Assembly (NCBI GenBank): GCA_020847735.1
Contig: JADLBL010000009.1
Location: 1-61,662 of the forward strand
Direction: 5' to 3'
DNA from: Candidatus Eisenbacteria bacterium
GTDB taxonomy: Bacteria; Eisenbacteria; RBG-16-71-46
Length of the DNA: 61,662 nt
The translations under genes were made by a program, and so were the position numbers. The stretch's first letter is position 1, and each line of letters opens with the position of its first letter. This document shows positions 1 to 61,662 of the stretch, piece by piece. The notes under the pieces are model-generated. The model was given only the letters and a program-made list of their open reading frames with translations. It made no database searches and was not told the origin of the DNA.

Positions 1-126
1 GGCTCGCAGGCCTCGACGCTGGTCATTCGCGCCATGGCGCTGGGCGAGGTCCGGCTCGCCGACTGGTGGCGGGTCATCCGCCGCGAACTCATGACCGGCC
101 TGCTGATGGGCGCCATTCTCGGCGCC
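1..126 (+). pseudogene. C-terminal fragment of an MgtE-family Mg2+ transporter, broken off
   Basis: Frame 1 reads from the first base and gives about 42 residues. They begin [18 protein letters not shown] and continue through WWRVIRREL to MGAILGA. This matches the conserved C-terminal membrane segment of MgtE magnesium channels, where GNxGSQAST precedes the last helices. After ILGA at about base 126 the similarity stops abruptly. The next convincing coding sequence is in a different frame and belongs to an unrelated secreted protein. The gene must start left of the window. Either mgtE was truncated here by rearrangement or the join is an assembly artefact. Family assignment is fairly sure; the cause of the break is not known. 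Confidence 0.65.
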
Positions 127-128
127 AG

Positions 129-644
129 AGGGCCCACTCGCCCGCCGCGGCAGAGCATTCGCGGCTCGGTTCGGTCGTCGAGAGCTTCGCTTCGGGCGAC
201 GGCACGGCGCTCTCGCCCGGCGACTGCCTGCTCGTGGACTTCGCGGCGAGCCCGCCCGAAGCGGGCGCCTCGCGCGCGTGGTTCCTCGAAGTGATCGGCA
301 CGCACCTGGAGACCGCCGGCGGTGCGCAGGGCACCCGCCTCGCGAACGACACCGACGTGCGGCCCACTTCGTTCGCGCTGGCCGCTGCGCGGCCCAACCC
401 GTCTTCGAGCCGCACGACGATCGAGTTCGACGTCCCGCGCCGTGCCGGAGTCCGCCTCGAAGTCTTCGACGTGCTGGGCCGGCGCGTCGCGACACTCGCC
501 GACGACGAGTTCCCGCCCGGGCGGCACGCGATTGGCTGGGATGGCGCGACGACCTCGGGCGAGCGCGCTCGCGCGGGCGTCTACCTGTGCCGCATGACCG
601 CCGGGGAATTCCGGGCGCGGAGGACGATCGTCCTCCGGCCGTGA
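129..644 (+). CDS. 3' part of a secreted protein with C-terminal FlgD-like sorting domain (5' end missing)
   Basis: About 170 residues in frame 3 read as real protein from near base 135: a beta-rich stretch ([17 protein letters not shown]), then a typical FlgD Ig-like C-terminal module. The module has an ARPNPSSS lead, an alternating hydrophobic strand (IEFDVP ... [16 protein letters not shown]), [11 protein letters not shown] and a terminal RRTIVLRP. The same module closes the proteins ending at 17256 and 23555. It is known as a surface-sorting or cell-wall attachment tail in FCB-group bacteria. No proper start, signal peptide or N-terminal domain is visible, because the upstream bases are the tail of mgtE in another frame. 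The gene is 5'-truncated at the junction near 126-135. Function of the missing part is unknown. Confidence 0.6.
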
Positions 645-667
645 GGCCAGCACCCCACCGCAAGGGA

Positions 668-699
668 AGGCTCGGGCGCCTGACCGCGCGCCCGAGCCT
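668..699. terminator. Hairpin between convergent genes
   Basis: Perfect 12-bp inverted repeat: AGGCTCGGGCGC at 668-679, an 8-nt loop, and GCGCCCGAGCCT at 688-699. It sits between the plus-strand gene ending at 644 and the minus-strand gene ending at 758, so it can serve both. There is no T-tract, as for most hairpins in this GC-rich sequence. Confidence 0.6.
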
Positions 700-757
700 C
701 GTTCGCGTCGCCCGCGGCGTCCCGCGGCGTTTCGCGCCGCGCCGGCCGAAGGCCCCG

Positions 758-2995
758 CTACGCGATCGGCCGCACCAGCACGCGCGCGTCGAGCACGACA
801 CATCCCCTGCCGGGCGGCAGCACCTTCACCGGGTTCAGGTCGAGCTCGGCGATCTCGGGGAACTCGCCGGCGAGCTGCGAGATCCGCAGGATCGTCTCCT
901 CGAGCCGCGCGAGGTCGCCGGGGGGCGCGCCGCGGTAGCCGTCCAGCAGCCTCGCCCCGCGGATGCCGCGCACCATTTCGTGCGCGTCGCGGTCCGTGAG
1001 CGGGTGCACGCGGAAGACGACGTCCTTGAGCAGCTCGACCTGCACGCCGCCGAGGCCGAACAGCAGCAGCGGTCCGAACGACGGATCGCGCGTCATGCCG
1101 ACGATCGCCTCGATTCCCTCGCGCACCATGGATTGCACCGTGACGCCGGCCATCTCGTCGCCGCGGCCGAGTGCGGCGACCCGCGATTCGATGGTGGCGA
1201 AGGCCTCGCCGACCTCGCGGGTGCTGCGCAGGTCGAGCTGCACGCCGCCGACGTCGCTCTTGTGCGTGATCGTCTCGCTCGCGAGCTTGATCGCGACCGG
1301 AAAGCCCAGCCGCTCGGCGGCGTGCTCGGCCTGCTCGGCCGAACGCGCGAACGCCGCCGCCGGCGTCGCGATCCTCCACGCGGCGAGCAGTCGCGTGACC
1401 TCCTCGGGCGTGAGCCACGCGCCCGCCGGCCCGCCGGCGCGGGCCAGGGCCGCGGCGATCAGCTCGCGCGTCGCGGCGCGGTCCACGTCCGCGAACTCGC
1501 GCTTCGTGCCATCGGGCGTGAGCAGCCAGCGCCCGTAGCGGACCACCCGCGCGAGCGCGATCGCGGACGCCTCGGGAAACGTGTACGAGGGAATCCGGGT
1601 CTCCTGCAGCGAGCGCAGTTCGTCGGGTGTGCCGTGCCAGCCGAGGAAGCAGGACACGATCGGCTTGGGTGCCGCGCCCTTCGCCACCGCGTCGGCCTTG
1701 GCCGCCTCGTTGCCGCGCACGATCGCCTGCGCGACCTCGCCGGGGTTGGTCACGACCGGCGGCACGTACAGCACGATCAGCGAGTCCACGCCCGGATCGG
1801 CGGCGACCAGGCGCACCGCTTTCTCGAACGAAGCGGGCGTCGCCGAGGCGATCATGTCCACGGGGTTCTTCGTGCTCGCTTCGGCGGGCAGAAACTCGCG
1901 CAACTGCCGCACCGTGTCGTCGGACAGCGTCACCACCTCGAGCCCGTGCGACTCGCACGCGTCGCTGGCCATGATGCCGGGCCCACCGGCGTTGGTGACG
2001 ATGCCGACGCGGTGGCCGCGCGGCACCGGCTGGTTCGCGAGCAGCATCGCGACGTCGAACATCTCCTCGAGCGTGTCGGTGCGGATCACGCCGGCCTGCT
2101 CGCACAGCGCCGTGACCGCCGTGTCGGCGCCGGCGAGCGAGCCGGTGTGGCTCGAAGCGGCGCGCTGGCCGGCGCGCGTGCGGCCGCTCTTGACCGCCAC
2201 GATCGGCTTGCGGCGGCCGATGCGGCGCGCCAGCTCGACGAACCGCCCGGGCACGCCGAAGGACTCCAGGTAGAGCAGCACGAGCGCGGTGCCCGGATCC
2301 CGGTCCCACCACTCCAGCAGGTCGTTGCCCGAGACGTCGGCCTTGTTGCCGACGCTGACGAAGTGCGAGATGCCGATGCCGAGCTGCTGCGCGTACTGCA
2401 GGATCGCCAGTCCGAGCGCGCCGCTCTGCGACGAGAACGCCACCGTGCCGGCGGGCGGATGCGCGGGCGCGAACGAGGCGTTCATGCTCGTGCCCGCCTC
2501 GGTGTTGACGACGCCGAGGCAGTTGGGGCCGATCAGCCGCATGCCGTAACGCCGCACGATCCCGAGCAGCTCGCGCTCGCGCTCGACGCCTTCGCCGCCG
2601 ATCTCCTTGAAGCCCGCGCTGATCACGACCACCGCCCGGACGCCGCGCCTGCCGCACGCTTCGACCGTGGCGTTGACGTGCGCGGCCGGCACGACGACGA
2701 CCGCCAGGTCCACGACCTCCGGCACGTCGGCGATGCTCGCGTAGGCGCGCACCGACTGGACCGTGGCCGCGTTCGGGTTCACGGGGTAGACCGCGCCCTG
2801 GAAGTCGTGCTTGAGCAGGTTGTGAAAGAGCGCTCCGCCGACCGTGCCGCGGTCGCGCGAGGCGCCGATGACGGCCACGGACCGTGGGCGGAAGACGGCC
2901 TCGAGCCCGGCGCCGCCGGCGGGTTTGCCCGTCGGCGGGGCCGGAGCTTCGGCCGGGGCGCGGGGTGCGGCGGCGCCGGCCGGGGTGTCGTTCAT
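758..2995 (-). CDS. ADP-forming acyl-CoA synthetase (acetate-CoA ligase family), fused alpha-beta
   Basis: 745 residues, cytoplasmic. The enzyme family interconverts acyl-CoA + ADP + Pi with acid + CoA + ATP by way of a phosphohistidine. Domain order: CoA-binding Rossmann domain (PRSVAVIGASRDRGTVGG, about residues 30-130), succinyl-CoA-ligase-like domain with the SSHTGSLAG loop that carries the phosphorylated His, then a C-terminal ATP-grasp domain (AIKLASETITHKSDVGG). This is the fused arrangement found in many bacteria; no extra GNAT domain is present. ATG at 2995 is chosen over the in-frame ATG at 3007 because GGAG lies 6 nt before 2995 and overlaps the codons after 3007. The gene stands alone, convergent with the gene ending at 644. 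Substrate (acetate or another short acid) cannot be read from the sequence. Confidence 0.88.
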   Translation of the reverse strand: MNDTPAGAAAPRAPAEAPAPPTGKPAGGAGLEAVFRPRSVAVIGASRDRGTVGGALFHNLLKHDFQGAVYPVNPNAATVQSVRAYASIADVPEVVDLAVVVVPAAHVNATVEACGRRGVRAVVVISAGFKEIGGEGVERERELLGIVRRYGMRLIGPNCLGVVNTEAGTSMNASFAPAHPPAGTVAFSSQSGALGLAILQYAQQLGIGISHFVSVGNKADVSGNDLLEWWDRDPGTALVLLYLESFGVPGRFVELARRIGRRKPIVAVKSGRTRAGQRAASSHTGSLAGADTAVTALCEQAGVIRTDTLEEMFDVAMLLANQPVPRGHRVGIVTNAGGPGIMASDACESHGLEVVTLSDDTVRQLREFLPAEASTKNPVDMIASATPASFEKAVRLVAADPGVDSLIVLYVPPVVTNPGEVAQAIVRGNEAAKADAVAKGAAPKPIVSCFLGWHGTPDELRSLQETRIPSYTFPEASAIALARVVRYGRWLLTPDGTKREFADVDRAATRELIAAALARAGGPAGAWLTPEEVTRLLAAWRIATPAAAFARSAEQAEHAAERLGFPVAIKLASETITHKSDVGGVQLDLRSTREVGEAFATIESRVAALGRGDEMAGVTVQSMVREGIEAIVGMTRDPSFGPLLLFGLGGVQVELLKDVVFRVHPLTDRDAHEMVRGIRGARLLDGYRGAPPGDLARLEETILRISQLAGEFPEIAELDLNPVKVLPPGRGCVVLDARVLVRPIA

Positions 2996-3166
2996 CGCGT
3001 GCTCCATCTTCTATTGAGGAGGAAAGCCCGGCCCGCGGGTGGCGGGCGCCCTGCGTTTCGCGCCGCCGGCCCCACGCCGCACGCGCGGGCGCGGCGGTGT
3101 CCGGGCTCGGACGCGAAGGGCAGGATGCGCGCCCGGCCCGGGGGGCGCAAACGCGGGCGCAGGCCG

Positions 3167-3175
3167 TGCTAGTGT
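3167..3175 (+). promoter_or_regulatory. Candidate extended -10 (TGC-TAGTGT)
   Basis: TGCTAGTGT lies about 50 nt before the start at 3227 and matches the TGC-TANNNT pattern seen before several other genes here. No clear -35 is visible. Confidence 0.35.
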
Positions 3176-3226
3176 CCGGCCCGCCCGCCCGATGATGGCC
3201 GCACGACCGACCCCGGATGCGCGACG

Positions 3227-4213
3227 ATGACCTCCTCAATCAGGCGCCTGCCACCGTCCCTCGCCGTGCTGCTCGCCGTGGCGCTGACGGCCGCGGGCTG
3301 CGGAACGAAGTCGCAGCCTACGGCCCCCGTGGGCGACACGGACGGCGTTGACCTGCTGGTTTACCGCAGCGACCGCACGAGCGCCGGCAACTACGACGTG
3401 TGGATGTACGACCTGAACGAGGCCGGTTTTCGCGCCCTGCCGAACCTGAACTCGGCCGCCGACGAGTCGGAGCCCTGCCTGTCCAACGACGGCGTGCTCG
3501 TCGCCTTCTCGAGCGACCGCGCGGGCGGCGCCGGCGGCTCGGACCTGTACGTGTACGACCGCGGCGGCATGTCGCTCGCCGCGACGCCGGGGCTGAACAC
3601 CGCGGCGAACGAGTCGTGGCCGCGCTTCGCCTACGACTCGGTGAATCTCGCGTTCGTGCGCGACTCCGCCGGGTTCGGTCGCGTGCGGCTCTACACGCCG
3701 AACGGCGACAGCCTGCTCGGCCTGCCCGGACTCTCGACCGGGGGCCCGCGCACCGACGGCGCGCCCGCGCCGGATTTTCACGGCGACCGGATCGCGTTCC
3801 AGTCGGATCGCGCCGGCAACTGGGACGTGTTCGTGTGGAACCGCCCGGGCGGAATCGCGACCCTGCCCGACCTCGCCTCGTCGGGAAGCGACCTCGAGCC
3901 CTCGCTGTCGTCCAACGGCCGCTGGCTCGCGTTCGCCAGCGACCGCGCGGGCGGCGCCGGCGGGTACGATGTCTACCTTTACGACCTGCAGTCCTCCACG
4001 TTCGTCGCGCTGAACGGCCTCAACACCGCCGGCGACGAGCGCCACCCGGCCGTGAACCTGTCGGGCGACGTGCTCTTCTTCCAGGCGCGCGCGACGCCGT
4101 CCGACCACTGGGGCCTGTGGCAGTACGTGGTCCCCACGCACACGCTGACGCAGCCCGCCGGCCTCTCGGGCGCCGACGCCGACAAGATGGAGCCGTACGC
4201 CCGGGTGAGGTAG
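3227..4213 (+). CDS. Exported WD40/TolB-like beta-propeller protein, probable lipoprotein
   Basis: 328 residues. The N-terminus is basic then hydrophobic (SIRRLPPSLAVLLAVALTA) and ends at AAGC, a loose lipobox (Ala instead of Leu at -3), so lipidation is likely but not certain. The mature part carries at least four PD40/TolB-like blades: YRSDRTSAGNYDVWMYD, FSSDRAGGAGGSDLYVYD, FQSDRAGNWDVFVWN and FASDRAGGAGGYDVYLYD. Each repeats the SDR-x-G-x-(Y/W)D pattern, with 'LNTA' linkers. Such propellers usually bind peptides or other proteins at the envelope; no enzyme motif is visible. ATG at 3227 directly precedes the signal sequence. The gene stands alone upstream of the S9A peptidase gene, 115 bp away. 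Confidence 0.75.
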   Translation: MTSSIRRLPPSLAVLLAVALTAAGCGTKSQPTAPVGDTDGVDLLVYRSDRTSAGNYDVWMYDLNEAGFRALPNLNSAADESEPCLSNDGVLVAFSSDRAGGAGGSDLYVYDRGGMSLAATPGLNTAANESWPRFAYDSVNLAFVRDSAGFGRVRLYTPNGDSLLGLPGLSTGGPRTDGAPAPDFHGDRIAFQSDRAGNWDVFVWNRPGGIATLPDLASSGSDLEPSLSSNGRWLAFASDRAGGAGGYDVYLYDLQSSTFVALNGLNTAGDERHPAVNLSGDVLFFQARATPSDHWGLWQYVVPTHTLTQPAGLSGADADKMEPYARVR

Positions 4214-4328
4214 TGCGCACCGCGCGAGAGCGCATTCGCACGCGGCGCTCGCGGTCCGCGCGCCCGCGGCGTTACCCTGCGGCCCGGTTCGCAACCGCGT
4301 CACGCACTCCGAATCGGAGGACTCTCCC

Positions 4329-6431
4329 ATGCGTCGCTTTCTGCACGCGGCCTGCCTCGCCGCGCTGCTCGCCCCCGGCGCGGCCCGCTCGGCCGGCGCC
4401 CCGCAGCCGCCCGCCACGCGCATCGCCGTCGTCCGCGACACGCTGCACGGCGTCGTGTTCGAGGACCCCTACCGCTGGCTCGAGGACAAGGACTCGCCCG
4501 AGACGCGCGCGTGGGTCCGCGCGCAGATGGCGTACACGCGCGGCCAGCTCGACCGGGTGCCAGGGCTCGAGCAGGTGAAGGAGGCGGTCGGCCGCTACGC
4601 CAGCCTCGATTCGCGCTCGGCGCCGACCGTGCGGGGCGGGCGGCTGTTCTTCACCGCGCGGCGCGCCGACCAGCAGCAGGGCGTGCTCATGATGCGCGCG
4701 GGAGCCGACGCGCCCGACGTCGTGCTCGTGGACCCCAACCCGATGAGCCCCGACCACACCACCTCGGTCACCCTGCTCGACGTCTCGCTCGACGGCAAAC
4801 TCGTCGCCTACGGCATCCGCAAGGGCGGCGAGGATGAGCTCGAGGTGCACCTGCTCGACCCCGACACGAAACGCGAACTGCCCGGCGGCCTGCCCCGGGC
4901 GCGCTACTTCGGCTTCTCGATTGACGCCGCGAAGCAGGGCGCCTGGTTCGCCCGCTGGGAACCGAAGGGCTCGCGGGTCTGGTACCACCGCTTCGGCGAC
5001 GCCCCCGAGAAGGCGAAGCTGGTCTTCGGCGAGGGGCTGGGGCCCGCCGAAATCCCCTCGCCCTTCCTGTCCGCCAACGGCCGCTGGCTCGCGATCTCGG
5101 TGTACGTCGGCTCCTCGGGCGACAACACACACGTTTACCTGCGCGAGGCGTCGAAGGACGGCCCGTTCGTCTCGGTGACCGACACGCTGCACGCGCAGGT
5201 CAACGCCCGCTTCGCGGGCGACACGGTCATTCTCGAGACCAACTGGAAGGCGCCGAACCGCCGCCTCATGGCGGTGGACGCGCGCTCGCCGTCGTTCGCC
5301 CGCTGGCGCGAGATCGTGCCCGAGCGGCCCGACGCGGTCATCGAGGGCTTCACGACCGTCGCCGGGCGGCTGGTCGTCGAGTACCTGCGCAACGTCACCT
5401 CGGAGCTGGTCGTTCACGGCGTCGGCGGCGAGCGCCTCGGCACGATCGCGCTGCCCGGGCCGGGCTCGGCCTCGACGCCGGCCGGAGAATGGACGGGCAG
5501 GGACGCCTACTACTCGTTCTCGTCGTTCAACCGTCCCTCCACGATCTACCGCTACGAGTTCCCGCAGGGCGCCGCCGCCGGCGCGAGCCGCGAGTGGTGG
5601 AAGAGCCCGGCCGAGTTCGACTCGGGCCGCTACGTCGTCCGCCAGGTCTGGGCCGAGAGCAAGGACGGCACGAAGGTGCCGATGTTCATCGCCCAGCCGG
5701 CCGAACTGACGCTCGACGGCTCGCACCCGGTGCTGCTCACCGGCTACGGCGGCTTCAACGTCAGCGAGACGCCGCGCTGGTCGCCGCTGGTCGCCGCGTG
5801 GCTCGACCTGGGCGGCATCTACGTGCTCTCCAACCTGCGCGGCGGCTCGGAGTTCGGCGAGGCCTGGCACCGCGCGGGCATGCTCGGGAACAAGCAGAAC
5901 GTGTTCGACGACTTCACCGCCTGCGCCCGCTGGCTGATCGGCCACGACTACTGCACGCCGTCGAAGCTCGCGATCCTGGGCGGCAGCAACGGCGGCCTGC
6001 TGGTGGGCGCGGCCATGACGCAGCAACCCGAGCTCTTCGGCGCCGTGATCTGCGCGGTGCCGCTGCTCGACATGCTGCGCTACCAGCGGTTCCTGGTCGC
6101 GCGCTTCTGGGTGCCGGAGTACGGCTCGGCCGAGGACCCGGTGCAGTTCGAGTGGCTGAGGGCCTACTCGCCGTACCAGCACGTCTCCGCGGGCGTGAAG
6201 TACCCGCCGGTGATGTTCGTCTCGGGCGATTCCGACACGCGCGTGGATCCGTTGCACGCGCGCAAGATGGCGGCGCGCATGCAGGCGCTCGGCGGCCCGA
6301 ACCCGGTGCTGCTCCACTACGACGTCTCTTCCGGCCACTCGGGCGGCAAGTCGGTCACGAAGACGATCGACGACATCGCCGACGAGCTGCAGTTCCTGCG
6401 CGGATCGCTGGGCATGACGACCGCTCACTGA
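4329..6431 (+). CDS. Prolyl oligopeptidase family serine peptidase (S9A), exported
   Basis: 700 residues, the normal length for this family. A short signal peptide ([19 protein letters not shown]) implies a periplasmic enzyme. The N-terminal EDPYRWLED motif is characteristic of S9A. A seven-bladed propeller follows, then the alpha/beta-hydrolase domain with catalytic triad Ser553 (GGSNGG), Asp636 (SGDSDTRVD) and His670 (SSGHSGG). The family cleaves short peptides on the C-terminal side of proline. ATG at 4329 has GGAGG 8 nt upstream. A possible -10, TACCCT, lies at 4273-4278. The gene is monocistronic and followed by a 417-bp gap before the reductase. All triad residues are present, so it should be active. 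Confidence 0.93.
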
Positions 6432-6569
6432 CGCGCCGGCGGGAGAGCGCGGCGCGCGGCGCGAAGGCGTTCGCGCCACGCGTCGCGTTGTCCGTCGCGA
6501 GCGCACGATGCGCGAAAGTTTTTCCTCGCGCGCCCGCGCTCGCGTGGATCGCGGGCGCGCGGTGTCCAG

Positions 6570-6605
6570 CCGAAAATTCTCCGCGTCGTTCGCGAGAATT
6601 TTCGG
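6570..6605. promoter_or_regulatory. AT-rich palindrome upstream of the ribonucleotide reductase (operator or terminator)
   Basis: Perfect 12-bp inverted repeat, CCGAAAATTCTC at 6570-6581 and GAGAATTTTCGG at 6594-6605, with a 12-nt spacer. Its AT-rich arms stand out in this GC-rich genome. The right arm ends 2 nt before a possible -35 (TTGAAC, 6608). It lies in the 417-bp gap between the peptidase and reductase genes and could be an operator for the latter or the terminator of the former; there is no T-run. It does not resemble an NrdR box that I can recognise. Confidence 0.5.
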
Positions 6606-6607
6606 TC

Positions 6608-6638
6608 TTGAACCGGTGAAGGCGCCGGGTGGTATAAA
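6608..6638 (+). promoter_or_regulatory. Candidate promoter for nrdJ (TTGAAC-N19-TATAAA)
   Basis: TTGAAC at 6608-6613 and TATAAA at 6633-6638, preceded by TGG (extended -10). The 19-nt spacer is slightly long. It would give a leader of about 200 nt before the start at 6849. I see no cobalamin riboswitch in that leader. Confidence 0.4.
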
Positions 6639-6848
6639 CCACGCACCCCGCCGTCGCGCGAGTCGACTGCTCACGCGAGGCGGCTTTTCTCTCACGCGAA
6701 CAACTCGCAGCACCGCGATCGCCCCCGCGCTCGCAGCCCAGTCGGGATCGCGTCATGCGTCGCCCCGCGCGAAACAGGCGCCGCCCCGGCCGGGCCACCA
6801 TCACGGAAGTCGGTCCGCAACCCGCTTCTCGGACCAGGAGGGTCCACC

Positions 6849-9800
6849 ATGTCGCTTTCCCTCAACCCGGAGACGCACGCCCCCACCGCAGCGCCCGGCG
6901 GCGAACCGCCCACGAACGCGGGCCTCCACGTCCCGCGCCGCTTCTCCGTGCCGGGCGTTCATCCGTTCGACGCCGTGAAGTGGGACCGTCGCCGCACGGT
7001 GATCACCAACCCGGACGGCTCGGTCGTCTTCCAGGCCGACGACGTCGAGGTGCCCGCCGAATGGTCGCAGCTCGCCACCGACATCGTGGTGAGCAAATAC
7101 TTCCGCCGGGCCGGCGTTCCCGGGCATCCCGGCCGCGAAACCAGCGTGCGTCAGGTGGTGAACCGCCTGGTCCGCACCATCCGCGCGAGCGGCGAGCAGC
7201 AGGGCGGCTACTTCGCGGGCCCCGAGGACGCCGAGGCGTTCGAGGCCGAGCTCGCGTACATGCTGGTGCACCAGATCGGCGCCTTCAACTCGCCGGTGTG
7301 GTTCAACTGCGGCCTGTTCCACGAGTACGGCATCAGCGGCTCCGGCGGCAGCTTCGCCGTGGACCTGGCGGCCGACACGGTCCGCATGACGACCGACTCG
7401 TACTCGCGCCCGCAGGTGTCGGCGTGCTTCATCCAGTCGTGCGACGACGACCTCATGTCCATCTTCGAGCTGGTCAAGAACGAGGCGCGCGTCTTCAAAT
7501 ACGGCTCGGGTACGGGCACGAATTTCTCGAAGCTGCGCGGCCGCATGGAGAAGCTCTCCGGCGGCGGCACCTCGTCGGGCCTGATGAGCTTCCTCGAGGT
7601 GCTCGATCGCGGCGCCGGCGCGACCAAGTCGGGCGGCACCACGCGGCGCGCGGCCAAGATGGTCGTGCTCGACGTGGACCACCCCGAGATCACCGAGTTC
7701 GTGCGCTGGAAGATGCGCGAGGAAAAGAAGGTCGCGGCGCTCATCTCGGCCGGCTACCCGAGCGACTTCAACGGCGAGGCCTACGCCACGGTTTCGGGCC
7801 AGAACTCGAACAACTCGGTGCGCGTGCCCGACACGTTCATGCGCGCGGTCGAGACCGGCGGCGACTGGCAGACGACCTTCCGCACGACCGGCCAGGTGCA
7901 CGAGACGATGCCCGCCCGCCGGCTGTGGGACGACATCGCCACCGCCGCCTGGAGCTGCGCCGACCCCGGCGTCCAGTACGACGACACCATCCAGAAGTGG
8001 CACACCTGCAAGGCCACCGACCGAATCCACGCGACGAACCCGTGCGTCACGGGCGACACGCTCGTCGCGACTTCCGAGGGCTGGAAGCGCATCGATTCGC
8101 TGGTCGGCAAGTCCGCACGCGTGATGGGCGCCGACGGCCAGCCGCACTGGGTTACCGACATCTTCCCGACCGGGCACAAGCCCGTGTTCCGCCTGCGCAC
8201 GAAGGCCGGCTACGAAGTCACCCTCACCGCCGACCACAAGGTTTGGACGCTCGAGCGCGGCGACGTGCCCGTGAGCGGGCTGGTACCGGGAGACCTTCTC
8301 GCGCTGCAGGGCCCCGGCTTCGGTCGGCGGGCGCTGGGCAAGCGACTGGGCCTCGCCATTGGCGTCGCGGTGGGTGACGGCTGTCTCGCCCGCGCGGTCC
8401 ACGGTGAGCGCACGACCGAATCGGTGATCCTGACGATGTCGGCCGAAGAGGCGGGCGTCCTCGAGGCGATTGCCGGCACGGTCAACGAGGCGAAACGCGA
8501 GCTTCGGGCCGTCAATGCCGTCGGCCGCGCCGACGATGTCCGCGTCGCCGCGAGCGGAGCACGTGGCACGGTCTCCCGCCTTGCGTTCGGCTCACGACCG
8601 GTGGTTGACCTTTTCAAGGAGTTTGCCGTCCTCGACGAGGGCAGCCAGGGCAAGCGTTTCACGCCGGCCGCCTTCGACCTCGACCGCGCTTCGCTGGCCG
8701 CCGTGCTACGGGGCCTCTTCACCGCCGACGGCACCGTCGCGAACCACGGCGAGAAGAGCCAGTACGTCTCGCTCGACTCAAGCTCGCATGAGTTACTCCG
8801 CCAGGTCCAAGCGCTGCTCCTCGGATTCGGCATCAAGGCGAAGCTCTACGAGAACCGACGCGGCGGCACGACCGAGGCGATGCTGCCGGACGGTCGCGGC
8901 GGCAGCCGCAGCTTCCCGGTCACCGAGATGCACTCGCTGCGAATCTCGCGCTCGTCGCGGGTGCTCTTCGAGCGCGAGATCGGCTTCGATCCCGCAAGTC
9001 CAAAGGCCACCGCCCTGGCCGAGTTGAACGACCGGTTCGAGGCCTACCTGGACGACCTCACCGACGCCGTCGCGTCCGTGACTCCCGCGGGCGAGGCGGA
9101 CGTCTACGACCTCACCGAGCCGGTGACCAGCCACTTCGTCGCCAACGGCATGGTCGTTCACAACTGCTCCGAATTCGTGTTCCTCGACGACACGGCCTGC
9201 AATCTCGCGTCGGTGAACCTCATGAAGTTCCGGCGTGACGACGGCTCGTTCGACATCGAGGGCTACCGGCACGCGAACCGGGTGTTCTTCCTCGCGCAGG
9301 AGATCCTGGTCAGCTTCGCCAGCTACCCGACCGAGCGGATCGCCCGCAACAGCGAGGACTACCGCCCGCTCGGCCTGGGCTACGCGAACCTCGGCACGCT
9401 GCTGATGGTCGAGGGGCTGCCCTACGACAGCGACGCGGCGCGCGCCTACGCCGGCTGCATCACCGCGATGATGACCGGCGAGGCTTACGCGCTGTCGGCC
9501 GAGATGGCGGCCAGCAAGGGCCCGTTCCGCGGCTACGCGCGCAACGCCGACAGCATGCTCGGCGTGATGCGGCTGCACCGCGAGGCCGCGCGCGCGATTG
9601 ACCCGACGCACGCGCCGCGCGACATGCGGCAGGCGGCCATCGAGTGCTGGGACCGCGCCGTGGCGTACGGCGGCCTGCACGGCTACCGCAACGCCCAGGC
9701 CACGGTGCTGGCGCCGACCGGCACGATCGGCCTGCTCATGGACTGCGACACGACCGGCGTCGAGCCGGACTTCGCGCTGGTCAAGTTCAAGAAGCTCGCC

Positions 9801-11189
9801 GGCGGCGGCTACTTCAAGATCGTCAACCAGTCGGTGCCGCTCGCGCTCGAGCGCCTCGGCTACGACGCGAAGGAAATCGAGCGCATCATCCGCCACGCGG
9901 TCGGCCACGGCTCGCTGGACGGCGCGCCGCACATCAACGCCTCGAGCCTGCTGCACAAGGGTTTCAGCGACGGCCTGGTGGCGTCCATCGAGGCCCTGCT
10001 GCCCAATGTCCTCGACATCCGCCAGGCGTTCGGGCGCGGCATCCTCTCCGACGAGGCGCTCACGAACCTCGGCGTGGCGATGGCCGAGCGCGAGAAGCCG
10101 GGCTTCAACGTGCTGCCCTTCCTCGGCTTCACCGACGCGCAGATCGAGGAGGCGAACCTGCACGTGTGCGGCTCGCAGACGGTCGAGGGTGCGCCGGGCC
10201 TCAAGAGCGAGCACTTCGCGGTCTTCGACTGCGCGAACCGCTGCGGCGCCCACGGCACGCGCTTCATCCAGCCGATGGGCCATGTCCGCATGATGAGCGC
10301 CGTTCAGCCGTTCATCTCGGGCGCGATCAGCAAGACCGTGAACCTGCCGAACGACGCGACGGTGGACGAGGTCCGCGACATCTACAGCGAGTCGTGGAAG
10401 CTCGGGATCAAGGCCGTGGCGCTGTATCGCGACGGCTGCAAGATGAGCCAGCCGCTCAGCACGGCGAAGAAGAAGACCGAGCCGGAGGCCGCGGGCCAGC
10501 CGCTGGCCGACGAGGGACCGGCCAAGCTCCACCGCCGCCGCCTGCCCAAGCGCCGCCACGGTTTCACGCAGGAGGCGCGCATCGCCGGGCACAAGGTGTT
10601 CCTGCGCACCGGCGAGTACGAGGACGGCACGATCGGCGAGATCTTCATTGACATGCACAAGGAGGGCGCCGCCTTCCGAAGCATGATGAACTGCTTCGCC
10701 ATCGCGGTCTCCATGGGCCTGCAGTACGGCGTGCCCCTGGAGGACCTCGTGGACCAGTTCTGCTTCACGCGCTTCGAGCCGCACGGGCGCGTCGAGGGCC
10801 ACGACAACATCAAGGTCTCGACCAGCGTGATTGATTACGTGTTCCGGGTGCTCGGCTTCGAGTACCTGAACCGCACCGATCTCGCGCACGTCATCGAGAC
10901 CGCGCCGAGCGGCGAGGTGCTGCAGCCGCGCCAGCACGCCGTGGACGTGCCGGTCGGCCGCGAGCACCGCGTCACGCGGGCGCCTGCGGGCCCGGCGGGC
11001 GGAGCGGGCGCGCCGCGGCCCGTGCGGGCGGCGGAACACGCCGGCGAGGTCACGACGGTGGCGATGCAGGAGGCCACCCGCAAGTTCAAGGGCGACGCGC
11101 CGGCCTGCGACAACTGCGGGCACATCACGATCCGCAACGGCACCTGCTACAAGTGCGTGAACTGCGGCAACTCGCAGGGCTGCAGCTGA
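6849..11189 (+). CDS. nrdJ: Adenosylcobalamin-dependent (class II) ribonucleoside reductase, interrupted by an intein
   Basis: 1446 codons; removing the 374-residue intein leaves 1072 residues, normal for the long vitamin B12-dependent class II enzymes. It reduces ribonucleotides to deoxyribonucleotides using a thiyl radical generated with adenosylcobalamin. Visible landmarks: AFNSPVWFNCG (first redox Cys), the NPC|SEF motif split by the intein, DDTACNLASVNL, ATVLAPTGTIG, the FDCANRCG segment, a TSCPD-type domain (HRRRLPKRRHGFTQEAR ... MMNCFAIAVSMG), and a Cys-rich tail with CDNCGH and CYKCVNCG that looks like a zinc ribbon. ATG at 6849 follows AGGAGG with 7 nt spacing. It stands alone, with a palindrome and possible promoter upstream and a terminator hairpin at 11220. 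Activity depends on protein splicing. Confidence 0.95.
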   Translation: MSLSLNPETHAPTAAPGGEPPTNAGLHVPRRFSVPGVHPFDAVKWDRRRTVITNPDGSVVFQADDVEVPAEWSQLATDIVVSKYFRRAGVPGHPGRETSVRQVVNRLVRTIRASGEQQGGYFAGPEDAEAFEAELAYMLVHQIGAFNSPVWFNCGLFHEYGISGSGGSFAVDLAADTVRMTTDSYSRPQVSACFIQSCDDDLMSIFELVKNEARVFKYGSGTGTNFSKLRGRMEKLSGGGTSSGLMSFLEVLDRGAGATKSGGTTRRAAKMVVLDVDHPEITEFVRWKMREEKKVAALISAGYPSDFNGEAYATVSGQNSNNSVRVPDTFMRAVETGGDWQTTFRTTGQVHETMPARRLWDDIATAAWSCADPGVQYDDTIQKWHTCKATDRIHATNPCVTGDTLVATSEGWKRIDSLVGKSARVMGADGQPHWVTDIFPTGHKPVFRLRTKAGYEVTLTADHKVWTLERGDVPVSGLVPGDLLALQGPGFGRRALGKRLGLAIGVAVGDGCLARAVHGERTTESVILTMSAEEAGVLEAIAGTVNEAKRELRAVNAVGRADDVRVAASGARGTVSRLAFGSRPVVDLFKEFAVLDEGSQGKRFTPAAFDLDRASLAAVLRGLFTADGTVANHGEKSQYVSLDSSSHELLRQVQALLLGFGIKAKLYENRRGGTTEAMLPDGRGGSRSFPVTEMHSLRISRSSRVLFEREIGFDPASPKATALAELNDRFEAYLDDLTDAVASVTPAGEADVYDLTEPVTSHFVANGMVVHNCSEFVFLDDTACNLASVNLMKFRRDDGSFDIEGYRHANRVFFLAQEILVSFASYPTERIARNSEDYRPLGLGYANLGTLLMVEGLPYDSDAARAYAGCITAMMTGEAYALSAEMAASKGPFRGYARNADSMLGVMRLHREAARAIDPTHAPRDMRQAAIECWDRAVAYGGLHGYRNAQATVLAPTGTIGLLMDCDTTGVEPDFALVKFKKLAGGGYFKIVNQSVPLALERLGYDAKEIERIIRHAVGHGSLDGAPHINASSLLHKGFSDGLVASIEALLPNVLDIRQAFGRGILSDEALTNLGVAMAEREKPGFNVLPFLGFTDAQIEEANLHVCGSQTVEGAPGLKSEHFAVFDCANRCGAHGTRFIQPMGHVRMMSAVQPFISGAISKTVNLPNDATVDEVRDIYSESWKLGIKAVALYRDGCKMSQPLSTAKKKTEPEAAGQPLADEGPAKLHRRRLPKRRHGFTQEARIAGHKVFLRTGEYEDGTIGEIFIDMHKEGAAFRSMMNCFAIAVSMGLQYGVPLEDLVDQFCFTRFEPHGRVEGHDNIKVSTSVIDYVFRVLGFEYLNRTDLAHVIETAPSGEVLQPRQHAVDVPVGREHRVTRAPAGPAGGAGAPRPVRAAEHAGEVTTVAMQEATRKFKGDAPACDNCGHITIRNGTCYKCVNCGNSQGCS
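8043..9164 (+). other. Intein with LAGLIDADG homing endonuclease inside nrdJ
   Basis: Residues 399-772 of the precursor. The upstream extein ends IHATNP; the intein starts with Cys399 (CVTGDTLV, block A). It contains the block-B motif TLTADHKVW and two LAGLIDADG-type helices, LGLAIGVAVGDG (500-511) and LRGLFTADG (620-628), each with an acidic residue. It ends VYDLTEPVTSHF then VANGMVVHN, with His-Asn at the C-terminus (blocks F/G). The +1 extein residue is the conserved Cys of NPCSEF. All splicing nucleophiles (Cys1, terminal Asn, Cys+1) are present, so it should splice. The endonuclease domain looks intact. Insertion exactly at a catalytic motif is typical of reductase inteins. Confidence 0.93.
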
Positions 11190-11219
11190 GACCGGGACAA
11201 CGAGTCGCCGCATGACCGC

Positions 11220-11245
11220 GGGCGGGGCCGGCAACGGCCCCGCCC
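11220..11245. terminator. Hairpin with GCAA tetraloop after nrdJ
   Basis: GGGCGGGGCCG (11220-11230), loop GCAA, CGGCCCCGCCC (11235-11245). A perfect 11-bp stem with a GNRA loop between two convergent genes; no T-tract. Confidence 0.65.
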
Positions 11246-11341
11246 GGCGTGTTCACGGTACCGGTCGCGTCCGCCGCGTCCCGGCCGGCGACGGCCCGGC
11301 GCCCGGCCGCCCGCGCGGCGCTCCGGTGGCCGCCGCGCGCT

Positions 11342-12394
11342 TCAGGCCGGCGCCGCGACGCGCGCCCGCGTGCCCGCCCGGCGACGGGCGGCGGGGCGCG
11401 TGTCCACGACGAACAGGTGCTCGCGGTTGCGCGCCGGCCCGGGCGTTCCGACCTTGCGGCCGGCGCGGTCGTGGATGCCGATCTTGTGTCCGATGTAGCG
11501 CGGGTGCTCGATCCGCTCCTCGCGCACGCGGCCGCGCGCGCCGAGCAGCGCGCGCAGCTCGGCCGGCGCGAGGAAGCCCTCGTCGCTGAACGACACGACC
11601 AGCCAGCGCGCCCGCACGCGCGCGAGCACCTCGCGGAAGGCGGCGGGCATGAGCCCGCGGCGGTTGAACGCGCTGCCGCGCGTGCGCACGTCCATGCGCT
11701 TCTTCGCCACGCCGTAGACGGCCGGCCGGTCCCAGCGGACCAGCGACTCCCAGACGTGGTAGTTGCCCAGGTAGCTGTGCTGGTTGTAGGGCGGATCGAG
11801 GTACGCCACGTCGGCCTCGAAGCGCGCGGCAGCCTCCGCCGCCTCGAGGCACGACGCCGAGCCAGGGCCCGCGAGCAGCTCGGGCACGCGCAGCTCGAGC
11901 GGCGCGAACGAGCGCGGCGCCCAGCTCTTGAGGTAGGCCATCTGCAGGCCGACGGTCGAGTCCACCCGGTCGGCGGCCTCCATCAGGCTGGTGAGCGCGA
12001 TCGCCTCGAGCGTCGGGTCCAGCGCCAGCGCGCGGATCCGCTCGCGAATGGCGTCCACACGGGCGCCGTTCGCGGGCTGCAGGTAGCGCGAGGCGACGCA
12101 GTAGGTCTCGGTGAACCAGCCCGGGTGCGGCGGCACGGCGTTCAGCTCGGCCACCACCTTTTCCGCGCGCCCGTGCCAGCGGCGGGCGTCGGCGCCGACG
12201 TAGCAGGCGGCGAGGGCGTGCGCGTAGCGGTTGTGGTCGTTCGCGTGCACCCGGAACGCGTGGCGCTTGAGCGCGTGCCCGACGCGCGAGGTGCCGGAGA
12301 ACAGGTCGAGCACCGTCCGCGCGCCGGCGCAGGACTCGATGGCCGCGACGATGCGCGGCACGAGCAGCCGCTTGCTGCCGATGTACTTGATCAC
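11342..12394 (-). CDS. D12-class N6-adenine DNA methyltransferase (orphan)
   Basis: 350 residues from the GTG at 12394. The N-terminus [14 protein letters not shown] matches the D12/Dam-type start; motif I is [11 protein letters not shown] and the catalytic motif IV is DPPYNQHSY (DPPY, adenine-N6 specific). A late [10 protein letters not shown] segment follows. It transfers methyl from S-adenosylmethionine to adenine in a specific DNA site; the site cannot be read. GTG at 12394 is preferred because GGGGAG lies 9 nt upstream; an in-frame GTG at 12421 would add 9 residues. TACGCT on the minus strand (12451-12446) may be its -10. No restriction endonuclease gene lies next to it, so it is an orphan methylase, regulatory or defensive role unknown. 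It faces nrdJ and diverges from the antiporter. Confidence 0.85.
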
Positions 12395-12519
12395 GCGGAC
12401 CGTCTCCCCGGCCGCGGGCACCCTGCGCGCGACTCGACGGGCCGCAGCGTAGCGCAGCGCGCCGCGCGGCGCGCGGGGACTTGCCCCTCGCCACCGCGCT
12501 CGGGCAGAGTGCCCGCGCC

Positions 12520-13647
12520 ATGAACGCCCGAACCGCCACCACCGCGCGCCCGCCGTTCCTCGCTCCCGACCGCTGGCTGCAACTGCTGCTCGTGTTCGTG
12601 ATCGTCGCGCCGCTGGCCGAGCTGCTCCACTGGAGCCCGCTCGCGGTGTTCGCGTTCAGCGCGCTGGCGATCGTGCCGCTCGCCGGGCTGATGGGCGAGG
12701 CGACCGAGAAGCTGGCCTCGCGCCTCGGCGAAGGAGTCGGCGGACTGCTCAACGCCACGTTCGGCAACGCCGCCGAGCTGATCATCGCGCTGGTCGCGCT
12801 GCAGCGCGGGCTCTACGACGTGGTCAAGGCGTCGCTCACCGGCTCGATCATCGGCAACTCCCTGCTCGTGCTCGGGCTGGCGATGGTGGCGGGCGGGGCG
12901 CGGCGCGAGAAGCAGACGTTCGACCGCTCGGCGGCCGCCGCGTCCTCCACGCTGCTGCTGCTGGCGGCGATCGCGCTGGTCGTGCCGGCCGCGTTCCATT
13001 TCGTCAATCAGGGCGCCATCGAGAGCGGCCGGCTTTCGATGGCCCGCGAGACGGCGCTCGAACGCGACCTGTCGCTCGAGATCTCGGTCGTGCTCATCGT
13101 CTCCTACGTGCTGAGCCTGTTCTTCACGCTGCGGACGCACAAGCACCTGTACACCGGCGGCGCGGCCGACCAGGCGCACGCGCCGGTGAACGTCGGCCGC
13201 GCGGTGGCGACGCTGGTGGTCGCGACGGCGCTCATCGCCTGGATGAGCGAGCTGCTGGTCGGCGCGGTCGAGGCGGCCTCGCACGCGCTGGGGCTGACCG
13301 AGGTCTTCGTCGGCGTCATCGTCGTGGCGGTCATCGGCAACGCCGCCGAGCATTCGACCGCGGTGCTGGTGGCGATGAAGAACAAGATGGACCTGGCGCT
13401 CAACATCGCCATCGGCTCCAGCATCCAGATCGCGCTGTTCGTCGCGCCGGTGCTGGTGTTCGTGTCCTACTTCATGCCGCACGGGCCGATGAACCTGCGC
13501 TTCAGCCCGTTCGAGGTGCTGGCGGTGATCACCGCCACGTTCATCGTCAACATGGTCGCGGCCGACGGCGAGTCGAACTGGCTCGAGGGCGCGATGCTGC
13601 TCGCCGTGTACGTCGTGCTCGGGCTGGCGTTCTACTTCCTGCCGTAA
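12520..13647 (+). CDS. CaCA-family Ca2+/H+ antiporter
   Basis: 375 residues, integral inner-membrane protein with about 11 hydrophobic segments. Both alpha-repeats are clear: [20 protein letters not shown] in the first half and [19 protein letters not shown] in the second. The acidic residue in each GNAAE motif binds the cation. Family members export Ca2+ in exchange for protons. A short acidic-poor loop separates the halves. ATG at 12520 is chosen; a TTG at 12481 would add a non-hydrophobic leader. The start diverges from the methyltransferase gene about 125 bp away. It is convergent with the HD-GYP gene. Confidence 0.9.
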
Positions 13648-13654
13648 CCCGGAA

Positions 13655-13674
13655 GGCCGGCGGCCCCGCCGGCC
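13655..13674. terminator. GC hairpin between antiporter and HD-GYP genes
   Basis: GGCCGGCGG (13655-13663) and CCGCCGGCC (13666-13674) are perfectly complementary with a minimal loop, placed between two convergent genes. No T-tract. Confidence 0.5.
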
Positions 13675-13699
13675 GCGAGCGCGGCCGGCGCCCCGCGCT

Positions 13700-15085
13700 T
13701 CAGGCGGCTTCCGTCTCGGCGCCGTCGCTCTCGCTGCCGACCGTGTGGACGAGCGCGTCCAGCGCCGGAGGCCACAGGCCGGTGCCGCGGTCGCGCTCGA
13801 CCCAGCGCAGCGCCTCGGCGGACGAGAGGCCGTGCCGGTAGGGGCGCGGCGCGCTGAGCGCGTCGTACACGTCCGCGACGGCGAGCACGCGCGAAAGTTG
13901 CGGGATCTGCTCGCCGTGCAGGCCCCGGCAGTAGCCGCTGCCGTCCAGCCGCTCGTGGTGCGAGGCGGCGGCGAACGCCAGCCACTCGAAGCCGTGCACG
14001 TGCTCGAGGATGCGTTCGGTGTGGAGCGCGTGCATGCGCATGACCTCCCACTCCGAGGGCGTGAGTGGGGAGGGCTTGTCGAGAATGGTGTTGGGCACCG
14101 TGAGCTTGCCCAGATCGTGCAGCAGCCCGGCGCGGCGGACGTCGGCGATCGTCTCGGCGTCCCAGCCCAGGCGCGCGGCGATGGCGACGGCGAGGTTCGT
14201 CATGCGCTGCGAGTGCGCGCCCGTGAACGGCGACTTGGCGTCCACGATCTCGGCGAACACCTCCGCGATGCGGTCCATCGCCCGCGGGCCGGCGAGCAGC
14301 GCCGCGCTGCCCGGCTCGGCGTCCACGACCGCCTGCTTGAGCGGCCGCGTCTCGAGCGCGCACCAGCCGGCCAACTCGCGCTCCATCCCGGCGCAGGCGG
14401 CGACCACGAGCGGGTCGAACCAGCGGCCGGCGCGCTCGCGCACCACCGCCAGCGCGCGCGTCGCGCCGCCGCGCATCGCGAACACCTCCAGCGTCTGCGA
14501 AAGGGTCAGGATGCGCGCGACGATCGGGATCTCGTCGCCCGAGAGTCCGCGCGGGTGGCCGCGGCCGTCCCAGTGCTCGTCCAGCGCCCGCACCGCTTCG
14601 GCGGCGCCGGCGCCGAGCCCGAGCCGGGTGACGATCTCGGCGCCGCGCCGGCAGCGCGTCTCGACCAGTTCGGCGGCCAGGCGCGGTCCGCCGCGGGCGA
14701 GCTTGGCGATGCGGCTTCCGCGTGCGAACCACGAGCCGCCGGGCGCGGCGTGCGCCATGGCGTAGAACGCCGCGCGGAAGTAGTTCGACCAGTCCACCCG
14801 CATGCGCGCGCCCTTGGTCATGCGGTCGTCGCCGCCGAAGAGCGAAAAGACGCGCGCGGCGTTCGACGAGCAGCCGGCGTCCTTGAGCAGCGCGGCGTAG
14901 TAGAGGTCGCGCCGCAGCTGCAGCGGCAGCCCGAGCCGCCCGCCGAGCTCCATGGCGATCAGGCTCGTGCGCAGCGCGTGCCCCATGGGCTGACCCTCGG
15001 TGAGGTCGAGCGCGAAGGACAGCGCCGCGAAGACGTCCGAGACGGGAACGCGCTCGGGCGCCGGGGTGCGCGGACGGATGGTCAC
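13700..15085 (-). CDS. Tandem HD-domain protein, C-terminal HD-GYP (probable c-di-GMP phosphodiesterase)
   Basis: 461 residues, no signal peptide or membrane helix, so cytoplasmic. Two HD domains lie in tandem. The first (about residues 30-230) has GHALRTSLIAMEL and LKDAGCS, where the usual HD pair reads KD, and HWDGRGHPRGLSGDEIP. The second (about 290-450) has GAHSQRMTNLA, LHDLGKLTVP and HHERLDGSGYCRGL. The usual HHExxDGxGYP reads GYC, so the name-giving Pro is replaced. HD-GYP enzymes hydrolyse cyclic di-GMP; the second domain keeps its metal-binding His/Asp residues while the first may be degenerate. Start is a GTG at 15085. It diverges from the EEP-fold gene at 15295. Confidence 0.8.
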   Translation of the reverse strand: MTIRPRTPAPERVPVSDVFAALSFALDLTEGQPMGHALRTSLIAMELGGRLGLPLQLRRDLYYAALLKDAGCSSNAARVFSLFGGDDRMTKGARMRVDWSNYFRAAFYAMAHAAPGGSWFARGSRIAKLARGGPRLAAELVETRCRRGAEIVTRLGLGAGAAEAVRALDEHWDGRGHPRGLSGDEIPIVARILTLSQTLEVFAMRGGATRALAVVRERAGRWFDPLVVAACAGMERELAGWCALETRPLKQAVVDAEPGSAALLAGPRAMDRIAEVFAEIVDAKSPFTGAHSQRMTNLAVAIAARLGWDAETIADVRRAGLLHDLGKLTVPNTILDKPSPLTPSEWEVMRMHALHTERILEHVHGFEWLAFAAASHHERLDGSGYCRGLHGEQIPQLSRVLAVADVYDALSAPRPYRHGLSSAEALRWVERDRGTGLWPPALDALVHTVGSESDGAETEAA

Positions 15086-15175
15086 GCGGCGGTTATCGGC
15101 CGCGTCGGACCGCCGATTGAGAGGGGGGCGCCCGCGACCCGCGCCTGCGGGGTGGCGCGGCGCGGGTGCGGCCTA

Positions 15176-15181
15176 TAGAAT
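15176..15181 (+). promoter_or_regulatory. Candidate -10 (TAGAAT)
   Basis: TAGAAT, in an AT-rich patch CTATAGAATT, lies about 114 nt before the start at 15295. No -35 recognised. Confidence 0.3.
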
Positions 15182-15294
15182 TCCGCCGGCATCCACCGAC
15201 AGACCGCCGGTGCACCGGCACCCGATGTCCTTCCGCGCCGTGCCACGGACATCGCCCGGGCCCGTACCGCACAGCTCTTGATCCGGAGTTCCCG

Positions 15295-17256
15295 ATGGTC
15301 CCCGAGCCGTTTCGCGCCCCCGCGGCGCGCCTGACGTTGCTGCTCGCCGTCGCGCTCTGCCTCGCCCCCGCCCCCGCACGCGCGCTGAAGGTGGCGACCT
15401 GGAACCTGCTCGACTACCAGCCCACCACCATCGCCTCCCGGCAGGACAGCTATCGCATCGTCATGGACGGCCTCGACCCGGACGTGCTGATCGTTCAGGA
15501 GATGAACGGCTCGTCGGCGTCGCGCGACTCGTTCCTCAACAACGTGCTCAACGTGGTCCGGCCCGGGCAGTGGACGGGCGCCTGGCTGCAGCTCGGCACC
15601 GAGGGCGGCGCGATCTTCTGGAAGCCGGCGAAGGTCAACGTCCAGAACATCACGTCCGTCGCCACCGGAGGCCCGCGCCCGGTGCTGGTCGGGCTCGTGA
15701 AGCCCGTCGGCTACCTCAAGAACCCCGGCTGGTTCCGCATCTATTCGGTGCACCTGAAGGCGGGGACCGCCACGCCTTCGACGAGCGATTCGACCACGCG
15801 CCGGCAGGAGTGCACCAGCCTGCGCACGACGCTCAACAACCAGGTCACCACCGTCGTCGGCACCAACTTCATGATCGGCGGCGACACCAATTTCTACGGT
15901 TCCTGGGAGGGCGGCTACCAGCGACTGATCGAGCCGCAGCTCGACGACGACGGCCGCGGCTACGACGTGCTCGACATGCCGGGCACCTGGAACAACGCCG
16001 CCTACATCCCCTACCACACGCAGAGCCCGCGGGCTTCGCTCGGGGGCATGGACGACCGCTTCGACCTGTTCCTGTACTCGCGCAGCGCCTACGACGGGGC
16101 CGGGCTCGACGTGCTGCCCTCCACCTACCTGGCCTACGGCAACGACGGCCAGCACTACAACCAGGACATTGACGGCGGCGGCTTCAACAACGCCGTCGGC
16201 CTGACCATCGCGACCGCGCTGCGCGTGGCTTCCGATCACGTGCCGGCGGTCTTCGAGCTGCAGCTGCCCGCGCGCGTCGCGGCGGCCTCGCAGCTCGCCT
16301 TCGGCGACGTCCTCGTCGGCGCGTCGGGCGTGACGCTGCCGCTGGCGGTGAGCAACCCCGGCACCGTCCCGGCCGAGGCGCTCACCTACTCGCTCGCCGC
16401 GCCGGCCGGCTTCACCGCCCCGGCGGGTCCGTTTTCGGTCGCGGCCGGCGCGCCGGCCGACGTGCAGGTCGTCGGTCTCGACGCCGCCACGACCGGCGTC
16501 AGGGCCGGGACGCTGGTCATGAGCACCAACGCGCCCGACTCCCTCACCAGGAACGTGCTGCTCTCGGGCCGCGTGCTCGCGCACGCGTCGGCCTCGCTCG
16601 ACTCGAGCGCGGTCGTCACCTCGGGAAGCCTCGATTTCGGCTCGCATCCCGCGGCCGGGTTCGCCGACCTCGGCGTGCGCGTGCACGACCAGGGCTGGAA
16701 CGCGCTGCAGGCGCAGCTCGCGGTGACGGCGGCGAACGTGACGGGCGGGGACGGCCGCTTCTCGCTTCCGGGTTTCGCGCCGGCGACGCTGGGCGCGACC
16801 GGCCGGACGTTCGCGGTGCACTTCGACCCGGCCGGCGCGGTCGCCGACTCGACCTACGAGGCGACGCTCACGTTCACGACCGCGGACGAGGCGCTGCCGG
16901 GCGCGCAGCCGGCCGCGCCGCTGTCCGTCTCGCTGCAGGCCCGCGTGCTCGGCAGCACCAACGGCGTGCCGGGCGGTTACGCGCTGCGGCTTTCGCCGCC
17001 GCGCCCCAATCCCACCCGCTCGGGCGCGGAGCTCGACTTCGAGCTGCCGCGCGAGGCCCGGGTGGACGCCGCGATCTTCGACCTCTCCGGCCGCCGGGTG
17101 GCCACGCTCGCGGCCGGTCCGGTGGGTGAAGGGCACCACGTCCTGCGCTGGAACGCCCGGGACGACGCCGGCCGAGGGGTTCCGGCCGGGCTTTACTTCG
17201 TCCGCTTCAGCACTCCGGGCCTGACCCGGGTCCAGCGCCTCGCGCTCCTGCCGTAA
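15295..17256 (+). CDS. Secreted endonuclease/exonuclease/phosphatase-fold protein with FlgD-like C-terminal domain
   Basis: 653 residues. A signal peptide (APAARLTLLLAVALCLAPAPARA) precedes an EEP-type domain (about residues 30-320): VATWNLLDY, DVLIVQEMNG, IYSVHLKAG, FMIGGDTNFY, MDDRFDLFLYS and ASDHVPAVFEL. These fit the EEP metal and catalytic motifs (Asn, Glu, Asp-x-Asn, and the final SDH). Then come two Ig-like repeats of choice-of-anchor style and a C-terminal FlgD sorting module (PPRPNPTRSG ... [10 protein letters not shown] ... AGLYFVRFSTPG). The EEP fold includes nucleases, phosphatases and sphingomyelinases; the substrate is unknown. ATG at 15295 has GGAG 7 nt upstream and starts the signal peptide. 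Likely surface-attached. Confidence 0.82.
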   Translation: MVPEPFRAPAARLTLLLAVALCLAPAPARALKVATWNLLDYQPTTIASRQDSYRIVMDGLDPDVLIVQEMNGSSASRDSFLNNVLNVVRPGQWTGAWLQLGTEGGAIFWKPAKVNVQNITSVATGGPRPVLVGLVKPVGYLKNPGWFRIYSVHLKAGTATPSTSDSTTRRQECTSLRTTLNNQVTTVVGTNFMIGGDTNFYGSWEGGYQRLIEPQLDDDGRGYDVLDMPGTWNNAAYIPYHTQSPRASLGGMDDRFDLFLYSRSAYDGAGLDVLPSTYLAYGNDGQHYNQDIDGGGFNNAVGLTIATALRVASDHVPAVFELQLPARVAAASQLAFGDVLVGASGVTLPLAVSNPGTVPAEALTYSLAAPAGFTAPAGPFSVAAGAPADVQVVGLDAATTGVRAGTLVMSTNAPDSLTRNVLLSGRVLAHASASLDSSAVVTSGSLDFGSHPAAGFADLGVRVHDQGWNALQAQLAVTAANVTGGDGRFSLPGFAPATLGATGRTFAVHFDPAGAVADSTYEATLTFTTADEALPGAQPAAPLSVSLQARVLGSTNGVPGGYALRLSPPRPNPTRSGAELDFELPREARVDAAIFDLSGRRVATLAAGPVGEGHHVLRWNARDDAGRGVPAGLYFVRFSTPGLTRVQRLALLP

Positions 17257-17265
17257 GGGTTGCCG

Positions 17266-17487
17266 TCACCCCTCGTCCCGGGGTGGCGGCCCTTCCGGGA
17301 CGGCTTCACCCGGCGGCAGCGCCTCGAAGCCGGCGCACTCCAGCACCGGCAGCCGGGGGTAGCGCGGGTAGCGCGGATCGTCGCGCGAGCGCATGCACAG
17401 GCTGAATTCGCTGCGCGGCGTGCGGACGAGGCGCGCCCAGCGGCAGCGGCCGCAGAGGCCGGTCCGGGCTCCTGGTTCGCGGGTCAT
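17266..17487 (-). CDS. Small four-cysteine conserved hypothetical protein
   Basis: 73 residues. Pattern: GLCGRCRWARLV, then FSLCMRSRDDPRYPRYPRLPVLECAGFE. Four Cys (CxxC plus two single Cys) in a basic, Pro-rich setting suggest a zinc-bound knuckle. I recognise the DPRYPRYPRLPV...C pattern as a recurring short hypothetical family in high-GC bacteria, but know no function. ATG at 17487 has GGAGG 6 nt upstream, a strong ribosome binding site. Three-base periodicity in this frame is better than in the overlapping frames. It is wedged between two plus-strand genes and ends 10 bp from the 3' end of the EEP gene. Confidence 0.72.
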   Translation of the reverse strand: MTREPGARTGLCGRCRWARLVRTPRSEFSLCMRSRDDPRYPRYPRLPVLECAGFEALPPGEAVPEGPPPRDEG

Positions 17488-17520
17488 GCGCTCCCTCCTC
17501 GTGCGCCGGACCGGGCGGCG

Positions 17521-17544
17521 GTGTCGGCAGGACCGACACTTTTT
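17521..17544 (+). terminator. Canonical Rho-independent terminator
   Basis: GTGTCGG (17521-17527), loop CAGGA, CCGACAC (17533-17539), then TTTTT (17540-17544). One of only two T-tract terminators seen in the window. Orientation is plus, so it would stop transcripts from the EEP gene after crossing the small antisense gene, and it insulates the sigma-54 promoter at 17636. Confidence 0.75.
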
Positions 17545-17597
17545 CCGGAGGACGCCCGCCGCCGGGCGCGGCTTCGGGACGTCCGGCCGCCCCGAAC

Positions 17598-17625
17598 CGT
17601 TGCCGTGCTTCGGGATGGCGCAACG
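17598..17625. promoter_or_regulatory. Inverted repeat just upstream of the sigma-54 promoter
   Basis: CGTTGC (17598-17603) and GCAACG (17620-17625), separated by 16 nt and ending 10 nt before the -24 element. It may be an activator site; the arms are short, so chance is possible. Confidence 0.3.
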
Positions 17626-17635
17626 AACTCGGGAT

Positions 17636-17651
17636 TGGCCCGGCGCTTGCA
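17636..17651 (+). promoter_or_regulatory. Sigma-54 (RpoN) -24/-12 promoter
   Basis: TGGCCCGGCGCTTGCA has the GG and GC dinucleotides at the canonical sigma-54 spacing and matches TGGCACG-N4-TTGCA at all but one position. It lies about 80 nt before the PEP-CTERM gene at 17731. In other PEP-CTERM bacteria these genes are known to depend on RpoN with the PrsK/PrsR system, so the location supports the call. Confidence 0.7.
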
Positions 17652-17730
17652 AACTACCACGGCGTACAGGGGCAATGGCACGCAGCCCAAACAACTCCCT
17701 CACCGCCGGACTGCCCGAGGAGATTTCGTG

Positions 17731-17991
17731 ATGAAACGGTGGCTTCTCCCTCTCGCGTTGCTCGCTCTCATGGCCGCGCCCGCCTTCGCCCAGGATCCGG
17801 AAGGCTCCGTGGACGATCCGGCGACCTCGACCAGCGGTGGCGGCGGTTTCCAGGACACGCGTCATCACCGCGGACGCGGTGGACGCGGCGACCGTCCGGT
17901 CGCGCCGGTGCCCGAGCCGGGCACGATGGCGCTCGCCTCCATGGGACTGATCGCGCTCGGCGCGGCGGCCCGTCGCCGGGGCGGCAAGTAG
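17731..17991 (+). CDS. Small PEP-CTERM exported protein
   Basis: 86 residues. It has a clean signal peptide (MKRWLLPLALLALMAAPAFA), a short low-complexity middle rich in Gly, Asp and Arg (GGGGFQ, HHRGRGGRGDRP), and a textbook PEP-CTERM tail: VPEPGT, a hydrophobic helix (MALASMGLIALGAAA) and the basic end RRRGGK. Such tails are recognised by an exosortase, which releases or anchors the protein at the envelope with exopolysaccharide production. No exosortase gene is in this window. ATG at 17731 follows GAGGAG. The promoter at 17636 and terminator at 18075 mark it as a monocistronic sigma-54 gene. Role of the short mature peptide is unknown. Confidence 0.88.
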   Translation: MKRWLLPLALLALMAAPAFAQDPEGSVDDPATSTSGGGGFQDTRHHRGRGGRGDRPVAPVPEPGTMALASMGLIALGAAARRRGGK

Positions 17992-18074
17992 TCGAGCGAA
18001 GCGTTTTCGAGCGACGCGCCTGTCCCCACGGGTGAGTTGCTCCGGACGTCAACGACCAGCTGACCCCTGCAGGG

Positions 18075-18115
18075 GCGGCGGCGGGATCCCGATCCCGCCG
18101 CCGCGTCCGTTTTTT
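18075..18115 (+). terminator. Rho-independent terminator after the PEP-CTERM gene
   Basis: 13-bp stem (18075-18087 with 18092-18104, arm GCGGCGGCGGGAT), loop CCCG, then GTCCG and six T (18110-18115). Confidence 0.8.
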
Positions 18116-18137
18116 GGGACCTCGCGCCCGGCCCGAC

Positions 18138-18143
18138 TACACT
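18138..18143 (+). promoter_or_regulatory. Candidate -10 (TACACT) next to the start codon
   Basis: TACACT ends 8 nt before the ATG at 18152. Transcription would start at or just before the ATG, giving a leaderless or nearly leaderless mRNA. No ribosome binding site is visible between them. Confidence 0.45.
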
Positions 18144-18151
18144 CACCGCCC

Positions 18152-20299
18152 ATGTCCTCGACCCGCCCGCACCCGAAGCCGCTCCCCCGGCGCGACGCGA
18201 CGCGACGCGGCGCGCCCGGAGCCGGGGCGCTGCTGCTGAGCGCGCCCGCGCCCGCGGCCTCGCGGTGGCTGGACCGGCTGGCCTGGGCGCTGGCCGCGGC
18301 CTTCGGCGTGCTCGTCCTGGCCATCCTCCTCGGGCCCCACCGGGTCGGGGACGTGTTCACCGAGACCGACTTCTACGGCGCCTACGGCCTGGACGCGCGC
18401 GCCCTGCAGGCCGGGCACCTCGATCCCTCGCGTTACGGCGTCGTCGGGCCCGTCCACGAAATGGCGCTCGCGCTGCTGGGCTTCGTGGTGCGCGACCTGT
18501 TCCTCGCCGCCGAACTGCTGTCGGCCGCCTCGATGGTCGCGGCGCTGCTGCTGTGGCACCGCATCGCCCGCGAGCGCGCGGGCGCGCTGCCGGCGTTGCT
18601 CACGGTCGCGTTCCTCGCGACCAACGCGCAGTTCCTGCGCTACGGCTACGCGGCGACCACCGACGCGCTGGCGCTGGCCGTGCAGGCGGGCGCGCTCGCG
18701 CTCCTGCTGACCGGCGCGCCGCGGCCGCGCCGGTTGTTCGCGGCCGGCGCGCTGGCCGGTCTGGCGTTCCTGACCCGCTACAACGCCGTCGCGCTGCTGC
18801 CGGCGGGCGCGCTGGCGCTGGCGTTCGGCTGGGCCGGCGTGCGCGAGGGCGGCCCCCCGCGCGGACGCGCGGCGCTGCTCTTTTGCGCCGGCTGGCTCGC
18901 CCCGGTCGTGCCGTGGATCGCGATTTCGCTCGCGAGCGGCGCCACGTTCGCCTTCCAGCTCCACCACAACATCGCCTACGACGTGTTCGCGCGCGCGAAG
19001 GGCATTCCCTGGGACACCTACCAGCGCGATCTGGAGCCGCAATTCCCGACGCCCTGGTCGGTGATCGCGCGCGATCCGGCGGCGGTGTTCGCGCGCATGG
19101 CGTCCAACGTCGGCGAGCACCTGATGCTCGACGCCCGCAAGCTGACCGGGATGCCGGTCGCGATCGCGGCGCTCGCCGGGCTGCTGTTCGCCTGGCGCGA
19201 CGGTTCGCTCGCGCGCCTGCGCGCGGTGCTGCTCGCGGGGGCGCTGCTGTTCCTCGCGCTCGTGCCGGCCTTCCACAACGAGCGCTGGTCGCTCGCGACG
19301 CTGCCGGTCTGGGCGCTGCTCGCGGCGACGGCGTTCGGCTCGCCGCTGCTGGCGCTGGCGTGGCGCACGGGCCCCCCCGGCGCGGCGGCGGGCGGCCGGC
19401 TGTGGCTCAAGGCGGTGCTCGCGCTCGTGCCGCTGGCGCTCGCGGCGAAGGTGTCGCTCGCGGTGCAGAAGCGGGTCTTCGACCAGCTCCCCGTCGAGGT
19501 GCTCGAGATCGCGCGCGAGGTCCGGCCGCTGCTGCGCCCGGGCGACCGCGTCATGGCGCGCAAGCCGAACTTCGCCTGGCACGCGGGACTCTCGCCGGTC
19601 GCGTTTCCCTTCGTGGACTCGCTTTCGCAACTGGCGGCGGCGGCGCGGCGCGGGCACGTGCGCTGGCTGTACTTCTCGTGGCCCGAGGCCGAGATGCGGC
19701 CGGACTTCTCGTACCTGCTCGACACGACGTCGCATGTCCCCGGTCTCACGCCGCGCGCCGTGACCGAGCACTGGCCGGCGGTGCTGTACGAGATCGGCCC
19801 CGGTTTCGGGCGCGACCCCGCGTGGCTCACGGACGTACGCGAGCATGCCGTGCACCGGGCGCGCGCCCAGGTCGCGATCTCGAACGTGGACTGGATGGCG
19901 CGCCTGGTGCTCGCGACCGACGAGCAGGCGAAGGGACGCTTCGAGGAAGCCCAGCGGTTGCTCGATCAGGCGGCGCGGATCGCGCCCCGGGAGCCCGACG
20001 TGCTCCTCGCGCTGGGCGACAACCTGCTGCGCACCGACCGGCCGGCCGAGGCGGCGGAGACCTTCGACCGGCTCGAGTCGCTGCGGCCCGGCGATCCGCG
20101 CACGCGCATCGGGCGCGGCTGGGCGGCGGCGCTCCAGCACCAGGACGCCGACGCGATGGCCCTGTGGGCGCCGGTGGTGTCGTTCGCCAGCGACGCTGCT
20201 ACGCTGCGCCGCATGCACCAGCTCTTCGTGGCCGCCGGCGACCGCGGCTCGGCGGCCGAGGCCGCGGCCCGCATGCGCGCGCTGGGGATCGCCCCGTGA
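18152..20299 (+). CDS. GT-C type membrane glycosyltransferase with C-terminal TPR repeats
   Basis: 715 residues. After a basic cytoplasmic N-terminus come about 10-12 membrane helices. The first outer loop reads FTETDFYGAY and carries the acidic pair expected of GT-C (PMT/ArnT-like) enzymes, which transfer sugars from polyprenyl-phosphate donors. Later comes an AFLTRYNA segment before more helices, then LTGM. The last 150 residues are soluble and contain about two TPRs (FEEAQRLLDQAARIAPREPD and RPAEAAETFDRLESLRPGDP). ATG at 18152 is preferred: it sits 8 nt after a -10-like TACACT, and the stretch upstream is a terminator. It overlaps the LamG gene by 4 bp (GTGA), so the two are translationally coupled. 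The acceptor (glycan or protein) is unknown. Confidence 0.72.
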   Translation: MSSTRPHPKPLPRRDATRRGAPGAGALLLSAPAPAASRWLDRLAWALAAAFGVLVLAILLGPHRVGDVFTETDFYGAYGLDARALQAGHLDPSRYGVVGPVHEMALALLGFVVRDLFLAAELLSAASMVAALLLWHRIARERAGALPALLTVAFLATNAQFLRYGYAATTDALALAVQAGALALLLTGAPRPRRLFAAGALAGLAFLTRYNAVALLPAGALALAFGWAGVREGGPPRGRAALLFCAGWLAPVVPWIAISLASGATFAFQLHHNIAYDVFARAKGIPWDTYQRDLEPQFPTPWSVIARDPAAVFARMASNVGEHLMLDARKLTGMPVAIAALAGLLFAWRDGSLARLRAVLLAGALLFLALVPAFHNERWSLATLPVWALLAATAFGSPLLALAWRTGPPGAAAGGRLWLKAVLALVPLALAAKVSLAVQKRVFDQLPVEVLEIAREVRPLLRPGDRVMARKPNFAWHAGLSPVAFPFVDSLSQLAAAARRGHVRWLYFSWPEAEMRPDFSYLLDTTSHVPGLTPRAVTEHWPAVLYEIGPGFGRDPAWLTDVREHAVHRARAQVAISNVDWMARLVLATDEQAKGRFEEAQRLLDQAARIAPREPDVLLALGDNLLRTDRPAEAAETFDRLESLRPGDPRTRIGRGWAAALQHQDADAMALWAPVVSFASDAATLRRMHQLFVAAGDRGSAAEAAARMRALGIAP

Positions 20300-21174
20300 G
20301 GCGCGCCGCCCTGCTCGCCGCCGCGCTGTCGTTCGCGCTGCTCGCCCCGCTGGCCGCGGCCGGGTCGAAGAAGCCGCGCGCGCCCCGGCTGCCGCCCGCG
20401 CCGCCGGTGGCGGATTCGGTCACGGTCGGGCTCTGGTCCATGGACGAGAACGGCGGCCCGCTCGTTTCCGACTCGGGACCCTTCCGGCTGCGCGGCACCG
20501 CGGGCGGCGACACGCGCACGGATTTCGGCCGCTTCAGGAGCGCGCGCGTCTTCACGCGCTCGCAGCAGTCGTTCGTCGTCGTGCCCCGCAACCCGGTGCT
20601 CGACGTTCCGCACGGGTTCACGATCGAGGCGTGGGTGCAGGCGAACTCGCTCTCGGACTACGAGCTCGAGGTCATCGCCGCGCGCTGGTCGCCCGTGCCC
20701 GGGGAGCAGAGCTGGGTGCTCGGCGTCGCCGGCCTGAGGCAGGCGTACCCGATCGTGCCCGCGGGCGCGCCCGGAATCTTCGAGCGCGTCGTCGCCGACC
20801 AGCCCGTGGGCCGGTTGCTGTTCGTGATGCAGCCCGCGCAGGCGGCGGCGCCGGTCGCCTTCGCGTCCGGCGGCGCGCTGCCGCTCGGGCGCTGGGTGCA
20901 CGTCGCCGCGACCGTGGACGGCCAGGCCGTGCGGCTGTATCTCGACGGCCGTCTCGATGCGCAGTACGCCACCGGCCAGACCGTGCGCGGCAGCTTCGCG
21001 CCGCTCGTCTTCGGCAACCTGGTGGACGAGCGGCGGCTCACCGACATCGGCGGCCCGCTGCAGATTGACGGCACCTCGGACTACTCGCCCTATTACGGCT
21101 TCGACGGCGTCATTGACGAGGTGCGCCTCTCGAACACCGCGCGGACGCGGTTCGAGAGCCTCGATTCGCGCTGA
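20296..21174 (+). CDS. Exported LamG/concanavalin A-like lectin-fold protein
   Basis: 292 residues. GTG at 20296 overlaps the stop of the glycosyltransferase gene. A signal peptide (LLAAALSFALLAPLAAAGS) is followed by a single LamG-like domain: GLWSMDENGG, FTIEAWVQANS, the WVHVAATVDGQAVRLYLDGR hallmark, and the closing GFDGVIDEVRLSNTART. This fold binds carbohydrates or acts as an adhesive module; no catalytic residues are recognisable. Coupling to a glycosyltransferase suggests a role in surface glycan handling, which is inference. No FlgD tail is present, so it may be periplasmic or anchored otherwise. Confidence 0.78.
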   Translation: MRRAALLAAALSFALLAPLAAAGSKKPRAPRLPPAPPVADSVTVGLWSMDENGGPLVSDSGPFRLRGTAGGDTRTDFGRFRSARVFTRSQQSFVVVPRNPVLDVPHGFTIEAWVQANSLSDYELEVIAARWSPVPGEQSWVLGVAGLRQAYPIVPAGAPGIFERVVADQPVGRLLFVMQPAQAAAPVAFASGGALPLGRWVHVAATVDGQAVRLYLDGRLDAQYATGQTVRGSFAPLVFGNLVDERRLTDIGGPLQIDGTSDYSPYYGFDGVIDEVRLSNTARTRFESLDSR

Positions 21175-21316
21175 GCGCGGAGCGGCGCGGGACGGACTTC
21201 GTGTCCGTGCCCGCACGCGCGGACGCGACCCGGCCCGGTCGAACGGCCGCCTCTCGTCCACGGGGTTGCCGGCCCGCGCACGCCGTGCGCATGGCGCGGC
21301 CACCGCGCGAACCGCT

Positions 21317-21322
21317 AGCCTT
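21317..21322 (+). promoter_or_regulatory. Candidate -10 (TAGCCT)
   Basis: TAGCCT, in CGCTAGCCTTG, lies 46 nt before the subtilisin start at 21369; same GCTANNNT pattern as at other genes. Confidence 0.3.
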
Positions 21323-21368
21323 GAAGCGTTCGGTTCCGCCCCCGCACGCGCCTCCGCCGGAGCACCTC

Positions 21369-23555
21369 ATGCGCCTCACGCCGTCGCTGCTCGCCGCCCT
21401 CGCACTCGCCACCGGCGCCCCCGCCGACGCCGCGACCACGCGGCTCGTCGCCCAGCTCGCGGCCGCGCCCGGCAACGCGGCGCCGACGGCGCGCGGGCCC
21501 GCCGACGCGGACGCCCGCGCGCGCGCGGGGGACGCGGCGATCCGGTTCGCCGCGCCCCGCCTTGCCGCGCTCGGGCTGAAGCTCTCGCGCCGGCTGCTCG
21601 ACGGTCTGCCCGCGCGGGCCGCGACGCTGCCCGCGCGTTCGGGCGAGGCGCTCGCGCTCGGCGCCTTCGCGCCCGGGCGCATCGTGCTGCTCGAAGCGCC
21701 CGACGAGGCGCGGGCCGAAGCGGCTCGCCTCGCGCTCGCCGACGGCGGCGCCGTGGACTGGGTCGAGCCGCTGCGCACGCGCGCGCTGCAGCTCGAGTCG
21801 TACGCGCCGGCGCCGGCGCGCGGGCCCTGGCCCGCGCGAGCGGCGCTGCTCGATTCGCTGCCCGACGATCCCTACCTGCGCAACAGCTGGCAGTGGGGGC
21901 TGTGGAACGAGGGGCCCGCCGGCGCCTACGGCGGCCTCGCGCGCGCCGACGTGCACGCGGCCGAGGGCTGGGCGCTGTGCGTCGGCGACGACGCGCTCAA
22001 GCTGGCCGTCGCCGACACGGGCATTGACCCGGCGCAGCCCGAGCTGGGCGGCCCGCTCGCGGGCGGAGGTCCGCGCATCGTGGACGCGATCAACCTGACC
22101 GGCGAGCCGGTGCCGGCGATCACCGACTCGTTCGGCCACGGCACGCCGGTCGCCGGCGTGATGGCGGCGCGCAGCAACGACGGCCCGCACTTCACCGGCG
22201 GCGGCGTCGCCGGCCTGTGCGGCGGCGACGGCGCGACCACCGCCGGCTGCCGGATCGTGCCCATCAAGATCTCGCCCGGGCATTCGGGCGAGGCGTCGTC
22301 GTTCGACATCGCGCGCGCCATGATCCACGCCGCCGACGTCGGCGCGCGGGCCATGAACCTGTCCTTCGCCGGCCCCGGCAGCAGCCGCATCGAGCGCCTG
22401 GCGCTCGGCTACGCGCTGACGCGCGGCTGCGTCGTCGTCGTGGCCGCCGGCAACAAGGGCGCGAGCAAGCCCACCGAGCCGCAGTACCCGTCGGCCTACG
22501 CGGCCGAGGGCCTGTGCATCCAGGTGGGCGCGAGCTCGCCGTTCGACGAGCGCGTCACGTTCTCCTCGTACGGCCCCGGCCTCGACCTGATGGCGCCGGG
22601 GGTCAACGTCTGGACGACCTTCATGACCTACCCGAGCTACTACGGCGCCACCTACGACGGCTACGTCGCGGCTTCGGGCACGTCGTTCGCCGCGCCGTTC
22701 GTGGCGGCGGCCGCCGGGCTGCTGGCGAGCGCCCGGCCGGAGCTGCTCGACACCGACTTCCAGCGCGTGCTGCGCGAGAGCGCCGACGACATCGGCGCGC
22801 CGGGCGTGGACGCCGAGACGGGCTGGGGGCGGCTCGACGTCGGCCGGGCGCTGTACGCGGTGCGGCCGCAGATCGCGATCTGGCACGACGAGGTGCACGC
22901 CGACTCGCTCGTGCCCGGGGGCTCCGGCCTGCTCGAGATCGGCGAGAGCGGCCCGGGAACGCTCGACCGCTTCCGCGGCAGCGTGCGTGCGACGCGATGG
23001 GCCGCGTACGCCACCGTCACGGTGCCCGACTCGATCGCGGACTCGATCCGCGTCTGGCCGCGCGTCGGCGGCACATTCGCCGCGCGCGGCGACTTCCGCC
23101 TGCCCTACTTCGCCGCGACCGCCGAGGTGGTGGCGCGGACCGCGCGCACGTTCACGCTGCGCGGCTGGCTCTATCGCGCCGACGAGGACACGACCGCCGA
23201 CGGCTGGATCCCGCTGCCGCCCGAGTACGTGCGCTTCGGCTTCAGCGTGCTCGGCCGCGCGGCGCGCGCGCTGCCGTCCGGCGCGGTCGTTCGCGGCGGC
23301 GGCGCCGTGCCCACGCTGCGCGCCGGGCCCAGCCCGTTTCGCGGCGCGCTCGAGCTGCGCGCGCCGGGACAGGGCCGGATTTCCGTGCTCGACGCGGCCG
23401 GGCGGCTCGTGCGCGCGTTCGACACGCGCGACGGACACGGGCGCTGGGACGGCCGTGACTCGGGCGGCCGCGACGCGCCGCCCGGGCTCTACTTCGTCCG
23501 CTGGCGCGACGGTGCGGGCACGGCGGTGGTGCGCGTGGTGAGGCTGGCGGAGTAA
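21369..23555 (+). CDS. Secreted subtilisin-like serine protease (S8) with FlgD-like C-terminal domain
   Basis: 728 residues. A signal peptide (LTPSLLAALALATGAPADA) precedes a roughly 140-residue inhibitor-like propeptide. The S8 catalytic domain has Asp216 (VADTGID), His257 (GHGTPVAGVMAA) and Ser439 (SGTSFAAPFVAA). A beta-rich domain follows, then a FlgD sorting module (AGPSPFRGALELR ... GRLVRAFDTRDGHGRWDG ... PPGLYFVRWRDG). The triad is complete, so activity is expected after prodomain removal at the cell surface. ATG at 21369 has GGAG 6 nt upstream. Function is probably protein degradation or processing outside the cell; the target is unknown. It is followed 10 bp later by the sialidase-like lipoprotein gene. 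Confidence 0.92.
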   Translation: MRLTPSLLAALALATGAPADAATTRLVAQLAAAPGNAAPTARGPADADARARAGDAAIRFAAPRLAALGLKLSRRLLDGLPARAATLPARSGEALALGAFAPGRIVLLEAPDEARAEAARLALADGGAVDWVEPLRTRALQLESYAPAPARGPWPARAALLDSLPDDPYLRNSWQWGLWNEGPAGAYGGLARADVHAAEGWALCVGDDALKLAVADTGIDPAQPELGGPLAGGGPRIVDAINLTGEPVPAITDSFGHGTPVAGVMAARSNDGPHFTGGGVAGLCGGDGATTAGCRIVPIKISPGHSGEASSFDIARAMIHAADVGARAMNLSFAGPGSSRIERLALGYALTRGCVVVVAAGNKGASKPTEPQYPSAYAAEGLCIQVGASSPFDERVTFSSYGPGLDLMAPGVNVWTTFMTYPSYYGATYDGYVAASGTSFAAPFVAAAAGLLASARPELLDTDFQRVLRESADDIGAPGVDAETGWGRLDVGRALYAVRPQIAIWHDEVHADSLVPGGSGLLEIGESGPGTLDRFRGSVRATRWAAYATVTVPDSIADSIRVWPRVGGTFAARGDFRLPYFAATAEVVARTARTFTLRGWLYRADEDTTADGWIPLPPEYVRFGFSVLGRAARALPSGAVVRGGGAVPTLRAGPSPFRGALELRAPGQGRISVLDAAGRLVRAFDTRDGHGRWDGRDSGGRDAPPGLYFVRWRDGAGTAVVRVVRLAE

Positions 23556-23558
23556 CCT
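23553..23558 (+). promoter_or_regulatory. Candidate -10 (TAACCT) overlapping the previous stop codon
   Basis: TAACCT includes the TAA stop of the protease gene and ends 7 nt before the ATG at 23566, the spacing of a leaderless promoter. No ribosome binding site lies in the gap. Confidence 0.4.
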
Positions 23559-23565
23559 GCCGGAC

Positions 23566-24885
23566 ATGACGCCTTCCGACCGGAACACTCCGCATCGCCC
23601 CGGCGCCGCCGCCCGGCGCGCGGGCCGCCTCGCCCCTCTCGCGCTCGCCTGCGCGCTGCTCGTTCCCGGCTGCACGCCCGCCGCGCGTCCCCCGGCGTGG
23701 GCCGGCGTGCGCGAGATCACCCCGCCCGAGCTCGCGGACGTCGCCGCGTTCGATCCCGGCCTCGCGGTCGGCCCGCGCGGCCGGCTCGCGCTCACCTGGG
23801 TGACGCGCGACAGCGCCGGCGCCGGCGTCTGGCTGGCCGTCGCCCCCGACAGCGCCGGCCGCTTCGGCGCTCCCCGGCGGCTCGACGATCCGGCGGGGCG
23901 GGTTTCGTCCTATTCCGAGAGCCGGCCCGTCGCGGCGTTCGGGCCGAGCGGCCAGCTCGTGGTCGCGTGGGCGGCGCATCGCGACAGCGGCGGCTTCGCC
24001 GACGACATCGTCTCGCGCGCGAGCGCCGACGGCGGCGCGACGTTCGGCCCGCCGGTGTTCGTCAACGACGACTCCGGCGATCCGAAGTCCACCTACCACG
24101 GCTTCCTCGCGCTCGATTTCTCGCCCGACGGGCGCGCGCTGGCCGCCTGGCTCGACGGGCGCGGCGCGAAGCTGGCGCCCGGCGAGGAGGAACCCGCGCG
24201 CGCGCAGGTCCGGCTCGCCGCCAGCCTCGACGAAGGGCATTCGTGGCAGCCGAGCGTGCTCGTCGCCGCGGAGGGCTGTCCGTGCTGCCGGCTCGCGATG
24301 CGAGCCGACTCCGCCGGCCGCGTCGTGATCGCGTACCGCGGAGCGCACGACGACCTGCGCGATCCCCGGCTCGCGATCTCGCGCGACGGCGGCGCGACGT
24401 TCGCGCTCGACACGCTCGTCTCGGCGGACCGCTGGCTGCTGCCCGGCTGCCCGTCGGTCGGGCCGGCGCTGAGCGCGAACCGCGCCGGCGGCGGGCTCTA
24501 CGCGTGGTTCACCGGAGCCGAGCACGAGTCGGACGAGGTGCGGCCCGGCGTCTACCTCGCGACCTGGCGCGCCGACGTCGGGCGAACGGGGCCGCGCCGC
24601 ATGCTGGCGGACTCGCTGCGCGAGGCCTCGCGCCCCATGCTCGCCGGCATGGGAGCGACGACGCTCGCGGGCGTCATCGCCCGGCCGCTCGCCGACACGA
24701 CGGCCCGCGTGCTGGCGGTGCGCGCGGTCGAGGCCGACGGCGCGCAGACGCCGTGGCTGTTCCTCGGCGCCGCCGTCCGCAGCGCCGCGCTCGCCGGCGC
24801 CGGTCCGCGCCGCGCCTACGCGGTCTGGATCGAGCGGCCCGCCGAGCAGCCCCGCCTGCGCCTGGCGCGCCTGGACCGGCGCTAG
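23566..24885 (+). CDS. Sialidase-like BNR-repeat lipoprotein
   Basis: 439 residues. The hydrophobic N-terminal segment LAPLALACALLVPGC ends in a good lipobox (LVPGC), so the protein is probably lipidated. The body is a beta-propeller with three Asp-boxes: SADGGATF, SLDEGHSW and SRDGGATF (S-x-D-x-G-x-x-(W/F)). A GCPCCRLAM motif in mid-protein supplies three closely spaced Cys. Asp-box propellers occur in sialidases and in many non-enzymatic proteins; I do not see the sialidase arginine triad clearly, so glycosidase activity is unproven. The Cys cluster could bind a metal. The gene follows the subtilisin gene by 10 bp. Confidence 0.7.
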   Translation: MTPSDRNTPHRPGAAARRAGRLAPLALACALLVPGCTPAARPPAWAGVREITPPELADVAAFDPGLAVGPRGRLALTWVTRDSAGAGVWLAVAPDSAGRFGAPRRLDDPAGRVSSYSESRPVAAFGPSGQLVVAWAAHRDSGGFADDIVSRASADGGATFGPPVFVNDDSGDPKSTYHGFLALDFSPDGRALAAWLDGRGAKLAPGEEEPARAQVRLAASLDEGHSWQPSVLVAAEGCPCCRLAMRADSAGRVVIAYRGAHDDLRDPRLAISRDGGATFALDTLVSADRWLLPGCPSVGPALSANRAGGGLYAWFTGAEHESDEVRPGVYLATWRADVGRTGPRRMLADSLREASRPMLAGMGATTLAGVIARPLADTTARVLAVRAVEADGAQTPWLFLGAAVRSAALAGAGPRRAYAVWIERPAEQPRLRLARLDRR

Positions 24886-24972
24886 GTTCTATCTGAGAAC
24901 GCCCCGCGGCGCCGCGCCGGTCGGCGGACTCTCCGCGCACGGCCGCGCGCGTGGCGGGCGGGACCGGTGCGA

Positions 24973-24981
24973 TGCTAACGT
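24973..24981 (+). promoter_or_regulatory. Candidate extended -10 (TGC-TAACGT)
   Basis: TGCTAACGT, 75 nt before the MoxR start at 25057. Would drive the MoxR cluster. Confidence 0.4.
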
Positions 24982-25056
24982 TCCGCACTCGTTTGTCCTG
25001 ACGGCGCGGCGCCCGGCGCCGGCGCCGCGACCTTCCTCCCGACCGGAGGCCATCGC

Positions 25057-26052
<996 letters not shown>

Positions 26053-26196
26053 GGCGGGAGGCAGCACCGCAGGACGGACGCGGCCGGCCGGGCGCACGCG
26101 CACGGACCGGGGCGGCCGCAGTCGCACGAGCGCGCCGGGAACCGCGGCGGCCGCCGCAACGCAGGACGCGCACCGCCACCGACCGCCGGGGGAACC

Positions 26197-27585
26197 ATGA
26201 GCGTCGAGATGCACCGCAGGATCGGGCTCTACGCGGCCACCGCCATCACGGTCGGGAACATCATCGGCTCCGGAATCTTCCGCTCCCCGCACGGGGTCGC
26301 GCAGGAGCTGCCCGGGTTTACGCCGGTGATCGCCGCGTGGGTGCTGGGAGGCGTGCTGTCGCTGTGCGGATCGCTCGTGCTGACCGAGCTGGCGGTCGGG
26401 CAGCCCAGGACCGGCGGTCTGTACGTCTTCATCCGCGAGAGCTTCGGAGACGCGTGGGGATTCGCCTTCGGCTGGGCGAACCTGTGGGTCATCAAGCCGA
26501 CCGTGATCGCCTCCATCACCAGCGTGTTCGCGCTCTACTTCTGCCAGGTGCTCGGACTCGGGCACCCGGCGGAGCTGGCCGTGGGCTGCGTCGCGATCTT
26601 CCTGCTCACGTTCGTCAACTGGCTGGGCGTTCGCGAGGGTGCGGGCGCGCAGTCGCTGTTCACGACCGCCAAGCTCGCCGGCATCGTCGCGCTGTGCGTC
26701 GCGGCGTTCACGGTGCCGGTCGCGCACGCGCCGGGCCCGATCGAACAGGCCGCGACCGCGGGCTCGGCCGGGCACTCGCTGCTGACCGCCTTCGCGCTGG
26801 CGATGATCGGCATCCTGTTCGCCTACGACGGCTGGACGGATTCCACCTACGTCGCCGGCGAGGTGGTGAATCCGCGGCGCACCCTGCCCATCGCCATCCT
26901 CGGCGGCACCGCGCTCGTGGTCGCCGTCTACGTGCTCGTCAACTTCGCCTATTACAAGGTGCTCACGCCCGACGAGGTCGCCAGCTATCCGGCGGTCGCG
27001 ACCGAGGTCATCCACCGGCTGGTCGGCGACTGGGGGGCGCGCGCGCTGGCCGTGCTGGTCGCCGTCTCGACCTTCGGCACCATCAACGGCGCGATCCTCA
27101 CCGGCCCGCGCGTGACGCAGGCGATGGCGGCCGACGGCCTGCTGTGGAAACCGCTCGCCGCGCTCGACCCGCGGCGCGAATCCCCCGCGCGGGCGCTGTG
27201 GATCCAGGCGGTGCTGTCGTGCGTGTGGCTGTGGGCCGCCGGCGGCTTCGAGGACGTCTCGGGCTGGTTCGTCACGACCTCGTGGGCCTTCTACGGCGTC
27301 ACGACCGCGGCGCTGTTCGTGCAGCGCGCCCGCGAAAAGCGCGGCGGCGCGTCCGCCGCTGCGGCGGCGCCTTCGTACCGCTCGCCGCTGCATCCGCTGC
27401 CGGCGATCGTGTTCCTGGTCGTCACCGCGGTCATCATCTGGAGCGACTTCTCGAGCAGCGCGCCCTTCACCTCGCTGGCGCGCCTCGGCCTGCCGGTCCC
27501 GCGCGCGATGGCCGGCGTGCTCATCGCCGCGACCGGCTTCCCGGTCTACTGGCTGTGGTGGCGTCGCGGCAGGACCGCGCGCTGA
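26197..27585 (+). CDS. APC-family amino acid permease
   Basis: 462 residues with about 12 membrane helices. The first helix has the family signature IGLYAATAITVGNIIGSGIF, where the broken GxG binds the substrate backbone. QPRTGGLYVFIRESFGDAWGF and FAYDGWTDSTYVAGEV match the LAT/PotE-like branch of the APC superfamily. It imports or exchanges amino acids or polyamines; specificity is not readable. ATG at 26197 follows GGGGGA. It sits 144 bp after MoxR and 12 bp before the DUF58 gene in the same direction, so it is probably co-transcribed, though it is not a usual member of that cluster. Confidence 0.88.
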   Translation: MSVEMHRRIGLYAATAITVGNIIGSGIFRSPHGVAQELPGFTPVIAAWVLGGVLSLCGSLVLTELAVGQPRTGGLYVFIRESFGDAWGFAFGWANLWVIKPTVIASITSVFALYFCQVLGLGHPAELAVGCVAIFLLTFVNWLGVREGAGAQSLFTTAKLAGIVALCVAAFTVPVAHAPGPIEQAATAGSAGHSLLTAFALAMIGILFAYDGWTDSTYVAGEVVNPRRTLPIAILGGTALVVAVYVLVNFAYYKVLTPDEVASYPAVATEVIHRLVGDWGARALAVLVAVSTFGTINGAILTGPRVTQAMAADGLLWKPLAALDPRRESPARALWIQAVLSCVWLWAAGGFEDVSGWFVTTSWAFYGVTTAALFVQRAREKRGGASAAAAAPSYRSPLHPLPAIVFLVVTAVIIWSDFSSSAPFTSLARLGLPVPRAMAGVLIAATGFPVYWLWWRRGRTAR

Positions 27586-27597
27586 CGTGGTGACCCC

Positions 27598-28497
27598 GTG
27601 AGCGACGGCCGCACCTCCCTCGACCCGGCGGTCGTCGCGCGGCTCGCGCATCTCGACGTGCGTGCGCGGCTCGTCGTCGAGGGCTTCATCGCCGGCATGC
27701 ACCGCTCGCCCTTTCACGGCTTCAGCGTCGAGTTCGCCGAGCACCGGCCGTACATGCCGGGCGATCCGCTCAAGAACCTCGACTGGAAGGTGCTGGCCAA
27801 GAGCGACCGCTACCTCGTCAAGCAGTACACCGAGGAAACGAACCTGCGCTGCCACCTGCTGGTGGACCTTTCGGGCTCGATGGGCTTCCAGTCGGCGCGC
27901 GCTTCGCTCTCGAAGATCGAGTACGCGCGCTCGCTGGCGGCCGCGCTCGCCTACCTGATGCTCGGGCAGCAGGACGCGGTCGGAGCGCTGCTGTTCGCCG
28001 AGCGGCCGGTTTCGTTCATTCCCGCGCGCTCGGTACGCACCCACCTCGACGTGCTGCTCAAGGCGCTCGGCGCCGGCCAGCCGCAGGGCCGCACGAAGCT
28101 GGGCCCCGTGCTGCACGAACTGGCCGAGCGCATCAAGCGGCGCGGACTCGTGGTGCTGATCTCCGACCTGATGGACCGGCCGGACGAGGTGCTCTCGGGC
28201 CTGCAGCACTTTCGCCACCGCCATCACGAGGTGATCGTCTTCCACGTGCTCGACCCGGACGAGATCGAGTTCCCCTACCACGACACCGCGACGTTCGTGG
28301 ACCTGGAGAGCGGCGAGCGGCTGACGACCGAACCGTGGGAGATCGGGCAACGCTACCGCGAGCGGATGGACGCCTGGCGGGACCATTACCGGCGCGCGTG
28401 CCGCGAGCAGCTCGTGGATTACGTGCCGCTCGACACGCGAACGCCGTTCGACCGCGCGCTGCTCGCCTACCTCGAGAAGCGCTCGAGGCTGCTGTGA
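27598..28497 (+). CDS. DUF58 domain protein (MoxR partner)
   Basis: 299 residues, soluble. It contains the DUF58 core FSVEFAEHRPYMPGD then LDWKVLAKSDRYLVKQYTEETNLRC, and a von Willebrand A-like region with the MIDAS start VDLSGSMGF. DUF58 proteins are encoded with MoxR ATPases and BatA-type proteins and are thought to be their targets or adaptors. Start is a GTG at 27598, 12 bp after the permease. The 3' end overlaps the next gene by 4 bp (GTGA). Confidence 0.9.
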   Translation: MSDGRTSLDPAVVARLAHLDVRARLVVEGFIAGMHRSPFHGFSVEFAEHRPYMPGDPLKNLDWKVLAKSDRYLVKQYTEETNLRCHLLVDLSGSMGFQSARASLSKIEYARSLAAALAYLMLGQQDAVGALLFAERPVSFIPARSVRTHLDVLLKALGAGQPQGRTKLGPVLHELAERIKRRGLVVLISDLMDRPDEVLSGLQHFRHRHHEVIVFHVLDPDEIEFPYHDTATFVDLESGERLTTEPWEIGQRYRERMDAWRDHYRRACREQLVDYVPLDTRTPFDRALLAYLEKRSRLL

Positions 28498-29123
28498 CCT
28501 TCCGCGTGCTCGCCGCGCTGGTGCTGGCGCTGGGCGCCGCCGCGCTGATCGGCGGCCTGGCCGTGCTCGGCAAGGGGCCGGCCGCGCCGCGCGAGCTGCG
28601 CCACCTGCGCGCCGGCAAGGGGCGCGAGCGCGCGCCCGAACGCTACGCGCCGTGGACGGTGGACAGCTTCGCCGCGCTGCCGCACGGCCGCCCGCTCGCC
28701 GAGTACGCGCCGCTCGAAGCCAGGGGCGTGAGCCTCGAAGGCTGGGTGCAGCGCACGATGCTCGCGGCCGACGGCGACCTGCACCTCGAGATCGCGCCCG
28801 CGCCGCGCGGCGAGGGCGGCACCGACACGCTCTACGTGACCGCCGAGATCACGCCGCAGTGGCGCCGCCGCGGGCGCTGGAACGGCGAGGCCCTGCTGGC
28901 GTTCTTCCGCCCCAACCGCGGCGGCGCGACTCCCTGGCCCGGCGGTCCGCGGCACGTGCGCGTCTCGGGCTGGCTGCTCTACGACTACCAGTACGACCGC
29001 GTCCCCTCGTCGTGGTCGCTGGGCAACGCCGCGCCGCGCCTGACGGGCTGGGAGATCCACCCGGTCACGCGCCTCGAGGCCTGGGACGACTCGAGCGGCA
29101 CCTGGCGGGAGTTTCCGTCGTGA
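28494..29123 (+). CDS. Membrane-anchored hypothetical protein in the MoxR cluster
   Basis: 209 residues. GTG at 28494 overlaps the DUF58 stop codon, and the gene's own stop overlaps the start of the BatA gene, so three genes are coupled. An N-terminal hydrophobic helix (LAALVLALGAAALIGGLAVL) anchors a beta-rich domain with VSLEGWVQRTMLAADGDLHLEI, VRVSGWLLYDYQYD and GWEIHPVTRLEAWDD. The strands look like an OB-type barrel, and WEIHPVT is a motif I have seen in uncharacterised OB-like proteins. No catalytic residues are evident. Function unknown; position suggests a structural part of the MoxR-BatA system. Confidence 0.6.
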   Translation: MTFRVLAALVLALGAAALIGGLAVLGKGPAAPRELRHLRAGKGRERAPERYAPWTVDSFAALPHGRPLAEYAPLEARGVSLEGWVQRTMLAADGDLHLEIAPAPRGEGGTDTLYVTAEITPQWRRRGRWNGEALLAFFRPNRGGATPWPGGPRHVRVSGWLLYDYQYDRVPSSWSLGNAAPRLTGWEIHPVTRLEAWDDSSGTWREFPS

Positions 29124-31195
29124 ACTTCCTGAACCCGCTGTTCCTGTTCGGCGTCGCGGCGGCCGCGGTCCCGATCCTCATCCACCTGTTCACCCGCCGC
29201 CGGCCGCGCGAGGTGCGCTTTCCCTCGCTCGAGTTCCTGACCGAGGTCCACCAGAGCGAGATCCGCCGCCTGAAGCTCAAGCAGTGGCTGCTGCTGTTGC
29301 TGCGGGCGCTGGCCATCGCCTGCCTGGCGATCGCCATGTCGCGCCCGGCGCTCAGGGGCAACGCCGCGGGCAGCGCCGCCGCCAGCTCGCTCGTGGCGCT
29401 CGTGGACCAGAGCGGCAGCATGGGCGCGCCGGGACCCGACGGCCGGCCGCTCACCGCCGCCGCGCGGCGCGTCGTGGACGACCTGCTCGCGACGATGGGT
29501 CCCGCCGACGAGCTGCTGCTCGTGCCCTACGACCGCGCGCCGCATCCCGTCTCGGAACGCCCGCTCGGCGACGCCGGCCGGTTGCGCGCCGCGGCGCAGG
29601 CCCTGCGGCCGGGCGCCGCCACCACCGACCACGAGGCCGCGCTGGCGCTGGCGGCTCGGGCGCTGCGCGGCTCGCACGCGCTCAACCGCGAGCTGTTCTG
29701 GATCTCGGACTTCCAGCGCGCAGGCTTTCCCGCCCTCGAAGGCGGCGCGCGCTTCGCCGCGCCCGAGGGACCCTGGGACGCCACGCGCGTCTACCTCGTG
29801 CCGCTCGCGCCGCGCAGCCGCGCCAACGCCGCGCTCACCTCGGCCGCGCTCTCGCCGGCGGCGGACGGCGTCGAGCTCTCGCTCGGCGCCGCCGCCTTCG
29901 GGGTCACGCCGGGCGACTTCGCGGTCGAGGCGCGCGAACTGGCGGCGGCCCCGGACGCCGGCGCGCTCGCGCCCGGCGACCGGCTCGGCTCCGGGTTCGT
30001 CTCGCTGCCCGGGCGCGGCGAGGCCGCGGCGCTGCTGCCGCTGTCGCGCCTGCCGGTCGCGGGCGGCGAGGCGCTGCTTCCCGAGGACGCGCTGGCGCTC
30101 GACAATCGCCGCGTCTTCGCCGCCGGGCGCGCGGGCGCGCTGCACGTGCTGCTGCGCGAGGACGGCGGGCCCTCGCCGCTGCGCCTGGCGCTCGAAGCGG
30201 GCGGCGAGGCGTCGGGTTTCGACGTGCGCGCGGTGGACGCCGCGGGGCTCGCCGCGCAGGCGGCCGACGCCGACGTGATCGTGCTCGGCGACGTCGCGCG
30301 CCCGGGCCCGGCCGAGCTGCAGGCGCTGCTCGACTTCTGGCGCGGCGGCGGCGGCCTGCTGCTCGTGCCCGGCGCGCGCGCCGACGCGGACGCGTGGAAC
30401 CGCCTGCTTCTGGGCGAGATCGGCGCGGGCGAACTGGGCGGCGAGGACCAGGCGCCCGCCGGGGCCGCCTGGCGGCTCGTGCGCCGCGTCGCCGGCCACC
30501 CGGTGCTCGGCGGTTTTCCGGCACGCCCGGGCGAGCCGCTTTCCTCGGCCAGCTTCACGGTCGTGCGCGCCTACCGGCCCGGCCCGGGGCGCGTGCTGCT
30601 CGAATACGACCGCGCGCACCCGGCGCTGATCGAGGCGCCGCACGCGCTGGTGCTCAACGCCTCGCTCGACCTGGCGAGCAGCGACTTCGCGGTCAGCGGC
30701 GCGTTCCTGCCGCTGGTCCACCAGTGCGTGCGCGTGCTGGGCCGCGGCACCGCCGCGCTCTCGCTCGCGCCCGGCGACGTCTGGCGCGCGCCGGCGACGA
30801 CCGGCGAGTGGCGCGTGCTGGACGAAGGCGGCCGCGACGTGCCCGTCGCGCTCGGCGGCACGCAGGGCGCGACGCGGCTCGAGACGGCGCCGCTCGAGCA
30901 GCCGGGGCTTTACCGCGTGCTGCTCGGCGGCCGGCTGCGCAGCAGCTTCGCCGTCAATCCCGACCCGCGCGAGTCGGACCTCACCGCGCTCGACGAATCC
31001 GCGCTGCTCGCCGGCTTTCCGCCCGGGCGCGCCACCGTCCTGCACGCCGGCGCGGATCTCGCCCGGCGCGTGCGCGAGGCGCGTTTCGGCCGCGAACTGT
31101 GGGCCGTCTTCGCGCTGCTCGCGCTCGCGCTGCTCGTCGCCGAGAGCGTGATCGGGCGCTGGGGCATGCCGGCGGCGGCCCGGCGCGGCGCCTGA
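29120..31195 (+). CDS. BatA-type membrane protein with von Willebrand A domain
   Basis: 691 residues from the GTG at 29120. The N-terminus FLNPLFLFGVAAAAVPILIHL with RRPREVRFPSLEFL is the conserved BatA/aerotolerance N-terminal segment. A second helix (LKQWLLLLLRALAIACLAIAMS) follows, then a vWA domain with MIDAS DQSGSMG. A long periplasmic part ends in a class-I glutamine-amidotransferase-like region (VIVLGDVARPGPAELQALLDFWRGGGGLLLVPG) and a final membrane helix near LWAVFALLALALLVAE. BatA proteins work with MoxR and DUF58 in envelope or stress functions that are poorly defined. It is the last gene of the run beginning at 25057. Confidence 0.85.
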   Translation: MNFLNPLFLFGVAAAAVPILIHLFTRRRPREVRFPSLEFLTEVHQSEIRRLKLKQWLLLLLRALAIACLAIAMSRPALRGNAAGSAAASSLVALVDQSGSMGAPGPDGRPLTAAARRVVDDLLATMGPADELLLVPYDRAPHPVSERPLGDAGRLRAAAQALRPGAATTDHEAALALAARALRGSHALNRELFWISDFQRAGFPALEGGARFAAPEGPWDATRVYLVPLAPRSRANAALTSAALSPAADGVELSLGAAAFGVTPGDFAVEARELAAAPDAGALAPGDRLGSGFVSLPGRGEAAALLPLSRLPVAGGEALLPEDALALDNRRVFAAGRAGALHVLLREDGGPSPLRLALEAGGEASGFDVRAVDAAGLAAQAADADVIVLGDVARPGPAELQALLDFWRGGGGLLLVPGARADADAWNRLLLGEIGAGELGGEDQAPAGAAWRLVRRVAGHPVLGGFPARPGEPLSSASFTVVRAYRPGPGRVLLEYDRAHPALIEAPHALVLNASLDLASSDFAVSGAFLPLVHQCVRVLGRGTAALSLAPGDVWRAPATTGEWRVLDEGGRDVPVALGGTQGATRLETAPLEQPGLYRVLLGGRLRSSFAVNPDPRESDLTALDESALLAGFPPGRATVLHAGADLARRVREARFGRELWAVFALLALALLVAESVIGRWGMPAAARRGA

Positions 31196-31221
31196 CCGCC
31201 GCCACCACCGCCGTCCCGCGC

Positions 31222-31251
31222 TTGTTGGCGCCCGCGCCGGCCTGCTAGCGT
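31222..31251 (+). promoter_or_regulatory. Candidate promoter for mfd (TTGTTG-N18-TAGCGT)
   Basis: TTGTTG at 31222-31227 and extended -10 TGC-TAGCGT ending at 31251, with 18-nt spacing. It lies 124 nt before the mfd start. Confidence 0.5.
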
Positions 31252-31375
31252 CGCCGTCCGCCGCCACCGGCCGGGAGCGGAACGAGCCCGCGCCGCGACG
31301 CGGCCCACAACCTCGCGCCGCGACCGCCCGGGATCCTTCCGAGGCGGCTTTTCGTGCTGGCCCCGGGACTCGAGA

Positions 31376-34923
<3,548 letters not shown>

Positions 34924-34927
<4 letters not shown>

Positions 34928-35532
34928 AGCGCGGGCGGTTTCGTCTCGGATTCGTGGCCCTGCTGATCGCCGTGTTCGTGCCGCTCGCCCTCGTGCTTCG
35001 GCGCCCCGGCGCACCGCCGGAGCGGCGCCAGCCGCCGGCGCCTGCTCGCCCCGGCCCGCGGTCCGCATCGCCGGGCCAGGCCCCCCGGCCCATCGCCGCG
35101 CCCGCCCGCGCCCGGGCGCGCACCTGCGTGCGCGTCATTGACGGCGACACGGTGATGCTCGACGGCCACGAGCGCGTGCGGCTCATCGGCGTGGACACGC
35201 CCGAGCTGCACCGCGAGGGCACGCCGGTCCAGTACTTCGCCCGCCAGGCGAGCGCGCACACGAACCGCCTCGTCGCCGGGCGCCGCGTGCGGCTCGACTT
35301 CGACCAGGAGCGGCGTGACCGGTACGGCCGTACGCTCGGCTACCTGTGGCTCGAGGACGGCACGTTCGTGAACCTCGAGATCGTCCGTCGCGGCTACGGC
35401 TTCGCCTACACGCGCCACCCGTTCCGCTACCTGGACGAGTTCCGCTCCGCCGAGCGCGCCGCCCGAACGGAGGGCGCCGGCCTGTGGGCCGCGCCCGACT
35501 CGATCGGCACGGCCGTGGGTCCGCCTGCCTAG
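34924..35532 (+). CDS. Thermonuclease (SNase-like) family protein, membrane-anchored or secreted
   Basis: 202 residues. GTG at 34924 overlaps the mfd stop codon (GTGA). A hydrophobic helix (LGFVALLIAVFVPLALVL) and a Pro/Ala-rich linker precede the nuclease domain from about residue 65. VRVIDGDTVMLDGHERVRLIGVDTPE holds the Ca2+-binding Asp residues and the first catalytic Arg; QERRDRYGRTLGYLW supplies the second Arg region. Staphylococcal-type nucleases cut DNA and RNA with Ca2+. Translational coupling to mfd is notable, but the export signal argues against a direct repair role. Confidence 0.88.
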
Positions 35533-35573
35533 TGGAACTCCGCCGGAGCGGCGCCGGCGCACGACGACCGGCC

Positions 35574-35602
35574 TTGCGACCCCCCGCGGCCCCCTCTAAT
35601 GT
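35574..35602 (+). promoter_or_regulatory. Promoter (TTGCGA-N17-TAATGT)
   Basis: TTGCGA (35574-35579), exactly 17 nt, then TAATGT (35597-35602). It overlaps an in-frame ATG at 35599, which therefore cannot be a translated start from this promoter and supports the GTG at 35656. Confidence 0.55.
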
Positions 35603-35655
35603 CGGCCGCCGATTCATCGGAAAGCCGCCGCATCCCGCCGGAAAGGAACCGTTCC

Positions 35656-37344
35656 GTGACCCGCTCGACTGCCCGTGCCGCGCTCGCGGCGCTCGCCGCG
35701 TTCGCCGTTTCCTCGCTGCTCGCCGGCTGCTCGATCGGCCAGCGCCCGCTGGCGCGCGTCGGCTCGCGCACGATCACGTCCGCCGACCTGCTCGACGCCG
35801 CGCGCGGCAACGAGCTGCAGTACCGCGGCACGCCCGAGCAGGCGAAGCTCACGCTGCTGCAGGATCTGGTGCGCCGCGAGCTGATGCTCGAAGCGGCGCA
35901 CCGGCGGGGCTCCGACACGACGGCGTTCGCGCGCAACTACCTCGCGAGCCTCGAGGACCGCTACGCGCTCGAAGCCCTGTACGCGAAGCTCGCGCCGAAG
36001 GACCCCGGCGTCAGCGAGGCCGAGGCGCACCGGCTCTGGCAGTGGCGCGGCACGCAGGCGGTGGTGCGCGTCATCTACTCGCCGGACCGCACCATCATCG
36101 CGTCGGCCCTGCGCGACCTGGCCAACGGCGTGCCCTTCGCGGCCGTCGCGGACCGCCACAACATCCCGGGCACCGTTCCGTCCGGCGGCCTGGTCGGCAA
36201 CGTGCGTCCGGGCCAGCTCGTTCCGCCGCTCGACGAGGCGCTGCTCACGCTCGAGCCGGGCAAGGTCGGCGGGCCGTACGACACGCCGCAGGGCGTGTTC
36301 CTGATGGTGGTGGAAAGCCGCGCGGCGGTCGAACGGCCGTCGTTCGAGCTGGAGCACACGCAGCTCACCGAGATGCTGCGGCAGCGCAAGGTCCGCCAGA
36401 CCATGGTCGAGGCCATGATCGGCCTGAAGGAAGCCGCGCACGTGAACGTGGAAAAGGGCGCCGCCCAGCGCCTGTTTCGCCTCCTGACGCCGGCGCGCAT
36501 CGGCGACCTGACGCCGCCCGCGCCGACCGCCGACGAGCGCGCCGAGACGCTGGCCCGCTGGGACGGCGGACGCTACACGCTCGGCGACGCGCTCGACGAC
36601 CTCTCCCGCCCCGACGTCCAGAAACCGCCGGCCGGCCTGACGCCCGCCATCCAGCAGTGGATCGAGGGCCGCGTCATCACCCGGGTCGCGCGCGAGGAGG
36701 CCCGGCGCCGGCACCTGCTGGAGGAGCCGGAGGTGAATCGGCGCGTGCGCGGCGAGTACGAGCGCTACCTGCTCGAAGGCGAGTTCCAGGCTTCGATCGC
36801 GGACGTCCCGCCTCCCGGCGAGGCTCAGCTCCGCCAGATCTGGGCCATGGTCCAGGGCCAGTACCAGCAGGTCAGCCGCGCGAACATCCAGTGGGTGATC
36901 CTGCCCGACTCGGCGACGGCCGCGCGCATCGGAATGCACGGCGGTCACGGCGGGGCCACGCTCGAGGAGGCGGTGCGCAGGGCGGGCGTGCAGGCGATCG
37001 TCCACCACGAGGTCGTGAACTACCCGACGTCCGACCCCAACTGGATCACGATGCGCGAGACGCTCGCGCGCATGCAGCCCGGCGAGTGGGCGGGACCGGA
37101 GCACCTGCGCGAAGGCTTCCGGCTCATGCAGGTCGTCGGCAAGGCGCAGGAGCCGCTGACGTTCGAGAACCTCACGCCGGACCTGCGCGCGAACCTGCTC
37201 CAGAACGCCATGCAGCTGGCGCAGGAGCAGCGGCTGGCGCGGTACACCGACTCGCTGCAGTCGCTGGTGCGGCCCGTCCTGCTCACCGAGAACCTGCGAA
37301 GCGTGCCCTGGCCTCCGCCGGCCACGATCGACGTCGGAAACTGA
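35656..37344 (+). CDS. PpiC-type peptidyl-prolyl isomerase lipoprotein
   Basis: 562 residues from the GTG at 35656, which has GGAAAGGAA upstream and begins the signal peptide. A good lipobox (SSLLAGC) predicts lipid anchoring. The SurA/PrsA-like layout is present: an N-terminal chaperone part (VGSRTITSADLL, LVRRELMLEAAHRRG) and a parvulin-like domain near residues 140-230 with FAAVADRHN, GGLVGNVRPGQLVPPLDEALLTLEPGKVGGPYDTPQGVFLM. A second repeat lies further on. Such proteins help fold outer-membrane or surface proteins. It is 13 bp before the GH31 gene and probably co-transcribed with it. A second protein of this class lies at 42791. Confidence 0.85.
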   Translation: MTRSTARAALAALAAFAVSSLLAGCSIGQRPLARVGSRTITSADLLDAARGNELQYRGTPEQAKLTLLQDLVRRELMLEAAHRRGSDTTAFARNYLASLEDRYALEALYAKLAPKDPGVSEAEAHRLWQWRGTQAVVRVIYSPDRTIIASALRDLANGVPFAAVADRHNIPGTVPSGGLVGNVRPGQLVPPLDEALLTLEPGKVGGPYDTPQGVFLMVVESRAAVERPSFELEHTQLTEMLRQRKVRQTMVEAMIGLKEAAHVNVEKGAAQRLFRLLTPARIGDLTPPAPTADERAETLARWDGGRYTLGDALDDLSRPDVQKPPAGLTPAIQQWIEGRVITRVAREEARRRHLLEEPEVNRRVRGEYERYLLEGEFQASIADVPPPGEAQLRQIWAMVQGQYQQVSRANIQWVILPDSATAARIGMHGGHGGATLEEAVRRAGVQAIVHHEVVNYPTSDPNWITMRETLARMQPGEWAGPEHLREGFRLMQVVGKAQEPLTFENLTPDLRANLLQNAMQLAQEQRLARYTDSLQSLVRPVLLTENLRSVPWPPPATIDVGN

Positions 37345-37357
37345 CGGGTCCCCGCGC

Positions 37358-39493
37358 GTGGCGACCCGCGGCTGGCTGAGCCTCCTGCGGGCCCTGCTCG
37401 CGCCCTTCACGCTGTTCGGAGCGGCCGGCGCGCACGCGCAGCCGGTCGCCGAATCGCTGGGCGAAGGGCTGGCGCGCTTCTGGCCCGACGCGGAGGCGCG
37501 CGGCGCGGCGCCGCCCTCGCTCGCGCTCGAGGCGCCGCGCGCGGCGGTCGGCGAGCTGCCGGCGGCCTTCCGGGTGCGGCCGGTCTTCTCGATGGCGCGG
37601 GGCGGCCGCGTCGTGCGCGTCGCCCTTGCGCGCGGCACCTCGCTCTACGGAACCGGCGAGGTGCCGGGCCCGCTGCTGCGCAACGGCCGCACGACGATCT
37701 GCTGGAACACCGACGCCTACGGCTACGACGGCTCGACCCCGTCGCTCTACCAGTCGCACCCGTGGGTGCTGGCCGTGCGGCCCGACGGCAGCGCGTTCGG
37801 CGTTCTCGCCGACACGCCCGGCCGCGTGGTCGTGGACCTCTCGAACGGCATCGAGTTCCGCGCGCAGGGCCCGGCCTTTCCGGTGATCGTCGTCGAGCGG
37901 CCGACTCCGCAGGACGTGCTCGTCGCGCTCGCCGGGCTCGTCGGCCGCCCGCCGCTGCCGCCCCGCTGGGCGCTCGGCTTCCAGCAGTGCCGCTACTCGT
38001 ACGCCCCCGCGGGCGAGGTGCTGCGCATCGCCCGCGAGTTCCGCGCCCGGCGGCTGCCGTGCGACGTGCTGTGGCTGGACATTGACTACATGGACCGCCA
38101 CCAGCCGTTCACGTTCGATCCGGTGGGGTTCCCGGAGCCGAAAGTCATGAGCGACACGCTGCACGCGCAGGGCTTCCGCACGGTGTGGATCCTCGATCCC
38201 GGCATCCGCCGCGAGGCCGGCGACGCGACGTACGACGAGGGCACGCGGCTGGACGCGTGGGTGCGGCTCGCCGACGGCACGCCGTTCACCGGCCGCGTGT
38301 GGCCGGGCCTGTGCGTGTGGCCCGACTTCACGCGCGCGGCGGTGCGCCGGTGGTGGGGCCGGCGCACCGCCGAGTTCGCCGATCGCGCGGGCGCCGACGG
38401 AATCTGGAACGACATGAACGAGCCCGCGGTCTTCGCCGCCCCGGGCAAGACGATGCCCGAGACCGCGCGGCACGAGGCCGACGCCGACCTCGGCGGCCCG
38501 GGGTACCACGCGCGCTACCACAACGTGTACGGCATGCAGATGGCGCGCGCCACCTACGAGGGCCTTCGCGCCGCGCGCCCGGAACGGCGGCCGTTCGTGC
38601 TCTCGCGCGCCAACCACCTCGGCGGACAGCGCTACGCGGCGGCGTGGACCGGCGACAACCGCTCGAACGAGGAGCACTTCCGCATGGCGCTGCCGATGAC
38701 GCTGAACCTCGGACTCTCGGGCCAGCCGTTCGCGGGGCCCGACATCGGCGGCTTCGCGGGCCCGAGCACCGGCGGGGAGTACGCCGCCTGGCTGGGGCTG
38801 GGCTCGCTGCTGCCCTTCTCCCGCGCGCACACCGAGAAGGGCAACATGCGCAAGGAGCCGTGGAGCTTCGGGCCGAAGGTCGAAGCCCTCGCGCGCCGCG
38901 CGCTCGAGACCCGCTACCGGCTGCTGCCCTACCTTTACACGCTGTTCGAGGAGGCCTCGCGCACGGGACTGCCGGTCGCGCGTCCGGCGTTCTTCGCCGC
39001 GCCGCGCGCCGCCTGGCTGCGCGCGGTCCAGCACGAGTTCCTGCTCGGGGCCGACCTGCTCGTGCACGCCGGCGCGCTCGCGCCCGCGGGCGGCGGCGCG
39101 AGCCTCGCCGACGACGAGGCGCGCTGGCCGCGCGTGCGCCCGGTCGCGGGCGACGACGACGTGGCGCTGCCGCGGCTGCACCTGCGCGCCGGGGCCATCT
39201 TGCCGCTCGGGCCCGTCGTGCAGTCCTCGGGCGAGACGGCTCCGGATTCGCTCGAGCTGCTGGTCGCGCCCGACGCGGACGGCCGCGCCGAGGGCTGGCT
39301 TTACGAGGACGCCGGCGACGGCTACGGCTACGCGCGCGGCGCGTTCCGCCGCACGCGCTTCGCCGCCGAAACCGCGGGCGGGGTGCTGCGCGTGAGCGCG
39401 CGCATCGAGGAGGGCGCGTGGCCGCGGCCGGCGGGGCGCCGCTACGCCGTCACGGTCGTGGGCGCGAAGCCGGAGCGCGTCGAGGGGCCGTGA
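37358..39493 (+). CDS. Glycoside hydrolase family 31 (alpha-glucosidase-like), exported
   Basis: 711 residues. A signal peptide (LLRALLAPFTLFGAAGAHA) points to the periplasm. N-terminal beta-sandwich, then the GH31 (beta/alpha)8 barrel: LYGTGEVPGPLLRNG, WALGFQQCRYSY, DVLWLDIDYMD, the nucleophile Asp352 in GIWNDMNEPA and the acid/base Asp433 in WTGDNRSNEEHF. ANHLGGQRY stands before the latter. A C-terminal domain with LYEDAGDGYGY closes it. GH31 enzymes release glucose or xylose from alpha-linked glycans. GTG at 37358 is the start. It converges with the LytTR regulator gene 16 bp away. Confidence 0.93.
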   Translation: MATRGWLSLLRALLAPFTLFGAAGAHAQPVAESLGEGLARFWPDAEARGAAPPSLALEAPRAAVGELPAAFRVRPVFSMARGGRVVRVALARGTSLYGTGEVPGPLLRNGRTTICWNTDAYGYDGSTPSLYQSHPWVLAVRPDGSAFGVLADTPGRVVVDLSNGIEFRAQGPAFPVIVVERPTPQDVLVALAGLVGRPPLPPRWALGFQQCRYSYAPAGEVLRIAREFRARRLPCDVLWLDIDYMDRHQPFTFDPVGFPEPKVMSDTLHAQGFRTVWILDPGIRREAGDATYDEGTRLDAWVRLADGTPFTGRVWPGLCVWPDFTRAAVRRWWGRRTAEFADRAGADGIWNDMNEPAVFAAPGKTMPETARHEADADLGGPGYHARYHNVYGMQMARATYEGLRAARPERRPFVLSRANHLGGQRYAAAWTGDNRSNEEHFRMALPMTLNLGLSGQPFAGPDIGGFAGPSTGGEYAAWLGLGSLLPFSRAHTEKGNMRKEPWSFGPKVEALARRALETRYRLLPYLYTLFEEASRTGLPVARPAFFAAPRAAWLRAVQHEFLLGADLLVHAGALAPAGGGASLADDEARWPRVRPVAGDDDVALPRLHLRAGAILPLGPVVQSSGETAPDSLELLVAPDADGRAEGWLYEDAGDGYGYARGAFRRTRFAAETAGGVLRVSARIEEGAWPRPAGRRYAVTVVGAKPERVEGP

Positions 39494-39509
39494 AGCGGGC
39501 CGGCCGCTG

Positions 39510-40283
39510 TTAGCGCAGCTTCCTGCGCACCTCGGCGGCGCGGCGCTCGCTGGCTTCGACGCGGCTGCCGTCCTTCAGGCGCAGCACCAGCACGCCGTCC
39601 TCCGAACCGTAGCTCTCGATGGCCTGCACGTTGACCAGCGCGCCGCGATGGGCGCGCACGAACTGGCCCGCGGGCAGGCGCGTCTCGAGCTCCTGCAGCG
39701 TGTAGTCCACCAGGTATTCCCGGCCCTCGCTGCGCGCGAGCACCAACCGGTCGCGCGAGACCACCAGCGGCACGTCGGCGAGGTCCAGCAGCTTGACCTC
39801 CCGCCGGTGCCGCACCGGCAGGCGATGGAGCGTCCGCGCGGACTGCGGCAGCGACTCGCTCGCGAGCGCCTCGCGCACCGCCGCTCCGTTGCCGCGCCGC
39901 GCGCCGCCTTCGCGTTCGGCGCGCACGCGCTGGACGGTCTCGCCCAGCCGTTCGCGGCGGATCGGCTTGAGGACGTAGTCCAGCGCCGCGATCTCGAACG
40001 CCTCGACGGCGTGCTGGTCGTAGGCGGTCACGAACACCACGATCGGCGCGGTCTCGCCCTTCAGGTGCCGGGCCACTTCGAGCCCGGAAAGGTCCGGCAT
40101 GTGGATGTCGAGGAACGCGACGTCGGGCCGCGTCTTCGCGACCACCGCCAGCGCCTCGGCGCCGTTCTTCGCCACGCCGACGACCTGGACGCCCTCGTGC
40201 TCGTTCAGCAGCTTCTCGAGGAACTGCCGCGCGCGCGGCTCGTCGTCGGCGATGATCACGCGCAACGTGTCGTTGTGGGTCAC
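39510..40283 (-). CDS. LytTR-family response regulator
   Basis: 257 residues. The receiver domain (1-125) has the acidic pocket IIADDEP and the phosphoacceptor Asp59 in AFLDIHMPDLSG, with the conserved Lys in YVLKPI. The C-terminal LytTR DNA-binding domain (about 150-257) has VSRDRLVLARSEGREYLVDYTLQELE then FVRAHRGALVNVQAIES, characteristic of this family. It acts as a transcription factor for promoters with direct-repeat sites. GTG at 40283 has GGAGGA 7 nt upstream and overlaps the stop of the kinase gene by 4 bp, so the two are one unit. Targets are not visible here. Confidence 0.93.
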   Translation of the reverse strand: MTHNDTLRVIIADDEPRARQFLEKLLNEHEGVQVVGVAKNGAEALAVVAKTRPDVAFLDIHMPDLSGLEVARHLKGETAPIVVFVTAYDQHAVEAFEIAALDYVLKPIRRERLGETVQRVRAEREGGARRGNGAAVREALASESLPQSARTLHRLPVRHRREVKLLDLADVPLVVSRDRLVLARSEGREYLVDYTLQELETRLPAGQFVRAHRGALVNVQAIESYGSEDGVLVLRLKDGSRVEASERRAAEVRRKLR

Positions 40284-42436
40284 CGTGGTTCCTCCTGGCT
40301 GGCGAGCCAGCGCACGCGGACCGCGAAGCCGGAGCCGGCTTCGCCCTTTCCGCGTCGCGGGCCCGAGGTCACGCTCGCTTCGTTCCCGGCGAAACGGCGC
40401 ACGCGTTGTTCGAGGTTCTCGAGGCCGGTTCCGAGGCTGGGGCCGCCGTTGCCGTGCGGTTCGCCGTCGTCGGCGAACTCGAGTTCGATCCACCCGTCCC
40501 TGCGGGCGGCGCTCAGCGTCAGGTGCAGCGGCGCGCCGGTCGGGGTGATGCCGTGCTTGAGGCTGTTCTCGACGAGCGGTTGCAGCAGCAGCGGCGGAAC
40601 CGCCGTCGAGAGCATCGCCGGATCGCCGGTGTAGCGGAACTCGAGCGGGTTCTCGTAGCGCTCGCGCGCGACGCCGAGGTAGTCCTCGACGAACGCGATC
40701 TCGTCCGAGAGCAGCGCCGCCGGCCGCTTTCCGGCCTCGACGGTGTAGCGCAGCATGTCGGCGAGCCGTTCGCTGAAGCGCTGCGCGGCCGCCGGATCGG
40801 TCTCGATGAGATAGGCCAGGGCGTTGAGCGCGTTGAACAGGAAGTGCGGCTGCACCTGCGCCTGCAGCGCGCGCAGCTCGGCGCGCGTCGCCGCTTCCTT
40901 CAGCTCGACCGCGCTGCGCTCGGCCGTCGCGCGCGCCTCGGCGAGGCGCAGGTTGTCGAGCCGGATTCCGGCCTGGCGCAGCAGCGTCGCCAGCTCGCTG
41001 CGCGCGTAATCGGGCGCGGCCTCGGGGTCCGCCAGCCGCGGCGTGCCCTCGGCCGGCCAGACGATCTCCACCTTGCGGCGCAGGCCGCGCGCGAGGCCGA
41101 TCTCGACCGCCTCGCGCACCTCGTCGCGGTCGAGCGCCGACAGCAGGTCGCGGCCGGCGTCGTCGAAGGCGCGGTGCAGCCCGCGCGGGTCGCGGCCGTA
41201 GAGCCGGTCAATGGCGCGCTGCAGCCGCGTCCGCAGCGGCGCGAACGCGAACGCCAGCACGAGCGCGGCGACCACGCTGAAGACCAGCGTCTGCTCGCCC
41301 GTCACGTTCGAGAACAGCCGCTGGCCGAGAAACACCACGCCCAGGTAGATGGCCGCGAGCACGCCCGAGAGCAGCGCGTACGGCAGGCCGTCGGCGACCA
41401 GCCGGCGCGGATCGAAGATCGGGTCGTCGGCGATCAGGTACGCGAACACGAACGGCGCCGACAGCCAGGCGATCAGCTCGGTCGTGTACAGGCCGCGCTG
41501 CATCGGCAGCGGCAGGAGCGCGAACACGCGCGGGTCGGTCGCGACGACGTTGAGCGCCGCGCTCGAGAGCACCGCGAAGCCCGCGACCATCGCCAGCACC
41601 CGCTGGTGCGCGGCCGGGTGCCAGAGCGGTCCCGAGCGCGCGTAGCGCTCGACCATGGACAGGACGCCGAAGGCGAGCGCGATGGCCTGGTACCAGTTGT
41701 AGACGGCCTCCGACGGGCTCGCGCCCCTGGGCGCGAACGCCAGCCACAGCACCAGCGGGGCGACGTAGGCGGCGACCGTGATCCAGAACCACGCGCTGCG
41801 CACACGGCGCCCCGGCCGCCAGCGGGGGCGCGGGAACACGCTCATGAAGTGGACGAACGCCGCCGGGTAGAGCCACGCGATCCACTCGTAGGCGCGCAGA
41901 TAGGCGCGGAAGGGCGGCGTCAGCTCGACCTGCGGGTACTGGTAGAGCGACCACATGACACCAAGCCCCTGCAGGATCGAGAACCACAGGAACACCCAGG
42001 CGGTCGCGAGATCCGGCCGCCGCCAGACGAGCAGGAACGCCACCAGCGGCGCCGCGATCACGGCGAAGATCGGGTACCAGTAGACGCGCAGCCGTTCCCA
42101 GGTGTTCATCTGCACGGGCGGCACGATCATCGGCACGAGCGCGCCGCCGCGCGCGACGACCAGCCGGAACGGCCCCGGCGGCATGCCGCGCGCGCGCAGC
42201 GTGTCGCGCGCCGCGGGCTCGCGCAGGTCGAGCGAGTCCACCCGCACCAGCACGTCGCCCTCGCGCAGCAGGCCCCGGGCGGGAGGCCCGATGACGCGCT
42301 CGACGACACCCTTCGAGACGTAGGCGCCGAGCCGCTGGTACGGCGTGTGGGTGAGGAAGCGGGGCAGCGCCAGCGCGACGGCGACGCACAGGGCCGCCAC
42401 CGCCAGCACGCGCCGCGTCGGGGCGTCGGAAGTCAC
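40280..42436 (-). CDS. LytS/YehU-type sensor histidine kinase with N-terminal PDZ-like domain
   Basis: 718 residues from the GTG at 42436 (AAGGTG 6 nt upstream). One N-terminal helix leads to a periplasmic PDZ-like segment (VVERVIGPPARGLLREGDVLVRVDSLDL), followed by about 9 membrane helices (residues 120-390). A cytoplasmic coiled linker precedes the His_kinase domain with His531 in QVQPHFLFNALNALAYL, and HATPase motifs LLLQPLVENSLKHG and GTGLENLEQRV. PDZ domains bind exposed peptide ends, so an envelope-stress or peptide signal is plausible but inferred. Its partner is the coupled LytTR regulator downstream. Confidence 0.88.
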   Translation of the reverse strand: MTSDAPTRRVLAVAALCVAVALALPRFLTHTPYQRLGAYVSKGVVERVIGPPARGLLREGDVLVRVDSLDLREPAARDTLRARGMPPGPFRLVVARGGALVPMIVPPVQMNTWERLRVYWYPIFAVIAAPLVAFLLVWRRPDLATAWVFLWFSILQGLGVMWSLYQYPQVELTPPFRAYLRAYEWIAWLYPAAFVHFMSVFPRPRWRPGRRVRSAWFWITVAAYVAPLVLWLAFAPRGASPSEAVYNWYQAIALAFGVLSMVERYARSGPLWHPAAHQRVLAMVAGFAVLSSAALNVVATDPRVFALLPLPMQRGLYTTELIAWLSAPFVFAYLIADDPIFDPRRLVADGLPYALLSGVLAAIYLGVVFLGQRLFSNVTGEQTLVFSVVAALVLAFAFAPLRTRLQRAIDRLYGRDPRGLHRAFDDAGRDLLSALDRDEVREAVEIGLARGLRRKVEIVWPAEGTPRLADPEAAPDYARSELATLLRQAGIRLDNLRLAEARATAERSAVELKEAATRAELRALQAQVQPHFLFNALNALAYLIETDPAAAQRFSERLADMLRYTVEAGKRPAALLSDEIAFVEDYLGVARERYENPLEFRYTGDPAMLSTAVPPLLLQPLVENSLKHGITPTGAPLHLTLSAARRDGWIELEFADDGEPHGNGGPSLGTGLENLEQRVRRFAGNEASVTSGPRRGKGEAGSGFAVRVRWLASQEEPR

Positions 42437-42672
42437 GCGGGGCACCTTCGCACAGGTGGTCGTGCGCCGACAGAACGTTCCGGAGGGCCGCGCACCCTGC
42501 CCGCCGAACGGTGAGGATGCCCCAGCGGCGCGCACGCGCGACCGGCGGCGCCGACGAGCGCGGGAGCGCGCCTGCCGAGCGTCATGTTCAAGAAGCGCAA
42601 AGGTGCGGGGCGTCCGTGGAATGCGGTCCCGCGCGCGGGGCTATTTCGGTTCGCCGCGACCGGGGGAGTGGC

Positions 42673-42678
42673 TATACT
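42673..42678 (+). promoter_or_regulatory. Candidate -10 (TATACT)
   Basis: TATACT at 42673-42678, with a weak TTCGCC 17 nt upstream. It lies 113 nt before the TTG start at 42791. Confidence 0.45.
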
Positions 42679-42790
42679 GCGCGCCGCTTGCGACCACCCG
42701 CCGGAGACACTCCCGCCGGTCGCGGCATGCCCGTTTCCCGGCGCATCGGCCGTTCCCCCGGCGCGCCGACCACCACTCCGGAGGTTTCCT

Positions 42791-44242
42791 TTGACGTTCG
42801 CACGACGCGCGGCCGCCCTGGCGATTCCGCTCACGTTCGCCGCCTGCATGGCGGCCGCCGCCACGAGCAAGCCGGCCGCCCCGAAGCCCGCATCCGCGCC
42901 GCCCGCCGCCGCCACCGCCGCGAAGCAGAGCCCGGCGGCCGCGCCGACCTCGGCCGCGGACTCCGACAAGGACGACGCCCTCGACGCCATCGCCGCGATG
43001 GTCAACGACGAGGCGGTGCTCGCGAGCGACGTCGAGGAGCAGCTCTACCTTTACCTGCAGCGCGCGAACGCCCGCCCCGACCCGGCGCAACTGGACACGC
43101 TGCGGCGCCAGATCCTCGACCAGTTGATCGACGAGAAGCTGCTGCTCGCCGAGGCGAAGCGCCAGGGCATGACCGCGAGCGACGCGGAGATCGAAAAGCA
43201 GATTGACCAGGCGATCGCGGACGCCAAGGAGAGGCTCGGCGGCGAGGCCGCCTACCGCGAGCAGCTCAAGCGCGAGAACACGACCGAGGCCCAGCTGCGC
43301 GAGAAGTACCGCGGCGAGCTGCGCCGTCAGCTCATGGTCCGGCGCCTGGTCGAGAAGCAGTTCCCGCGCCGTCCCGTGCCGCAGACCGAGGCCGAAGCCT
43401 ACTTCGCCGCGCACAAGGACAAGTTCCCGAAGGTTCCCGCCGAGATGCGGCTGTCCGTGATCCAGATCACGCCCGAGCCCGACTCGGCGGCCGTCGCCGC
43501 CGGCCGCGCGAAGGCGCTCGCCGCGCGCAGGCGCATCGTCGCGGGCGAGAAGTTCGCCAAGGTCGCGGCCGAGGTCTCGGACGATCCGGGATCGAAGGAC
43601 GCCGGCGGAGACGTGGGCTTCTTCACGCACGGCCGCATGGAAAAGGCGTTCGAGGACGTGGCCTTCAGCGCGCCCCTGCACCAGCTCAGCCAGCCCGTCC
43701 GCTCGCCCTACGGCTGGCACCTGATCGAGGTGCTCGAGCGCGATACGGTCAAGACCGAAAGCGGCCGCGACTCGATCGGCGCGGACGGCAAGCCCGAGCT
43801 CGAGGCGCACGCCCGGCACATCGTCATCCGCGTCACGCCGACACCCGAGGACGTCGCGAAGGCGAAGGCGCTCGCCGACCGCGTGCGCGACGAGGCCGCC
43901 AGGGGCACCAACTTCGCGACCCTGGTGCGGCGCTACAGTTCGTACGACGGACCGGCGAGCCCCGAGGGCGACGTCGGCTTCGTGTCGCTGGGATCGCTGC
44001 AGCCGCAGATCCGCGAAGGCCTCGATTCGCTCGAGGTCGGGCAGGTCAGCGAGGTGCTGCCGAACCAGTCCGGCTTCAACATCTTCAAGGTCTCCGATCG
44101 CCGCCCCGAGCGCGAGTACACGCTCGAGGAAGTGAAGAGCGACCTGCCCGACGCGGTCGCGCAGGTGCAGTTCCGCGAGAAGTACGAAGCCTGGCTCAAG
44201 CAGCTTCGGGCCAGGGCGCAAATCGAATACCGTTCGTTCTGA
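42791..44242 (+). CDS. SurA-like periplasmic chaperone / peptidyl-prolyl isomerase with two parvulin domains
   Basis: 483 residues. Start is a TTG at 42791 with GGAGG 6 nt upstream; a TTG rather than the ATG far upstream fits because the signal peptide (TFARRAAALAIPLTFAACMA) begins there. An Ala/Pro-rich linker is followed by a SurA_N-type chaperone domain (VNDEAVLASDVEEQLYLY, ILDQLIDEKLLLAEAKRQG). Two PpiC domains follow: KVAAEVSDDPGSKDAGGDVGFF with VRSPYGWHLIEVLE, and LVRRYSSYDGPASPEGDVGFVSLG with VLPNQSGFNIFKV. SurA delivers outer-membrane proteins to the BAM complex. It precedes ftsE by 112 bp. Confidence 0.92.
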   Translation: MTFARRAAALAIPLTFAACMAAAATSKPAAPKPASAPPAAATAAKQSPAAAPTSAADSDKDDALDAIAAMVNDEAVLASDVEEQLYLYLQRANARPDPAQLDTLRRQILDQLIDEKLLLAEAKRQGMTASDAEIEKQIDQAIADAKERLGGEAAYREQLKRENTTEAQLREKYRGELRRQLMVRRLVEKQFPRRPVPQTEAEAYFAAHKDKFPKVPAEMRLSVIQITPEPDSAAVAAGRAKALAARRRIVAGEKFAKVAAEVSDDPGSKDAGGDVGFFTHGRMEKAFEDVAFSAPLHQLSQPVRSPYGWHLIEVLERDTVKTESGRDSIGADGKPELEAHARHIVIRVTPTPEDVAKAKALADRVRDEAARGTNFATLVRRYSSYDGPASPEGDVGFVSLGSLQPQIREGLDSLEVGQVSEVLPNQSGFNIFKVSDRRPEREYTLEEVKSDLPDAVAQVQFREKYEAWLKQLRARAQIEYRSF

Positions 44243-44354
44243 CGTTCCGGCCGTTCGTGGTCGCCCGGTCCGCCTCGCGGCGCGTCCGGGTGAAGGCGGA
44301 ACGGAGTCCATCACCGCGGGCCCACGGAAGGGCATCGCCCGGCAGGGAGGCTCG

Positions 44355-45038
44355 ATGATCGCGTTCGAGCACGTGACCAAGCGCTATGGAGAGCGCCTCG
44401 CGCTCGAGGACGTGTCCTGGCGCATGGACGAGGGCGAGCTGGTGTGCGTTCTCGGCCACAGCGCGGCCGGCAAGACGACGCTGCTGCGCCTCATCACCCA
44501 CGAGACGCAGCCGACCTCCGGCGAGGTGACCGTCGGCACGTTCCGCGGCCGCCTCTCGCGCGGCCACCGCGCGCTGCTGCGCCGCAAGCTCGGCGTCGTC
44601 TACGAGGACTTCCGGCTGCTCGCCGACCGCAGCGTGTTCGAGAACGTCGCGCTCGCGGTGCGCATTGACGGTCACTTCCGCGACAGCGAGGTCCTCCCGC
44701 GCACGCTGCGGGCGCTGCAGGAGGTGGGCCTGCACGACAAGCAGACGGCGCTGCCGCCCGAGCTGTCGTTCGGCGAGCGCCAGCGCTGCGCCATCGCGCG
44801 CGCGATCGTCAACCGGCCGGCGCTGATCCTCGCCGACGAGCCGACCGGCGCGCTCGAGCCGCGCAGCACGAACGAGGTGCTCGAGCTGCTCAAGCGCGTC
44901 CACGGCGAGGGCGCGGCGCTCATCATCGGCACGACGCGGCCCGAGGTCGCCGAGGCCGTCGGCGGGCGGCGGCTCACGCTCGTCGAGGGGCGGCTGTACG
45001 AGGGCGCGGCCCCCGCCAGCGCGCCGCAGGGAGCCTGA
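44355..45038 (+). CDS. ftsE: FtsE-like ABC ATPase with altered catalytic motifs
   Basis: 227 residues. FtsE partners FtsX in the divisome to control cell-wall hydrolases through EnvC-type proteins. Walker A is intact (GHSAAGKTT, 34-42) and Walker B keeps ADEPTG (Glu162). Four positions differ from usual FtsE: the Q-loop reads VYEDFRLL (Glu84 for Gln), the signature reads LSFGE (137-141; Phe for Gly), the D-loop region reads GALEP for GNLDP, and the switch His is Thr194 (IIGTTRPE for MATHD). These changes should weaken or abolish hydrolysis. Identity as FtsE rests on VVYEDFRLLADRSVFENV and on the adjacent ftsX and envC genes. The stop lies 2 bp before ftsX. Confidence 0.85.
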   Translation: MIAFEHVTKRYGERLALEDVSWRMDEGELVCVLGHSAAGKTTLLRLITHETQPTSGEVTVGTFRGRLSRGHRALLRRKLGVVYEDFRLLADRSVFENVALAVRIDGHFRDSEVLPRTLRALQEVGLHDKQTALPPELSFGERQRCAIARAIVNRPALILADEPTGALEPRSTNEVLELLKRVHGEGAALIIGTTRPEVAEAVGGRRLTLVEGRLYEGAAPASAPQGA

Positions 45039-45040
45039 CC

Positions 45041-45898
45041 GTGCACGCGTTCTACTTCCGTGAAGCCTGGCGCTCCTTCAAGGCCCACCGCGGCCTCGCG
45101 CTGACGACCGTCTTCTCGCTCACCGCCGCGCTCACGCTGAGCGCGCTGTTCCTGCTCGTCAGCTGGAACGCCAGCCAGGCGCTGCGCGCGATCGGCGACC
45201 GGCGCGAAATGGTCGTGTACCTCAAGGACGAGACCACCGACGCCGACGTCCAGGCCCTGCAGGAAAAGATCGGTGAGCTGTTCGGCGCCGCGACCTACGT
45301 GAGCCGCCAGCAGGCCTGGGACGAGTTCTCGCAGCAGGTCGGCGACGCCGATCTGCTGCGCGCGGTGGACACCAACCCGCTTCCCGCCTCGCTGCGCGTC
45401 AAGCTCAAGCCCGAACTGCAGAACTTCGTCTCGATGGACGCGAGCGCGAAGCAGATCGGAGCGATGCCCGGCGTCGAGGCCGTCCGCTTCGGCGGCGAGT
45501 GGGTGCGGCGCCTCGACGCGGTGGACGCGGGCGCGCGCAACGCCGCTCTCGCCGTCGGCCTGCTGGTGGCGCTGGCGATCGTCTTCGTCCTGCACAACAC
45601 CCTGCGCCTCACGGTGCTCGCGCGCCGCCAGCAGGTCGAGATCATGTCCCGGCTCGGCGCCAGCGACCGCTTCGTCGCCACACCCTTCCTGCTCGAGGCG
45701 CTGCTGCAGACGCTGCTCGCTTCGCTGGTCGCGCTCGGGTTGATCTTCGCGCTCCAGCAGGTGCTCGCACCGCGGATCGAGGGGCTGGTGTTCCTGCCGC
45801 CGCTCTGGTCCGGGGCGTTCCTCGGCGGCTCGCTGCTGCTGACCTGGGCCGTCTCGGCCATCGCGCTCGCGCGCGTGCTGCGGTCGTCGGGCGCATGA
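45041..45898 (+). CDS. ftsX: FtsX-like cell-division permease
   Basis: 285 residues. Topology matches FtsX: one N-terminal helix (LALTTVFSLTAALTLSALFLL), an extracytoplasmic loop of about 120 residues with VVYLKDETTDADVQAL, YVSRQQAWDEF and NPLPASLRVKLK, then three C-terminal helices with RRQQVEIMSRLGASDRFVATPFLLEALLQ. FtsX transmits ATP-driven change to periplasmic murein-hydrolase activators. Start is a GTG at 45041. The ATG of envC overlaps its stop (ATGA), showing tight coupling of the three genes. Confidence 0.9.
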   Translation: MHAFYFREAWRSFKAHRGLALTTVFSLTAALTLSALFLLVSWNASQALRAIGDRREMVVYLKDETTDADVQALQEKIGELFGAATYVSRQQAWDEFSQQVGDADLLRAVDTNPLPASLRVKLKPELQNFVSMDASAKQIGAMPGVEAVRFGGEWVRRLDAVDAGARNAALAVGLLVALAIVFVLHNTLRLTVLARRQQVEIMSRLGASDRFVATPFLLEALLQTLLASLVALGLIFALQQVLAPRIEGLVFLPPLWSGAFLGGSLLLTWAVSAIALARVLRSSGA

Positions 45899-47094
45899 AG
45901 GTGCGCGCGGCCCCGGCCCTGCTGCTCGCGGCGCTCGCGCTGGGCGCGCTGGCGCCGGCCGCTCGCGTCGGCGCCCAGGACAGCCTCGAGACCGCGAAGA
46001 AGCAGGAGTTGGACGAGATCCGCCGCCAGGCGGCCGAGAAGCGCAAGGCCGCGGCCGCGCTCAAGCCCCGCGAGACGCGGGCGATCGGCGACCTGCGCCG
46101 CACCGAGCGCGAGCTGTCGCTGTCGCGCAACCGCCTGCGCAAACTGCAGCGCCGCCACCAGGCGCTCGGCTCGCAGCTCGAAGTGACGCGCGCCAATCTC
46201 GAGCGCAGCATCGCGACGCTCGAGGTGCAGCGCGCCCGCCTGCGCGCGCGGCTGCGCGGCATGTACATGACCGGGCCGGCGCGCGAGCTGGAATACCTGC
46301 TCTCGACCGGCTCGTTCGCCCAGCTGCTGACGCGCTGGGACTTCCTCAACATGGTCGCCGAGCAGGACCGCATCCTGCTCGAGGACGTGCGCGACCAGAA
46401 GGAGCAGGTCGAGGCGAACCAGCACCGGCTCGAGAGCAACCTGAGCGAGGTGCAGGTCAACCAGAAGCGCACGAGCCAGGAGTCGAGCAAGCTCGCCTCG
46501 CTGCGCACCGAGAAGGCGGGCACCGTGAAGAGCATCCAGTCGGAGCGGCAGTCGTACGAGGCCGCCGCCGCCGAACTGGAACGCACCGCGAAGCGCATCC
46601 AGTCGCTGCTCGCGACCCTCGAGCGCCGCCGGCGCGAGGAGGCCGAGAAGGCGCGCTCCGAGGGCCGCAACCCGCAGCCGTACAGCGGCGATTTCGCGAA
46701 GGGCATCGGCCAGCTCGAGTGGCCCGTGCGCGGCAGCATCGTCGGGCAGTTCGGGATCGAGACGCACCCGCGGTTCGGAACCCAGATCCGCAACGACGGA
46801 ATCGACATCGCCGCGCCCATCGGCACCGCGGTCCAGGCGGTGGCGAAGGGCCGCGTGGACTTCGCGAACGACGACTACGAGGGCATGGGCGGCATGATCG
46901 TGCTGAACCACGGCGACGGGTACTACACCGTCTACGGGCACCTCGACGCCGTGCTGGTCTCGAGCGGCCAGGAGGTGCTCCCGGGCACGACCATCGGCCG
47001 CGTCGGCGACGCCGGCTCGCTCAAGGGCCCGATCCTGCATTTCGAGGTCCGCAAGGGCTCCGCGCCGCAGAATCCGCAGACCTGGCTGAGGTAG
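45895..47094 (+). CDS. envC: EnvC-like murein hydrolase activator with degenerate LytM (M23) domain
   Basis: 399 residues. A signal peptide (APALLLAALALGALAPAARVGA) leads to a long coiled coil (about 30-270, rich in Glu, Lys, Arg) and a C-terminal LytM domain. The domain keeps the fold motifs GQFGIETHPRFGTQIRNDGIDIAAP, GMIVLNHGDGYYTVYGHLD and GPILHFEV. The HxxxD motif is N300-D-G-I-D304 (His lost) and the final HxH is I380-L-H382 (first His lost), while H349 remains. One zinc ligand and one catalytic His are therefore missing, so it should not cleave peptidoglycan itself but activate an amidase, as E. coli EnvC does. ATG at 45895 overlaps ftsX by 4 bp. Confidence 0.9.
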   Translation: MKVRAAPALLLAALALGALAPAARVGAQDSLETAKKQELDEIRRQAAEKRKAAAALKPRETRAIGDLRRTERELSLSRNRLRKLQRRHQALGSQLEVTRANLERSIATLEVQRARLRARLRGMYMTGPARELEYLLSTGSFAQLLTRWDFLNMVAEQDRILLEDVRDQKEQVEANQHRLESNLSEVQVNQKRTSQESSKLASLRTEKAGTVKSIQSERQSYEAAAAELERTAKRIQSLLATLERRRREEAEKARSEGRNPQPYSGDFAKGIGQLEWPVRGSIVGQFGIETHPRFGTQIRNDGIDIAAPIGTAVQAVAKGRVDFANDDYEGMGGMIVLNHGDGYYTVYGHLDAVLVSSGQEVLPGTTIGRVGDAGSLKGPILHFEVRKGSAPQNPQTWLR

Positions 47095-47128
47095 GAGCGC
47101 CGCGCGTGCCGCGCGGCCGGGAGTGGGC

Positions 47129-47134
47129 TACGTT
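47129..47134 (+). promoter_or_regulatory. Candidate -10 (TACGTT)
   Basis: GGCTACGTT at 47126-47134, 40 nt before the DUF302 start at 47174. Confidence 0.3.
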
Positions 47135-47173
47135 CCCCGCGGGGCCGCCACCAGGACGAGAGGAGCTTCTCCC

Positions 47174-47572
47174 ATGCAGACCATCGGCACCTACGCCTTC
47201 CAGGTCACCACGAAGCGCGGCTTCGACGACGCCATCGCGCGCGTCACCGAGCTGCTCGCCGAGCAGGGCTTCGGCGTGCTCACCGAGATTGACGTCAAGG
47301 CCACGCTCAAGAAGAAGCTCGACCTCGAGGTGCGGCCGTACAGGATTCTCGGCGCCTGCAACCCGCCGTTCGCGCACCAGGTGCTCGCCGCCGAACCGCA
47401 CGTCGGCGTGCTGCTGCCGTGCAACGTCGTCGTCTGGGACGAGGGCGACCACCGGGTCGTCGCGGCGATGGAGCCCCGGGTGATGTCGCAGGTCGTGGCG
47501 AATCCCGTGGTGCAGCAGGTCGCCGGCGAGGTCAGCGAGCGGCTGCACGCGGTGCTCGAAAAGCTCGACTGA
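47174..47572 (+). CDS. DUF302 domain protein
   Basis: 132 residues, soluble and single-domain. Characteristic DUF302 pattern: FDDAIARVTELLAEQGFGVLTEIDVKATL, then YRILGACNPPFAHQVLAAEPHVGVLLPCNVVVWDEG. The family has a compact beta-alpha fold; a redox or heavy-metal role has been suggested because of the two conserved Cys (GACNPP and LPCNV), but the biochemical function is unknown. ATG at 47174 with GAGAGGAG upstream. It stands alone between envC and holB. Confidence 0.9.
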   Translation: MQTIGTYAFQVTTKRGFDDAIARVTELLAEQGFGVLTEIDVKATLKKKLDLEVRPYRILGACNPPFAHQVLAAEPHVGVLLPCNVVVWDEGDHRVVAAMEPRVMSQVVANPVVQQVAGEVSERLHAVLEKLD

Positions 47573-47602
47573 CGCGGCCCTCCGCCCCGCGCGCCCCGGG
47601 TC

Positions 47603-47611
47603 TGCTAACCT
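47603..47611 (+). promoter_or_regulatory. Candidate extended -10 (TGC-TAACCT)
   Basis: TGCTAACCT, 55 nt before the holB start at 47667. Confidence 0.4.
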
Positions 47612-47666
47612 CACCGCGCCGCGCAACCGCAACCAGTCCCGCCACCTCCTTCGCGCCCGGAACGCC

Positions 47667-48896
47667 ATGGCCACCGTCACGCTCTCGCAGCTTCTCGGAC
47701 AGCCCGAGGTCACGGCGTTCCTGCGCGGCATCGTGGCGCGGCAGCGCTACGCCAACGCCTACCTCTTTCACGGGCCCGCCGGCGTCGGCAAGGGCACGGC
47801 GGCGATCGCCTTCGCGCGCGCCGCGCTCTGCGAGCGGGTGCCGGGCGCTGCGACGTTCACGCAGCGCGGGCAGGCCGAACCTTCGCTGTTCGGCGATGCG
47901 CCCGCCCCGCCCCCCGGGCCGGCCGGCGACGACGCGTGCGACGAGTGCGCCTCGTGCACGAAGACCGCGCGACTCCTGCACGTGGACCTCAAGCTGCTCT
48001 TTCCCATCTCGGGACCCGGCGGAGAAAGCGACGCCGACGAGACCGTCGGCGAGACGCTGCAGCAGATGCGCGACGACCCGCTCTTCACGTTCCAGTACGA
48101 CAAGGCGGCGTCCATCCGCCTCTCGCAGACGCGCGAACTGCAGCGCGAGCTGGCCTTCCGGCCCTACGAAGCCGCGCGCCGGGTGGTGGTCGTGCGTGAT
48201 TGCGACCGCATGCGCGAAGACCAGTATTCGGCATTGCTCAAGTCCATCGAGGAGCCGGCCGCGACGACGGTCTGGGTGCTGACCACCGCCCGGCCCGCGC
48301 GCGTGCCCGCGACGATTCGCTCGCGCTGCCAGCGGGTGCGCTTCGCCCCGCTCTCCGAGGCGCTCGTGCTGCGCTTCCTGACCGGGCGCGCCGGCGTTCC
48401 CGAGCGCGAGGCGCGCGTGCTCGCGGCGCTCGCGGGCGGTTCGCCCGGGCGAGCGCTCGCGCTGCGAGGCGGCGAGGCGCTCAAGCGGCGCGACGCGGCG
48501 ATCGCGCTGCTCGCGCCCGCGCTGAGCGGGGACGCGCCCGGCATGTGGCAGGCCGTGCAAAGGTTCATGAACTTCGGCCGCACGGGCCGCGAGGAGATGC
48601 GCCGCGCCATCGAATACCACCTGCTGTGGCTGCGCGACGTGCTGCGCGTGCGCTACGGCGCGGGGGGCGACCTGCTCGCGTTCGCCGACCGCGAACAGGA
48701 GCTGCGCGCGCTGGCGGCCCGGCTCGACGCCGTGGAGGTGCGCCGCCGGCTGATGGTGCTGGAGGAGGCCCTGCGCTCGATTGACGGCAACGTCAGCGCC
48801 GACCTGACGTTCTTCTCGACGCTGTCGCGGGTCGCCGGCAGCCGCATGGGCGAAGGCCGCTGGCCCGCGCACGGCACGGCGCGCTGGGACTACTAG
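47667..48896 (+). CDS. holB: DNA polymerase III delta' subunit
   Basis: 409 residues. A clamp-loader AAA+ protein: Walker A GPAGVGKG (36-43), the Cys-rich zinc module CDECASCTKTA, and the sensor region VVRDCDRMREDQYSALLKSIEEPAATTVWVLTT, followed by the SRC motif RSRCQRVRF. The delta' subunit helps load the sliding clamp; here Walker A is kept in full, whereas E. coli delta' has lost it. An insertion of about 25 residues (rich in Pro and Gly) sits before the zinc module. Gene order holB-ricT is conserved in many bacteria and supports the call. Confidence 0.88.
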   Translation: MATVTLSQLLGQPEVTAFLRGIVARQRYANAYLFHGPAGVGKGTAAIAFARAALCERVPGAATFTQRGQAEPSLFGDAPAPPPGPAGDDACDECASCTKTARLLHVDLKLLFPISGPGGESDADETVGETLQQMRDDPLFTFQYDKAASIRLSQTRELQRELAFRPYEAARRVVVVRDCDRMREDQYSALLKSIEEPAATTVWVLTTARPARVPATIRSRCQRVRFAPLSEALVLRFLTGRAGVPEREARVLAALAGGSPGRALALRGGEALKRRDAAIALLAPALSGDAPGMWQAVQRFMNFGRTGREEMRRAIEYHLLWLRDVLRVRYGAGGDLLAFADREQELRALAARLDAVEVRRRLMVLEEALRSIDGNVSADLTFFSTLSRVAGSRMGEGRWPAHGTARWDY

Positions 48897-48983
48897 CCCG
48901 GCCGCCGCGAAGCCGGCGCCGGTGGCCACGACGCCGGGCCGCCGAAGGGCCGAAAACCCTGCCGCGCCCCGAACGGTCTGGGG

Positions 48984-48989
48984 TATCGT
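48984..48989 (+). promoter_or_regulatory. Candidate -10 (TATCGT)
   Basis: TATCGT, 147 nt before the ricT start; a long leader, so modest confidence. Confidence 0.25.
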
Positions 48990-49135
48990 CACCGCCACGA
49001 GCCCCGCACCTGCTGGGCCTGACGATAGGCGCGATCGGCCCACCCCCGGGGCGGCGCGCGGCGATCCCGATGCCTTCCCCGCCGGCCCCGCGCCGGCGTT
49101 TTCGGCGGACGGCCGTTCCGCCCTAGAGGTTTCCC

Positions 49136-50014
49136 ATGCCGGACATCGTCCAGGTCTCCCTGCGCGGGACGCGCAAGGAGTTCTTCCTCAACAGCCGCAA
49201 CCTGTGGCTGCGGCTCGGCGACCGCATCGTCGTCCAGGGCGAACACGGGGAGACGCTGGGCAAAGTGTTCCTCAAGGACCCGGCCCTGGTCGCGCTCAAG
49301 CAGCCGCGCAACGTCAGCCGCGAGATCATCCGCCGCGCCGAGGAGGAGGACCTCGACCAGGACGATCACAACACCCGGCTGGAGGACGAGGCCTTCGAGT
49401 TCGCGCGCAAGCGCATCGAGGCGCGCGAGCTCGACATGGAACTGTCCGAGGTCGAGGTCGCGTTCAAGCGCAACCGCATCACCTTCTTCTTCACCGCCGA
49501 GCGCCGCGTGGACTTCCGCGACCTGGTGAAGGATCTCGCGGCGCGCTTCCAGACCCGCATCGAGCTGCGCCAGATCGGCGTGCGTGACCAGGCGAAGCGG
49601 CTCGACGGCTGCGGCCCGTGCGGCCGCGCGTTCTGCTGCTCGACGTGGATGAAGGGCTTTCATCCGGTCACGCTGCGCATGGCGCGCGAGCAGCAGCTGT
49701 CGCTCAACCCGAGCAAGATCTCCGGCGCCTGCGGCCGGCTCATGTGCTGCCTGTCGTACGAGCTGGCGCAGTACCGCGACAGCGCCGCCAAGCTGCCGCC
49801 GGTCGGAGCGAAGCTCGCGACGGGCAAGGGCGTCTGCACGGTGTTCCGCGTCGAGCCCTACGGCGAACGGATCTGGATCCGCGACGACGAGGGCGGCGAA
49901 CACCAGATCTCCATGGACGACCTGCCGCCCGGCCCCTACCACAAGTGCGGGGACTGTCACTGCGGCGCGAAGGAACCGAAGCGCGGCGACGACGGCCCGC
50001 CGGCGGAGTCGTAA
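49136..50014 (+). CDS. ricT: PSP1-domain protein, RicT (YaaT) family
   Basis: 292 residues, soluble. PSP1 signature: QIGVRDQAKRLDGCGPCGRAFCC, then GFHPVTLRMAREQQLSLNPSKISGACGRLMCCLSYE. The conserved Cys cluster (CGPCG, CC, CGRLMCC) matches RicT, which in Bacillus forms a complex carrying Fe-S clusters and modulates mRNA processing. A C-terminal CGDCHCG adds further Cys. Partners RicA and RicF are not visible here. ATG at 49136 follows AGAGG. The position behind holB mirrors Firmicute gene order. It converges with the ABC permease gene. Confidence 0.88.
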   Translation: MPDIVQVSLRGTRKEFFLNSRNLWLRLGDRIVVQGEHGETLGKVFLKDPALVALKQPRNVSREIIRRAEEEDLDQDDHNTRLEDEAFEFARKRIEARELDMELSEVEVAFKRNRITFFFTAERRVDFRDLVKDLAARFQTRIELRQIGVRDQAKRLDGCGPCGRAFCCSTWMKGFHPVTLRMAREQQLSLNPSKISGACGRLMCCLSYELAQYRDSAAKLPPVGAKLATGKGVCTVFRVEPYGERIWIRDDEGGEHQISMDDLPPGPYHKCGDCHCGAKEPKRGDDGPPAES

Positions 50015-50015
50015 C

Positions 50016-50047
50016 CGGCTCGCCCGCCGCGGGGCGGACGCGAGCCG
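50016..50047. terminator. Hairpin between ricT and the ABC permease gene
   Basis: CGGCTCG (50016-50022) pairs with CGAGCCG (50041-50047), and CCGCC inside pairs with GGCGG. An interrupted stem in the 38-bp convergent gap. Confidence 0.45.
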
Positions 50048-50052
50048 CGCGA

Positions 50053-50889
50053 CTAGAGCGGCCGCCGAGCGAAGCCGCGCACGGCCAGCAGCAGCAGCGC
50101 CGCGGCCCACGCGGCCGCCCACACGACCATCGCAGGGCTCGGGACCGCGCCCATCGAGAACGGCGTCACGTGCAGCTCGGCGATGATCCTGGGCTGCATG
50201 AGGTGCGCGGCGAGCTGCCACAGGGATTCGGTCGGAATCACCAGGCTCGTGACGGTGCCGATGTTCCGCGCCGCGACGTTGCCGGTCATGGACGCGACCT
50301 GCTCGATCCAGCCGCCGAGGAACGCCAGGCCGTAGAGTCCGAACGCCACCACGCCGTTCGTGACGGTCGAAAGCCGCGTGCCGCCCGCGATCGAAAGCGA
50401 GACCAGGCAGGTGACCTCCAGCAGCATGAGCGAGAGGCCCGCGGGCACGCCCGGCGGCGCGAAGCCGTGCAGGAAGCGGGCAATGGCCAGCACGCCGCCC
50501 GCCGTGAGCAACAGGTAGCCCGCGCACACGAGCCAGTAGCCGAACCACTTGCCGAGCACGATCCCGGAGCGGCGAACGGGCTTGGCCGCGATCGTCTGCA
50601 GGACGCCCGAGGCGATCTCGCCCGACAGCGTGTCGATCGGCAGCAGCACGGCCGACAGCACCGACAGGAAGTTCGCCGCGTAGAGCCCGACCATGGTGTA
50701 GAGGTTGAGCACCAGCCTGCGCTGCAGCTCGTTCTGCAGCCCTTCACGAGCGGCTTCGCGACCCACGAAGTGGAATCCCGTCGCGTACAGCAGCAGGAAC
50801 GCGCACGCGCCGATCAGGCCGGCCAGCAGGACCCGGCGGCGGGCGGCCTCCCGCAGCGTGAGCCGGGTGATGGTGAGAAATCCGTTCAT
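50053..50889 (-). CDS. ABC-2 type permease
   Basis: 278 residues with six predicted helices and the N-terminal ITRLTLREAARRRVLLAGL typical of NosY/ABC-2 permeases. A motif LSGEIASGVLQTIAAKPVRRSGIVLGKW (the ABC-2 EF-loop-like region) interacts with the ATPase. It forms a transporter with the upstream ATPase gene, 16 bp away. The cargo is not identifiable. Last gene of the sigma-factor operon. Confidence 0.88.
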   Translation of the reverse strand: MNGFLTITRLTLREAARRRVLLAGLIGACAFLLLYATGFHFVGREAAREGLQNELQRRLVLNLYTMVGLYAANFLSVLSAVLLPIDTLSGEIASGVLQTIAAKPVRRSGIVLGKWFGYWLVCAGYLLLTAGGVLAIARFLHGFAPPGVPAGLSLMLLEVTCLVSLSIAGGTRLSTVTNGVVAFGLYGLAFLGGWIEQVASMTGNVAARNIGTVTSLVIPTESLWQLAAHLMQPRIIAELHVTPFSMGAVPSPAMVVWAAAWAAALLLLAVRGFARRPL

Positions 50890-50905
50890 GGCCGCGCGTC
50901 CCGCC

Positions 50906-51820
<915 letters not shown>

Positions 51821-51828
51821 GCGGAAAT

Positions 51829-52812
51829 CTAGCGCACCGACTCGGCCATCTGCATCATGTCCAGCTCGTCCAGGTTGCCGAGCAGCGCGAACACGCGCCC
51901 GTCGCGCGTCCACATCAGCACGGTGCCTGGGCCCGGGTCGGACCCGCCGGGGGTGGCGGTGCTGCGCGACTGCAGCAGCACGCCGCGCGCGCCGTTGACG
52001 CTGACCTGCTGAAAGCGGGTCGCCGAGGCCATTACCGGCAGGAGCAGCGTGCCGTTCCAGTCGAGCGAGCCCGCGAGCCGGTGCGCCTCGCCGCGTTCGA
52101 CCCCCAGGATGCGCAGGCCGATCTCGCCGAGCTGCTTCAGGTCGGTGCCTGCGGGCAGCGAGATCTCGGGGCTCCCGGCCTGCATCAGCGCCGCGCGGCG
52201 ACGGCCGGAGCTGTGGAACTTCTGCACCACGGCCGCCGGCATGCGCGCCTCGATCACCTTGCCGTCGAGTCCGTCGGGCACGCGCAGGTCGGTGATGCCC
52301 AGCAGGTCCATCGCCTCGCGCAGCGGGCGGGTGGCGACGGTCAGGCGGACGCGGCTCTCGCCCGAGACCACGACCGTGTCGGCCGTGAGCGACGGGGCGA
52401 CGAACGCGGGCGTCCGCACTTCGAAGCCGGCGGCGCGCCCGGCGGAGGCGACGTCCGTGAAGTACCGCGGCGGACCGGCGTCGCGCACCGTCTCGACGGC
52501 GCCGCCGAGCAGTTGCTCGGGCTCGAACTGGCCGCTCCTGAGGCGTTCAAGTCGCGATTCGTCCACCCGTACCACCGCGAACTCGCGCACGCGGAACAGG
52601 TCGAGCACCTGCTGGGCGGTCGCCCGCACGGCCGGGAACGTGAACGCCGCCACCAGCGCCGCCAGCGCCAGCGCGCCGGCGAGCGCGGAAGACAGTCGGA
52701 ACGCGGGGCGCGCGGCCTCGTCGGGCTCCGCGGCGCGCAGCCGCGCCCGCAGGGAGCGGGCGAACTCGGGTCGCGGTTCGCGGCGCTGCTCGTTCAGGAA
52801 TCGGTCGTCCAT
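51829..52812 (-). CDS. Membrane-anchored protein next to a sigma factor, probable anti-sigma or LolA-like partner
   Basis: 327 residues. A short charged cytoplasmic N-terminus (about 40 residues) precedes a single helix (LSSALAGALALAALVAAFTFPA) and a large extracytoplasmic domain. LLGITDLRVPDGLDGKVIEARMPAAVV is beta-rich and resembles DUF4367/lipoprotein-carrier folds. The layout (cytoplasmic segment, one helix, outer sensor) and the 3-bp gap to the ECF sigma gene suggest an anti-sigma factor. No zinc-binding HxxxCxxC motif is present, so the mode of sigma binding is unknown. Confidence 0.6.
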   Translation of the reverse strand: MDDRFLNEQRREPRPEFARSLRARLRAAEPDEAARPAFRLSSALAGALALAALVAAFTFPAVRATAQQVLDLFRVREFAVVRVDESRLERLRSGQFEPEQLLGGAVETVRDAGPPRYFTDVASAGRAAGFEVRTPAFVAPSLTADTVVVSGESRVRLTVATRPLREAMDLLGITDLRVPDGLDGKVIEARMPAAVVQKFHSSGRRRAALMQAGSPEISLPAGTDLKQLGEIGLRILGVERGEAHRLAGSLDWNGTLLLPVMASATRFQQVSVNGARGVLLQSRSTATPGGSDPGPGTVLMWTRDGRVFALLGNLDELDMMQMAESVR

Positions 52813-52815
52813 CGT

Positions 52816-53358
52816 CTATTCCCTTTCCGTCCACGCGGCGCGCAGCTGCCCGACGGTGCGGTGCAGGATCGTGCCGACGTTGGATTCGCTCAGTCCGGTC
52901 GCCTTCGCGATCGCCCGATTGGTCATCCCGGCGCCGTACTTGAGCGCGACCAGGTCGCGTTCGCGGTCCGGCAGCGTCTCCAGGAGCCGCGAGAGCCGCT
53001 CGAAGTCGGAGCGGCGCTCGGCGATCTCCTCCGGGGTGGGTCCCGCGGGCATGTCGGCCGCCGCCTCGAGCGGCGCGTGCACGCGCCGCCCGCGGAAGTG
53101 GTCGTTGGCCACGTTGCGCGCGATGGCGTACAGCCAGGTCCCGAATCCCGCCAGGTCCCGCCGGTACCGGTGCCGGGCCCGCCACGCCTTCTCGAAGGTC
53201 AGCGAGGCCAGATCCTCCGCCACCGGCCCGTCGCCGACCCGGTAGCGGAAGAAGTTGTAGACGCGCGGCAGCTGCTCCGCGTACAGCGCGTCCCAGTCCT
53301 CCTCCACCGCCAGGCTCAGGGCCCAGAGCCGTCCGAACATCGCGTCGTGCATGGCCAT
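52816..53358 (-). CDS. ECF-family RNA polymerase sigma factor
   Basis: About 180 residues. Region 2 reads YNFFRYRVGDGPVAEDLASLTFEKAW and FGTWLYAIARNVANDHFRGRR; region 4 reads LPDRERDLVALKYGAGMTNRAIAKATGLSESNVGTILHRTVGQLR. It directs RNA polymerase to an envelope or stress regulon. The start is uncertain: ATG at 53358 is chosen because a -10-like TATCAT ends 7 nt before it; 53352, 53340 and 53394 are alternatives. The four genes sigma, membrane partner, ABC ATPase, permease run with gaps of 3-16 bp. It diverges from metG. Confidence 0.9.
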   Translation of the reverse strand: MAMHDAMFGRLWALSLAVEEDWDALYAEQLPRVYNFFRYRVGDGPVAEDLASLTFEKAWRARHRYRRDLAGFGTWLYAIARNVANDHFRGRRVHAPLEAAADMPAGPTPEEIAERRSDFERLSRLLETLPDRERDLVALKYGAGMTNRAIAKATGLSESNVGTILHRTVGQLRAAWTERE

Positions 53359-53365
53359 GCGCGGA

Positions 53366-53371
53366 ATGATA
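53366..53371 (-). promoter_or_regulatory. Candidate -10 (TATCAT) of the sigma-factor operon
   Basis: TATCAT on the minus strand ends 7 nt before the ATG at 53358, again the leaderless spacing. Confidence 0.4.
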
Positions 53372-53436
53372 CGGGCGGACCGGCCGGCTATCACGGGCGG
53401 ATTCGGGGCCCCGGCGGCGCGAAATCGCGTTTCCGC

Positions 53437-53442
53437 TATACT
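53437..53442 (+). promoter_or_regulatory. Candidate -10 (TATACT) for metG
   Basis: TATACT, 35 nt before the TTG start at 53477. No consensus -35. Confidence 0.45.
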
Positions 53443-53476
53443 CCGCCGCGCATTTCCCCAACGACGGAGCCGAACC

Positions 53477-55195
53477 TTGACCCGCTTCTACATCACCACC
53501 GCCATTGACTACGTGAACGGCAGCCCCCACCTGGGCCACGCGTACGAGAAGGTCCTCGCGGACGCCATCGCCCGCTGGCACCGCCAGCAGGGGCACGCCA
53601 CCCGGTTCCTGACCGGCACGGACGAGCACGGGCAGAAGATCGCCAAGGCCGCCGAGGCGGCCGGCAAGGCGCCGCAGGCCTTCGTGGACGAGGTCTCGCA
53701 GCGGTTCGTGCACGCCTGGGCGGCGCTCGACGTCCAGTACGACCAGTTCTTCCGCACCACCGACAAGCGCCACGAGCTCGCCGTGCAGGAGCTGTTCCGC
53801 CGCCTGCACGACGCCCTGAGCCCGAAGACCGGGCGGCCGGTGCTGTACGAGGAATCCTACGAGGGCCTCTACTGCGAGGGCTGCGAGGCGTTCAAGACCG
53901 AGAAGGACCTCGACGAGCAGGGCCGCTGCCCCGAGCACCTGACGAAGCCGCGCGAGGTGAAGGAGTCCAACTTCTTCTTCCGGCTCTCGGAGTACGACGA
54001 CGCGCTGCTCAAGCACCTCGCCGCCCACCCGGAGTTCGTCATTCCGGACTACCGCCGCAACGAGGTGGTGAACGTCATCAAGGGCGGGCTGCAGGACATT
54101 TCGGTCTCGCGCCCCAACCTGACGTGGGGCGTGCCGCTGCCCGAGGAAGTGCAGGGCGGCGAGGGGCATGTCGCCTACGTCTGGGCGGACGCGCTCCTCA
54201 ATTACCTGTCGGCGCTCGGCTGGCCCGAGCGCAAGTCCACGATCTGGTGGCTGGCCAGCGCGAAGGAGGTCGGCGGTCCCGGCGCCGCGCGACAGGACGA
54301 GTTCCAGCACCTCGACGGCCAGGGCAAGCCCGGCGCCGCGTGGGCGGGCACCAAGGATCCCTACTACACGAACGCGTTCCACCTCATCGGCAAGGACATC
54401 AGCCGCTTCCACTGCGTGCTGTGGCCGGCGCTGCTGCTCGCGGCCGGCGTGCCGCTGCCGCGGCAGATCTACGTGCACGGCTTCGTGAAGTACGGCGACC
54501 AGAAGCTCTCCAAGTCCACCGGCAACGTGCTCGACCCGGTCGCGATCGCCGGCCGCTTCGGCCCCGACTCGCTGCGCTTCTTCCTGCTCGATTCGTTCCC
54601 GACCGGCCGCGACGGCGAGTTCACCTTCGAGCAGTTCGTCGAGCACGTGAACTCGCACCTGGCGAACAAGCTGGGCAACCTCGCCAGCCGCACGACCACC
54701 CTGATCCACAAGCATTTCGCTGGGCAGGCGCCCTCCGAGTGGGCTCCGGGACGGTTCGCCGACCCGCTGGCGGGCGAGGCGCTCGGCCTGCTCGTCGCCG
54801 CCGCCGACGCGGCCGCGGTCCAGGTCCCGAAGGCGTGGGAGGAGCTGCGGATCAACGAGGCCCTCGACGCCGCGTGGACGGTGATCGAGCGCGCCAACGA
54901 GTTCACCGACCGCGCCAAGCCCTGGGCGGCGGGCAAGGACGAGGCGCGCCGCGACGAGCTCGGCACGACGCTCTCGGCGCTGCTCGAGTCGCTGCGCCTC
55001 GCCGCGATCTGGGCGTGGCCCGCGATGCCGCGCAAGTGCGAGGAGCTGTGGAGGAATCTCGGTCTGCCGGGCACGCCGGGCGAGGTGTCGGGCGAGGCGG
55101 CGAAGCCGCGCTTCGGGCCGGCCGCGCCGCGGCCGGTGGGCGAGCCGACGATCCTGTTCCCGCGCATTGACCTCAAGCAGACCGCCGGAGCTTGA
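53477..55195 (+). CDS. metG: Methionyl-tRNA synthetase
   Basis: 572 residues. Charges tRNA-Met with methionine in the cytoplasm. Class I motifs: HLGH at 18-21 (HIGH) and KLSKS at 343-347 (KMSKS). The zinc knuckle reads CEGCEAF then GRCPEH. The anticodon-binding helical domain ends the protein; the C-terminal tRNA-binding (EMAP-like) domain is absent. An extra stretch of about 30 residues (ASAKEVGGPGAARQDEFQHL and on) interrupts the catalytic domain before YYTNAFHLIGKDISRFH. Start is a TTG at 53477 with CGGAG upstream. It shares a divergent 118-bp region with the sigma-factor gene. Confidence 0.95.
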   Translation: MTRFYITTAIDYVNGSPHLGHAYEKVLADAIARWHRQQGHATRFLTGTDEHGQKIAKAAEAAGKAPQAFVDEVSQRFVHAWAALDVQYDQFFRTTDKRHELAVQELFRRLHDALSPKTGRPVLYEESYEGLYCEGCEAFKTEKDLDEQGRCPEHLTKPREVKESNFFFRLSEYDDALLKHLAAHPEFVIPDYRRNEVVNVIKGGLQDISVSRPNLTWGVPLPEEVQGGEGHVAYVWADALLNYLSALGWPERKSTIWWLASAKEVGGPGAARQDEFQHLDGQGKPGAAWAGTKDPYYTNAFHLIGKDISRFHCVLWPALLLAAGVPLPRQIYVHGFVKYGDQKLSKSTGNVLDPVAIAGRFGPDSLRFFLLDSFPTGRDGEFTFEQFVEHVNSHLANKLGNLASRTTTLIHKHFAGQAPSEWAPGRFADPLAGEALGLLVAAADAAAVQVPKAWEELRINEALDAAWTVIERANEFTDRAKPWAAGKDEARRDELGTTLSALLESLRLAAIWAWPAMPRKCEELWRNLGLPGTPGEVSGEAAKPRFGPAAPRPVGEPTILFPRIDLKQTAGA

Positions 55196-55229
55196 GCTCC
55201 CCGCGCGCCAGGCCGGCAGGCTCCGGCCG

Positions 55230-55994
55230 ATGATCGACACGCACTGCCACCTCTGCGACAAACGCTTCGACAAGGACCGCGTGCACGTGCTCGACCGCGC
55301 GCGGCACGCGGGCGTCACGCACCTGATCGAGATCGCCTACGGTCCGGGCATCTGGGAGAAGGCGTTCGAACTGGCGCGGGAGCACGCCAACGTCTTCGTG
55401 TGCGTCGGCGTCCATCCGGGCGAGTCGGGCAGGGTGCCGCTGTCGGAGCTGGCGGCGCTGCGCGGGCACGCAGGGTCCGCGCGTGTGGTCGCGATCGGAG
55501 AAACGGGCCTCGACTTCCATCGCGATCACGCGCCGCATGCGGACCAGGAGCGCTGGTTCCGCGCGCAGCTCGCGCTCGCCGACGAGCTGGGCCTGCCGGT
55601 CGTCATCCACCAGCGCAGCGCGCTCGAGCAGACGCTCGCGATCCTCGAGGAGGTCCGCCCGGCCGCGGGCGGGGTGCTGCACTGCTTCGACCAGGACTCC
55701 GCGGCCGCCGCGCGGGCGCGGGCGATCGGCTTCAAGCTCGGGCTGGGCGGCGTGCTGACCTACGGGCGTCCCGAACTCGAGCAGGCGGTGCGCGACGCCC
55801 CCGAGGACATGCTGGTGCTCGAGACCGACGCGCCCTACCTGGAGCCCGAGCCGCGCTCGCTCAGGCGCAACGAGCCGGGCCTGCTGACGCGCGTCGTCGC
55901 GCGGCTGTGCGAACTGCGCGGCTGGACCCCCGCGCAGGCGGTCGGGATCACGCGCCGCAACTCGCGCGAGCTGTTCCGCCTGCCGATCGGCTGA
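55230..55994 (+). CDS. TatD-family metal-dependent deoxyribonuclease
   Basis: 254 residues. TatD signature residues are all present: IDTHCHL (metal His pair), GETGLDFH (Glu and Asp), VVIHQRSA, VLHCFDQD and ETDAPYLEPEP. Enzymes of this family are 3'-5' exonucleases acting in DNA repair or turnover. ATG at 55230 is preferred over an upstream in-frame start at 55167 that would overlap metG. Placement directly after metG is a widely conserved gene pair, which supports both calls. Confidence 0.93.
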   Translation: MIDTHCHLCDKRFDKDRVHVLDRARHAGVTHLIEIAYGPGIWEKAFELAREHANVFVCVGVHPGESGRVPLSELAALRGHAGSARVVAIGETGLDFHRDHAPHADQERWFRAQLALADELGLPVVIHQRSALEQTLAILEEVRPAAGGVLHCFDQDSAAAARARAIGFKLGLGGVLTYGRPELEQAVRDAPEDMLVLETDAPYLEPEPRSLRRNEPGLLTRVVARLCELRGWTPAQAVGITRRNSRELFRLPIG

Positions 55995-56057
55995 GGCGTC
56001 CCGGCCGGGGATTCCGGCCTTCATGCATCCCGGGGTCGCGCCGAAAACAAGGGGACC

Positions 56058-57134
56058 ATGCCTGAACTTCCCGCGGGTCTCCCGCCGCACCTGGCGCTGG
56101 GAGCCCTGGTCCTCGCCTGCGCCATCGCGCTGCTCTTCCTGCTCGCCCGCGCCGCCCGCCGTGGCGCGGCACGCGAGCACCGCGGCCGCGCGGCCGAACT
56201 GGTGCGGCTGCTGACCGGCGTGCTCGCGGGCAACGTTCCGGCGCGCGAGCTGCGCGCGGCGGCGCGCGATTCGCAGAGCGAACCGTTCTGGGGCGCGGTC
56301 GAGGCGACGGCGGGCTCGCTGCGGCCGCGCGAGCGCCGGGTGCTCGCGCACGCGCTGACGCGCAGCCGCCACCTGGTGGTCGAGCGCGACGTGCTGCGGC
56401 GCGAGGACTCGCCCGCCCGCCGCGAGCTGGCGGCGCGGCGCCTGGGGCTGTTGCCGGCGAAGCGCTCGCGCCGGCTGCTGCGGCGCTTGCTGGCGAAGGG
56501 ACCGGAGCCCATGCGCCTCGCGGCGGCCCGCGCGCTCGCGGCGCACCGCGACCTGGCCTCGCTGACCTGGCTGCTCACCCACCCGGATTCGCTGGCGACG
56601 CGCCCGGCGAGGACGATTTCTGGGCTGCTGCGTTCCTTCGGGCCGCGCGGCCGGGCGCTGCTGGTCGTGGCGCTCGAGCGGCGCGACCTGCCGCTGTCGC
56701 TCGAGGTGGGGCTCGTGGACGCGCTCGGCCTGACGCGCTGCCGCTCGGCGCGCGGGGCGATCGAGGTTCGCCTTGGCTCGGAGCGGCTGGACGCGCGGGT
56801 GGCCGCGGCGCGCGCGCTGGGCCGGCTGGGCATGGGCGAGTCCATTCCGGCGCTCATGCTGTCGCTGGCCGATGCGGACTGGCCGGTGCGCGCACAGTCG
56901 GCATGGGCGCTGGGCCGGCTGGGCGCGACACCGGCGGTCGAGCGGCTGACGGAGCAGGTGACGGACCGCGCGTGGTGGGCGCGGCGTCACGCGGCGTATG
57001 CGCTGGCGGCGCTGGGGCCGGAGGGACGCGACGCGCTCTGCGAGATCGTCGCGCGTTCGCCGGATCCGTTCGCGCGGGAGATGGCGCGCGAGGCGCTGGA
57101 CAACGGCGGGCGCGAGGCGCGTCGGAGCGCGTAG
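56058..57134 (+). CDS. Membrane-anchored HEAT-repeat protein
   Basis: 358 residues. One N-terminal helix (LALGALVLACAIALLFLLA) anchors a soluble all-helical domain made of about seven HEAT-like repeats, for example DARVAAARALGRLGMGESIPALMLSLAD, WPVRAQSAWALGRLGATPAVERLTEQV and WARRHAAYALAALGPEGRDALCEIV. Repeats of this kind bind proteins and have no catalytic role. In other genomes similar proteins neighbour glycosyltransferases, but that is not the case here. The terminator at 57145 marks its end. Function unknown. Confidence 0.8.
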   Translation: MPELPAGLPPHLALGALVLACAIALLFLLARAARRGAAREHRGRAAELVRLLTGVLAGNVPARELRAAARDSQSEPFWGAVEATAGSLRPRERRVLAHALTRSRHLVVERDVLRREDSPARRELAARRLGLLPAKRSRRLLRRLLAKGPEPMRLAAARALAAHRDLASLTWLLTHPDSLATRPARTISGLLRSFGPRGRALLVVALERRDLPLSLEVGLVDALGLTRCRSARGAIEVRLGSERLDARVAAARALGRLGMGESIPALMLSLADADWPVRAQSAWALGRLGATPAVERLTEQVTDRAWWARRHAAYALAALGPEGRDALCEIVARSPDPFAREMAREALDNGGREARRSA

Positions 57135-57144
57135 CGGCCTTCCT

Positions 57145-57165
57145 GCCGGCCGTGGGTCGGCCGGC
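57145..57165. terminator. Hairpin after the HEAT-repeat gene
   Basis: GCCGGCCG (57145-57152), loop TGGGT, CGGCCGGC (57158-57165). No T-tract. The rest of 57166-57359 holds no gene that I can support. Confidence 0.5.
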
Positions 57166-57359
57166 GTGGCGGCATCGAGCGGGCGCGACGGACGGCGAGT
57201 CCGTTCTGGCTTCGCTTCCGGCGAGCAGGAGCGCCGGTCAGGCCGGCGTTCGCGGACGACCGCCGCCACGCGGAGGCCTTCGCGCTCGCTGCGCTTCGTG
57301 AATCGTCCGGGCCAGGGGCCGACACGGTTGCGTTGGAGCGGCGCCGGCGCGTCGAGGCG

Positions 57360-57389
57360 TTGACGTTCGGCGCGGCCGCCCACGATACT
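57360..57389 (+). promoter_or_regulatory. Promoter of the integron integrase (TTGACG-N18-GATACT)
   Basis: TTGACG (57360-57365), 18 nt, GATACT (57384-57389); the best sigma-70 match in the window. It lies 30 nt before the integrase ATG at 57420. Confidence 0.55.
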
Positions 57390-57419
57390 GCCCCGTCGTC
57401 CCCGCGGGGAGGTCTCGTC

Positions 57420-58139
57420 ATGGCGATTTCACCGGCCGGCCGCTGGATGGAGCGCGACCGGGCCCCGTATCCCGAAGCGCTGCGCGACCGCGCGGGAACC
57501 GCGCGCGAGGGTCCGTCCGCACCGCCCCCGCGACTCCTCGATCGGGTCCGCTCCGCGGTGCGCGCCCGCCACTACAGCCCGCGAACCGAGCGCGCCTACG
57601 TCGGCTGGATCCGGCGCTTCATTCTCTTCAGCGGGAAACGACATCCGGCCGCCATGGGCGAAAAGGACCGGGTCGCGCCATTGCCGCGCGCGCTGGTCGA
57701 ACCCCTCACGGCCCACCTGGTCGGAGTTCGCGACCTGCACGCGCGCGACCTGCGGGCCGGCGCCGGCAGCGTCGAGCTGCCCGAAGCGCTCGAGCGCAAG
57801 CTTCCGCGCGCCGCATGGGAGTGGCCGTGGCAGTGGGTCTTTCCCGCGACGCGGCCCTACGTGGACACGGCGAGCGGGCGCCGGCGCCGCCAGCATCTGC
57901 ACGAGTCGGTGTTGCAGCGCGCCGTGCGCGAGGCCGCACTCAAGGCGCGGCTCACCCGCCGCGCCACCTGTCACAGCCTCCGCCACTCGTTCGCAACCCA
58001 CCTGCTCGAGGACGGCCACGACATCCGCACGATCCAGGAGCTTCTCGGCCACAAGGACGTGAGCACGACCATGATCTACACGCACGCGCTGAACCGAGGC
58101 GGCCGCGGCGTGCGGAGTCCGCTCGATGGCATCGAATGA
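57420..58139 (+). pseudogene. intI: Integron integrase (IntI) with large in-frame internal deletion
   Basis: 239 residues against about 320-340 for IntI proteins. The N-terminal SAM-like domain begins normally ([42 protein letters not shown]). At residue 80-81 (about 57660) it jumps directly to [16 protein letters not shown], which in intact IntI lies about 120 residues later. The lost part holds the rest of the N-terminal domain, the first catalytic Arg (in the GxRxxE motif) and the catalytic Lys region. What remains includes the IntI-specific insert ([25 protein letters not shown] ... WPWQWVFPA), HxxR (His185, Arg188), His211 and Tyr220 (TTMIYTHAL). It should be inactive. ATG with GGAGG 8 nt upstream. 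It reads toward the cassettes. Confidence 0.88.
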
Positions 58140-58325
58140 ACGCGAAGACCGTCCGTCGCTACCCAGCGGACACTCGCCGCATATCCCACTACCGGGCGAC
58201 GGTCGAAGGCGGAAGCGGCGGCGAAAGGCGGCGTTGGCAGGGCGGGGCCGATGGATCCGGCTGGATACATGGGCGCCGAGGGTGGCGGTAATCGGATATG
58301 TTGAACGGGCTACTTGGAGTTAGGC
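58140..58325 (+). other. attI-like region ending in GTTAGGC
   Basis: 186 bp between the integrase stop and the first cassette, without a gene. GTTAGGC at 58319-58325 fits the GTTRRRY core at which integron cassettes join; GTTGAAC 20 bp before it is a second possible core. There is no paired RYYYAAC arm to make it an attC, so an attI role is preferred. Cleavage would fall after the G at 58319. Confidence 0.55.
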
Positions 58326-58430
58326 GGCCAGAGCGACAAGCATCGACGGCCGCCTGGATGAACCAAGATGTCGTCCTGGAGGTCACGGGAGGTTTTGCGC
58401 GAGCGGCCGTGGAATATCGGAGGGGCAGCC

Positions 58431-58817
58431 ATGAAGGTTGAAATCAGAATCACAGACGCACGGCGCCAAGACAGCACGGGCCCGAGAGCGCTTTACTGGC
58501 AAGTTTCCTTCAACGCGGTCAAGGAGGGAGAGACTCCCTATGCCGGACTCGCTGCCGCGTGGCAGAGGACTCGTGACGACTTCGGCGTCGCGCATCCGAT
58601 CCTGCCGAATGATCTACCGCACTGGTTGCCACCCGACATCGTGGCGGAACGGGTGCACTGGTACGTCCTGAACCAGCTTTCTAGCGCGATCGAACAGCCA
58701 GACGGGACACTCTCAGATGCCCTGAAGGTCGTGTCGCCCATAGTCGACGAGTTCGAGGTCATCGGCGAGGTGTGGAACTACTTGGGCATGCGAGTCCTAT
58801 CTTCCTTAGCAGAGTGA
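58431..58817 (+). CDS. Hypothetical cassette protein
   Basis: 128 residues, soluble, acidic. Begins VEIRITDARRQDSTGPRALYWQVSFNAV and contains ILPNDLPHWLPPDIVAERVHWYVLNQL. No signal peptide, helix or known motif is recognisable. ATG at 58431 has GGAGGGG 7 nt upstream, a strong site. Its TGA is 1 bp from the next ATG, so the two are probably co-translated. Function unknown; base composition differs from the host genes. Confidence 0.6.
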   Translation: MKVEIRITDARRQDSTGPRALYWQVSFNAVKEGETPYAGLAAAWQRTRDDFGVAHPILPNDLPHWLPPDIVAERVHWYVLNQLSSAIEQPDGTLSDALKVVSPIVDEFEVIGEVWNYLGMRVLSSLAE

Positions 58818-58818
58818 G

Positions 58819-59157
58819 ATGATCATCCTGGCGATCGCTTCGACTCTTGCCATCGGGCTCGGACTTCTTCGGATGCCATTCGGCTACTACACGCTGCTTC
58901 GGGTGGTCCTCTGCCTCACGAGCGCGCTTGGCTTCGCAGGCGCTCGGAGTCGCGGTGACAATCGGTGGGTGTGGATATACGCTGTTCTCGCCATCGTCTA
59001 CAACCCGATACTGCCCGTGAAGCTGGGAAGCAAGAGCCTCTGGGTCGGCGTCAACCTACTCACGCTGATCTTCGTCTGGATTGGTGCATTCCGCCTACGT
59101 GGAGTCATCTCCGAGGAGCACTCGGCGAAAGGGGTATCCGATGGACGCGCCCCATGA
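58819..59157 (+). CDS. Small membrane protein, DUF6804-like
   Basis: 112 residues with about four hydrophobic segments (IILAIASTLAIGLGLL, LLRVVLCLTSALGFAGA, VWIYAVLAIVYNPILPVKLG, LWVGVNLLTLIFVWIGAF). The NPILPVKLG motif between helices is typical of a short family I associate with DUF6804, with no known function. ATG at 58819 begins 1 bp past the stop of the upstream gene. It overlaps the next gene by 17 bp in another frame. Confidence 0.6.
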   Translation: MIILAIASTLAIGLGLLRMPFGYYTLLRVVLCLTSALGFAGARSRGDNRWVWIYAVLAIVYNPILPVKLGSKSLWVGVNLLTLIFVWIGAFRLRGVISEEHSAKGVSDGRAP

Positions 59158-59650
59158 GTCACCGACAGAGGGCAACAAGCCGAAGGCAGAGCGCAAGGGT
59201 TTCTGGCGCTCGACCTTCGATTGGCGAATGAGCCCTGCTGAACTGGCTGAACAAGTGTCCGGCTATTCGTCGCTCGGGATCGGCAAGTCCTATCGGAAGC
59301 TCTCGGCAATGCTGTGGTTGCTCACTGTGGCGATTACGGCTCTCATCGGACCGTGGCTCATGAAGATGGACTGGATCGCGGTCATCTCCAACACGGTCAT
59401 TTACTCTGGCCTCGCCATCCCTTGCTTCCGCGGTCACCGTTGGGCATTCGTTCTGTCGATGGCCCTGTGGACCATCGAAAAGGGCTACTTCCTTCTTGAG
59501 TCCGTCGCCTCCCCAGGCACGTCTGCGGTGGGGGGTCGGTTGGTTACGTCTGTCATCTGGTGGGCCATCTACATGGGTGTCTTCTGGAAGGCGCTGACCG
59601 TGGAAAGGGTGCGACGACGCGACCGACCCTCAATGGCAGCCATTGATTGA
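59141..59650 (+). CDS. Hypothetical membrane protein of cassette 1
   Basis: 169 residues. A hydrophilic, Lys-rich N-terminus (about 55 residues, including KGFWRSTFDWRMSPAELAEQV) is followed by roughly four helices: SAMLWLLTVAITALIGPWL, IAVISNTVIYSGLAIP, WAFVLSMALWTIEKGYFLL and VTSVIWWAIYMGVFW. ATG at 59141 has AAAGGGG upstream. No family recognised. With the preceding small membrane protein it may form an envelope complex, which is speculation. Confidence 0.55.
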   Translation: MDAPHESPTEGNKPKAERKGFWRSTFDWRMSPAELAEQVSGYSSLGIGKSYRKLSAMLWLLTVAITALIGPWLMKMDWIAVISNTVIYSGLAIPCFRGHRWAFVLSMALWTIEKGYFLLESVASPGTSAVGGRLVTSVIWWAIYMGVFWKALTVERVRRRDRPSMAAID

Positions 59651-59691
59651 GCAAGTGACGTTTGGAGCCAGGGCAGGAAGGATCCAAGGCC

Positions 59692-59751
59692 ACCCAACAA
59701 CAGCATGCAGCGGACGGCGCTGCGCGCCGCCGCTGATGCTGAGCGTTAGAC
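59692..59751 (+). other. attC recombination site of cassette 1
   Basis: 60-bp imperfect palindrome. The left core ACCCAAC (RYYYAAC) at 59692-59698 and the right core GTTAGAC (GTTRRRY) at 59745-59751 flank paired arms: CAGCAT with ATGCTG, CAGCGG with CCGCTG, and CGGCGC with GCGCCG around a TGC loop. The left arm has two unpaired bases (G after CAGCAT, A before CGGCGC), the extrahelical bases that fix strand choice in true attC sites. Joining would occur between G59745 and T59746. Confidence 0.85.
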
Positions 59752-59783
59752 GGCACAAGTCACACTTACCTGAGGGTCGCGCA

Positions 59784-60140
59784 ATGGCTGAATCAAAGAC
59801 CAAAGCTACAGGAGGTAACGTCGATGACTACATTGCCTCTCGCGCCGACGAACAGCAGAGAGCGGATTGCAAGACCCTAATGGCCATGCTCAGGAAGGTC
59901 ACGGGTGAGAGTCCCACATTGTGGGGGCCAAGCATTGTCGGCTATGGTTCGTACAGTTACAGGTACGAGAGCGGCCGAACTGGAGAGTCCTGCGTTACTG
60001 GCTTTGCAATCCGCGGTCGCGACCTTGTGGTGTACCTGGTCGCAGAGGGGAAAGACCAAGCGCTGCTGCTGTCCAAGCTCGGAAAGCACAAGATGGGCAA
60101 GTCATGCTTGTACTTTAAGCGTCTGAGCGATCTAGCCCGA
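59784..60140 (+). pseudogene. DUF1801 cassette gene truncated by an IS
   Basis: About 119 native residues. MAESKTKATGGNVDDYIASR starts in normal DUF1801 style, with TLWGPSIVGYGSYSYRYESG, GFAIRGRDLVVYLVAEGKDQ and KMGKSCLYFKRLSDL, after which the usual DLPVLE... end is missing. From about 60141 the frame runs into IS sequence and stops at 60347. DUF1801 genes are frequent integron passengers. The ATG lies 38 nt inside cassette 2, which begins at the attC core (59746). TGAGGG serves as ribosome binding site. GC is low as in cassette 1. Function of intact members is unknown. Confidence 0.78.
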
Positions 60141-61662
60141 CCTATTCATGAAGTCGACGGGGCAGGCTGTTTACGGCCTGAAGGCGGTCACGCCGGCGGG
60201 CTTCGGCGAACCGAGGCCCTGCGGGAGGCTGGGTGTCGCCTTATCGCGTCGCCGACCTCGGGCGAGGCGCCCGCGAGGACATGGCTCCGCCCTGCGGGGG
60301 GCCACTTTTCGAAGTTCGAGTTCGCGGAGCTTGGAGACAGCGCGTGATCTCAGCCAGGACTTGCGCCGCTGTGCAACGCCAGCGCGTGCCAGCCGTCCCG
60401 GAACGGGAACGCGTCGGGCAGGCGCAGGACGATCCGGCGCACGGAGGCGATCACCTGCACGCCGATCTTGAGCAGGTCGAGTCGCAGCTTCGCGACCTGC
60501 GCCCGCGCCCACGCGGTGCCGCGGGCGGCGAGCCGCAGCTCCTGCAGCAGCGCGAACGCGGCGGCGGCGAGCAGGACGCGGAACTGGTTGGCGGCGAAGC
60601 GCGAGCAACTGGTGCGATCGAAGGCCACGACGAAGAGTTCCTTGATGCGGTTCTCGGCGTCGCCGCGGGCGCAGTAGACGCGCTCGTAGATCCGCTGCGG
60701 CTTGGCCTTGAGGTTGGTGACGACGAAGCGCGGGTTGAGCCGCGGCTCGCGACCCTCGAGGCGCACGACCTCGGCCTTGCAGACCACGCGCCGCTCGCGG
60801 AGCCAGGTGCCGGCGGCGTAGGCGAAGTCGGTGTAGACATGCTCGGTCCGGCCCGTCACGTCGCTCAGGACGCGGGCGGCGATCAGGTCGAGTTCGGCCT
60901 GGCGCTCCAGGACCTCGTTCTTGGCCATCGCGACCACGTAGTCGACGCCGACGGTGTCGAGGAACTCGAACAGCTCGGGGTGCGCGAAGCCGCCAACGAG
61001 TCGGACCAGGATGCGGGCGCGGGGGAAGCGCTCCTGCAGCCGGCCGACGATGCGCGTGAGCAGCGTCAGTGCGCCGGCGTGGGTCGGTGCGTTGCCGGGC
61101 CGCAGCGCGGCGGCGCACAGGTACTGCTCGCTCTCGCGGTCGAAGGTGAGGAACGCCAGCATCGGCAGGTAGCACCAGGTGTCGTAGAAGCCGTTGAAGA
61201 ACGCCATTTGCTGGGCGCCGTGGGTCGGGTCGTCGGTGACGTCGAGATCGACGGTGATCCGGCGCACCTTGCGACGGCGCCGGCGGTGACGCTCGAGCAC
61301 GGTCTCGAACAGCGCCTCGCCCATGCCGAGGAGCTCGCCGCGGGTGACGTCGTTCTCGAACCGCGACAGCGTCGGTTGCGACGCCAGCGCAGCACCGCGC
61401 AGCGGATCGCGCCCGAGCAGCAGCTTGTGGATCGGATCGTCCGCCAGTCGCGCCGCGTCGTTGGCGTCCTCGTAGCCGAGCGCGAGGCCGTAGATCCGCT
61501 GACCGAGCAGGTCGGCGAGCGCGTGGCGCACCTTACCGCGCTGCCGCTCGTCCACCAGCGCGGCCGCGAGCCGGGAGATCAGGCCGAGACGCCGATCCGC
61601 GGCCTTCAGCAGCACCGCACCGCCGTCCGAGCTGGCGTTCGGCAGGTCGAACCGGGCGGTCA
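60141..61662 (-). mobile_element. IS1380-family insertion sequence (extends past the window)
   Basis: The inner end is placed at 60141, where the sequence CCTATTCATGAAG begins (IS1380-family ends start CCTA, as in ISEcp1) and DUF1801 similarity stops. About 209 bp without a gene separate this end from the transposase stop. GC returns to a high value inside the element. The other end, its inverted repeat and any target duplication lie beyond base 61662, so the borders are not proven. Confidence 0.65.
60350..61662 (-). CDS. IS1380-family transposase, 5' end outside the window, catalytic Asp changed
   Basis: About 437 residues visible, reading TARFDLPNASSDGGAVLLK at the right edge, so the start is beyond 61662. 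DDE landmarks: ITVDLDVTDDPTHGAQQMAFFNG (first Asp), ILVRLVGGFAHPELFEF, and YCARGDAENRIKELF (Glu region), with RTSCSRFAANQFRVLLAAAAFALL near the C-terminus. In relatives the second motif reads VRLDGGFA; here Asp is Val (codon GTT on the minus strand), a one-base change that should stop transposition. The frame is otherwise open, so loss of function is recent or this copy depends on another. Confidence 0.85.
   Translation of the reverse strand, partial: TARFDLPNASSDGGAVLLKAADRRLGLISRLAAALVDERQRGKVRHALADLLGQRIYGLALGYEDANDAARLADDPIHKLLLGRDPLRGAALASQPTLSRFENDVTRGELLGMGEALFETVLERHRRRRRKVRRITVDLDVTDDPTHGAQQMAFFNGFYDTWCYLPMLAFLTFDRESEQYLCAAALRPGNAPTHAGALTLLTRIVGRLQERFPRARILVRLVGGFAHPELFEFLDTVGVDYVVAMAKNEVLERQAELDLIAARVLSDVTGRTEHVYTDFAYAAGTWLRERRVVCKAEVVRLEGREPRLNPRFVVTNLKAKPQRIYERVYCARGDAENRIKELFVVAFDRTSCSRFAANQFRVLLAAAAFALLQELRLAARGTAWARAQVAKLRLDLLKIGVQVIASVRRIVLRLPDAFPFRDGWHALALHSGASPG

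Follow-up and report, generated by a model that had tools for sequence, protein, structure and literature searches.

Do three tightly packed genes beside an integron integrase form a single cassette, and would such a cassette encode one joint function or several separate ones? The question arises in a window, meaning the whole stretch of 61,662 nucleotides analysed here (contig C9, positions 1-61662), which belongs to a 3.66 Mb genome assembled in 27 contigs and 99.6% complete. The original prediction placed two small membrane proteins and a soluble protein in one cassette and regarded them as candidates for a new module acting in the envelope or in defence. The structural reading favoured here, and held to be probable, is that of a polycistronic three-gene cassette at the attI site of a family-type chromosomal integron whose integrase later decayed. 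The features of the region are collected in Table 1.

Table 1. Features of the integron and its cassettes, with window coordinates
Feature	Position	Strand	Basis
Integron integrase gene intI, central in-frame deletion of ~115 aa	57420..58139	+	TIGR02249 in two stretches; alignment to intact IntI
attI core GTTAGGC; cassette starts after G58319	58319..58325	+	Sequence; conserved with the G026 attI region
Gene cassette, 1426 bp	58320..59745	+	attI core left, attC right, none internal
ORF1, 128 aa, soluble, orphan	58431..58817	+	Translation; codon score; ribosome-binding site; no homologue
ORF2, 112 aa, DUF6804 (PF20619), 3-4 transmembrane (TM) segments	58819..59157	+	Pfam; TM segments
ORF3, 169 aa, ~4 TM segments, orphan, 17-bp overlap with ORF2	59141..59650	+	Translation; TM segments; no homologue
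Cassette attC, 60 bp, R'' ACCCAAC ... R' GTTAGAC	59692..59751	+	Bottom-strand fold; covariance model; rule-based scan
Next cassette, DUF1801 gene interrupted by IS1380-family element	59784..60135	+	Pfam E=4.9e-7; IS end motif at 60136
IS1380-family element, to window end; transposase 60350-61615	60136..61662	-	NF033539 E=1.4e-99; terminus CCCGACCTATTCATGAA at 60136

The cassette is the first after attI, and its predicted limits were confirmed to the base. Its attC has a well-folded bottom strand and scores 82.3 bits (E=1.1e-20) against a covariance model, a score that is partly due to construction, as the model was trained on this site and five related attC sites. A rule-based scan that is independent of the model recovers the same site as the only one in the window, and in a reversed control of 227 kb it gave three matches. 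This attC type is present in 23 of the 47 genomes of the phylum. Within the cassette the covariance model detected no attC, the top internal scores (4.7-5.3 bits) being at noise level; a degenerate attC between the genes is excluded, and because there is no internal attC the cassette is a single unit. The genes are packed as first described, with a 1-bp gap between ORF1 and ORF2 (58817/58819) and a 17-bp overlap between ORF2 and ORF3 (59141-59157). The claimed departure from host composition is also upheld, as the cassette has 60.1% GC against 72.8% for the window, and the three ORFs are alike in this respect (59-60% GC, GC3 0.71-0.74). The attI core, an attC with R'', L'', L' and R' elements, the bottom-strand hairpin and the foreign composition are features shared with integron gene cassettes in general, whereas the presence of three genes and an adjoining integrase that is internally deleted and encoded in the same direction as the cassettes set this one apart from the usual kind.

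The loss of attC sites can yield fused cassettes, and the trio might have arisen in this manner. A DUF6804 gene and two unrelated neighbours, originally separate, would then have been joined by loss of internal attC, and no joint function would be expected. Fused cassettes being a known result of attC loss, and DUF6804 being found alone or with other neighbours at every other locus examined, this explanation has some appeal; however, the gap and overlap just described give neither trace of nor room for an attC remnant, and the base composition common to all three ORFs also argues against it. Fusion is considered unlikely, and a cassette that was polycistronic from the outset is the preferred reading.

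The integrase gene would bear on the fate of the cassette. Residues 79-237 of its product correspond to positions 156-314 of the TIGR02249 profile, and alignment indicates that the ~115 residues that are missing are present in the intact IntI of genomes G026 and G032, the reading frame having been kept. The deletion takes in the box that surrounds the first catalytic arginine, and both of its flanks are well conserved. This box is essential in tyrosine recombinases. The gap may reflect real decay or an assembly error, either being possible. A search of the whole genome found no second integrase at the integron-integrase cut-off and no intact IntI. Because intI has lost this segment and the genome shows no intact copy, the cassette is probably no longer mobile by means of its own integrase and would be stranded. 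The surroundings of the attI core (CTACTT-GAGTTAGGCG) are common to the intact integron of G026, a member of the same family; the two integrons also have the integrase and the attI core with the bases upstream of it in common, and their attC sites are nearly identical. Judged from these sequence likenesses, the integron type is best read as native to this bacterial family.

One gene per cassette had been taken as the yardstick by which the trio seemed unusual, and this yardstick does not hold for the lineage. A second array in the same genome, on contig C27 (L026 5571-10756) with no integrase nearby, contains cassettes for SnoaL plus cupin, a 2'-5' RNA ligase, SnoaL, DUF4386 plus GNAT, ankyrin and DUF4260 proteins. 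At least two of these cassettes carry a pair of genes that no attC separates, SnoaL and cupin lying 3 bp apart and DUF4386 and GNAT 36 bp apart. They resemble the trio in having adjacent genes without an intervening attC and in their attC type, but have two genes rather than three, and their products are unrelated. A cassette of G021, from the same genus, carries two ORFs of 253 aa that overlap by 4 bp, and in the arrays of G016, too, ORFs lie next to each other between one detected attC and the next, although weaker sites were possibly missed there. Because two-gene cassettes exist in C27 and G021, three genes per cassette is at the high end for this lineage and is not out of kind. Multi-gene cassettes are thus normal here, and the locus adds a three-gene example from a bacterial phylum that has been poorly sampled. 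By one estimate, about a third of cassettes code for proteins that have a signal peptide or transmembrane domains (PMC10963911), and membrane proteins in a cassette are therefore unremarkable. Also on C27, genes for a type I restriction R subunit and a YgjP-like metallopeptidase (L026 10734-16781) end exactly at the first attC of the array, possibly as a very large cassette.

Chance open frames are long at this GC (the median longest is 166 codons), and an open frame alone is weak evidence for a gene. A codon-usage score learned from other cassettes in this genome ranks the annotated frame best of six for each ORF, with values of 0.26, 0.31 and 0.22 for ORF1, ORF2 and ORF3 against 0.08, 0.13 and 0.16 for the respective next-best frames. 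A strong ribosome-binding site precedes ORF1 (GGAGGGG) and a plausible one precedes ORF3 (AAAGGGG). The view that ORF1, ORF3 or both are not genes, leaving DUF6804 as the sole payload, could call on the long frames that GC-rich DNA gives by chance and on the absence of homologues of either from every collection searched, yet it must contend with the codon scores of both frames, the ribosome-binding sites before them, the gene packing and the regular transmembrane segments of ORF3; it is regarded as most unlikely. Taken as genes, the three ORFs encode one soluble protein, with zero hydrophobic segments in ORF1, and two proteins that hydropathy assigns to the membrane, in line with the original prediction.

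Relatives of ORF1 and ORF3 were sought in the 47 phylum genomes, about 85,000 GTDB genomes, 72,556 plasmids and IMG/VR. None was found for either in the phylum genomes or plasmids, and no close ones in GTDB or IMG/VR, where the scans match short exact peptide patterns and reach close relatives only; the tblastn and phylum searches have greater sensitivity and cover fewer genomes. Permissive tblastn (E up to 10) with both ORFs against the plasmids returned chance matches in unrelated genes only, and a PDB sequence search returned noise only. AlphaFold2 single-sequence models were poor (mean pLDDT 53 and 55), and Foldseek with the low-confidence ORF1 model gave no match. As no relatives were detected, selection on ORF1 and ORF3 is not demonstrable by conservation.

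ORF2 is a full-length member of its family (it spans profile positions 4 to 89 of 91 and carries the YNP..P......W motif), and the DUF6804-like match first reported is borne out by a Pfam score of 62.1 bits (E=5.7e-17) against a gathering cut-off of 27. Its nearest relative is a solitary gene of G021, with 50% identity over 92 aa. DUF6804 occurs in six of the 47 phylum genomes and in several plasmids and IMG/VR contigs. Elsewhere its genes are solitary or stand beside unrelated genes, whereas the present locus puts a DUF6804 protein inside an integron, in a cassette with two orphans. A check for co-occurrence was negative, as the other DUF6804 loci in the phylum, the plasmids and IMG/VR contain no relatives of ORF1 or ORF3. 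When ORF1 and ORF3 were compared with the neighbours of other DUF6804 genes (24 comparisons), one weak similarity emerged, between ORF3 and L085 (z=3.9); it is confined to a hydrophobic stretch and was attributed to transmembrane composition. The neighbours of DUF6804 vary by locus and on plasmids are unrelated genes; in G021 they are an AbiEi/AbiEii pair and a NYN-domain gene, and a Paenibacillus DUF6804 gene is near SIR2 and ATP-binding genes. A cluster encoding an SDR protein, a DUF6804-like protein, a membrane protein, GIDE and LemA is conserved in three genomes of the family, G026-G028 (L030 5357-8781, L031, L029), and is possibly the native envelope setting of DUF6804-like proteins. In two viral contigs (L080 4582-5273, L082 4923-5567) DUF6804 adjoins a homologous 100-aa protein with three transmembrane segments, a candidate recurrent partner.

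Some of these neighbours enter into the argument that the trio is a co-evolved anti-phage or conflict module, in which ORF1 would act as sensor or adaptor and ORF2 and ORF3 as membrane effectors. ORF1 residues 32-72 align to the start of CATRA-N (PF20269; Pfam E=0.022, 15 bits against a cut-off of 27) and to the start of the overlapping family BN6_48550 (NCBIfam E=0.0043, 16.5 bits against a cut-off of 90), and the reversed ORF1 sequence has no NCBIfam match. The AbiEi/AbiEii pair and the SIR2 and ATP-binding genes point the same way, as does the title of a preprint by Darracq et al. (cited in PMC12137116), according to which integrons carry defence systems. However, both scores are far under the curated cut-offs, and at ~40 residues and sub-threshold the alignment appears to rise no more than slightly above noise. 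CATRA-N and BN6_48550 conflict-system proteins have a caspase or TPR partner, whereas none is present among the three genes; with scores under the cut-off in both profiles, ORF1 was rejected as a CATRA-N member. A search for CATRA-N across the phylum gave zero matches, but as the control genomes gave none either, this absence carries no weight. The PADLOC models of known anti-phage defence match none of the cassette proteins at E<=1, and the three DUF6804-like genes of the SDR-GIDE-LemA cluster are not in a defence setting. A conflict module is accordingly judged very unlikely. The more specific proposal, an undescribed conflict or envelope-guarding module with a CATRA-N-like cytosolic adaptor that controls a DUF6804 and 4-TM effector pair, is a long shot, and the new envelope or defence module of the original prediction finds little support, DUF6804 often occurring without the other two genes.

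For the favoured polycistronic cassette, the following course of events may be envisaged. A three-gene cassette would have been inserted at the attI of a chromosomal integron, and the integrase would then have lost its central part. The trio may be read as one short operon, transcribed from upstream as would suit the first cassette after attI; a scan for a single promoter type, sigma-70, in this high-GC organism found none upstream. Close spacing and overlap suggest that translation of ORF2 and ORF3 is coupled. The products would be a DUF6804 protein and a second multi-pass protein, both in the inner membrane, together with a small protein of the cytosol, and the three might act jointly at the inner membrane. 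ORF1 and ORF3 are best read as lineage-restricted partners of the DUF6804 protein. The likeliest function, put forward tentatively and with considerable doubt from topology and gene packing, is an accessory, non-essential role for a small complex in the inner membrane that has a cytosolic partner. If the trio does work jointly, it would provide a first functional handle on DUF6804.

The IS element that interrupts the next cassette has a counterpart elsewhere. Its 17-bp terminus is found in identical form within cassette arrays of two genera (at 60136 and at L061 12045), in each case after TAG, and an insertion preference is possible.
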